From a virus, in IMG/VR virus record IMGVR_UViG_3300022871_000061, positions 1 through 34,319 of that record: a stretch of 34,319 bases of DNA; one strand, 5' to 3'. Positions within the stretch are counted from its first letter, which is position 1; each line of letters starts with the position of its first letter. Positions 1-34,319 of the stretch are shown piece after piece. Made by a program: the position numbers and the translations under genes. The notes under the pieces were generated by a model, which did no database searches, had not been told where the DNA came from, and saw only the letters and a program-made list of their open reading frames with translations.

Positions 1-2186
1 CCGTCAGTATGAGAGGCTGCGTGAGCTGTTGGAGCATCTCCGTCATAAGTTATGTTGCCGTCTGTTACTGCGGTGTCGAATTCTGCTTTAGTTCCTGTAA
101 TTCCTACTATAGTGGTTTGATCGCCAGAATTAGTATTAGAAGTATTATCTAATATAGTTTTTTTCGCATCTGTAAGATTATTCTCTGTCTGGACATAAGT
201 TGAACCATCTCCAATATCATCTTGAGTAAGAACAACTGTTCCTGTATCTCCATTTACACTTAAAACACTATCGGTCGGAGTAGATAATTCAGTAAAGTCT
301 GTCATATCGCCAGCAGACCCTCCATTGTGCATATAGCTTTTATTTTCATCACTTCTAACTACAACATCGCCCTCTTCAGTTGTTAGAGCCAACATTGCAA
401 CTTGACTTGCTGCTACTTGAACAGTTGTCATTGCAACAGGTGGAATAACTGAACTAGGCAATGTGCCAGTTGTTATATTTGAAGCGTTTGAAGTGTCTAA
501 GTTGGGAACGTTATTTAAACTTAAATCTGTTTTTACCTCGGCATAACTTCTACCCTCTAAACCATTAGCAGTGAATTTAGCGTAATCATTATCTGCAACA
601 TCAGCATCATCAATATCAACTGCATTAGTGTTAGATATACCAAAAGTTAAAGCGTCTTGTTTCCCGTTAAAGGTATTCCAGTTTGCGCTTGATAAAGCTC
701 CAGTTGCTGAAGTTGATGATAAGGCTAAACTTAATGCCTGTGTTGAAAGTGAAAGACCGTTAGCGGTTCCTATAGTTACTGGGGTTGAATTGTCTGTTCC
801 TGCTTGGTCTACGTCTAAAGTAGTTCTAGCATTTATAGCAGCGGAATCATCAACTAAACTAGCTCCAAAAGTCGAAATAGTCGTGCTTGCTGGCAAAACT
901 AAAGTCTTTATGTCAGCATCTACTTCTGAATCCATTAAAGCACCTGCTGTTGTTACATTTGCAGTATCTGTTACATCAGCTCCGTCTTCAACGTTTAAGT
1001 CTGAACGAACCTCTGTGTAAGACCTGCCCTCAATTCCGTTAACTGTTAGTTTACAGTAATCATTATCTGCTGCATCAGCATCATCAATCTCAACTAAGTT
1101 ATTATCAGCAATTCCGATAGTTTGTTGTGCAAGGACATCAGTTCCTATTACAAGGCCTAGATCAGTTCTGACTTCAGAGTAACTTCTTCCTTCGATATCA
1201 GTTGCATTAATAAATCTAGCAAAATCATTGGCTACTGGTGTACCAGAAGTTGAAACGTTGCCTCCTCCTGCTGGAGTGGCCCAAGTCCCATCGCCCCTCC
1301 AAAATGTTGAACCAGAAGCGCTTGTTCCGCTGTTAAGATTACCTACTGGTAAATTCCCAGTTACGTTATCAACTAAATCAACCTTATTGGCTGTTATCTC
1401 TTGACCAATTATTGAAAGGTAGTCTTCACCAGCTAAAGTTACGTCAGTTGAGTTATCATCAACATATTTCTTAGTAGCTGCTTCTTGGTCAGCTGTTGGG
1501 TCTAAAAGATTTATAATCTTCTTACTCTGCATATCAATCTCATCCGCTGTTATAAGTTGTGTTTCTGTTCCGTCTACTTCCCATTTAGAAGTAACTTTAG
1601 CGTTATTAGCTACTATATTGTCCCATTTTGCTTTAGTTAAAAGCCCAGCTCTTGTTGTAGAGGCTGCGGCTAGAGTAGCATCTGTTCCATCTGAAGAGGT
1701 AACCTTAACTGTTGTTTCAGTAGAAGTTCCTTCTGCTAAATTTGTAATTGTATTTGTATCTTTTAAAGTATTGGCTACTATCTCATCGTATTTATCAGCT
1801 CCTAGAAGCCCTGCATCGTCTGTGTTTGCTTCTGGGATAGTTGCGTTGTCTCCGTCTGAAGAGTTTATGTCTAAAGTAGTTGCTGTTTTAGTTCCGATAG
1901 AAAGGTCGGTATCAACGTTAGTTTCTTTAGCTGTGTTTAAACCAACTGCAGAAATATTAGTTCCGCTATCTTTTATAAGTTTTCCAGAAGTAGAATCGAA
2001 TACTGTTATGTTTTCATCAACTGCTACACCTGGACCAGAAACATCACCATGCCCACCAGCAGAAAGTGCAGCACGAACAGCCTTTTCAGTCGGAACTTGA
2101 GTATCAACTCCAGGACTTCCAAGAGTCTTGGTAGTTTTTAATACTCTGTCTAATTTTCCCGTTACAGGGTTAAGCTTTAATGCCAT
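1..2186 (-). CDS. Tail fibre / receptor-binding-type protein, 3' end beyond window
   Basis: The frame is open from an ATG at 2186 to the window edge, 728 codons without a stop, so the C-terminus is missing. The composition is typical of phage fibres: rich in Thr, Asn, Asp, Ser, Ala and Gly, with almost no Cys. Internal repeats are visible. The motif GRSY-x-EV-x-x-DL occurs three times (about residues 330, 387 and 545), and an SSDG...AT...AGLL module occurs twice (about 107 and 162). Stretches such as VPTEKAVRAAL, TKKYVDDNS and NTNSGDQT are familiar from phage tail-fibre shafts. The ATG overlaps the TAA of the upstream gene (TAATG), which supports this start and translational coupling. It probably forms a trimeric fibre for host recognition; the receptor-binding tip lies outside the window. 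Role inferred from composition, repeats and position. Confidence 0.8.
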   Translation of the reverse strand, partial: MALKLNPVTGKLDRVLKTTKTLGSPGVDTQVPTEKAVRAALSAGGHGDVSGPGVAVDENITVFDSTSGKLIKDSGTNISAVGLNTAKETNVDTDLSIGTKTATTLDINSSDGDNATIPEANTDDAGLLGADKYDEIVANTLKDTNTITNLAEGTSTETTVKVTSSDGTDATLAAASTTRAGLLTKAKWDNIVANNAKVTSKWEVDGTETQLITADEIDMQSKKIINLLDPTADQEAATKKYVDDNSTDVTLAGEDYLSIIGQEITANKVDLVDNVTGNLPVGNLNSGTSASGSTFWRGDGTWATPAGGGNVSTSGTPVANDFARFINATDIEGRSYSEVRTDLGLVIGTDVLAQQTIGIADNNLVEIDDADAADNDYCKLTVNGIEGRSYTEVRSDLNVEDGADVTDTANVTTAGALMDSEVDADIKTLVLPASTTISTFGASLVDDSAAINARTTLDVDQAGTDNSTPVTIGTANGLSLSTQALSLALSSTSATGALSSANWNTFNGKQDALTFGISNTNAVDIDDADVADNDYAKFTANGLEGRSYAEVKTDLSLNNVPNLDTSNASNITTGTLPSSVIPPVAMTTVQVAASQVAMLALTTEEGDVVVRSDENKSYMHNGGSAGDMTDFTELSTPTDSVLSVNGDTGTVVLTQDDIGDGSTYVQTENNLTDAKKTILDNTSNTNSGDQTTIVGITGTKAEFDTAVTDGNITYDGDAPTAHAASHTD

Positions 2187-2524
2187 TAGGTTTTTGTTAT
2201 ATTGCTTACTTCGTCAGCTGCGTTATAGGAAAGAGTCAAAGTTGTATGCGGAGTTCCAGAAAGACTGTAAATAGCCGTCTCAATTTCCCCTGTACCATCG
2301 CCAGCTGCTACATAAGTAAGGTCCATTTCATCGTATGGAGGTATCTCAAAGCCAGTTAAAGCGTCTACTTGCAGTTTACCATCTGTATCAGTCTTGATCC
2401 GTTGCAAAGCAGCTCCGTCATAACCAACAATCTCTCTAACAGCTATCTTAAAGTCGTCATCATAAGACCTGTTTTGGATTACTTGTTCGGTTAAGCGAGT
2501 ATCGCCGATTGTATTATTTGACAT
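2186..2524 (-). CDS. Small virion-associated protein, unknown
   Basis: 112 residues, no recognised catalytic motif. The N-terminal half (GYDGAALQRIKTDTDGKLQVD) and a beta-rich, Thr/Ser-rich C-terminal half resemble small proteins found next to tail fibre genes in tailed phages. It lies between a Zn-motif protein and the fibre gene and overlaps both neighbours by a few bases, so it is translated as part of the tail operon. The start is preceded by GAAACTATATG rather than a Shine-Dalgarno. Possibly a fibre-attachment or minor tail protein; this is a guess from position. Confidence 0.6.
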   Translation of the reverse strand: MSNNTIGDTRLTEQVIQNRSYDDDFKIAVREIVGYDGAALQRIKTDTDGKLQVDALTGFEIPPYDEMDLTYVAAGDGTGEIETAIYSLSGTPHTTLTLSYNAADEVSNITKT

Positions 2525-2705
2525 ATAGTTTCATATCTTTAGGGTTTATAATTGCACCAGATTGGCACACAGGGCAGTACAGTTCGTTCTCAGCGAGTTT
2601 CTCCCACTTATGCTCTTTACATTGGGTAACTCTCGTCTGAGCCATCTCAGCGTTAGTTGCTCTGAATACTTCTTTAGGATCTAAATTGTTTGTTTCTTCT
2701 TCCAT
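2514..2705 (-). CDS. Small zinc-binding-type protein, unknown
   Basis: 63 residues with a spaced Cys/His set, C-x-x-H near residue 29 and CPVC near residue 44, suggesting a single zinc site. It overlaps the start of the next gene by about 10 bases and begins at the end of the large ejection-type protein gene. The start context is TTCAAACTAATG, with no Shine-Dalgarno. Small proteins of this kind are common in phage structural operons; no function is established from the sequence. Confidence 0.6.
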   Translation of the reverse strand: MEEETNNLDPKEVFRATNAEMAQTRVTQCKEHKWEKLAENELYCPVCQSGAIINPKDMKLYVK

Positions 2706-5700
2706 TAGTTTGAATAAAATGGGTTAGGACTTCTTAATTCTATTTGTTTTTGTAATTGTTCTTTGAGTTGTTCTTGTGTGTTATCTAGCGTGCCTACATT
2801 CTTTAAATTCCAAACCTCTCTTACTTTACCGATTATATTATTTATTGCTTTTGACCTATCATAATCACTCATAGTTTCATAAGCAGGAGCAGCTACTACT
2901 TTTTCTAAAGCTCCCTTAATAACACCACCAGTTTGTTGCAGCATTCCTCTGTATTCTTCTGGTGTCATATCTATCTTAATACCAGTTCCTGAAATAGAAG
3001 CTGTCTTACTAGGGTCTCCTAATGCTAGTCCTGAATAGTTTTGAAATAGTCTATCGAGTTCTGTGTTAAGTGGAGAGTCCTTTGCTTCTCTTGGATTTAC
3101 TGGATTGAAGAATGGGTTTAAGCCTGTTCCTAATCCTACGTCTGAATATTGCATATCTTCTCCAAACACATCTTGTCTTGGAAGTAAGTTTTGACTCATT
3201 CCAGGTATCCTAGATTGGATAGCTTCTCCCATTGTATTCTTTTGTCTTACTACTGGGTCTAAAGCTCTAGCACCAGCTCCAGATATTGAAGGTATCATAG
3301 AGCCTGCTAAACGATTTGAGAAACTTCCTCCATATCTTTTAGGGTCTTGGAAAGCATTAAGCATACCAGATACACCTTGTAAATAAGTCTGTCCTAATAA
3401 ATTTTTACCGACTGCACCTGCAGCAGCAAAAGGAATATTCTCTGGTTTCATTCTTCCTAGGTCTGACATAGCAGCACCAGTTGATAAAATGTTACCAGCA
3501 GGGGATAACCTATTAAGTGAATAAGAATTGTCTCCTAGTCTTATTGAATTTGCTTGTTTACCTTGTAATTCCCATAGATTTCGTTCTGTTGAGTTTGTTG
3601 GATAATTTCCAGTCATCATTCCAGCCTTTCCTAATCCGTATCCTGCAGCACCTATTCCTGTTCCTACTGTTGCCCTACCTAAAGCGTCTACTACTGACCT
3701 CTGTCCCTGTCCACTAAAACCTCTTGAACCTGCTTTTATAAAACCAGCAGGAGAATAGTCTATAATTGTATTAGCGATATTTGCTGGGGTTCTACCAAAT
3801 GGAGCTACAAACTCTGTAAAAGCTCTCACAGATTGGTTAGGATGTCCTTTAGCAACATTCAACATATCTGATAATGCGTTTTGATTATTAAAAGTTCCAT
3901 ACAGAGCGTCTTCTGTGGCTATCTTAACCATCTCTGTGGTTGGTTTATTATAAATTTTATCTACGTGAGCCTTTAATGCTTTTCCTTTGAGTCCACTATT
4001 TATTCCATCTACAACTGCTAGTTCTCTTAATGACTTTTGCATTAGCCCACCTTTAAATACCTTATCACCTGCACCCAAAGCTCTAAAAATAGTCTCTGCA
4101 TATTGCTTCGCTACTGGTGGTAGGTTTACTTGTTTAAAATCATACTTACTTAATGTGTTATCTATATCAACTCCTGTCTTCATAAATACCCAAGCCTTTC
4201 TTGATCCTTTACCCATACCTCTTAAATAAGAAAGTATATTAGGAGTAGTCTTTGTTCTTTTCCCTGTGAACATAGCAGCTACTCTATCAAATACTGTTGC
4301 TGGAACATCTTTCATCATTTCCATTCCACCCATAGCAGTATTACCAGTTAGATTAGCAATGTGAGTTGTTGGATTTGTTAGAAGTCCTGCTTTCCACAAA
4401 GTAGTTATTTGGTCTCCTAATTTAGAAGGTATCATTTCTCCAACACCTTTAAGCATTTGAGCATTAGCTAGTGCCTGAGCTTCTGGAGTCTTAGCTTTCT
4501 GAGCATCATAAGCTAAATTTTCTAAAGTCCAAGATTGGTCTTTTGTAAGAGTAAGTCCTTCTTTACCTAATTCTTTTTGAGCAAACATCTTAATCCCCTC
4601 TGGACTAAGCTTATTATAAAGTGAAGCAGCTTGTATTGCCCTTCCGTGTTCAGTAAGTTTTTGAGCTACTGTCTTTGTTATTTCAGCAGCTTGGTCGAAA
4701 TCTCCTGTATTCTGATAATGCTTAATAAGTTCCGAAGCTGTTGCTACTGCAAGGTTATCGTCTCCTTTCATAGCCTTAGCTTTGGCTTTGTTTATATCAT
4801 CTTGAATAAGGTTTATAGAATGAGCTACTAAGTCATCATTAGGCTGTGGAATATAATTATCTTCAATAAGCATTTTAAGTCTTGCGTCTGTATTCTTTCC
4901 ACCTCTAACTGTTTTTACAAAGCCCCTTTCCTTAAACTCACTTCCTATCTCCCCTTCTTTAATTTTAGCTTTCTTTCCTTTAGGTGCAATAGCTTCTGAT
5001 ATAGAAGGCTCTGGTTTAGATACAAAAGCCTTTGCCTCTGCGTCCATTCCTTGAGAAGCTTTGTTTAGTTTTCTACCAGCAGAATATTTACTTAAACTCT
5101 TACCAGCTATCCCTAGACCGCCACCTAATACTCCACCAGCTGCAGCACCGCCTAAAGCACCTTTACCAGTTGATTTCAATAAGTCTAAACCTCCTTGACC
5201 TTGGCTAGCTCCTCCAGCTAAACCATAACCTGCTCCTATTTGAGAACCTGTGAATGCTCCTTGTAAAGCACCTTTCAATGCACCAGCACCTTTAAATGCC
5301 TTAACACCCTTTGCAGGTGCATAAAATGTAGAAGCTATATCTAGTCCAGCCATTCCTAACTCTCCTGCTGCTTTCTTATATTCTCCTTTTCTTGCTAGTT
5401 GTCCTGATTTTAGACCTCTTGAGCTAGGAGTTTGATATTCGTTTCCTAGAAACTTAATACTCTTAACTCTATCTTTTTCTTTCTTCCAAGGTTGGATAAC
5501 ATTACCTAAATCAGCCATTACTGCTAATGGAGTTCCTATAATATCTTTACCTACGTTCTTTATCGTATTACCAAAACCACCTGTAGAAACTGGTTTATAA
5601 CTTCCTTGTGGAAGATTATTAACATTCAAAGTCTGCTGTTTTTGAACAGACTTATAACTTCCTTTTGGTAAGTTTTTTACATTTAACTTAGTGGAAACTG

Positions 5701-5737
5701 GTTTATAGCTTCCTTTCTTTAGGTCTCTGATATTCAT
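2705..5737 (-). CDS. Large internal virion / DNA-ejection-type protein
   Basis: 1010 residues. The N-terminus holds three tandem copies of a short motif, (N)LPKGSYKPV-like, at about residues 5-15, 20-30 and 42-52. Residues about 125-220 are Gly/Ala-rich and amphipathic to hydrophobic, of the kind expected to insert in membranes. The middle is helical and charged. The segment WKAGLLTNPTTHIANLTGN (about residues 450-470) resembles large virion or polyvalent proteins of podoviruses. No enzyme motif is seen. Position between the tail genes and the fibre, size, and the Gly/Ala-rich region fit a protein packaged in the head and ejected with the DNA. Function is inferred from architecture, not from a recognised family domain. 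Confidence 0.6.
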   Translation of the reverse strand: MNIRDLKKGSYKPVSTKLNVKNLPKGSYKSVQKQQTLNVNNLPQGSYKPVSTGGFGNTIKNVGKDIIGTPLAVMADLGNVIQPWKKEKDRVKSIKFLGNEYQTPSSRGLKSGQLARKGEYKKAAGELGMAGLDIASTFYAPAKGVKAFKGAGALKGALQGAFTGSQIGAGYGLAGGASQGQGGLDLLKSTGKGALGGAAAGGVLGGGLGIAGKSLSKYSAGRKLNKASQGMDAEAKAFVSKPEPSISEAIAPKGKKAKIKEGEIGSEFKERGFVKTVRGGKNTDARLKMLIEDNYIPQPNDDLVAHSINLIQDDINKAKAKAMKGDDNLAVATASELIKHYQNTGDFDQAAEITKTVAQKLTEHGRAIQAASLYNKLSPEGIKMFAQKELGKEGLTLTKDQSWTLENLAYDAQKAKTPEAQALANAQMLKGVGEMIPSKLGDQITTLWKAGLLTNPTTHIANLTGNTAMGGMEMMKDVPATVFDRVAAMFTGKRTKTTPNILSYLRGMGKGSRKAWVFMKTGVDIDNTLSKYDFKQVNLPPVAKQYAETIFRALGAGDKVFKGGLMQKSLRELAVVDGINSGLKGKALKAHVDKIYNKPTTEMVKIATEDALYGTFNNQNALSDMLNVAKGHPNQSVRAFTEFVAPFGRTPANIANTIIDYSPAGFIKAGSRGFSGQGQRSVVDALGRATVGTGIGAAGYGLGKAGMMTGNYPTNSTERNLWELQGKQANSIRLGDNSYSLNRLSPAGNILSTGAAMSDLGRMKPENIPFAAAGAVGKNLLGQTYLQGVSGMLNAFQDPKRYGGSFSNRLAGSMIPSISGAGARALDPVVRQKNTMGEAIQSRIPGMSQNLLPRQDVFGEDMQYSDVGLGTGLNPFFNPVNPREAKDSPLNTELDRLFQNYSGLALGDPSKTASISGTGIKIDMTPEEYRGMLQQTGGVIKGALEKVVAAPAYETMSDYDRSKAINNIIGKVREVWNLKNVGTLDNTQEQLKEQLQKQIELRSPNPFYSN

Positions 5738-5744
5738 ACATTTT

Positions 5745-7883
5745 TTAAGCTGGTGTCATATTTCCATTAGAGTCTACATTGTACTTTTTACCTTCAAATA
5801 CTATTTGATTACTATTGTCTTGCTGTGTTTGTTGTTGAGGATTAAATAATCCTGCAAATGGATTGCTAGACTCTCTTGTTAGTCCTTCTCCTACTTGCGT
5901 TTGCTTTGTTCTATTATTCCAAAATACTGGTTCTCCTTGAGCGTTCTTTCCTTGGTATGTTAGAGAATCGTTCTTCTCACTTCCTCCACTTTTTGCCTTA
6001 GCAAGTTCAGTCTGATAATCTCTTTGATTTCCTTGAGCAGTTGAACGAGCTGTTCGTTGTTGATTCATTAAGTTCTGCATATTTGTAGAACCTTGATTTC
6101 TTGCTGATAGAATGTCTTGACCTTTAGAAGCTTGAAGTGAACTTAGCAATTCAGCTAAATTTCTTCCTTGGTCGTTTTGTAGTCTTTGTTGGTATTGGAT
6201 TCTCTGTTCGTCATTAGGGTCTGAATTTCCAAAGCTAAACTGTGAATTTAATTGATTCAAGTTTTGTCTTCCTTGTCTTTCAAGGTCTCCTGTTTGTTTA
6301 GTCTGAGCAGTAGCGTATTGAGATTCAATTCCCTTAATCATATCAGCTAGTTGGTTTTGAATTTCGTTACCTTGGTCTTCATAAGAGTCGTCTCCTGCGT
6401 AACCAAAGTCTCCTAAGCCTCCTGATGGGTCATATTCTACTCCATATTTAGCTTTGTATTCTCTTTTACTTAACCCACCCCTGTCGGCAGGTGCATTTAT
6501 TTGTTGTGGCACATTACCACCTCCTCCTTGTTCATAATTTTGATTGTTAGTTTGATTATATTCTATTGGTTCTTCTTCTTGTGGTTGTATTATAGGTGCT
6601 GGTCCTTCAGGGTTTTCTGCTTGATACCCATAATTTGTAGGGATAGTTGCTGAATTATAGCTATAATCTTTTTGTCCACTAAATCCTCCATTATCTTGTG
6701 GCACTTGAGAAGCCTGTGCAGAATTAACCATTCCAGTAGAAGCTAATATCTTTTGGAGTATATTCATTTCATCGTCTTCTCCACCTAATCCTAGTCCTCC
6801 ACCTCCTACTAATCCTTGTTCACTGTTGTATCCTAATCCACGAGCATAATTTCCTTTTCCAGCTATTCTACTAACAGTTGCGTTCTCTCGTTGGATAGCT
6901 CCTCCGTCAGCAGGTTGTGGTAATTGATAAGGACTTTCTTGAGTTTGAAATATCTCTGGTAAATTTACAGGTTGAGATATTGAACTAGAACCTCCATCAT
7001 CATAAGTAGGGGTAGGGTCGTCTCTATCTGCACTTATATTACTTGTGTTATAAGTTGAATTTTCGAAAGCAGTTTGATTAACTGGAGTGCTCAAATCTAC
7101 TCCACCATCAGCATTTAGAACAAAACCTTGGTCTTCCCTCCTTCTATTAGCTGCTTCTTCTTCAGCTTGAGCAGATTCAGGAGTTTCTTGAAATGGTTGT
7201 TCTCCAGAAGCACCACCACTAGCTTCTGCACTCATAACACCTCCAGCTTTATTTATTCCTAGTTGAATATCTCTTCCTAATTGACCTATTGTATTTCTAA
7301 TGCCAGTACCTCTTAAAGTATCCCAAAGTCCACCAGCTTCTGCAAGTCCTTTATCTATAAAATTACCTATTCCTCCACCGCTTCCTGTCCTCGATGGAGC
7401 ATTTCTAATATAATTTTTTATGCCTCCAGTCTTTCCAGTCTTTCCAGTCTTTCCGCCACCACCATTTGTAGCATTATATTCTTTTGAAGCATTACTTCTA
7501 CTAGAACTTCCAGATTTATAAGTATCAGTAGTGTAACTATCACTAATATCTTTTTTGCCTTCTGCCCAACTTTTATATCCTGCTGCTGTATTAGTTCCCA
7601 TATGAACATCATGAACACGCATTGCATTGTAAGTTGTTTGGTCAAAATTACGACCAGAACTAGAACTAGAAGTAGGATTCTTAGTTCTAACTGTAATAGT
7701 ATTCTTCTTCTTATCTAAAACTCCTCCTAATTGAGAAGCTTGATACTCTCTCTTTGAAGTTCCTTTAGACCTTTTAGAATAATCTATTTTCTTAGAGTTC
7801 TTAGACGATTTAGAGCTACTTATTTTTACTCTTTTCTGTCCAGTCCTTTTTGCTTCAGACTTGGACATATTATATTTTGCCAT
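5745..7883 (-). CDS. Large low-complexity virion protein, unknown
   Basis: 712 residues, dominated by Ser, Gly, Asn, Gln and Lys and probably largely disordered. The N-terminal ~60 residues are strongly basic and Ser-rich. There is a Gly-Lys-Thr run (GGGGKTGKTGKTGG, about residue 145) that only superficially recalls a P-loop. The motif SKREY-x-A occurs twice (about residues 43 and 475). Residues about 500-640 are Gln-rich and look helical or coiled-coil. It sits directly upstream of the ejection-type protein with an 8-base gap, so it is probably a second internal or tail-associated virion protein. The upstream sequence AAAAACTCTCTAAAAAAATG carries the start-associated motif described in the findings, slightly displaced. 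No family recognised. Confidence 0.55.
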   Translation of the reverse strand: MAKYNMSKSEAKRTGQKRVKISSSKSSKNSKKIDYSKRSKGTSKREYQASQLGGVLDKKKNTITVRTKNPTSSSSSGRNFDQTTYNAMRVHDVHMGTNTAAGYKSWAEGKKDISDSYTTDTYKSGSSSRSNASKEYNATNGGGGKTGKTGKTGGIKNYIRNAPSRTGSGGGIGNFIDKGLAEAGGLWDTLRGTGIRNTIGQLGRDIQLGINKAGGVMSAEASGGASGEQPFQETPESAQAEEEAANRRREDQGFVLNADGGVDLSTPVNQTAFENSTYNTSNISADRDDPTPTYDDGGSSSISQPVNLPEIFQTQESPYQLPQPADGGAIQRENATVSRIAGKGNYARGLGYNSEQGLVGGGGLGLGGEDDEMNILQKILASTGMVNSAQASQVPQDNGGFSGQKDYSYNSATIPTNYGYQAENPEGPAPIIQPQEEEPIEYNQTNNQNYEQGGGGNVPQQINAPADRGGLSKREYKAKYGVEYDPSGGLGDFGYAGDDSYEDQGNEIQNQLADMIKGIESQYATAQTKQTGDLERQGRQNLNQLNSQFSFGNSDPNDEQRIQYQQRLQNDQGRNLAELLSSLQASKGQDILSARNQGSTNMQNLMNQQRTARSTAQGNQRDYQTELAKAKSGGSEKNDSLTYQGKNAQGEPVFWNNRTKQTQVGEGLTRESSNPFAGLFNPQQQTQQDNSNQIVFEGKKYNVDSNGNMTPA

Positions 7884-7905
7884 TTTTTTAGAGAGTTTTT
7901 AGTTA

Positions 7906-9021
7906 TTAAATTACCATACTTCCACTTAGGAAAATTCTATCAATAGTTGATGATGAACTTCCTACTACAAAATTAGAACCATCACTATATCCATAAGATA
8001 ATAGTGGTGCTGTTCCTTGTGCAAATCTTCCATTTAGACCTTGTATTTGAGAGCCACTGCTAATAGTAGAAAATGGTCTAGACAAAACCAATAAGGTGAC
8101 TGTTGTTCCAGAACTTCCCCATACATTTGAAATTTGAATTTTAAGTGTATTGTCTAATATTTTATACTTATAATAAGCTGCTCCAGCAGTAGGACTAGAT
8201 GGATCAGCTCCAGCAGTCCAAGTATATGCAGGAGTATAATCCAACCATCTTGTTTCATATATAGGTCTTTGAATAAGGTTTTTAGTAGTATAAGTTGGTA
8301 CTGTCCAAGTATATCCTGCACCAGCACTTAAAGTAGCTGCAAATCTACCTATATTTACTACATCATCTCCTGCTGTTTCAACAGTATTACAGAGAAATCC
8401 TTTTTCGTTAGTATCAGTCGCATTAAAATCATCTATTAAAGTTGCGTGTGAAATACGAGCAAAACCAATTCTTACTAGAGAATTTGCTGAATCCCAATAA
8501 GCATAAACGAAATAATCTACTTCTTTAGTCGCTAGTTCTGCACTACCTGAATTAAAATAATTAAATCCTGCTGTTGCGATTGCTGTTGTTGCGGCGGTCA
8601 CACTTCTTAATGTTCCTCCTATCATTACATAAACTGGGTCTGTTGCTGATGGGTCTGCTCCTGCTTGAGTTTGTAGGGTTAAAGTTAATCCTGCTGCGTC
8701 AGTTGGAACTATCTTTCCATTTAACAGAGTTCCTTCTGGCACTTGATACATAAGGTCTAGCTCTTTTCCAGGGCATACCATTCGGACTTCTTCAGCAGTT
8801 GTATGAGCATTTGCTAGAGCTGCGTGAGTTACTACTCCACTTCCTGGAGAAGTTATACATCTTAATACTTCGTAGTTTCCATTTGAATCAGTGGCATCGA
8901 AAGCCAGATAAAATGGAGCTGATGCACTAGGTGTATCAACTAGGGTGCTAGTAGTATCTGCTGCAGTTGTGTTGCTTGCAAGATTACTAGCGAAATTATC
9001 CTGATGGTTAATTTTTGTCAT
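7906..9021 (-). CDS. Tail / virion structural protein, beta-rich
   Basis: 371 residues. It begins MTKINHQDNFASNLASN, followed by Thr/Ser/Ala-rich beta-type sequence with phrases such as YLAFDATDSNGNYEVLRC and VTHAALANAHTTAEEVRM. These recall tail-associated proteins in which an N-terminal domain fixes the protein to the virion. The C-terminal ~110 residues are rich in Gly, Ser, Tyr and Thr. There is no signal peptide, membrane segment or enzyme motif. It lies between the propeller-like tail protein and the low-complexity protein. Likely part of the tail or its spikes; the exact role is not clear from sequence. Confidence 0.55.
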   Translation of the reverse strand: MTKINHQDNFASNLASNTTAADTTSTLVDTPSASAPFYLAFDATDSNGNYEVLRCITSPGSGVVTHAALANAHTTAEEVRMVCPGKELDLMYQVPEGTLLNGKIVPTDAAGLTLTLQTQAGADPSATDPVYVMIGGTLRSVTAATTAIATAGFNYFNSGSAELATKEVDYFVYAYWDSANSLVRIGFARISHATLIDDFNATDTNEKGFLCNTVETAGDDVVNIGRFAATLSAGAGYTWTVPTYTTKNLIQRPIYETRWLDYTPAYTWTAGADPSSPTAGAAYYKYKILDNTLKIQISNVWGSSGTTVTLLVLSRPFSTISSGSQIQGLNGRFAQGTAPLLSYGYSDGSNFVVGSSSSTIDRIFLSGSMVI

Positions 9022-9037
9022 ATTTTTAATTTATTTA

Positions 9038-10654
9038 TTACGTTTTAACATTTGGTTGATAAAGTTCGTTTAGAGGTTTATAGTGAGCCACTATCGCATT
9101 AAGCTCCCAACTCTTTGTAGAAGTTGTATCGGTTATAGTTATTTCAATGTTTCTTCCTTGTTTATTTATAGGTATTTTTACCCAATCCCCTCCCCCACTA
9201 TCAGCGAGAGAAAGTGATCCAGCACCCACACCTATTGTTGGTGTTCCTATTGCTCCTATACCTATTCCAGCTGCTCCAGTATTTCCAATTAAAATATCTA
9301 AAGTTTCTGCTACTTCTCCGTCTATCTTAATAGTGATAGTTACATCTCCAGCAGTCTTACCAAAATATAGTTCTGCGTCTAAAAAGAATTTAACTTGTGA
9401 AAGGTTTTTTTCTATTCCATATTTCTTTGAAACAAAGCTGGTCGAAATGTTATATCCAGGGTCTTTTTTTATATCTTCATCAAAGTAGTAAATCTTTCCA
9501 TCTACAGGTGAGCCGAAATATAGTTTAGTTTCTCCACTAGGATTTTTCCATTCACAGAAACAATTAGCTCCGATATAAGTTCCAGTTCCTCCAGCTACTT
9601 GAAATTCCCACCAACCTAATCTCTGTCTGTCATAAACTAGGAAAGTATCGTTATAAGTTCCACCAGCCGAAGTATAAGAAAGATAATAATGATTATCAAA
9701 GAAAATTCCTTCTACATCATCTAGTCTGTCTTTCTGAATTGCTTTTAGTTTTGGGTCTACTCTTAGAGAAACTATGTTAGTTCTAATCTGGTCTAAGATG
9801 TTTGGCTCATATCCAGTAGCGAATACTCCAACCTCATTGAACATAAAGTTATCATTTTCAACTGTGTCGATAGAATGATGTGAATCTGTTCCCCTAGAAG
9901 GGTCTACTAATTCTAATGAAATAAGTTGAGCAGCGTCAGAGCCTACTGTGGCTCTCCATAGACTTCGTTCCTTAACAGGGTATAAGTAATCTTGATGTTT
10001 AAAGAACCCATTCAATATTTGTCCGTCTGATTGTGATACATATTTAGAAGTTGCTAACGGGTTGTTGGTAGCGTGATAAGTAAAATTTCCAATAGCATTT
10101 CCAGGTGCTACACCTGTTGCTCCGTCTCCACTTCTATAAAGTTTAGTTTCATTTCCTGAAGTTGTGTTTCCAGTAGCCCATAAACAACTCTTGTAAAAGA
10201 TAAGGTATCTAGCTTTTATTGAGCCAGTCTCTTCTCTCATTGTAGTTCCGTCAAAGTATCTGATGTTTTCTACTCCATTTCCTACAAAGGTTTTACCACC
10301 AGCTTGAGAGAAATCTGCTCTCTGAGCTGTTGAGAAAACATTACTAGAAGCAGGAACACTAGATAGTGCTACTGCAGTTCCAGTTGATACATCAGTTAGT
10401 GAGCCATTACTCATAGCTAACATCTTTCTAGTCGAGCCACTATAATAAGTTCCCAGTCCGTCAATAGGTTTATCTCCTGCTACTTCTCCAAAGAGAACTA
10501 CACCAGGTCTTTTTGCAATAGAGTTTTTACCAACAGCCCAAACATTCCAACCATCCATACATTCGTTGTCGGCTATCATTGTGTCTCTTGTAAATAAGTT
10601 TATACCTTTTCCTAGGTCGTCTTGGTGAAAAGTTTTAATTCCTTTTGTTGCCAT
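9038..10654 (-). CDS. Tail protein, beta-propeller-like (hub/stabiliser type)
   Basis: 538 residues. The N-terminus (GKGINLFTRDTMIADNECMDGWNVW) and the following blades with repeated RPGV, YYSG, GNG-x-x-x-IRYFDG and LYRSGDG phrases match the pattern of phage tail proteins that form a beta-propeller-like ring at the head-tail joint or hub of short-tailed phages. The C-terminal ~120 residues are a separate beta domain ending with Gly-rich and acidic segments. It directly follows the adaptor-like gene with only 4 bases between, as in podovirus tail operons. The upstream AAGGA lies about 10 bases from ATG, a weak Shine-Dalgarno. The fold assignment is inferred from sequence texture and gene order. 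Confidence 0.6.
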   Translation of the reverse strand: MATKGIKTFHQDDLGKGINLFTRDTMIADNECMDGWNVWAVGKNSIAKRPGVVLFGEVAGDKPIDGLGTYYSGSTRKMLAMSNGSLTDVSTGTAVALSSVPASSNVFSTAQRADFSQAGGKTFVGNGVENIRYFDGTTMREETGSIKARYLIFYKSCLWATGNTTSGNETKLYRSGDGATGVAPGNAIGNFTYHATNNPLATSKYVSQSDGQILNGFFKHQDYLYPVKERSLWRATVGSDAAQLISLELVDPSRGTDSHHSIDTVENDNFMFNEVGVFATGYEPNILDQIRTNIVSLRVDPKLKAIQKDRLDDVEGIFFDNHYYLSYTSAGGTYNDTFLVYDRQRLGWWEFQVAGGTGTYIGANCFCEWKNPSGETKLYFGSPVDGKIYYFDEDIKKDPGYNISTSFVSKKYGIEKNLSQVKFFLDAELYFGKTAGDVTITIKIDGEVAETLDILIGNTGAAGIGIGAIGTPTIGVGAGSLSLADSGGGDWVKIPINKQGRNIEITITDTTSTKSWELNAIVAHYKPLNELYQPNVKT

Positions 10655-10658
10655 ATTA

Positions 10659-11252
10659 TTATGATCCTTGAACCATTAAAAAATCTAAATTATCGTCATT
10701 CTTCATTTTATCGCTATTCATTTCTACTATTCTTGAGTCTACTTCTTGTAGTGAGCGTTCAGCGTCTTCAAATGGGTCTGATTCACTCCTACGAAGCATT
10801 GCATAAGCATAAGCGACTGGTGCTTCTGGGTCAGTTACAAAACATTCGTCAGTGTCTAAAGACATAGGTGAAGGATAGTAGTAGTATTGAATATCGTATT
10901 CTTGGTCTGAATCTGTATTTAAGTAGAATCCATTAAAATGGTCTCCACTTATCCAATAAACATATCCATTTTGTTGGTCTAGGTCGTCTTGTCCTACTTG
11001 AACCATCTCTGTATCGTCTAAAAACACTCTAAATATGCTTTTAAAGTTCTCTGGTAGAGCTATTGTTCCATTTACTGTTGTAAGCGAGGTGGTTGCTTGT
11101 ATGTTAGTTTTCCTTGCACAATAGTTTTGACCTTTATTTAAAAGTCTTGTCCATAGTGATAGAGTTGTTGCTTTAGTTGGTAGAGTCCCAGAGTTATGTC
11201 TGTCAGCTAAACTTTGTTTTAAATCTGCTAGGGTTTGTTTTACGAATGCCAT
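10659..11252 (-). CDS. Head-tail adaptor / connector-like protein
   Basis: 197 residues. An N-terminal helical part (LADLKQSLADRHNSG) is followed by the segment TSLTTVNGTIALPENFKSIFRVFLDD, typical of adaptor proteins that bind under the portal in short-tailed phages. A Tyr-rich beta region and an acidic helical tail complete the protein. Its place upstream of the propeller-like tail gene supports an adaptor role. The start has the context TATAAAAACTATG instead of a Shine-Dalgarno. An intergenic hairpin (11272-11306) lies just upstream. Family membership is inferred; it could be another head-completion protein. Confidence 0.5.
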   Translation of the reverse strand: MAFVKQTLADLKQSLADRHNSGTLPTKATTLSLWTRLLNKGQNYCARKTNIQATTSLTTVNGTIALPENFKSIFRVFLDDTEMVQVGQDDLDQQNGYVYWISGDHFNGFYLNTDSDQEYDIQYYYYPSPMSLDTDECFVTDPEAPVAYAYAMLRRSESDPFEDAERSLQEVDSRIVEMNSDKMKNDDNLDFLMVQGS

Positions 11253-11271
11253 AGTTTTTATAAATTACTTA

Positions 11272-11306
11272 ATTCTGGAAGCGAACTCTACAAACACTCC
11301 CAGAAT
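11272..11306 (-). other. Intergenic hairpin with AGAGTT loop
   Basis: Read on the transcribed strand, ATTCTGG pairs with CCAGAAT (7 bp, perfect). The stem continues with GAGTG/CGCTT (five pairs, two wobble) around an 11-base loop TTTGTAGAGTT. It lies between an acidic structural protein gene and the adaptor gene. No T-run follows, so it is not a classical terminator. An RNA processing, stability or translation-control role is possible. Confidence 0.4.
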
Positions 11307-11314
11307 AAAACAAT

Positions 11315-11788
11315 CTATCCGTCAAGTAGAGTTTTAAATGATGCCTTTTTTTCTTTTAAGGCGTTAAATTTGTTTAAGACTTTAATATACTCAGATATTC
11401 TTTTAAGTCTTGTAAAAGTTTCGAGCCTTTCCGAGCCAGCTTCTTCTTCAATTTCTTGTAGAACTTTTTCGTAGTTTTCAATGTTATTTTCATACTGTTT
11501 TTCTGCTATTTGACTTTTTATATATTTATCTATATGAGAGACTTGCATCTTTAATGGAAACTCTCCTGCGAACTCTTTTATCTTAAAATGACTCTCAATA
11601 AACTTTGTTCGGTGTAATCCTTCCCAAACTTCAATATTCTTTTCGTCTGCTGTAAGCTCGTCTGTGGCAGGACTTTCATTACCCTGTAGTTTATCCCCTT
11701 CTGGTAGGTTAGACGGCTGTGGCGACTCCTGTGAGCTTGTAGGGGCTTCTGGTGTTGCTGCTACTGGTTCTCTGAAAGAATCCGACAT
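11315..11788 (-). CDS. Acidic protein with coiled-coil C-terminus, unknown
   Basis: 157 residues. The first ~55 are Pro/Ser/Glu/Thr-rich and probably disordered; the remaining ~100 are charged and helical, with likely coiled coil (QIAEKQYENNIENYEKVLQEI region). The start lies inside the 3' end of the aminotransferase gene (27-base overlap), so the sugar island and the tail operon are translationally linked here. No family recognised. The position after capsid and sugar genes and before the adaptor would suit a head-completion or assembly factor, but nothing in the sequence proves this. Confidence 0.5.
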   Translation of the reverse strand: MSDSFREPVAATPEAPTSSQESPQPSNLPEGDKLQGNESPATDELTADEKNIEVWEGLHRTKFIESHFKIKEFAGEFPLKMQVSHIDKYIKSQIAEKQYENNIENYEKVLQEIEEEAGSERLETFTRLKRISEYIKVLNKFNALKEKKASFKTLLDG

Positions 11789-12714
11789 ATCTTTTTACTT
11801 ATTTTAATTACTTCTTTTTCTGTTAAATCTTTGAGTGGTAAGTAGAGTCCTCGCTTCGACCATTTGTAAGCATTTAGCTTTTTATACTTTCGATTATACA
11901 TTGGTTGCATACTCATTGGTTTGAAGAAATATCTAGTCATCTTGACTGCCTCTTTTATATCCTCTTGACAATCTCCACAATCTATATCATACATCCATAC
12001 TGTGTCCCTCTTAGGCATCTTAATTTCTTCTGGTAAGTATTTATCCCACCATTTCTCTATCTGTCTTCGGTCTTTTATTATCTTTTTAAAATTCTTTACT
12101 TGTTTTAGTCCTTTTTCTGCCTGCATACTGGTCATTCTGAAGTTATACCCCATTTTGGGGTGGATCAGAGTCCTTTCTTCGTCAAAATACATATTTGCCA
12201 GTAATTTAATCTCATCTGCTACTAATCTGTCGTTTGTAAGGCACATTCCTCCTTCTTCGGTATGGATTATCTTATTGTCATAGAACGAGTAGCAAGCTAT
12301 GTCTCCTTGAGGCATAATTCCGTGAGCTTCTGCCATATCCTCAATAATGTAGAGTCTGTGTTTAAATCTTTCTACTATTTCAGGCATATTGCATTGTCTT
12401 CCGTAAATATGGACTGGAATAATAGCTTTTGTCTTCTTTGTTATCTTTATCTTGTCTAGGTCTATATTCAAATCGTCTTTACAATCTACGAATATAGGGG
12501 TTGCTCCTGTGTAGCTTACAGCCCAAGCAGTAGCTATCATTGTAAACTCTGGAACAATAACTTCGTCTCCTTTTCCTATTCCGCACGCTTTAAGGGCAAG
12601 AAACAAAGAATTAGTGCCACTATTACAACATATACCATAATCATAAGAGTTATGTTTAGCCCAAGCTTTTTCAAATTTATTTAATGAGTTCACACTTGTA
12701 CGTGTCTTTAGCAT
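11761..12714 (-). CDS. DegT/DnrJ/EryC1-type sugar aminotransferase
   Basis: 317 residues, PLP-dependent fold type I family that aminates keto-sugar nucleotides. Visible landmarks are NSGTNSLFLAL (about residues 31-41), VPEFTMIAT, the cofactor-binding D126 in IIEDMAEAHG and the Schiff-base Lys148 in SFYDNKIIHTEEGGM. The C-terminal MGYNFRMTSMQAEKGL block resembles GDP-perosamine synthase-like members. The usual GEGG is EEGG here. It is about 40-50 residues shorter than typical at the N-terminus, beginning just before the first PLP-domain helix. The ATG lies within the 3' end of the cupin gene and has AGGA eight bases upstream. Likely substrate: the 4-keto product of the GDP-mannose dehydratase encoded upstream, possibly after methylation. 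Substrate is inferred from the gene set. Confidence 0.85.
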   Translation of the reverse strand: MLKTRTSVNSLNKFEKAWAKHNSYDYGICCNSGTNSLFLALKACGIGKGDEVIVPEFTMIATAWAVSYTGATPIFVDCKDDLNIDLDKIKITKKTKAIIPVHIYGRQCNMPEIVERFKHRLYIIEDMAEAHGIMPQGDIACYSFYDNKIIHTEEGGMCLTNDRLVADEIKLLANMYFDEERTLIHPKMGYNFRMTSMQAEKGLKQVKNFKKIIKDRRQIEKWWDKYLPEEIKMPKRDTVWMYDIDCGDCQEDIKEAVKMTRYFFKPMSMQPMYNRKYKKLNAYKWSKRGLYLPLKDLTEKEVIKISKKICRILSENQ

Positions 12715-13018
12715 AATTTTTTCCTATTCTTTTACCTATACATATTGATACCATTTCACTATCTGTTAAAGCCTTATAAGCGTGAGGACAATTTCTTGGG
12801 AAAAAAGCATCATCCCCTTTGTCTAATCTGTATTCAACTTCATTATGGCTTACTAACACTTTCCCTTTCAATATAATATCCTGTTGGTCTGTATATTTAT
12901 GATAATGGTTTCCTCTGATAGCTCCCTTCTTAAATGTTATATGAGTTATCGAGAAATCTTTTCCTACCATTAGGTCTTTAATCGTTCCCCTTTTGTCTTT
13001 TATTGTCTCGAGTTTCAT
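12677..13018 (-). CDS. Cupin-fold sugar-modifying protein
   Basis: 113 residues with both cupin motifs. Motif 1 is G-A-I-R-G-N-H-Y-H with a following Asp-Gln-Gln-Asp (about residues 32-47); motif 2 is FFPRNCPHAY (about 72-81). Small cupins in sugar clusters are often WxcM/FdtA-like ketoisomerases or RmlC-like epimerases acting on 4-keto-6-deoxy sugar nucleotides, which fits the gene neighbours. It overlaps the methyltransferase upstream (41 bases) and the aminotransferase downstream (38 bases). The start context is GTAAAACTCTATG. The reaction cannot be decided from sequence alone; isomerase is the best guess. Confidence 0.75.
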   Translation of the reverse strand: MKLETIKDKRGTIKDLMVGKDFSITHITFKKGAIRGNHYHKYTDQQDIILKGKVLVSHNEVEYRLDKGDDAFFPRNCPHAYKALTDSEMVSICIGKRIGKNYAKDTYKCELIK

Positions 13019-14189
13019 AGAGTTTTACTTCTGGTAAAGGTACTATCCAAGTGCCTTTATACTCAGAGTTATTTTTAATTATTTCTTCTGCGAAATTCCA
13101 AGCTAGTATTAAAGCATAATCAGGTTGTCTTTTGATTAGCTCTTCATCTCCAACTATCTTTATTTTTGTTCCTGGAGTATATCTTCCAATTTTTAATTTA
13201 CTTTTTTCTGTTACGAAATCTATATACTTTCCTATTCCTGTGTAATTTAGTAGTGTCATTCCTTTAGCTGGAGAACTTACGCAAGCAATAGACTTTCCTT
13301 GCCTGCTAAGACTATAAATGAAATCAAATAACCTTTCTGAATGATTTTTTGCGACTTCTCCCCAACCACTTAAATCTTTTTTATCCCAATCTTCTTTGTC
13401 AGCACTTTCCTTAACTATCGGCTTAACTGTATGTTCGCCTTTTCTTGCTATATAACATCTGAAAGCTCCTCCGTGTAATTCACTAAACTTAACATCAAAT
13501 ATCTCTAGTCCGTGTTTCTCTAAGAATTTCATTACTGGTTTAACCGACAAATAAAGTAAATGTTGGTGATAAACTGTATCGTATTCTAATCCTTTTAAGA
13601 ACTCTCCGAAGTGTGGTGATTCAAATACAAATACTCCTTTAGTCTTCAATATCTTTTTCAATCCTATAATGAAGTCGTCGTGATCGTGAACGTGAGCAAA
13701 TACATTCGTTCCAGTTACAATATCTGCTCTATCTATGTCTCTTGCTAGTTCGCTATTGAAAAAATCTGTTATCGTGTCTACTCCTCTCTTTCTTGAGATA
13801 TCTGTTACTTCTTTGCAAGGGTCTATATTTAAAACTTTAAATCCTCTTTCTTTAAATTTTAGTGATAGTGTTCCGTCGTTTCCTCCAATGTCAATCGCTA
13901 GTCCTTTCTTAACTCCTGATTTTTCTATCACGTCGTCTGCTAGTTCTCCCCAATGCTTTCCTGCTGTATCTGTAATTGAGGCTTCATATAAATAATCTTC
14001 TGTATACATTACTTCTTTCTCAACGTTGTAAGATAGTTGAGCTAGTCCACAATCTGGACACATCATTAGAACTAATGGATACCTTGTCTCTGGTTCGTCG
14101 TTTGTCTTTCTAAATTGGTCTGAGTGAGGGTGATAACCTAAGTCCAGAAACTTATACAGGTTGTCCTCTTTACATAATCTACATTTCAT
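12978..14189 (-). CDS. SAM-dependent sugar C-methyltransferase (TylCIII/NovU type)
   Basis: 403 residues. An N-terminal zinc-binding domain (CRLC near residue 3 and CPDCGLAQL near residue 44) is followed by a class I SAM-binding fold with AIDIGGNDGTL (about residue 98) and GTNVFAHVHD (about 160). The C-terminal domain (LHGGAFRCYI about residue 240, SPAKGMTLLNY about 305) has the order seen in C-methyltransferases acting on 4-keto-deoxysugar nucleotides. The length suits the family. It starts 5 bases after the stop of a DUF1737-like gene, in the context TAAACTCTATG. Within this island it would add a methyl branch to the sugar made by the GMD. Confidence 0.85.
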   Translation of the reverse strand: MKCRLCKEDNLYKFLDLGYHPHSDQFRKTNDEPETRYPLVLMMCPDCGLAQLSYNVEKEVMYTEDYLYEASITDTAGKHWGELADDVIEKSGVKKGLAIDIGGNDGTLSLKFKERGFKVLNIDPCKEVTDISRKRGVDTITDFFNSELARDIDRADIVTGTNVFAHVHDHDDFIIGLKKILKTKGVFVFESPHFGEFLKGLEYDTVYHQHLLYLSVKPVMKFLEKHGLEIFDVKFSELHGGAFRCYIARKGEHTVKPIVKESADKEDWDKKDLSGWGEVAKNHSERLFDFIYSLSRQGKSIACVSSPAKGMTLLNYTGIGKYIDFVTEKSKLKIGRYTPGTKIKIVGDEELIKRQPDYALILAWNFAEEIIKNNSEYKGTWIVPLPEVKLYETRDNKRQKGND

Positions 14190-14194
14190 AGAGT

Positions 14195-14365
14195 TTATTT
14201 ATCTTGTTTATATTTAACTAATACCTGATACAAGTAGCAATCTCTATCTGCTCCTATACCACCAAATGGTTGCCACCCGAATCTTAATATTAAATCTGAA
14301 ACTTGTTCTTCAACCCTTTCACAATTTTTACCCCAAATAATTTTATATTCTAATATTTTTTCCAT
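14195..14365 (-). CDS. Small DUF1737-like protein
   Basis: A 56-residue gene read directly from the sequence, beginning MEKILEYKIIWG. The pattern YK-I-I, a helix with VEEQVSDLI, then GWQPFGGIG and YLYQVLVKY matches the compact alpha/beta DUF1737 type (YKVV...L...V...GW-x-x-GG...QAMV). These domains are common in phages and have no settled function. It has the motif TATAAACTCTATG at its start and ends with TAA 5 bases before the methyltransferase ATG. Both neighbours are sugar enzymes, but nothing shows it takes part in that pathway. Confidence 0.7.
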   Translation of the reverse strand: MEKILEYKIIWGKNCERVEEQVSDLILRFGWQPFGGIGADRDCYLYQVLVKYKQDK

Positions 14366-14370
14366 AGAGT

Positions 14371-15309
14371 TTATATCATTTTATTAACTAAATCTTTTCC
14401 TCTTGTTTTTGCTACCCATCCTAGCTTCTCTTTAGCCTTAGAAGGGTTGCCCTTTAGCATTGGCACGTCTGTTGGTCTATTGTAATCATCTTGGCTAAGT
14501 ATCTTGATTGGTCTCCCAGTAACTTCTTCTACCCATCCAACAAACTCCTTAACTGTATTTGTTTGTCCTGTGGCTAGAATATAGTCGTCAGGTTTTTCTT
14601 GTTGTAACATTCTCCACATTCCTTCTACATATTCAGGTGCATATCCCCAATCTCTTGAAGCGTCTGTATTTCCTAGGTGGACTTCTCCTTTCGGTGCTTC
14701 GTTTATAATCTTCTTAGTAACGAAGTTATCTCCTCTCCTCTTGCTTTCGTGATTAAATAAAATTCCGTTGCAGATAAACATTCCGTAAGCTTCTCGGTAA
14801 TTCTTGCATATCTGGTAGGCATAGAGTTTTGCTGTTCCATAAGGACTTACTGGATTCATTCTTGATTCTTCTGTGTATGTCTCCTTACTTAGTCCATCAA
14901 ACAATTCGCTTGTTGAGGCTTGGTAAATCTTTGGACTTATTCCGAGTACCCTGATTGCCTCTAAGAGGTTCAGAACTCCAATGCCAGTCGTCTGTGCTGT
15001 ATACCAAGGTGTTTCCCAACTAACTTGAACGTGTGATTGAGCAGCTAGATTGTAAACTTCATCAGGCTTGCTTTCCTTTAAAGCCCAGAGTAGTGAGTAA
15101 GGATCAGTCATATCTCCGTAGTGGAGTTTAATATCTAGTCCTTCTATTTTCTCTCTATTAAATGTACTAGCTCTCCTAACAAGTCCATGAACTTCATATC
15201 CTTTCTTTAACAAGAGTTCAGCTAGATAGCTTCCATCCTGGCCGTTCACGCCACTAACGAATGCGACTTTCTTTCTTTTTATATCTTCCTTTTTTATCTC
15301 TTGGTGCAT
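14371..15309 (-). CDS. gmd: GDP-mannose 4,6-dehydratase
   Basis: 312 residues, extended short-chain dehydrogenase family. It converts GDP-mannose to GDP-4-keto-6-deoxymannose with bound NADP. Seen: the Rossmann motif G-V-N-G-Q-D-G (residues 20-26), catalytic T133 and E135 in ASTSELFD, Y157 and K161 in SPYGTAK, and the GMD signature [18 protein letters not shown] (about 184-201). It is 30 or more residues shorter at the C-terminus than most homologues. The first ~14 residues (start to RKK) are atypical and lie inside the 3' end of the HNH gene; a relic of an older 5' end lies beyond that HNH gene at about 15735-15770. No Shine-Dalgarno precedes the ATG, so translation may depend on the HNH gene. 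Confidence 0.92.
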
Positions 15310-15673
15310 ACTTATTTTCGATTTTTCTATGCTGGCTATTTGATACCAGTATTAGATTATCGGTAGAATTATTTTGAGGATCCCCATCAATGTGATGAAC
15401 ATGCTCATTTGATAATAACTTTCTCTCAAGCTTTTTCTCCATTACTATTCTATGTATATACTTATCAGTAGCACTATCTCTTAAATATCCGTCTGGTCTA
15501 TGCTTTATTCCTCCCTTCCAATTCGGATGTTTTTCTCTTTTTAAATTTCCTAAATAACATTTCTTTGAACAATACTGAGCAGCTTTAAAATCTGATACTC
15601 TATTATATTGTTCTCTACGCATTCTCTTGCCACAACTTATACACTTTTTGTCTGGCAATACTAGTTTCCTCAT
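15254..15673 (-). CDS. HNH homing-type endonuclease overlapping the gmd start
   Basis: 139 residues. The N-terminal zinc-finger cysteines are C-x-x-C (about residues 14-17) and C-x-x-x-C (about 34-38). The HPNWKGG motif (about 49) and the HNH core [16 protein letters not shown] (about 98-113) follow. This architecture is typical of phage free-standing homing endonucleases. The gene has its own strong promoter (15703-15731). Its last ~18 codons overlap the gmd start in another frame by 56 bases, so the nuclease gene supplies the new 5' end of gmd. Start context CAAACCTATG, no Shine-Dalgarno. It appears to have inserted into gmd after the Gln codon of GVNGQ (see findings). Confidence 0.85.
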
Positions 15674-15702
15674 AGGTTTGTTTTAATTAATTACCTATAA
15701 GT

Positions 15703-15731
15703 ATTCTAACATTACTGATTTAAAAGGTCAA
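15703..15731 (-). promoter_or_regulatory. Sigma70-type promoter for the HNH gene
   Basis: TTGACC (-35, 15726-15731), a 17-base spacer and TAGAAT (-10, 15703-15708), with an extended TG at TGTTAGAAT. Predicted start of transcription is about 15696, some 23 bases before the HNH ATG. It begins right at the end of the gmd relic and so seems to have come with the inserted element. It would also transcribe gmd and the sugar genes downstream. Confidence 0.7.
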
Positions 15732-15734
15732 GCC

Positions 15735-15770
15735 CTGTCCATTTACTCCTGTTATTAAGGCTTTTCTTCC
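15735..15770 (-). pseudogene. Relic of original gmd 5' end
   Basis: Twelve codons on the minus strand read G-R-K-A-L-I-T-G-V-N-G-Q, the textbook N-terminal beta strand and NADP motif of GDP-mannose dehydratases (usually KKALITGVNGQDG). After the CAG (Gln) codon the frame becomes GLTF and stops at TAA, at the promoter of the HNH gene. No in-frame ATG is present now, so the piece is not translated as a gene start. The intact gmd carries the same SGVNGQ coded with different third bases. This is the upstream half of the interrupted target gene. Confidence 0.7.
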
Positions 15771-15778
15771 GAGTGTGC

Positions 15779-16627
15779 CTACATTTCTCCAAGTTCCTTT
15801 TTCCATATTTGTAGATGTTTAAGAGTATAGTTTTCCCACGTCCAGTCCTTTACTTCGTTCTTCTCAAAGTCTGCGAATATCTTATTAAGTTCTTTCTGAT
15901 TAGTAAATGGTAATTCTATTTCTAAGTCTGGGTTAGGTCTTGAGATTATTCTTAGTCCTGCGTTCTTAGCGTCTACTTGGCTCTGAGCTAGTGAGTCTTC
16001 ATCTCCTGTATATAGTAAGTAATCTGATGTGTTAAGTATTTGCTCGTATAAGTCCATTGAAAACTCGTCTGTGTATTGGACTTGTATTCCTTTTAATTTC
16101 TTTAATACTTTTAACCAACCTGCTCCCATTATCCTAAAGATAACGCTTTTCTTATCTCCTAAACTTTTAACCAATTTAGTAAACATTTCAGGGTTCTTTC
16201 TTCCGTCCTCATAGTTCTTAGAAACGATTGCTACTATTTTAGGTCTTCTTATCATTCCATCGTGAGCGTGCATTACATAGTCTAGTTTCTTTGGGTCGCA
16301 ACCTTCTTTTATAAGGTCATTCATTATTCCAGGATTAAATGCAATTCCGTGTGCTGTCTTTAGACTTTTCTTAATTTTTTTAATCTTTGTTTCTTTGCTT
16401 TGATTCTTGTCTCCTGATATATGAGCTATCATCATTGAGTCTTTTCCTCCACTCGGTTTGTAAGCATTGAAATTGATATGATGGTTAATGTCAGCCTTTT
16501 CTGCTTTACCTGATACAGATACCTCGTGTCCTAGGTCTATCAGTTCTCTTTCTAACATTCTTGAATACTTGGTAAGAATAGATTCTATACCATAGTTCTG
16601 TTCGTAATTAATTATGTGTATTTTCAT
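15779..16627 (-). CDS. Glycosyltransferase, GT4-like
   Basis: 282 residues. It starts MKIHIINYEQNYGIESILTKYSRML, as in the N-terminal Rossmann half of GT-B glycosyltransferases. In the C-terminal half, PKIVAIVSKNYEDGRKNPEM marks the linker and start of the second domain, RIMGAGW is a GT4-like turn, and YTGDEDSLAQSQVDAKNAG occupies the place of the donor-binding E-x7-E loop. It is shorter than usual (about 350). It overlaps the upstream fused glycosyltransferase by one base (TAATG), so the two are coupled. It probably transfers the sugar made by the downstream enzymes; acceptor unknown. Confidence 0.75.
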   Translation of the reverse strand: MKIHIINYEQNYGIESILTKYSRMLERELIDLGHEVSVSGKAEKADINHHINFNAYKPSGGKDSMMIAHISGDKNQSKETKIKKIKKSLKTAHGIAFNPGIMNDLIKEGCDPKKLDYVMHAHDGMIRRPKIVAIVSKNYEDGRKNPEMFTKLVKSLGDKKSVIFRIMGAGWLKVLKKLKGIQVQYTDEFSMDLYEQILNTSDYLLYTGDEDSLAQSQVDAKNAGLRIISRPNPDLEIELPFTNQKELNKIFADFEKNEVKDWTWENYTLKHLQIWKKELGEM

Positions 16628-18357
16628 TAGAGTTTCTTATGTTTTTTATAATCGAAGTATTCGTTTCCTACGAAGTTTTCGTTTCCTTCTAGGTAAGCTA
16701 CACTTCCAGGTATTACATTCCACTTCTGTCCTTTAAATACTTTAGGGAAACTTACTTGGTCTCTGTGCGAGTATCTACATATATCAGCCCACCATTGTTC
16801 AAACAATAAATTAGTCTTAGGATTGTTCCTTCTAACAAAGCAAGTCATTTCACTTAGTCCTGCTCCTACTGGAAATTCCTCCTTAGCGTATTCCTTAATC
16901 TGTTCAGCTACTACTCGAGGATCTACCTTTCCATATTCTACACAAGCTTCAGCTTCTTGATATAGGCAAGTTCTTCCAGGGTGTTTAAAGAAAGCAAAGT
17001 CTTTGTCTCCTAATAATTTAACCAGTTCGTGTGGGTCTGCCTTTAGTTCTAAGTTTCCATCCATCCAAACTATAAATTCTTTGTCTGTGTATTTATGAGT
17101 AAGTATCTTATGAATCTTAGCGTTCATTACTCCTTTCTTGAACTTATCGCAAGGTAATTGAGTCTTCCAAGTCTCTGATTTCTGCTTAGTGAAAGCTAGG
17201 TATTCAACTCCTTTATATTGAGGTTGTTCTATCAGTCTGTCTTTGTTAGCTGTGATCGCTGTAACTACTGAAATACTTTTATTATCATCTAGCTTATCAA
17301 ATAACTTAACGTATTCAGGTAGAAACTTATCAATGTGCCAATCTTTCAGTACTGATTCTTTTGCGTTTTTTCCTATCTCTAAGCGCTTCTGCTTGTCTTC
17401 TATTAGTAATGATAGGTATTTAACCCATTGTTCTGTGCTAGAGGCTAAGAAGCCATCTTTGCCGTGTTTTATGCACCTATAAGGGGTTACATCACTCGCT
17501 ACACAGGGTATTTCAAGCATTGCTGCTTCCATCCACTTAATGTTGGATTTAGCTCGGTTAAACTTAGTGTCTTTTAGGGGTGCGATAGCAATATCATAGC
17601 CTTGTTCGGAATACCATTTAGGGAAGTCTTTATAAGCTCTTACTCCTACATGGTGATAATATCCTTCTTCCTTTACTTCATCCCAAGTCATTCCTGCGAA
17701 GTGAAATTCTACGTTAGGATATTTAGCTAATATCGCATCCATTACTGGTTGAATGATAGGAACGTCTGCAAAATGTGAACCTGAACTTATCCATCCTATT
17801 TTGATTTTCTTTCCTTTAATCTGATTCTTGAAGTTCCATATCTTAGGGTTCATAGCGTTAGGTATAACAGTCGCATAAGGATTTAAGTGTTTTATCGATT
17901 CTTTAATTAATTCAGTTGAGCATACTACGTGGTCAGACATCTTAATCATTCTCATTCGCATTTCTTTTCTGTCGTCTAATGCTTTGAAATCAGGATGGTC
18001 TTGGTTTACGTGGTCAGGGTCATCATCTAGGTCTAATACAAACTTAGCTCCTGTAAACTCTTTGTGAGCTGCATACATATTATCTATTCCCTCGTTGTCT
18101 GACATTTTACTGAACCAAATATCTCCTCTCTCTTTAAGAGCAATAGCATCTTCAGCTTTAGCTTTTATAGTCATTCCTACTTGGACTTCGTATCCTAATT
18201 CCTTTAAAGGACTCATTACACGATACCATCCAATAGCACCACATTGGCGTTTACCTTTATGGAGGACTATCTTTCCATCCTTCATAATTGTATCAGTTGT
18301 GATACCAAAAACCTTAGGCTTTAAACTTTTTGAAATAGAGTTGTCTTTCGCATTCAT
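16627..18357 (-). CDS. Two-domain glycosyltransferase: GT4-like plus DUF616/TOD1-like
   Basis: 576 residues with two domains. Residues about 1-365 are GT-B type: GAIGWYRVMSPLKELGYEV at the start, the acidic DLDDDPD segment, IGWISSGSHFADVPII opening the second half, FHFAGMTWDE, and a donor loop with EAAMLEIPCVAS. Residues about 370-576 match DUF616-type glycosyltransferases (TOD1/MUCI70-like). Landmarks are SVVTAITANKD, EFIVWMDGNLELKADP, FKHPGRTCLYQEAEAC, GLSEMTCFVRRNN and WWADICRYSHRDQVSF. The fusion suggests two successive transfers on one acceptor. The start ATG (context GATTACTATG) lies 43 bases inside the gene upstream. No membrane segment is seen, so it acts in the cytoplasm. Confidence 0.8.
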   Translation of the reverse strand: MNAKDNSISKSLKPKVFGITTDTIMKDGKIVLHKGKRQCGAIGWYRVMSPLKELGYEVQVGMTIKAKAEDAIALKERGDIWFSKMSDNEGIDNMYAAHKEFTGAKFVLDLDDDPDHVNQDHPDFKALDDRKEMRMRMIKMSDHVVCSTELIKESIKHLNPYATVIPNAMNPKIWNFKNQIKGKKIKIGWISSGSHFADVPIIQPVMDAILAKYPNVEFHFAGMTWDEVKEEGYYHHVGVRAYKDFPKWYSEQGYDIAIAPLKDTKFNRAKSNIKWMEAAMLEIPCVASDVTPYRCIKHGKDGFLASSTEQWVKYLSLLIEDKQKRLEIGKNAKESVLKDWHIDKFLPEYVKLFDKLDDNKSISVVTAITANKDRLIEQPQYKGVEYLAFTKQKSETWKTQLPCDKFKKGVMNAKIHKILTHKYTDKEFIVWMDGNLELKADPHELVKLLGDKDFAFFKHPGRTCLYQEAEACVEYGKVDPRVVAEQIKEYAKEEFPVGAGLSEMTCFVRRNNPKTNLLFEQWWADICRYSHRDQVSFPKVFKGQKWNVIPGSVAYLEGNENFVGNEYFDYKKHKKL

Positions 18358-18568
18358 AGTAATCTGGGTGAATTATATTAGTTAGGTTTCTATGTCCTAT
18401 ATTTGGTAGAGCATACATTTGTCTAGGGATTGTCATAACAAATTGTCCATGTCTTGTTACTGCCATTATGTCTGGTCGTCTGCAAATAGTTCCATCTATC
18501 CAACAAGAAACTGGTGTGATTTGACAGCCAAATTTCTTAGCTAGTTTTTTGAATCTATTCAGTAGCAT
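18314..18568 (-). CDS. Small conserved-looking protein, unknown
   Basis: 84 residues, basic, with a clear internal pattern: VSCWIDGTICRRPDIMAV, then GQFVMTIPRQMYALPN and IHPDYYECERQLYF. The look is of a small folded domain, not a chance frame, and the Cys spacing may allow metal binding. It overlaps both neighbours (14 bases upstream, 43 bases downstream), linking the GroES-like gene to the first glycosyltransferase. Function unknown. Confidence 0.55.
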   Translation of the reverse strand: MLLNRFKKLAKKFGCQITPVSCWIDGTICRRPDIMAVTRHGQFVMTIPRQMYALPNIGHRNLTNIIHPDYYECERQLYFKKFKA

Positions 18569-18827
18569 AAACTTCTTCTTTATCTAATATTACTTTCAAA
18601 TGAGTTTTTGTTTCTTCTCTTTTAATAGGAACTCCACCTCTTAGTAAAGGAGTAATTTCCATCCCTTTTGTAACACCTTCTATATTAGATTTGGTAATTA
18701 TTGCGATTTGTTCTGGCTCATAGACATCTTCACCTGACTCATCTTTTACTTGCTTTCCTTTTTCTTTGATGTAATTCTTTTTTACTTCAACAATACATCT
18801 CTCTAGAAATGGTTTCATTTTTTTCAT
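18555..18827 (-). CDS. GroES-like small protein (tentative)
   Basis: 90 residues. By eye it aligns end to end with co-chaperonin GroES. MKPFLERCIVEVKK corresponds to the GroES N-terminal strand (RPLHDRVIVKR). A central EQIAIITKSN strand follows, then TKGMEITPLLRGGVPIKREE in place of the VGD...GY/GG region, and LKVILDKEEVYATE matches the C-terminal strand (EVLIMSESDILAIVE). The identity is weak, and the mobile-loop region is replaced by GKQVKDESGEDVYE. It directly follows the major capsid gene, where a folding helper for capsid protein would make sense (compare T4 gp31). A short possible leader ORF ends 5 bases before its ATG. The assignment rests on this hand alignment only. Confidence 0.4.
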   Translation of the reverse strand: MKKMKPFLERCIVEVKKNYIKEKGKQVKDESGEDVYEPEQIAIITKSNIEGVTKGMEITPLLRGGVPIKREETKTHLKVILDKEEVYATE

Positions 18828-18832
18828 TTGTT

Positions 18833-18868
18833 TTATTCTCTTGTAAACGAACTGTGTAGAGTTCGCAT
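18833..18868 (-). CDS. Possible 11-residue leader peptide
   Basis: ATG at 18868 opens MRTLHSSFTRE and stops at TAA, 5 bases before the ATG of the GroES-like gene. It is preceded by AACTCTAT, close to the start-associated motif of this genome, and lies between a pseudoknot-like element and the next gene. An inverted repeat (CGAACT/AGTTCG) falls inside it. Could be a regulatory leader or chance. Confidence 0.25.
   Translation of the reverse strand: MRTLHSSFTRE
18848..18865 (-). other. Small perfect hairpin in capsid downstream leader
   Basis: CGAACT, loop CTACAC, AGTTCG on the transcribed strand: 6 perfect pairs with a possible seventh G-U. It is followed by TTTAC, too short a T-run for a clear terminator. 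It carries one of two nearby AACTCTA copies. Confidence 0.4.
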
Positions 18869-18891
18869 ATAGAGTTGTTATTTAATTATTT

Positions 18892-18927
18892 CCTCACTTT
18901 GAGATAACTTCGTGAGGTTGTTATCCC
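18892..18927 (-). promoter_or_regulatory. H-type RNA pseudoknot candidate after the capsid gene
   Basis: On the transcribed strand the order is GGGATAAC, AA, CCTCAC, GAA, GTTATCTC, AAA, GTGAGG. GGGATAAC pairs with GTTATCTC (8 pairs, one G-U) and CCTCAC pairs with GTGAGG (6 perfect pairs). Because the partners interleave, they form a classic H-type pseudoknot or two mutually exclusive hairpins. It begins 15 bases after the capsid stop codon. No slippery site is seen before the stop, so frameshifting is unlikely; RNA stability or control of the next gene is more probable. Confidence 0.5.
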
Positions 18928-18942
18928 AAATAATCATTCTGA

Positions 18943-19935
18943 TTAGTTTGCAGTTCCTGTTCCGTAAGCTTGAACGTTTACGACCCAATCTGTGCGTAAT
19001 ACCTTAGCGGCATAAGCGTCTACTTTCCATCCTATTGTTGAATACATATTCAACGGATTAGAAGTATCGTTCGGTCCTGATCGTTTGTAGATGATTGAAG
19101 CGTCTTTGCTACCAATAGCAATTTCTGCAACAGCACCTTTACCAGCGATAAAGTTAGAACGTCCAGAAGGAGCTGAAGCTGTGTCAGTTCCTGAAGCACT
19201 GAATGATTGGTTAGTTTCTACGATGTCAACACCATACAAACTTCCGATAACACCTTTTTTAAGCATTTCTGCATTTTCTTTACTATTGTAAAGACCGATG
19301 TTAACCCAATTACCAGCAGCAGTATCACCTTGAAGTCCATAAGATCCGTCCACGTCTACAACAGCACGATAGTTGCCATTTTCCCATTTAGGAGCTTTTG
19401 CTTTCTTAAGAGTAGATACAGCTTTTCTAATGCCAGATACTGACAAAGTGTCAGAGCTTGCAATAGCAGTTGCTTGAGCTGCGAATGTTGCACCAGCACA
19501 TTGTACTGTGGCAGATGCGTTTAGTTCTGTTCCCAGAACGATGTCCATTGATTCTCCAGCATTCTGTCCCATCAGTTCAGAATGTTCTTTAAGACCTGAG
19601 TCCATAGTTGTTAGTTCATATAATGTTCCAACAATTTCAGCAGCACCATAAGGTTTAGCTGTAGCAACAATTCTGCTTGCAGATGTGTTGATAGCCGTAA
19701 CTGTAGCACCATCTACTAAAGCAGTAGTGTTAGCAGTCATTTGGTTGAAACGTGTGAAGTAAACTACTTCTCCAGAGTTCTTAGGTATAGATTTAGGAAC
19801 AGTTAGAAAGTTATACTTTCTGCTATTCTGTAGTCTTTCAAGGAAAACTTTATCGTAATAAATCTGCATAGCAGATGCCAAACCTCCAGTGGAGATTGCA
19901 GCAGTTCCTTGTAATAGTCCATTTACTAAAGCCAT
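18943..19935 (-). CDS. Major capsid protein, N4-gp56 type
   Basis: 330 residues, HK97-fold type. The pattern YYDKVFLERLQNSRKYNFL, then SIPKNSGEVVYFTRFNQM, a TTALVDG loop, YGAAEIVGTLYELTTMDSGLKEHSELMGQNAGESMD and a C-terminal SGPNDTSNPLNMYSTIGWKV-type segment matches the N4-gp56-like capsid family. Length is within the usual range. It directly follows the scaffold-like gene (8 bases), as in most tailed phages. The upstream sequence is A-rich without a clear Shine-Dalgarno. A pseudoknot-like RNA element follows the stop. Assembles the icosahedral head. Confidence 0.88.
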   Translation of the reverse strand: MALVNGLLQGTAAISTGGLASAMQIYYDKVFLERLQNSRKYNFLTVPKSIPKNSGEVVYFTRFNQMTANTTALVDGATVTAINTSASRIVATAKPYGAAEIVGTLYELTTMDSGLKEHSELMGQNAGESMDIVLGTELNASATVQCAGATFAAQATAIASSDTLSVSGIRKAVSTLKKAKAPKWENGNYRAVVDVDGSYGLQGDTAAGNWVNIGLYNSKENAEMLKKGVIGSLYGVDIVETNQSFSASGTDTASAPSGRSNFIAGKGAVAEIAIGSKDASIIYKRSGPNDTSNPLNMYSTIGWKVDAYAAKVLRTDWVVNVQAYGTGTAN

Positions 19936-19943
19936 TTTCTTTT

Positions 19944-20660
19944 TTAGACTCGACCTGAGATATCAGCGTGAGGTAATATTGCTTCCAATTCGGATGCAGT
20001 CATATTAGCCATATCTTCTTCTGTGAATTTCTTAGAAGGAGTGCTTAATACTCCAGTAGCCTGAGTCTTTTGTTTTTGGTCAATCTTTTTGTAAGCGTCT
20101 TGTTGACCTTGAGCAATAGGTTCTCCAAAGTATTCCTTTGCAATATCTGCATACGGCTTGTCCCTTTCGATATTAAGACCTAGTTTTAGAATCTTATCTC
20201 TTTGGGGTTCATACTGTGGGTTTTCCTTAATGAATGAGTCCAATTCCTTTTCTTCATTCTGTAAGGCTATTTGCTGTTCGAGACCTTGAACTTTTTCATA
20301 CGCTGCCATACCAGGATTATCCTGAATGTTGCGTTGAATCTTTTCTTGCTCTTGGCGTTCCATAAAATCTGAGATTTCCTGAGCTGATTTACCAGTCTGT
20401 TTCTCTAACCTATTAACGAGTTCGGATTTTTGCCCTTGCTCTCCTAGTTTAGATTCCAGTTCCTTGTAAGCTTTCTCAAGTTCTTCAGGTGTTTCATATT
20501 TGCCTGCCAACTTTACTTTCTCTGTTTCTTCAACAACTTCGCTTTCGTTAGTAGCCTCGGTTGTTTCTTCAACAGGTTGGGTAATGTTTTCTTGAGAAGT
20601 ATCCTGAGAGGCTGTAACGTCAGCACCCCCTACGGGTTCACTATTTTCATTAGTATCCAT
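19944..20660 (-). CDS. Capsid scaffolding-like protein
   Basis: 238 residues, strongly acidic and Gln/Glu-rich. An N-terminal disordered region (about 1-60) is followed by long helical stretches (KYETPEELEKAYKELESKLG, about residues 50-70). The C-terminus has a conserved-looking KFTEEDMANMTASELEAILP segment. Composition, length and place between portal and capsid are those of a scaffolding protein, which fills the procapsid and leaves before DNA packaging. A strong AAAGGAGG lies 32 bases before the ATG, too far to act directly on this start. Confidence 0.75.
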   Translation of the reverse strand: MDTNENSEPVGGADVTASQDTSQENITQPVEETTEATNESEVVEETEKVKLAGKYETPEELEKAYKELESKLGEQGQKSELVNRLEKQTGKSAQEISDFMERQEQEKIQRNIQDNPGMAAYEKVQGLEQQIALQNEEKELDSFIKENPQYEPQRDKILKLGLNIERDKPYADIAKEYFGEPIAQGQQDAYKKIDQKQKTQATGVLSTPSKKFTEEDMANMTASELEAILPHADISGRV

Positions 20661-20692
20661 GTTTTGTGATTGATTATTGATTTGTTAATGAA

Positions 20693-20700
20693 CCTCCTTT
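20693..20700 (-). promoter_or_regulatory. Strong Shine-Dalgarno sequence without nearby ATG
   Basis: AAAGGAGG on the transcribed strand, 32 bases upstream of the scaffold ATG. No ATG, GTG or TTG is correctly spaced after it. It could be a ribosome standby site or a relic. Confidence 0.35.
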
Positions 20701-20716
20701 CGACCTTATATCAGAA

Positions 20717-20748
20717 GTTCAGGACAGTAGAGTTTTATCTACCTGAAC
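20717..20748 (-). other. Intergenic hairpin upstream of scaffold gene
   Basis: GTTCAGG pairs with CCTGAAC (7 perfect pairs). Inside it TAGA pairs with TCTA around loop TAAAAC, with a 4-base bulge. The loop side carries AAAACTCTA, the same motif that precedes many start codons in this window. No T-run follows. Lies in the 95-base gap between two structural genes. Confidence 0.4.
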
Positions 20749-20755
20749 CTTCGAT

Positions 20756-20989
20756 TTAATCTTCTTTGTTTTTAAATTCTATACTGATTCTTTTAAGTAT
20801 ATTGAAGAACTCATCGCTTCCATGTTTCTTCCCTTTAACAGTGTTCAACTCACATAGTGTTTCACAGTTATAAGCCTTCTCTAGCTTCTCTCCATATTCT
20901 CTCATTGGCTTAACTATCATATCTTGAAATACTGGTCTTTGGATTATATCTCTTATCTCAACTAGATTGTCTATTTCTTCTTGGTTCAT
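20756..20989 (-). CDS. Small helical protein between portal and scaffold, unknown
   Basis: 77 residues, charged and mostly helical (EEIDNLVEIRDIIQRPVFQDM), two Cys near the middle. No family recognised. The start context is TAATAAAACTCTATG, one of the clearest copies of the recurrent start motif, and it follows the portal stop by 14 bases. Its position could suit a head-assembly helper, but nothing in the sequence shows this. Confidence 0.55.
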   Translation of the reverse strand: MNQEEIDNLVEIRDIIQRPVFQDMIVKPMREYGEKLEKAYNCETLCELNTVKGKKHGSDEFFNILKRISIEFKNKED

Positions 20990-21003
20990 AGAGTTTTATT
21001 AAT

Positions 21004-22734
21004 TTATAATTGTTGATTAGGTGTTTGTATTCCTGTTCCTCCTTGCGGCATTGCTTGTCCATCTATTGCTTGTTGCTCCATTTGTTGCTGTTGCATTTGT
21101 TGAGCGTATTGTTGTGGATCAGGCACTAACTTATCTAATTCATCTATTCCTCTTAATTCTAATACCTTTCTTGCCCATTCCATTTGATTCTCCGGAGGTA
21201 AGATTTGTCCGAATATATTGTAAGCATCTATCAGTTGTTTTATCTGAATGTCTTTATTCTTAGCGATTGTAGTATCTCCCTTAACCTTTACATTATATTC
21301 AGCGTTCTTTGCGTCTTCACTTATAAGTAATTGATAGATTTGAGGTCTTAGTTCTTGAGGGAATATTCTTAAAATAGCTGACTCTGGACTCTGTAAGTTC
21401 TTTATTTCCATCTCTATTAAGATAGTAGCTAAGTCTGCTAGAGCTTCTTTAAATCTGCGAGTTATAAGCTCAAACCTATTAGAACTAAACTGTGAAGATA
21501 ACTCATCTTGTCCTAGAGTCTTGTTAGATGCAGAGCCTTGAACTAAGTCATTTGCTCCACTAGCTCTCTTATGTTCATCATCTAGTCTACCAATGAAGTC
21601 TAATGCTCCATTCTTAATGTCTGCGAATTGTACTTGAACTATATTATTGTTAAGTGGTCCATCTCCGTCTACTTCTATTCCACTACCAGGAGTTGATACT
21701 AACTGTTGCTTATCTATGTTAGCTCCCTTGTTATACATAAACCTAGGATTATTAGCCAAAGTTATGTTTTGTTTTGTTTGATTGATAATCGAATGAAAGC
21801 CTTTACCTAGTCCTAAAGTGTTTTGTCCTACTCCCATACCTCCAAAACGATTAGGAATACAATTAGGTTCGTGTATAAGTTTAACTACATTTAATCCATA
21901 AGGATTCTCAACATCTCTTAGGACATACCTTTCTTTACCTACGCATACTGTTTGAATCTTATCCTTACTAATACGTTCATATACCTCTACAGTGCCTTCT
22001 GAAGCAGTTTGTAGTGTTATCTTATCACCCTCTACTTGATGAGATGAGTCATATTGATTAGCTTGGACGTTTCCTTGCATTGCTTTCTCTCTGTTTAAGT
22101 TTCCTTCATTGTCTACGAAGTCATAAGCAGGGTTCTTCTTTACTTCTTCCACAGGTAAAACACTCCTAAAGATTAGGGAGTCTTGTTGTTCAACGTCTGA
22201 GATTATAGGGTTATAGAAGCAGTCTAAGATATTAGGCACTTCTAATTGAGGTTCATCCTTTATAGGAGTTTGTGTTCCGTCTTCGTTGTCTTGGACTTCA
22301 AACTTCCAATTAACTTTAAGTAATGATGTTCCAAAGGTTACTGATTGTTTTACCCAAGCTTCTATCTTCTCATAGGCTTGTGGTATTGATTGAGAGATTC
22401 GGTAGTTTACTATCTTCTCTAATACTTGTGAGATAGCTTTATCTTCTTCTCCTACTGGCTCAATCTCTATTTCAGGTTGTCCTGAATAGATAAAGGGAAC
22501 AATGTAAGATACTTCTGTTCTTAGCTTAGGTATAGAGATAGGCTCAAAGTAAGGAACTTTCTTTACTTCATCCATTCTACCCATATAAGCATTGTAAATG
22601 TCGTTTACTTCATTCCTTGAGTCCTCGTTAGTCTTTTGGTAGTTGTCTTTTTCTTTGAAGAGTTGGTCAATGATTTTCTTCTCATCAACTTCTTCTTCTG
22701 TAGAGGTTTCGGCTTCTTGGTATTCTTGTTCCAT
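21004..22734 (-). CDS. Portal protein
   Basis: 576 residues. The N-terminus is acidic and helical. The core has MGRMDEVKKVPYFEPISIPKLRTEVSYI, FYNPIISDVEQQDSLIFR and a GQNTLGLGKGFHSIINQTKQN helix followed by NNPRFMYNKGANI. The C-terminus is Gln-rich (about residues 545-576). This matches portal proteins of short-tailed phages, where twelve copies form the DNA channel at one vertex. It lies between the large terminase and the scaffold/capsid genes. Length is reasonable for a P22/N4-type portal without a long barrel. The name rests on these regions and gene order. Confidence 0.8.
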   Translation of the reverse strand: MEQEYQEAETSTEEEVDEKKIIDQLFKEKDNYQKTNEDSRNEVNDIYNAYMGRMDEVKKVPYFEPISIPKLRTEVSYIVPFIYSGQPEIEIEPVGEEDKAISQVLEKIVNYRISQSIPQAYEKIEAWVKQSVTFGTSLLKVNWKFEVQDNEDGTQTPIKDEPQLEVPNILDCFYNPIISDVEQQDSLIFRSVLPVEEVKKNPAYDFVDNEGNLNREKAMQGNVQANQYDSSHQVEGDKITLQTASEGTVEVYERISKDKIQTVCVGKERYVLRDVENPYGLNVVKLIHEPNCIPNRFGGMGVGQNTLGLGKGFHSIINQTKQNITLANNPRFMYNKGANIDKQQLVSTPGSGIEVDGDGPLNNNIVQVQFADIKNGALDFIGRLDDEHKRASGANDLVQGSASNKTLGQDELSSQFSSNRFELITRRFKEALADLATILIEMEIKNLQSPESAILRIFPQELRPQIYQLLISEDAKNAEYNVKVKGDTTIAKNKDIQIKQLIDAYNIFGQILPPENQMEWARKVLELRGIDELDKLVPDPQQYAQQMQQQQMEQQAIDGQAMPQGGTGIQTPNQQL

Positions 22735-22738
22735 TTTT

Positions 22739-22933
22739 TTATTTTAAATTGTCTACTATATTTTTACTATTACTCCAAGCTTTCTTAGCCCATACTTCTA
22801 ATTCTTCTTGAGTTTCTCCATTATAAGCATTTGTATCTCCATACTCGTGTTTTCCGTGAGAAAATGATTGGGGTTTTCCATCATCGTATTCTATTTTCCA
22901 GCCCCATCTATCTCCTTTAATTTTTATATCCAT
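22739..22933 (-). CDS. Small protein between terminase and portal, unknown
   Basis: 64 residues beginning MDIKIKGDRWGWKIEYDDGK. The frame extends six codons upstream to another ATG, but the start at 22933 is chosen because it carries the recurrent context TAAAAACTCTATG and avoids overlap with the terminase. Aromatic and Gly-rich beta N-terminus, helical C-terminus (EELEVWAKKAW). No family recognised. Confidence 0.55.
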   Translation of the reverse strand: MDIKIKGDRWGWKIEYDDGKPQSFSHGKHEYGDTNAYNGETQEELEVWAKKAWSNSKNIVDNLK

Positions 22934-22940
22934 AGAGTTT

Positions 22941-24134
22941 TTATAAATCAACGTAGTAAGTGGTTGTTGGGTCTACTTGTCTTATTGTAGGTTTATGAGT
23001 ATATAATGAATATCTTAATGCGTCTAAAGCATGGTCATTTTCCTTTATAGGTTTCTCGTCCTCATTCTTTTCAGGTTTCTTATCAGGGTATCTATATGTT
23101 TCTAGTTCGTGGATTAAGTTCTTACAGTCTGGGCTTATATGTATTCTTCCTTGTTTAAATAGTTCTCTAACGTGATCTACTCCTGCGACTATATCTTTAC
23201 TTACTTCTCTAACATTGAGTCCTGCTTTTTTAAGGATTTGTATTCTATCTGGTTCAGCTGAGTCTGCATAGACCTTCGTTGATTTGTATAAGAGTGCTTG
23301 TTCTGCGATTTGGTCTGTTGTTTGTTTAGTCTTATACCATTCTTCTTCAATCCAGTAATGGCTGTCGCTATCAATCTCAATCGGGATAATGGTCGCTGGA
23401 TTCGTGTAGCCAAAGTCGATACCTGCGATTTTATCAATGACTTGGGTGGGTTTCTCTTTGGTAACATGTAGTTCTCTATTAAATTCTTTATATACTAATC
23501 CTTGTGTCTTTCTAAAGTCAGCTAAGTATTCTTGTGCGAATCTATCGTCTGTTAGTTGTTGCTTGGCTTTATCTAGTTCGTCTACTGGTAGGTGTGGATT
23601 ATCGTATGATGTGTAATGAAATGATTTAAAGTCTGGGTCTTTGTCTTGTTCGTTATATAAATCGTAGAAGTGATTGAATCCTTTAGGTGTTGAGATAAAC
23701 ATTACCTCTCCTCTAGTATCTGTAAGTGTAGGTCTTATTACTTCTTCCCAGTTAATGTTAAAGTTTCTCATCATTGCGACCTCATCTATTACAATGAAAT
23801 CAAAGTGCTGTCCTCTAAGCGTTTCTACTGCTTCCCATCCTCTTAACTGTATTAGAGAAGTTCCTTTTACTAAGTTATTAACTGTTAGTTCTAGTCTGGA
23901 TTCATTTACTTTCTTTATGATTGGCTTTAGTTCCTTTACTAGCGTTTGCCAAGCTATATCTCTTGCCTGTTGATAAGTCGGTGCTATGTAACATATCCTA
24001 GTATTTTTATAAAGAGCTTTACCTTTTATTTCTTCACAGGCTAATATAGTTTTCCCAAACCTTCTCCCTGAGCATATTACTCTAAATCTAGTCTTATCTT
24101 TAGCAATTACAGCTTGTTGTTTATGTAGTTTCAT
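22941..24134 (-). CDS. terL: Terminase large subunit (ATPase-nuclease)
   Basis: 397 residues. Packages DNA through the portal. ATPase: Walker A S22-G-R-R-F-G-K-T29, Walker B FIVIDEVAMM (about 112-121), coupling motif FISTPKG (about 146-152). RNase H-like nuclease: first Asp in AGIDFGYTNPA (about 237), second in YADSAEP (about 293) and third in NDHALDALRY (about 368-377). All key residues are present and the length is near the family norm. The ATG overlaps the stop of an HNH gene by 4 bases (ATGA). The HNH gene separates it from the possible small subunit. Confidence 0.95.
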   Translation of the reverse strand: MKLHKQQAVIAKDKTRFRVICSGRRFGKTILACEEIKGKALYKNTRICYIAPTYQQARDIAWQTLVKELKPIIKKVNESRLELTVNNLVKGTSLIQLRGWEAVETLRGQHFDFIVIDEVAMMRNFNINWEEVIRPTLTDTRGEVMFISTPKGFNHFYDLYNEQDKDPDFKSFHYTSYDNPHLPVDELDKAKQQLTDDRFAQEYLADFRKTQGLVYKEFNRELHVTKEKPTQVIDKIAGIDFGYTNPATIIPIEIDSDSHYWIEEEWYKTKQTTDQIAEQALLYKSTKVYADSAEPDRIQILKKAGLNVREVSKDIVAGVDHVRELFKQGRIHISPDCKNLIHELETYRYPDKKPEKNEDEKPIKENDHALDALRYSLYTHKPTIRQVDPTTTYYVDL

Positions 24135-24559
24135 TCTTGTGCTTCAAATTTGACGTGGTCTGCTTGAGTATTGAAAACCATCAAATTATCAATAGAGTTA
24201 TTACTTGGGTTATGGTCTTTATGATGAACAACGCTTTTATCCTTTATATCTAATATATGTCTATGATATAACTTTCGTTCTCCATCAATATTTATTCTAT
24301 AATATCCATCCTTTCTCTTATGTAAACCACCTTTCCAGTTATGACACTCCTCTCCCTTCATATCTTTATTCCAAGCTATTGGATGCTTACCAAACATTGG
24401 ATTATTCTCTCCAGCTAAATCTCTTGTCTTAGATGGATTATCTATTTTGTTTTTAAAACTTCTATGACAGCTTTTGTTGCAGAAGTGCTGTTTAGCCTTC
24501 TTAAACCTTGATAGAAAGATTTCATTATCCTTCCCACAGTTTGCACACTTTATATTCAT
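24131..24559 (-). CDS. HNH endonuclease next to terminase
   Basis: 142 residues. It has an N-terminal zinc finger (CANC about residues 5-8, CNKSC about 27-31), then NPMFGKH and HNWKGG motifs typical of phage HNH proteins, and an HNH core VVHHKDHNPSNNSIDNLMVF (about 109-128). Inserted between the small and large terminase genes, overlapping terL by 4 bases. HNH proteins near terminase may be homing elements or may assist packaging; the finger plus NUMOD-like layout here resembles the three other homing-type HNH proteins of this window. A 9-bp hairpin (24585-24621) precedes it. Confidence 0.82.
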   Translation of the reverse strand: MNIKCANCGKDNEIFLSRFKKAKQHFCNKSCHRSFKNKIDNPSKTRDLAGENNPMFGKHPIAWNKDMKGEECHNWKGGLHKRKDGYYRINIDGERKLYHRHILDIKDKSVVHHKDHNPSNNSIDNLMVFNTQADHVKFEAQE

Positions 24560-24584
24560 TTGTTTCTAACCTGATGCTATGCCC

Positions 24585-24621
24585 AACTTGTGAGAAAGAC
24601 ACAACATAAGATTCACAAGTT
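24585..24621 (-). other. Hairpin between possible terS and HNH gene
   Basis: AACTTGTGA pairs with TCACAAGTT (9 perfect pairs) with a 19-base loop. The first stem arm overlaps the stop of the upstream gene. No T-run follows. It may limit translation or transcription of the HNH gene. Confidence 0.45.
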
Positions 24622-24853
24622 AATTAGTTTGGTTCTTGTCTACGATTTCTTTAGCGACTTGAATTATAATTGCTTTTCCATCTTCTCCACTATGTTCATT
24701 TATTCTAGGTAATACTGTTGAAGCTAGTTTTAAAATAACTGATTCTTTAAACTTACCCATTCCTTCCTCAAGTAAAATCTTCCTAATTTGTTTTAGGGTT
24801 AGTCTTCTAACTTCTCTACCTAAGTCCATATCTGGTTTTATTGGTCCTGCCAT
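24620..24853 (-). CDS. Possible terminase small subunit
   Basis: 77 residues, helical. The N-terminus has LGREVRRLTLKQIRKILLEE, the middle LKLASTVLPRINEHSGEDG, and a short beta/helix end. Small proteins ending in a VLPR-x-x-EHxGEDG-like phrase often stand before large terminase genes. It is shorter than most small subunits and lacks an obvious DNA-binding HTH, so the name is tentative. Transcribed from the promoter at 25110-25139. Confidence 0.4.
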   Translation of the reverse strand: MAGPIKPDMDLGREVRRLTLKQIRKILLEEGMGKFKESVILKLASTVLPRINEHSGEDGKAIIIQVAKEIVDKNQTN

Positions 24854-24882
24854 ATTTGTAATCGTTTCTAGTTTAGGCTTAT

Positions 24883-24972
24883 CTAAGCCATTATTAGTAC
24901 AACAGCCATAGCGATTAGTCCTCCCATTAGGATTCCAATTGCTAAACCATCTTTATATGCTACTTCGTTCAT
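24883..24972 (-). CDS. 29-residue single-pass membrane peptide
   Basis: A tiny gene read from the sequence: MNEVAYKDG followed by a hydrophobic segment LAIGILMGGLIAMAVVLIM, stop TAG. The start context is TATAAACTCTATG, the recurrent motif, which is the main reason to believe it is translated. First gene of the late transcript. Function unknown; a membrane role is implied only by the hydrophobic stretch. Confidence 0.5.
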   Translation of the reverse strand: MNEVAYKDGLAIGILMGGLIAMAVVLIMA

Positions 24973-25109
24973 AGAGTTTATATATAACACAAAAATTATC
25001 GCATCTTCAATCCGTTCTTATTTACAGCAGTTTTGTTTTATTTTTCTTTCTCAAGATTATTGTGTTTGCCCTCATTTAGAGAGGCTATGTTATCTTGAAT
25101 TGTATTTAC

Positions 25110-25139
25110 ATTATAGCACGATAACAGAGAACGAGTCAA
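25110..25139 (-). promoter_or_regulatory. Sigma70-type promoter of the late (packaging/structural) operon
   Basis: TTGACT (-35, 25134-25139), 18-base spacer, TATAAT (-10, 25110-25115) with extended TGC before it. Predicted transcription start about 25103, giving a leader of some 130 bases before the first small gene. Nothing else of note is seen in that leader except a weak GCCTC...GAGGGC hairpin. Likely drives the terminase, portal and capsid genes. Confidence 0.75.
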
Positions 25140-25143
25140 ATGT

Positions 25144-25455
25144 CTATTTTAATTTCTCTAAGTAATAGTATTCAGTTCTCATTAAAGATAGGTCTTTCTC
25201 TAGCTTTTTAAACTCTATTTTAGCCTGTTCGTTCTTATAAGGTATTAGATCCCTTAGAGTCTTTTGTATTCTTTCCATCTCTACTCTCTTGTTCTCTTTA
25301 GCCTTTGCTATATTAGTATGCCCTCTTTTCTTTTCGTTTTCTATATCACTTATAACCCTTAATGTATACCCTGTATCAACACCTAACTTATCCATTATAG
25401 CCTTTGAGCTATATCCTTGTCTATATAAGTTTCCTATTTTTGTTTTTTTATCCAT
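25144..25455 (-). CDS. Helix-turn-helix protein
   Basis: 103 residues. The N-terminal helix-turn-helix reads KIGNLYRQGYSSKAIMDKLG (about residues 6-25) with a recognition-helix candidate VDTGYTLRVISDIE. It is followed by a basic region and a long charged helix, likely coiled coil, to the C-terminus. A DNA-binding regulator is plausible, and its place directly before the late promoter would suit control of late genes. A terminase-small-like role is an alternative, as HTH plus coiled coil is also seen there. No family is certain. Confidence 0.55.
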   Translation of the reverse strand: MDKKTKIGNLYRQGYSSKAIMDKLGVDTGYTLRVISDIENEKKRGHTNIAKAKENKRVEMERIQKTLRDLIPYKNEQAKIEFKKLEKDLSLMRTEYYYLEKLK

Positions 25456-25492
25456 TATTTTCTTTTTTAAGTTATACGGAAATACAGGATAA

Positions 25493-25561
25493 CTAAGAAT
25501 TTAGTATCATATATACCATAGCTAATATCCACATAGTTAAGAAGAATAGTATTGTTTTCAA
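25493..25561 (-). CDS. Possible 22-residue membrane peptide (TTG start)
   Basis: If TTG at 25561 is used, the frame encodes (M)KTILFFLTMWILAMVYMILNS, almost entirely hydrophobic, and begins one base after the stop of the preceding small peptide. An internal ATG would give an even shorter product. No ribosome site is visible. Reported because the coupled arrangement of hydrophobic mini-frames is unlikely to be random. Confidence 0.3.
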   Translation of the reverse strand: MKTILFFLTMWILAMVYMILNS

Positions 25562-25562
25562 A

Positions 25563-25649
25563 TTAGTTCCAAATTATTTCACCAATTACATATCCCAATA
25601 AAAATAAAGATAAGTAAAAAGCTATATTTGTTTTTAATTTATTACACAT
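25563..25649 (-). CDS. 28-residue single-pass membrane peptide
   Basis: MCNKLKTN followed by the hydrophobic run IAFYLSLFLLGYVIGEIIW and a stop. Positive N-terminus and a single membrane span. It starts 1 base after the stop of the upstream 61-residue gene and is followed by another hydrophobic mini-frame. Function unknown; a lysis accessory role is conceivable given the nearby lysozyme-like gene. Confidence 0.4.
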   Translation of the reverse strand: MCNKLKTNIAFYLSLFLLGYVIGEIIWN

Positions 25650-25650
25650 T

Positions 25651-25836
25651 TTATTGTATAAATTGTTTAAAATTAAAGTCCATCCAAATAGATGAGGCTT
25701 CTTTATTATCTAGTCCACTTTTCTTTTTAAATTCATTATAGGTATAACAGAATAATGGAGACATTGGATGTAATCCTTTTTTTACTGATTTTCTCCAATT
25801 CCTTTTCTTATTGTATCTTTGTTTTTTAGTAAACAT
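25651..25836 (-). CDS. Small basic protein, unknown
   Basis: 61 residues; very basic N-terminus (MFTKKQRYNKKRNWRKSVKK) then an aromatic-rich C-terminus (SSIWMDFNFKQF). No membrane segment. Possibly nucleic-acid binding because of its charge. It is in the middle of a run of small genes following the lysozyme-like gene. No family recognised. Confidence 0.45.
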   Translation of the reverse strand: MFTKKQRYNKKRNWRKSVKKGLHPMSPLFCYTYNEFKKKSGLDNKEASSIWMDFNFKQFIQ

Positions 25837-25873
25837 TACAAATGTTTTAAATATGATTGATTATTAAATGCTT

Positions 25874-26005
25874 TTATTCAGATTGTTTCAAAACAACGTT
25901 TAAATCGTTTGCTGTTTCTTTAATTCGCCCATCTCCATATTCTTCAGCAAAATCTTCAATCCTTTCTATTATACATTCAATTTTTTTCCCTTCTTCATAT
26001 GTCAT
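25874..26005 (-). CDS. Small acidic protein, unknown
   Basis: 43 residues, charged and helical, beginning MTYEEGKKIECII and containing RIEDFAEEYGDG. Its ATG overlaps the TGA of the preceding membrane peptide (ATGA), a typical coupled arrangement. No family recognised. No signal or membrane segment. Confidence 0.45.
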   Translation of the reverse strand: MTYEEGKKIECIIERIEDFAEEYGDGRIKETANDLNVVLKQSE

Positions 26006-26085
26006 ATTATTTTACCTATTATAATTCCAATTATTATTCCCCAAAATAGTCCACCTAATGATGCTTTTAATTCTACTGGAATCAT
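26002..26085 (-). CDS. 27-residue membrane peptide with Gly-rich face
   Basis: MIPVELKASLG followed by the hydrophobic segment GLFWGIIIGIIIG, stop TGA. Gly residues every 4-5 positions suggest helix packing in the membrane. Its start (GTAAAACTATG) lies 4 bases after the stop of the lysozyme-like gene and ends in an ATGA overlap with the next gene. Holin-like function is a possibility from the neighbour, not from the sequence. Confidence 0.45.
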   Translation of the reverse strand: MIPVELKASLGGLFWGIIIGIIIGKII

Positions 26086-26089
26086 AGTT

Positions 26090-26622
26090 TTACTTTAAAA
26101 ATTTAATGTGTTTCCCTGTGTTAAATACAACCCAAGGATTAAATCCACTTCTCTTAAATAATTCATAAGCTACCCTAACATTGTTTTCTGTATCTAATAG
26201 ATATTCTTCGCTGTGTCCGTGAATACTATTTATCTGAAACAGTCCTGTGTCAGTGCTTCCATTAGTATTTTTTCTATTTACAGCTAAAGGGTTTAAACCA
26301 CTCTCAGCTTTTGCTACTGCGATTGCTACTTCTGTATCTTCTTTAAAATACTTTTTGATTATTTCCTCCTGAGTCTGTGTTGGAGAATCTTGCGAAACTC
26401 CAACAGCAGTAATCTCAGAAGTGTCCTGTATCGTAGCCTCGTTAGAGACAACACCACCGACTACTTTATAAAATCTCCTAGTTGGACATAGAGTTGGTAA
26501 CTGTATAGGAAGCTTGTTCCTATGACGATACCTAGTCCAACAAGAGCTAATACCTTAATGTTCTTTCCTATTTCTGTAAATCTCTTTTTGCGTGCTTTTG
26601 GCACATTGTTGATGTTTTCCAT
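26090..26622 (-). CDS. Membrane-anchored lysozyme/transglycosylase-like protein, split by a -1 frame change
   Basis: The upstream frame (26622 to TAG at 26461) encodes 53 residues: basic N-terminus, a membrane span VLALVGLGIVIGTSFLYSY, then QLYVQLGDFIK. The downstream frame, open from before 26473 to TAA at 26090, encodes a lytic-transglycosylase-like domain: catalytic Glu in AVAKAESGLNP, TGLFQINSIH and GFNPWVVF. That frame has no ATG, GTG or TTG before the catalytic Glu, so it must be reached from the first frame by a -1 shift. TTTT at 26470-26473 allows Phe-tRNA to re-pair (GAT TTT ATA to TTT TAT AAA). Joined, it gives a ~177-residue, inner-membrane-anchored peptidoglycan hydrolase. Either programmed frameshifting, or an indel in the genome or assembly. 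Confidence 0.7.
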
Positions 26623-26664
26623 CTTTTTGTTTTTATTTATTTATTTTTGTTTTTACCTGACTCT

Positions 26665-26694
26665 ATTCTAGCATACTTTCTATTTATTTGTCAA
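26665..26694 (-). promoter_or_regulatory. Sigma70-type promoter of the lysozyme module
   Basis: TTGACA (-35, 26689-26694), 18-base spacer, TAGAAT (-10, 26665-26670), with extended TGC. The -35 overlaps the last codons and stop of the upstream methyltransferase gene. Predicted start about 26658, some 36 bases before the lysozyme-like ATG. Confidence 0.72.
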
Positions 26695-27133
26695 GCGTTT
26701 TTATTTCAACTGTGCATATAGTATCATTATGACTACCCCCATGTGGAACAAGCAACACCTCTATCTTGGCAAATCCACGACTAGCTCCCATACCCATAGA
26801 GTTCCAACCAAATGATATTACCTTTCCATTAACTTTCATTATTCTCGCTATTTCGTCTTTTAGTTTAGACCAGTAAGAACATTTAGTGTCATAAGCCATT
26901 CCAGCATTACTATACATCTCCTTTAATTGTCTTGGACTATACGGTGGGTCAAAAGCTAAATTTTCAACACTATCTGTTTCTAGGCTTTTAAGATACTCCA
27001 ATGCGTCAGTCTTAAAGGGAAAAGGAAATGGGTCTATAAAATCGCTACCCACCTCCCTTTCTAAAAGTTCTTTAATAGGTTTTATTGTGAATGTCTTGTG
27101 GTTAGGCATAGCCCATACTCTAGTTATTTTCAT
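26684..27133 (-). CDS. Short adenine-type DNA methyltransferase
   Basis: 149 residues from the ATG at 27133; an ATG eight codons earlier would overlap the previous gene, so the later start is preferred. It begins VWAMPNHKTFTIKPIKELL and carries the catalytic motif DPPYSPRQLKEMY (about residues 61-73), then a strand-helix with NGKVISFGWNSMGMG. It matches a short phage/actinobacterial type of adenine methyltransferase with this WAMPN...DPPYS pattern. The SAM-binding FxGxG motif is not evident. Expected to protect phage DNA from restriction; activity of so small a protein is uncertain. Confidence 0.65.
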   Translation of the reverse strand: MKITRVWAMPNHKTFTIKPIKELLEREVGSDFIDPFPFPFKTDALEYLKSLETDSVENLAFDPPYSPRQLKEMYSNAGMAYDTKCSYWSKLKDEIARIMKVNGKVISFGWNSMGMGASRGFAKIEVLLVPHGGSHNDTICTVEIKTLDK

Positions 27134-27143
27134 ATTTATTTTT

Positions 27144-27341
27144 CTAATATTTGTCAAGCTTTTTATAAAACCCTTCTACTATCTGTCTAGCTCTCTCTCT
27201 TGTTATCCCATGTTCAAAGCCTATATCCTCTAAAGTCCACCCGTCAAGTCTTTCTTTATATATGCGAGAATTTCTCCTAGCTGTTCGCATACTCTTAACT
27301 TCTACTCTATTTCTTTCCCATCTCTTTGTGTGATTATTCAT
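27144..27341 (-). CDS. Sigma-70 region 4-like small DNA-binding protein
   Basis: 65 residues from the ATG at 27341 (an earlier in-frame ATG would overlap the gene before). The C-terminal 40 residues read like sigma-70 region 4.2: GWTLEDIGFEHGITRERARQ then IVEGFYKKL, matching the helix-turn-helix that contacts the -35 element. There is no region 2, so it cannot act as a full sigma factor. It may be a regulator or appropriator of host RNA polymerase, or a minor HTH protein. The N-terminus is basic. Confidence 0.6.
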   Translation of the reverse strand: MNNHTKRWERNRVEVKSMRTARRNSRIYKERLDGWTLEDIGFEHGITRERARQIVEGFYKKLDKY

Positions 27342-27358
27342 TTGTTTTGATAATTTTA

Positions 27359-27637
27359 TTAAACACATCCTCCACAACACCCTAGTGATACATTTTCATT
27401 CACTAAGTCTTCTGCCTTTCCTTCTAATTCTTTAGGAAAACCTTTTGGAAATTCTCCTATTGACCATGGTCCGCTAGTAACTTCTTCACTCCAGTTTTCA
27501 TCAAAAGAAACATTACCACCGCTACACAGGGAATGGCTAGCAAAGGTTATCTTTTTACCATCTAACTCCATAACTAACTCACCAGAACATAAGTTAGGGT
27601 ATTCTCCATTATATGATATGAATTTTAGTTCTCTCAT
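27359..27637 (-). CDS. Small Cys/Gly-rich protein, unknown
   Basis: 92 residues. It begins MRELKFISYNGEYPNLCSG and contains KKITFASHSLCSGGNV; it ends with GCCGGCV, so five Cys could bind metal. The middle is acidic with GPWSIGEFPKGFP. It looks like a small folded beta domain widespread in phages of varied hosts. No function known to me. Confidence 0.5.
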   Translation of the reverse strand: MRELKFISYNGEYPNLCSGELVMELDGKKITFASHSLCSGGNVSFDENWSEEVTSGPWSIGEFPKGFPKELEGKAEDLVNENVSLGCCGGCV

Positions 27638-27663
27638 AATACTTTTATTAAATCATTTATCGT

Positions 27664-28005
27664 TTATCTTTTATCTTTTAAATCTCTCCAATATTTCAGC
27701 GTGTCTTTTATTGTTTTTCTTGAATCTTCTATTAAACCATCCGCCCATTCGTCCCCTAACATTTTTCTTAACTGCAAGCTCATTATACTTTCAAATCCAT
27801 TATGCAATCTACAATGACAGCTCTGACATATAGGGATTAGGTTTCTTGAATCACATCTTAAGTAGTTTGATCGTGATTGTCTGATAAAGTGATGGCAAGT
27901 GTTAGCTTCTTGATTGCAGAACATACATTTAGGATGTTTCTCCAGTACCTTCATAGTCGCTAGTTTCACACATTCTTCTTTAAGTTTTTGTTTTTTGCTT
28001 TTCAT
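27664..28005 (-). CDS. HNH nuclease, NinG-like
   Basis: 113 residues from the ATG at 28005 (the upstream extension of the frame overlaps another gene and is not used). Basic N-terminus KSKKQKLKEE, zinc pair CMFC (about residue 28), then CHHFIRQSRSNYLRCDSRNLIPICQSCHCRLHNG: an HH, a central Asn and a final His arranged as in HNH nucleases of the NinG/recombination type. It lacks the finger plus WKGG layout of the homing-type HNH proteins elsewhere here. A role in recombination or DNA repair is likely, rather than homing. Downstream of a small Cys-rich gene by one base. Confidence 0.65.
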   Translation of the reverse strand: MKSKKQKLKEECVKLATMKVLEKHPKCMFCNQEANTCHHFIRQSRSNYLRCDSRNLIPICQSCHCRLHNGFESIMSLQLRKMLGDEWADGLIEDSRKTIKDTLKYWRDLKDKR

Positions 28006-28006
28006 T

Positions 28007-28150
28007 TTATTTTCTATCCCAATATCCATCACAATCTTCTCCACCTTCAAATTCTGCATAAGTTTGGTATTCATCTGCCTCTGCTTTCCAACGATAACAA
28101 GTATCTTTTTTAGGGCAATCTTCATTATTACATTTTGCTATATCAGTCAT
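28007..28150 (-). CDS. Small Cys-rich zinc-type protein
   Basis: A 47-residue gene read from sequence. It begins MTDIAKCNNEDCPKKDTCYR, a cysteine spacing (C-x4-C-x5-C) common in small phage proteins, followed by an acidic tail with EDCDGYWDRK. It ends one base before the ATG of the HNH gene, so the two are coupled. Metal binding is likely; function unknown. Confidence 0.6.
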   Translation of the reverse strand: MTDIAKCNNEDCPKKDTCYRWKAEADEYQTYAEFEGGEDCDGYWDRK

Positions 28151-28183
28151 ATATTTTTAATAATTATTATGTATTTTTGTTTT

Positions 28184-28516
28184 TTACATTAAATTACGAG
28201 ATTCTATTTCTTTTTGTCTTAAAATTGCTTTTACATTGCTCATCATTTTTTCTAGGGCTTTCTTATAAAGTTCAGCTCTGCGTTCTAATCCTCCATCTCC
28301 ATCTCTTATCCACATCATTCTTAAAGTTGTGTCTGAAACTGGTTTTTCGCTTTCTAGTTGTTTTTCTTTTAGCCAGTATTCCATCTTTGCTCTTTCTATT
28401 GGAATCATTGAATCACAAACCTCTCCATAGTCAGCAGTCATCTCAATTAAGATATTAACTAACTGTGTTGGTTGAGCTTTTGATATTTCTTCGCTATATG
28501 TTTTTAACTCCTTCAT
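28184..28516 (-). CDS. Small helical protein, unknown
   Basis: 110 residues, almost wholly helical and charged (SEEISKAQPTQLVNILIEM, AELYKKALEKMMSNVKAIL). No Cys-rich site, membrane segment or catalytic motif apart from one Cys near residue 34. The start follows a TATAAT-like stretch immediately upstream, which is too close to serve as a normal promoter. Function unknown. Confidence 0.5.
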   Translation of the reverse strand: MKELKTYSEEISKAQPTQLVNILIEMTADYGEVCDSMIPIERAKMEYWLKEKQLESEKPVSDTTLRMMWIRDGDGGLERRAELYKKALEKMMSNVKAILRQKEIESRNLM

Positions 28517-28553
28517 ACGATTATAATAGTTAGATAAAGTTTAGGGGGTTAGT

Positions 28554-28829
28554 TTAATTTCTTTTATTTATTTCTAATATATGCAAAGCCTTGCTTGTTT
28601 CTTCGCTATTTAGATTAAAGGGTTTATAAACAGCCTCACCATCAAAAATATAACCTTCCTCCCAATCAAATTCATCTCCTGTGATAAAAACAATATCTTT
28701 TATCGTTGGGTAATCAAAATAATACAGAAAGAATCTTTCTCCATACTCATTTTTAAAATCTCCCATTATAACAATATTGTCCTTTCCTCTATCTATCCAT
28801 TTTTCAAAATTAGTTTTTTTCTTTGGCAT
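28554..28829 (-). CDS. Small acidic/aromatic protein, unknown
   Basis: 91 residues from the ATG at 28829; the frame extends further upstream, but that part overlaps another small gene, so the later start is preferred. It begins MPKKKTNFEKWIDRG and is rich in Phe, Tyr, Asp and Glu (ERFFLYYFDYPTIKDIVF, GDEFDWEEGYIF). Beta-rich. No family recognised. Confidence 0.5.
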   Translation of the reverse strand: MPKKKTNFEKWIDRGKDNIVIMGDFKNEYGERFFLYYFDYPTIKDIVFITGDEFDWEEGYIFDGEAVYKPFNLNSEETSKALHILEINKRN

Positions 28830-28839
28830 ATACTTATTT

Positions 28840-28962
28840 TTAATTGTTACTTTTATATTCAATTCCACTTGTTGAATGTTCTGCACAATATCCAACTTCT
28901 GCATCATCAATTGACTCTGCTATTTCTTCTGCGTTTTCATTACATATTTTACAAATAATCAT
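28840..28962 (-). CDS. Small Cys-containing acidic protein
   Basis: A 40-residue gene read from sequence: MIICKICNENAEEI begins with C-x-x-C, then GYCAEHSTSG offers Cys and His, together a possible zinc site. It ends 10 bases before the next gene's ATG and follows the structured noncoding stretch at 28987-29105. Function unknown. Confidence 0.5.
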   Translation of the reverse strand: MIICKICNENAEEIAESIDDAEVGYCAEHSTSGIEYKSNN

Positions 28963-28986
28963 AGCTTTTAATTATAATTTACTTTT

Positions 28987-29105
28987 AGCTAATGACGACT
29001 TAGGCTGTCCGCGCATTTCCCCATTAGCTTAGAAATAAACTATCTTAGATAGCCCTACGAGCTCACACAAGGCCCGTAGAGCGTTTTATACTACTTTTAG
29101 GTAGT
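28987..29105 (-). ncRNA. Hairpin-rich noncoding stretch, candidate structured RNA
   Basis: No convincing frame lies between 28963 and 29111. On the transcribed strand four inverted repeats occur in succession: ACTAC/GTAGT (29090-29105), CTACGGGC/GCTCGTAG (29055-29079, 8 pairs with one wobble), CTATC/GATAG (29040-29052) and AGCTAATG/CATTAGCT (28987-29029, 8 perfect pairs). Local GC is higher than in the flanks. It is not a tRNA (no T-loop consensus) and has no T-run for a terminator. It may be a small RNA, processing site or transcript-end structure after the SSB-type gene. Strand is inferred from the flanking genes. Confidence 0.45.
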
Positions 29106-29111
29106 TATGTA

Positions 29112-29660
29112 TTAAAAGGGGATTTTTTCTAATTCTGAGTCAGAAATTTCGCTTTTTTCATTGAAAGGATTATCTCCTGTAAAAAGTGCATCTAAATCTA
29201 TTTCAGTTCTAGCCACTAGCGATTCTTCTTCTTTTGTTAGAGGTTTCCTTGGAGATGGTTGAACTGTGTATCTTCGGTCTAGTCCTTTTCCAGTTCCAGT
29301 TATAGAGATGTCATACTCTGATGGGTTACCCCACTCAGTATTTTCGTTTAATGCTTCTATTTCTTCCTTTACGCTTTTTTGAGTTATTTCAAATACTTTT
29401 ACTACTCCGTCTTCTCGGTCGATCACTTTGAAAGCCCAGAAATGTTTTTGTGTCCAAGAACCATTTGCTTCTACTCTTACATCTTCAGGTTTCTTTTCTG
29501 ACTTCTCGTGAAGTCGAACTGGTTTATTTTCTTCTGTCCAATACTCGTAGCCATATTTAGCTGGGCTTACGATTCTGAACTTAATTGTTCCTTCTATTAG
29601 TTTAAAATAGTTGGAGTTTGTCTTTGGAGCTGATGCTCCTTCTTCTAGGAAATTTTCCAT
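29112..29660 (-). CDS. Single-stranded-DNA-binding-type protein
   Basis: 182 residues. YFKLIEGTIKFRIVSPAKYG then EYWTEENKPVR begins a beta domain seen in phage ssDNA-binding/replication proteins, with aromatic residues spread over the strands (WTQKHFWAFKV). The C-terminal 30 residues are acidic and end ELEKIPF, close to the DDDIPF tip by which bacterial SSBs recruit partner proteins. It would coat replication intermediates near the helicase-type ATPase encoded upstream. The first seven codons (MENFLEE) and the leader are duplicated at the pentapeptide-repeat gene. No Shine-Dalgarno. The name is an inference from fold pattern and tail. Confidence 0.6.
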   Translation of the reverse strand: MENFLEEGASAPKTNSNYFKLIEGTIKFRIVSPAKYGYEYWTEENKPVRLHEKSEKKPEDVRVEANGSWTQKHFWAFKVIDREDGVVKVFEITQKSVKEEIEALNENTEWGNPSEYDISITGTGKGLDRRYTVQPSPRKPLTKEEESLVARTEIDLDALFTGDNPFNEKSEISDSELEKIPF

Positions 29661-29680
29661 ATATTTAATTTATTTAATTA
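29639..29680 (-). repeat. Start-region repeat, copy A (SSB-type gene)
   Basis: A 42-base stretch covering the leader and first codons (MENFLEE) of the SSB-type gene. It matches 30253-30294 at 41 of 42 positions by eye. Confidence 0.8.
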
Positions 29681-29695
29681 TCTTCTCAAATGCAC

Positions 29696-30274
29696 TTATA
29701 ATCCTTTTATAAATTGTTCTGCTTGTTCTTTTTCAAATGATGAAAAGTTTACTGTGCAATAAGTTGTCTTAGCATTTTTAAGGTTAGCATATTCAAGGTT
29801 AGCATTTTTAAGGTTAGCATTTTTAAGGTTAGCATATTCAAGGTTAGCATTTTTAAGGTTAGCATATTCAAGGTTAGCATTTTTAAGGTTAGCATATTCA
29901 AGGTTAGCATTTTTAAGGTTAGCATTTTTAAGGTTAGCATATTTAAGGTTAGCATATTCAAGGTTAGCATTTTTAAGGTTAGCATATTCAAGGTTAGCAT
30001 ATTCAAGGTTAGCATTTTTAAGGTTAGCATATTCAAGGTTAGCATATTCAAGGTTAGCATTTTTAAGGTTAGCATATTCAAGGTTAGCATTTTTAAGGTT
30101 AGCATTTTTAAGGTTAGCATATTTTTCAACTGCCTCCTCTACTGCTTTTTTCATAGTAGTTTTAGTAGATTGAAAAATAACTTCCTCATCATACCTATTC
30201 AATATCGCTATTCCTTCTTCTTTTGTTTCAATTTCTGAAACATACTTCTTGACTTCTTCTAGGAAATTTTCCAT
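29696..30274 (-). CDS. Pentapeptide-repeat protein
   Basis: 192 residues. An N-terminal helical domain (about 1-50) and a short C-terminal tail flank 23 tandem five-residue units, A-N-L-K-N or A-N-L-E-Y (one A-N-L-K-Y). The A(N)L-x-x pattern is that of pentapeptide-repeat proteins, which fold as a right-handed square beta helix, rod-like and often DNA-mimicking (as in Qnr and MfpA, which bind gyrase). The first seven residues are the same as those of the neighbouring SSB-type protein and the leader is duplicated, so the gene borrowed its start from it. The near-identity of units at DNA level suggests recent expansion. Partner unknown; DNA mimicry or scaffold is possible. Confidence 0.85.
   Translation of the reverse strand: MENFLEEVKKYVSEIETKEEGIAILNRYDEEVIFQSTKTTMKKAVEEAVEKYANLKNANLKNANLEYANLKNANLEYANLEYANLKNANLEYANLEYANLKNANLEYANLKYANLKNANLKNANLEYANLKNANLEYANLKNANLEYANLKNANLKNANLEYANLKNAKTTYCTVNFSSFEKEQAEQFIKGL
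29774..30118 (-). repeat. 23 x 15-bp tandem repeat
   Basis: Twenty-three consecutive 15-bp units. The coding-strand core GCTAACCTT is invariant; the other six bases are AAAAAT, GAATAT or once AAATAT. The two main unit types alternate irregularly. Encodes the pentapeptide array. Confidence 0.95.
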
Positions 30275-30294
30275 ATATTTAACTTATTTAATTA
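30253..30294 (-). repeat. Start-region repeat, copy B (pentapeptide gene)
   Basis: Second copy of the 42-base start region. The part 30272-30296 is also present without change at 30676-30700 before a third gene, including the last codons (Thr-Asn-stop) of the respective upstream genes. Confidence 0.8.
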
Positions 30295-30425
30295 GTTTCT
30301 ACTGCTTCGCAAGGTTCTTTACAATCCGAGCATATTTCAAATTCATCTACTGGAGCTGAACAACAATTAGAAACTAAATGCTCTGCTCGTTCTTCAATGA
30401 ATTTTTCTGTTTCGTGATTACTCAT
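30288..30425 (-). CDS. Small Cys-rich protein
   Basis: A 45-residue gene read from sequence, beginning MSNHETEKFIEERAEH, with CC (about residues 21-22) and C-x-x-C-x3-C near the C-terminus (EICSDCKEPCEA), a likely single zinc site. It ends in TNstop within the repeated leader of the pentapeptide gene. It follows a strong hairpin (30445-30475). Function unknown. Confidence 0.55.
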   Translation of the reverse strand: MSNHETEKFIEERAEHLVSNCCSAPVDEFEICSDCKEPCEAVETN

Positions 30426-30444
30426 AATTTTTTCTTAGGCGACT

Positions 30445-30475
30445 AGGTTCTAGCAAGGGGTCTTGACTAAAACCT
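30445..30475 (-). other. Strong bulged hairpin before small Cys-rich gene
   Basis: AGGTTTTAG pairs with CTAGAACCT (9 pairs, one wobble). After a one-base bulge CAAG pairs with CTTG around the loop ACCC. It is the most stable hairpin found by eye in the window. It lies in the 67-base gap between two small genes, 20 bases before an ATG, with no T-run. Confidence 0.5.
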
Positions 30476-30492
30476 ATGCGTCTTGATCCCTT

Positions 30493-30678
30493 TTAATTAA
30501 TCTCTTGCTCTTGAGCTGAAATGAATGAGTCTGGATATACACCTTGCATTTCCAAAGCCTCAGCGTCATCCATTTGTTCTCCAGTTCCTATCCAAAGGAG
30601 CTTTCCATCTTCTTCTCCACAAATTTGGAGTCCAGCTTGAAATTTAGCTTGTAAATCTCTGTTAATTGTTACTTGCAT
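30493..30678 (-). CDS. Small protein, unknown
   Basis: 61 residues, acidic, beginning MQVTINRDLQAKFQAGLQIC, with a Gly-rich central turn (DGKLLWIGTGEQMDD). Its leader (30676-30700) is the same as that of the pentapeptide gene. Second gene of the transcript from the promoter at 30904-30932. No family recognised. Confidence 0.5.
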   Translation of the reverse strand: MQVTINRDLQAKFQAGLQICGEEDGKLLWIGTGEQMDDAEALEMQGVYPDSFISAQEQEIN

Positions 30679-30700
30679 ATATTTAACTTATTTAATTAGT
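30676..30700 (-). repeat. Start-region repeat, copy C
   Basis: 25 bases identical to 30272-30296; includes ATG, the A/T-rich leader and the end of the upstream gene. Confidence 0.75.
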
Positions 30701-30853
30701 AACTGTTATACTTCCACCTGCTTCAAAGTATCTTTTAAACCAACAATGCCCACAATAGATATTTCCGTCATTCTTTATCCTTTTACCACAATCATTACAC
30801 TTTCTAGTTTTAGGAGTTTTTTTATATTCCTTAATTTTATATTCTGGTTTCAT
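30692..30853 (-). CDS. Small zinc-ribbon protein
   Basis: A 53-residue gene read from sequence. Basic N-terminus KPEYKIKEYKKTPKTRK, then CNDCGKRI and YCGHCWFKRY, a C-x-x-C...C-x-x-C zinc ribbon. The best Shine-Dalgarno-like start in the window (GAAAGGTGGTGG before AAATATG) and a strong promoter just upstream make it the first, well-expressed gene of this operon. Role unknown; nucleic-acid binding is likely. Confidence 0.65.
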   Translation of the reverse strand: MKPEYKIKEYKKTPKTRKCNDCGKRIKNDGNIYCGHCWFKRYFEAGGSITVTN

Positions 30854-30903
30854 ATTTACCACCACCTTTCTATTTAATTTGTTATGTTATTACTACATCT
30901 CCT

Positions 30904-30932
30904 ATTGTATATTATTTCAACTAACTTGTCAA
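30904..30932 (-). promoter_or_regulatory. Strong sigma70-type promoter (early operon)
   Basis: TTGACA (-35, 30927-30932), 17-base spacer, TACAAT (-10, 30904-30909). The -35 is embedded in the last codons of the methyltransferase gene. Predicted start about 30898; the first gene begins at 30853 with a good Shine-Dalgarno. Likely drives the zinc-ribbon, pentapeptide and SSB-type genes. Confidence 0.78.
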
Positions 30933-33011
30933 GTCCTTCTTTGGATAACTTTTTAATCTAGCTTCTGCTATGTCGCAATACTCTTGTTCTCGTTCTATTC
31001 CAATAAAGTCAAAGCCCTCTAGTTTAGCACCTATCCCTGTTGATCCACTTCCGATATAAGGGTCCAAAATTGTTCCACCTTTAGGAGTTATTAGTCTTAC
31101 TAGGTATTGCATTAGCTTTATAGGTTTACAAGTCGGATGATTATTCTTGCTTGGTGCTTTTTCACTTCCATATTTTCCAGACATAGAATTAACATCATCT
31201 TTATAATCTCCAATTCCACCACCCCCACCGACAGTTTGTTTTTCTTCAAATTCTTCTAACCCTTGGTTCCTTTCACTCTTACTAGCTTTCGCACAATAAA
31301 AGAATCTTGATGCAGATATTTCATTATCTTTATAAATCTCTAAGTTATTTCCACCGCTAAAATTAGTAACACCCTTTTTATCACTTGGTGTTCTACTTGT
31401 CGCCCCTTTTGTATCTGGAAACCCCTCTACTACTTCATCTTCTCCTGAGTGGATTAAATTAGCAGGAAATCTTCCCTTGCTTTTATTCTTACAGGTGGTA
31501 TAATGATTATGTAGATTATTATTAACTAACAAACTATATGCAACCAAAGCCAAAACGAAAACGAGGAGAGGGTTATTATCATTCAGCTGATTATTTTCTT
31601 TTGAACTTAGGAAATGGAGTATATCAACCTGAACATCGTTACTTAATGGAAAAACATCTTGGTCGGAAACTTTCTGACAACGAACAAATACATCATATAA
31701 ACGGGATAAAGTGGGACAATCGTCTTGAGAATTTAAAACTTCTTGATAAGCGTGAACATACTCATTTGCACGCCCAGCAAGGAGACCACAATCATAAGGA
31801 ACGCCCAATAATTGTTTGTAATTCTTGTAATCAAGCTCTTCCAAATTATGCAAAAGGTTTGTGTAAGAATTGTTATATGAACCAAGCTCAGAAAAAATAT
31901 GTTGATAAAAATCGTAAAGTTGTAAACGAGAAAAAGAAAGTATATCGAAAAGCGAACTTGGATAAGATTTGTGCTTATCGCAGAAAGCGTTACAAACAAC
32001 TTCGCCAGAAAGGATTTTCTGCTTCCGAGCTTCGTCATCTTGTGTAGGGACACGAGATTTCTCTATATTTATTCCACCTGTTCCATATTTTAAAGTATTA
32101 GCTGCGACTGTTTTTTCTTCCAAAGGTTTACGGCAGAGAGTCCATAGTTCCATAGCTGGTTTTAACGCAGTACCTTGACCTTGTGTTCGTAAGACTTGTG
32201 TTCCGCATTTGTCGCAAATAACATTAAGTTCTCCAAGCGATTGTCCAAGGGCTTGTGATTGATATGATGAACACACTCCGTTCTCGTCAATGACCTCCCA
32301 AGATGTTTCGCCATTATTAGTCTGTGTTCCATAACATATCCATCCTTTCTTGCCATCAATATAAATTCCTGTGGGCATCTCACATATTTTACACTTACAA
32401 TATAATTCCCCTTGCGGTGTCGGTAAGTCGTGCCACCTTTCCAAGCAGGATTCTCTTTGCCTTTTGGAAATTTGTATTTCTTCTCCGAGGAAACTTCCAG
32501 TAAATATTTTGTGTTGTTCTCCTTGTTCCAAATCTTCCAACAATTCCGACAAAGCCCTCCTGTCGTTTTCTTTATTTTCTTCCAATACCAAGGTCTTATG
32601 TATAATGGTTTTCCACATTCCTTGCATTTGTGATTTGGTTTTCTTATTGTTGTTTTCATACTCTTCTATATTACCACAGTTAAGTTTTTTTAACAAGTGC
32701 TTATTTATATTCATAGACTTAGGAAATCCGCTACCATATAAATACGCTATAATATCTCTTATTTCAAATCCAGCGTCTTCAAGATTTACTGCCATCCTAT
32801 GTTGAGTTCTTGTTCCACAAGCTACGAGTGCGTGTCCTCCTGGCTTTAGGACTCTTAAACATTCTTTCCATACTTCTACACTAGGAACATCATAATCCCA
32901 CTTTTTACCCATAAATTTTAAACCATAAGGCGGATCGGAGCATATAGAATCAACACTATTATCTTCCATAGTTTTTAGAACTTCCAAGGAATCTCCACAT
33001 ATTATTTTCAT
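30921..33011 (-). CDS. Beta-class DNA methyltransferase with two nested HNH genes
   Basis: One continuous frame of 696 codons. The N-terminal part has the catalytic motif D26-P-P-Y29 and [30 protein letters not shown] and [15 protein letters not shown] middle part has [19 protein letters not shown] and [19 protein letters not shown] (about 284-325). The C-terminal part has [25 protein letters not shown] and the SAM-binding [14 protein letters not shown] (about 648-661). This order is the beta class of N6-adenine/N4-cytosine enzymes, normally about 360-400 residues. The surplus of about 335 residues is two blocks, residues about 118-284 and 322-492, that coincide with HNH genes read in other frames. 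Whether the long protein is made is unknown. The ATG overlaps the stop of a small gene (ATGA). Confidence 0.8.
31477..31504 (+). promoter_or_regulatory. Plus-strand promoter of the antisense HNH gene
   Basis: TTGCTT (-35, 31477-31482), 16-base spacer, TATAAT (-10, 31499-31504) with extended TGG. It is the only good plus-strand promoter seen and lies 33 bases before the start of the only plus-strand gene. It points against methyltransferase transcription. Confidence 0.6.
31538..32047 (+). CDS. HNH homing-type endonuclease, antisense inside methyltransferase gene
   Basis: 169 residues, the only convincing plus-strand gene. The basic N-terminus is followed by [20 protein letters not shown] and the HNH core [20 protein letters not shown] (about residues 50-69), as in phage homing endonucleases. 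A zinc pair CNSC...CKNC (about 89-108) follows and a basic helical tail ends the protein. It has its own promoter and the start context CAAACTATATG. Its stop codon TAG lies in the antisense of the methyltransferase motif RVPTQDD. The antisense frame remains open for its whole length and is part of the 696-codon methyltransferase frame. Confidence 0.85.
32162..32659 (-). CDS. HNH homing-type endonuclease, same strand, shifted frame inside methyltransferase gene
   Basis: 165 residues. A zinc finger CKECGKPL...CRNC (about residues 12-40) is followed by NPAWKGG (about 71-77), then [18 protein letters not shown] and the HNH core [20 protein letters not shown] (about 129-148). It is read in a different frame from the methyltransferase. 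Its stop TAA overlaps the methyltransferase motif GTALKP (GGTACTGCGTTAAAACC carries both). It shares layout with the HNH proteins at 15254 and 24131. Probably a homing element, moving into methyltransferase genes that lack it. How it is translated within a longer frame is not evident; no Shine-Dalgarno is seen. Confidence 0.8.
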   Translation of the reverse strand: MKTTIRKPNHKCKECGKPLYIRPWYWKKIKKTTGGLCRNCWKIWNKENNTKYLLEVSSEKKYKFPKGKENPAWKGGTTYRHRKGNYIVSVKYVRCPQEFILMARKDGYVMEHRLIMAKHLGRSLTRTECVHHINHKPLDNRLENLMLFATNAEHKSYEHKVKVLR

Positions 33012-33124
33012 TTTTTATTTTTAATAACAATTAACTCTTTTTTGATAGCTTCTTCTATGTCTTTTCTGATGTTTTCGTCTCTAGTCATTCGAAGCTCTTT
33101 TTTTAACAGTTCTATTTTATTCAT
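33008..33124 (-). CDS. Small basic helical protein, unknown
   Basis: 38 residues, MNKIELLKKELRMTRDENIR and a Lys-rich helical end. ATGA overlaps at both ends couple it to the coiled-coil protein before it and the methyltransferase after it. Function unknown. Confidence 0.45.
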   Translation of the reverse strand: MNKIELLKKELRMTRDENIRKDIEEAIKKELIVIKNKK

Positions 33125-33384
33125 AATATTTTTTTTAATCTTTTAATTTCCTCATCTGTTTTTTCTATTTCTCTAATGAACATTTTTTTATATTCAAATA
33201 GATATGTAAACTTTTCCATTAAGAACTCCAGAGAAGTTTCTGCGTTTTGTTTTAACTTCTCATTCCAAGTTAATTGTTCTTTCAAGTGTTCAATAGTTGC
33301 TTCTCGTTCAGCCTTACCAAAGGTTTCCTCCTTCTTGGAGTGTGTCTTTTTTTGGCTTGATTGGTTTTGTTGGTGCTGTTCCAT
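33121..33384 (-). CDS. Small coiled-coil protein, unknown
   Basis: 87 residues. The Gln/Lys/Ser-rich N-terminus (MEQHQQNQSSQKKTHSKKEE) is followed by a long charged helix with heptad-like spacing (AEREATIEHLKEQLTWNEKL). The start lies 71 bases inside the 3' end of the helicase-type ATPase gene in another frame. The end overlaps the next ATG. It may be an accessory of the ATPase, judged only from coupling. Confidence 0.5.
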   Translation of the reverse strand: MEQHQQNQSSQKKTHSKKEETFGKAEREATIEHLKEQLTWNEKLKQNAETSLEFLMEKFTYLFEYKKMFIREIEKTDEEIKRLKKIL

Positions 33385-34186
33385 TTTTTTGATCTACTAA
33401 TAAATTATTTTCAAAGTCTAATTTTAAAATCATTCCCATGCTCTTTCCATTCTGTCTGTCTAGTTCAATAACTATCTTTGTCTCATCACTCATTGAACTC
33501 ATACCCATTTCTCCATCAGTCCGGTCTCTGTGGACTACGAACATTTTATCACACTCATTTGCAATCAAAGCAGAATCTCTAACGTCTTCAGCTCTTGGGA
33601 TTCTGTTTCCCTCTATTTTTTTAGTGTGAGCTAGAACAAATATAGTGAGTCCGTTTTCTACTGCTATTCTTTTTAGAGTTCTCATAAGGTCTCCAATTAG
33701 GAGAGTTACGTTTTGACCTGTGGAAGTTAGATTAAAAAGATAATGGAGATGGTCAATAAAAACTACTTCAGTTCCATATTTTATTTTCGATTCCATTATT
33801 CTTTCTTCTACCCAACCAATGTCTTTGTATTTCATTTTCTTCGGAACATAGAAGTCTGCTGGATCTATGTCTTGGTAAAACTCAAATATTTCTTCTTCAA
33901 AGCTAAACCATAACATCTTAACTTTATCTGAATTGTTTTTAGTAATTGTTTTTGCAAATGTTGTTTTACCTCTTTTTGCTATTCCAGTAATTACTATTAG
34001 CTGTCCTTTTTTAAAACCTCCTACAAACTCATCTATGCAAGCTATACCAGTTCCAAAGAAAGTAGGCTTCTGGTTTTTCTTTTCTTCTTCATAAACTTCT
34101 TGAACTGGAACTACTTTGTATTCTCCATCATAGCCAATTACCTTTTCTTCTATTTCTATTTGGTTTTTTATTTTTTTTATGTCCAT
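33314..34186 (-). CDS. DnaB/RecA-like replicative ATPase (helicase-type)
   Basis: 290 residues. Walker A G68-I-A-K-R-G-K-T75-T in IVITGIAKRGKTTFAK, catalytic Glu candidates in FSFEEEIFEF (about 94-103), Walker B VVFIDHLHYLF (about 141-151) and VLAHTKKIEGNRIPRAEDVRDS with DSALIANECDKMFVVHRD (about 194-235). These match the RecA-like core of phage DnaB-type helicases. The primase-binding N-terminal domain is missing and length is well below full DnaB, so it may be a minimal helicase or a helicase-like ATPase with a separate partner. Start context TAAAACTATG, 4 bases after the stop of the partial gene upstream. Confidence 0.75.
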   Translation of the reverse strand: MDIKKIKNQIEIEEKVIGYDGEYKVVPVQEVYEEEKKNQKPTFFGTGIACIDEFVGGFKKGQLIVITGIAKRGKTTFAKTITKNNSDKVKMLWFSFEEEIFEFYQDIDPADFYVPKKMKYKDIGWVEERIMESKIKYGTEVVFIDHLHYLFNLTSTGQNVTLLIGDLMRTLKRIAVENGLTIFVLAHTKKIEGNRIPRAEDVRDSALIANECDKMFVVHRDRTDGEMGMSSMSDETKIVIELDRQNGKSMGMILKLDFENNLLVDQKNGTAPTKPIKPKKDTLQEGGNLW

Positions 34187-34190
34187 AGTT

Positions 34191-34319
34191 TTATTTTTCT
34201 TTTAACTCCTTTAACTTTTCCTGTCCTTTTTTTCTATCCTCTGGTGTCAATTTTTCTTTCCACACTATTTGAGGATTTTCTAATTGCAAAGCTTTCCTTT
34301 CTTGTAATTGAACAAGTTT
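34191..34319 (-). CDS. Partial gene, C-terminal end only
   Basis: The last 42 codons of a gene whose start lies beyond the window. The frame is highly charged and helical (QLQERKALQLENPQIVWKEK then PEDRKKGQEKLKELKEK). It stops 4 bases before the ATPase ATG. Too little remains to name it. Confidence 0.55.
   Translation of the reverse strand, partial: KLVQLQERKALQLENPQIVWKEKLTPEDRKKGQEKLKELKEK

Follow-up and report, generated by a model that had tools for sequence, protein, structure and literature searches.

Overlapping reading frames for a membrane anchor and a lysozyme-like domain

The DNA that was analysed, hereafter called the window, is an IMG/VR virus record of 34,319 bases. It represents a small uncultured phage. 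Among its genes are those for a large terminase subunit, for an SU10-like portal protein and for a major head protein, and the main genes lie on the minus strand. Among species-representative genomes, relatives of the terminase were found in three metagenome-assembled contigs, one of which is labelled Candidatus Nomurabacteria. The label hints at a Patescibacteria host, a hint that is weak because of the binning of phage contigs. Few genes in the window are preceded by Shine-Dalgarno motifs.

The locus under study comprises two overlapping ORFs and their surroundings (Table 1). The first-pass annotation had placed a lysozyme-like protein, reachable only by a -1 frameshift, at positions 26090-26622. 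These coordinates are correct, and the strand, which had been left unstated, is the minus strand. The product of the anchor ORF is MENINNVPKARKKRFTEIGKNIKVLALVGLGIVIGTSFLYSYQLYVQLGDFIK, followed by the stop codon TAG. The frame of the catalytic domain is offset from the anchor ORF by -1, so that anchor and enzyme indeed occupy adjacent frames, and reading its codons confirmed that it contains neither ATG nor GTG nor TTG up to AKAES, which includes the catalytic Glu. Overlapping ORFs of which the downstream one lies at -1 and lacks a usual start of its own are typical of programmed -1 frameshifting. The overlap contains GATTTTATAAAGTAG. The predicted -1 fusion has 177 aa, about 126 of which are added after the slip, with the junction GDF-YKV and a linker peptide that includes VGGVVSNEATIQ.

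Table 1. Features of the split lysozyme locus in the window and of a second split locus in contig L114
Feature	Position	Strand	Remarks
Sigma-70-like promoter TTGACA-18-TAGAAT	26665..26694	minus	just upstream of the anchor ORF; consensus match only
Zero-frame anchor ORF	26622-26461	minus	53 aa; basic N-terminus and one predicted membrane helix; ends GDFIK-TAG
-1 frame, linker and lysozyme/SLT domain	26090..26554	minus	open throughout; begins GISSCWTRYRH
Slip site T_TTT (putative)	26470..26473	minus	zero-frame codon 51 TTT at 26472-26470, preceded by T at 26473
Zero-frame stop TAG	26461..26463	minus	two codons past the slip codon
Stem-loop 1	26423..26461	minus	starts 8 nt after TTT; part of the minimum-energy fold in each of the four sequences
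Stem-loop 2	26366..26421	minus	56-nt hairpin with GCAA loop, 1 nt past stem-loop 1
ORF of 27-aa membrane peptide	26002..26085	minus	directly past the lysozyme stop; read from sequence
Second membrane ORF/lysozyme -1 split	L114 (record of L027) 1210-1812		terminase identity 68%

In a profile search the downstream frame proved to be a genuine lysozyme-like domain, with matches to PF18896 above the curated cut-off (E=8.9e-12, 45.7 bits versus 27) and to PF01464 (E=1.6e-7). An invariant ES...G..Q...W pattern, including the catalytic Glu, is found across nine relatives. The domain was modelled with AlphaFold (pLDDT 83.8), and the top PDB matches of the model were C-type lysozymes, with a query-normalised TM-score of 0.73 to lysozyme 2fbd.

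Conservation of the split and selection on both halves

When relatives were aligned, the same split was found at the same codon in the near-identical contig L002 and in three distinct contigs (L013/L003, L014, L017). Their best segments are 60-79% identical to the window in the anchor and 44-85% in the catalytic frame. Between pairs, dS is 0.8-1.5 for the anchor, except for the near-identical L013/L014 (0.05), and 0.45-1.7 for the enzyme. For the anchor, dN/dS of L013, L014 and L017 compared with the window is 0.18-0.27 (at dS 0.8-1.1); for the enzyme, the closest pairs have a dN/dS of 0.32-0.33. Therefore, both halves are in use and are maintained across the break, and the frame change is conserved together with two ORFs under purifying selection, as is expected of a programmed frameshift. 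IMG/VR protein-profile searches with the anchor and the linker retrieved only these contigs, and none without the break. A DNA pattern search gave one further match, L093, which is unrelated.

A natural mutation or a base error in the assembly had been left as an option in the first-pass annotation, and a decayed or miscalled gene, from which no lysozyme would be made, is indeed compatible with the existence of intact single-frame relatives. However, the split is common to four distinct sequences from separate assemblies and separate IMG/VR records, which makes a sequencing error or a broken gene unlikely, and purifying selection continues downstream of the split without any further breakage. 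As the frame change persists in independent contigs and selection acts on both halves, we regard decay or error as hardly credible.

Intact relatives and a second split

In three phages with a terminase identity of 67-71% to the window (L025, L026, L032), and also in the L126/L127 phages, anchor, linker and lysozyme are encoded in one frame. The linker of the window is rich in S, T, D, E and Q, like the linkers of the intact relatives. An in-silico -1 fusion of the window aligned with L115 over residues 23-131 and, across the junction, with L032 (residues 3-164, E 5e-12). The simplest reading is thus that the split gene descends from one with a single frame. Uninterrupted relatives had been named beforehand as a finding that would speak against frameshifting. 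They do exist (L025, L026, L032, L126), but all of them are more distant, as would be expected if the single frame is ancestral.

In SAR endolysins and other membrane-anchored lysins, a membrane segment at the N-terminus precedes a lysozyme-like domain, and both are encoded in a single frame; the segment of SAR endolysins is weakly hydrophobic and leaves the membrane. The protein of the window resembles them in its predicted hydrophobic N-terminal segment ahead of the lysozyme-like domain, the presence of the segment being the extent of the likeness seen here, and differs from them in that its lysozyme is split over two frames.

A second case was found in contig L114, in which a membrane ORF of 36 codons ending with TCT TTT TAA overlaps a lysozyme frame at -1. 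When the two frames are joined by a -1 shift, the product aligns with the intact L115 through the junction (179 columns, 50% identity, E 1e-61). The type of RNA element that is present in the window (see below) was not found in L114. A hairpin at this locus has a z-score of -3.4 for its tightest 52 nt, and 168 of 7,032 windows at the locus fold better. The SLT frame has a possible GTG start. Because of this GTG in the downstream frame, and because the arrangement was seen in a single contig, L114 is taken as supporting evidence only. Taken at face value, the sequences suggest that the lysozyme may have been split twice, in the clade of the window and in L114, apparently independently.

The putative slip site

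Zero-frame codons of the form X_XXN were listed for the overlaps of the window, L013, L014 and L017. T_TTT is the only such codon that is present in all four, at the same codon position, and in L017 it is the sole X_XXN codon of the overlap. It is also conserved in alignments A3 and A4. This lends support to the earlier proposal that tRNA-Phe can slip by -1 from TTT to TTT. In-frame T_TTT occurs 51 times among the 9,350 codons of the listed genes of the window, and thus a position two codons ahead of the stop is not expected by chance. The TTT codon is preceded by GAT or GGT and followed by ATA or ATT, and there is no tandem heptamer. As had been noted before, the site does not conform to the canonical heptamer X_XXY_YYZ, a motif that is common at such sites without being obligatory; only R_GRT_TTT or T_TTT_ATN can be formed. 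Judged by its sequence, this non-canonical site counts against frameshifting, as just one tRNA would re-pair well. A further point against it is that ATA, the codon after TTT, is common in this phage and therefore no obvious hungry codon. Most annotated phage frameshift overlaps lack a classical motif (PMC10885494).

Three other candidates were rejected. Slippage on A_AAG or A_AAA just before the TAG would be possible in three sequences, and L017 has CAA instead. A Shine-Dalgarno-like 5' stimulator (AGGAG beside the site) lies too close and is not conserved in L013, L014 and L017. Recoding of the TAG would not reach the -1 frame, and TAG is an ordinary stop codon in this phage (7 of the 34 listed genes of the window end in it).

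Translation of two separate proteins would also account for overlapping frames. The membrane peptide would then stand alone, and the lysozyme would start at ATA, ATT or ATC after termination-reinitiation at the TAG. An ATA of the catalytic frame overlaps the TAG in L013, L014 and L017, and in the window AGGAGG lies ahead of an ATC. However, the ATA of these three is replaced by GTA in the window, L014 lacks the AGGAGG, and Shine-Dalgarno signals are nearly absent from the genes of this phage. An enzyme made in this way would have no export signal, whereas the intact relatives are single-chain anchored proteins, and the conserved T_TTT would be left unexplained. Reinitiation is therefore judged improbable.

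An RNA element downstream of the putative slip site

The slip site is directly followed by 111 nt with almost no synonymous change, an RNA element that had gone unremarked in the first-pass annotation. The 111-nt alignment folded with RNAalifold, and each of the four sequences folded singly, gave a pair of adjacent stem-loops whose outer helices are the same. The whole 111 nt have z-scores of -3.2 to -4.2 across the four sequences. Stem-loop 1 is weak, the weaker of the two, and the five pairs of its lower stem are invariant. Stem-loop 2 has minimum free energies of -26.6 kcal/mol in the window (z -5.3), -24.2 kcal/mol in L014 (z -4.7) and -26.6 kcal/mol in L017 (z -5.6), and on the minus strand it has the lowest energy among 17,132 sampled 56-nt windows. 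For a 3' structure at -1 shift sites, a review of recoding gives a spacing of 5-9 nt (PMC5009743). The spacer of stem-loop 1 is 8 nt with TTT as the A-site codon and 5 nt with TTT as the P-site codon. The strong stem-loop 2 starts 48 nt from the slip site, which counts against frameshifting.

The helix of stem-loop 2 is kept in L014, although 12 of its 56 positions differ from the window. Random placement of 12 substitutions matched the stability of L014 in 10 of 5,000 trials, permutation of its own bases over the changed sites gave equal stability in 48 of 5,000, and random bases at these sites kept the fold in 334 of 5,000. Compensatory double changes were found at two pairs, with most of the compensatory signal coming from L014. 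When the number of pairs with changes on both sides was tested by shuffling, the observed value was reached in 27 of 500 cases. With no more than four distinct sequences that carry the element, the covariation counts are modest. This small number, the dependence on L014, the 27 of 500 and the 334 of 5,000 weigh against frameshifting. Neither a search of 58 sequence sources for the RNA element nor an exact IMG/VR search for the hairpin core retrieved anything besides the four known copies, and Rfam gave no relevant match in 26000-26800.

In the linker block (38 columns) dS is 0-0.15 and dN/dS, where it can be computed, is near 1. This indicates selection on the nucleotide sequence, and recombination could be part of the cause of the conservation. 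The palindromic linker may be a joint at which enzyme domains are swapped, in which case the RNA fold would be incidental to frameshifting. Nearly identical linkers indeed carry different catalytic domains (L014 and L017 versus the window), and L013 is mosaic, with identical patches beside divergent ones. Yet recent transfer does not explain why the hairpin of L014 keeps its helix despite the 12 differences, and the distance from the slip site to the start of the RNA element is suitable for frameshifting. We consider such a joint as the main explanation rather unlikely, and it would be compatible with a role of the same sequence in frameshifting.

In T4 gene 60, ribosomes bypass a segment of mRNA at a switch point that is marked by a stop codon, with an RNA hairpin nearby. 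The window is similar in having a stop at the switch point and a hairpin in its vicinity. Ribosomes might thus take off at the codon before the TAG, skip the folded linker and land in the lysozyme frame. The stop lies directly after the take-off codon, and the linker, which folds strongly, is synonymously frozen and has a dN/dS near 1, resembles a gap on which selection acts at the level of the RNA and not of the protein. But the window lacks the matched take-off and landing codons of gene 60: the take-off codon varies (AAG, AAA, AAA, CAA), and by eye no landing codon is common to all four sequences. The linker is also open in the -1 frame, has a composition like that of the linkers of the intact relatives, and can be reached by a simple -1 shift. 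Bypassing is therefore seen as very improbable.

A programmed -1 frameshift as the preferred explanation

We favor, with a probability of roughly 0.8, a programmed, RNA-stimulated -1 ribosomal frameshift that would give rise both to an anchored lysozyme and to a short peptide consisting of the anchor alone. Most ribosomes would translate the anchor ORF and stop at the TAG, yielding a single-span membrane peptide of 53 aa as the main product. The two stem-loops, which begin 8 nt downstream, would stall the ribosome, and a fraction of the ribosomes would slip back by one base at T_TTT, where tRNA-Phe would re-pair with TTT. The slipped ribosomes would read on through the linker and the lysozyme domain, and the resulting 177-aa lysozyme would sit in the cytoplasmic membrane by its anchor, with the enzyme outside. 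Slippage itself, its stimulation by the RNA and this membrane topology are what we infer from a conserved split, selection on both halves, a shared slip codon, a conserved RNA fold and a fusion that is collinear with intact relatives. The case for frameshifting made in the first-pass annotation is thereby supported and strengthened. Its suggestion that frameshifting delays or limits lysis may also apply, in that a limited dose of the enzyme would serve the timing or the safety of lysis.

In E. coli dnaX, an RNA structure lies a short distance downstream of the slip site, and the same order is found here. The slip site of dnaX is A_AAA_AAG, and in the window no upstream Shine-Dalgarno stimulator is conserved. 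The -1 shift site of dnaX and several -1 frameshifts of tailed phages are treated in the main recoding review, the latter including lambda gpG-gpGT, T7/T3, Lactobacillus phage A2 and Listeria phages and concerning tail assembly chaperones and capsid or tail proteins, thus mostly virion or tail-assembly proteins (PMC5009743). In these phages a shift of low frequency near the end of the first ORF leads to a C-terminally extended fusion (PMC5009743), and the same is proposed for the window. In contrast to these cases, the extension would be a cell-wall enzyme and not a part of the virion, and the putative slip site is a T_TTT tetramer followed by a two-stem RNA element. Control of lysis via overlapping frames and ribosome behaviour has been described for the MS2 lysis gene (PMC5009743). 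MS2 uses termination-dependent initiation, which leads to a separate small protein, whereas the product of the window is predicted to be a fusion enzyme. Neither "lysozyme" nor "endolysin" occurs in the text of that review as far as it was accessible (PMC5009743), and no case of a phage cell-wall hydrolase made by frameshifting was found in the open-access literature, judged mostly by titles and abstracts.

A frameshifted lysozyme, if true, would add an extra layer of translational control to phage lysis. The RNA element is compact and directly testable, and the locus is a warning that lysins of this kind will be missed or split by gene callers. Tentatively, and with clearly less than even confidence, we propose that phages of a poorly known bacterial group have placed an anchored lysozyme under -1 frameshift control at least twice, that the two-stem RNA of the main clade fixes the ratio of enzyme to anchor peptide, and that the peptide may regulate lysis.

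Flanking features

The promoter-like site upstream of the anchor ORF has 11 of 12 matches and a TG ahead of the second hexamer, and L114 has a comparable site, TTGACA-17-TATACT, ahead of its own split gene. The 27-aa peptide MIPVELKASLGGLFWGIIIGIIIGKII downstream of the lysozyme is hydrophobic and a candidate for a tiny holin. In L014 and L017, the lysozyme genes are followed by 30-aa hydrophobic peptides of different sequence. With a tiny membrane ORF directly after the lysozyme, the locus may be a lysis cassette.

A second block that is conserved at the nucleotide level lies at the start of the anchor (26592-26634, minus strand, 43 nt, AAAAACAAAAAGATGGAAAACATCAACAATGTGCCAAAAGCAC). It is identical in the window, L014 and L017, while the remaining anchor ORF has strongly diverged in L017. 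In L013 (1081-1569), about 490 bases separate the conserved TTGACA region from the anchor ORF, compared to about 45 in the window (26634-26680), which indicates that different sequence has been inserted just upstream of the cassette. Elsewhere on the minus strand, an ORF at 29696-30274 consists of ANLKNANLEY pentapeptide-type repeats, and its 5' end (30253-30300) is nearly repeated in that of the next gene (29639-29686). A small ORF at 27144-27380, also on the minus strand, has weak similarity to sigma factors (phrog_1740, phrog_351, E about 0.006).
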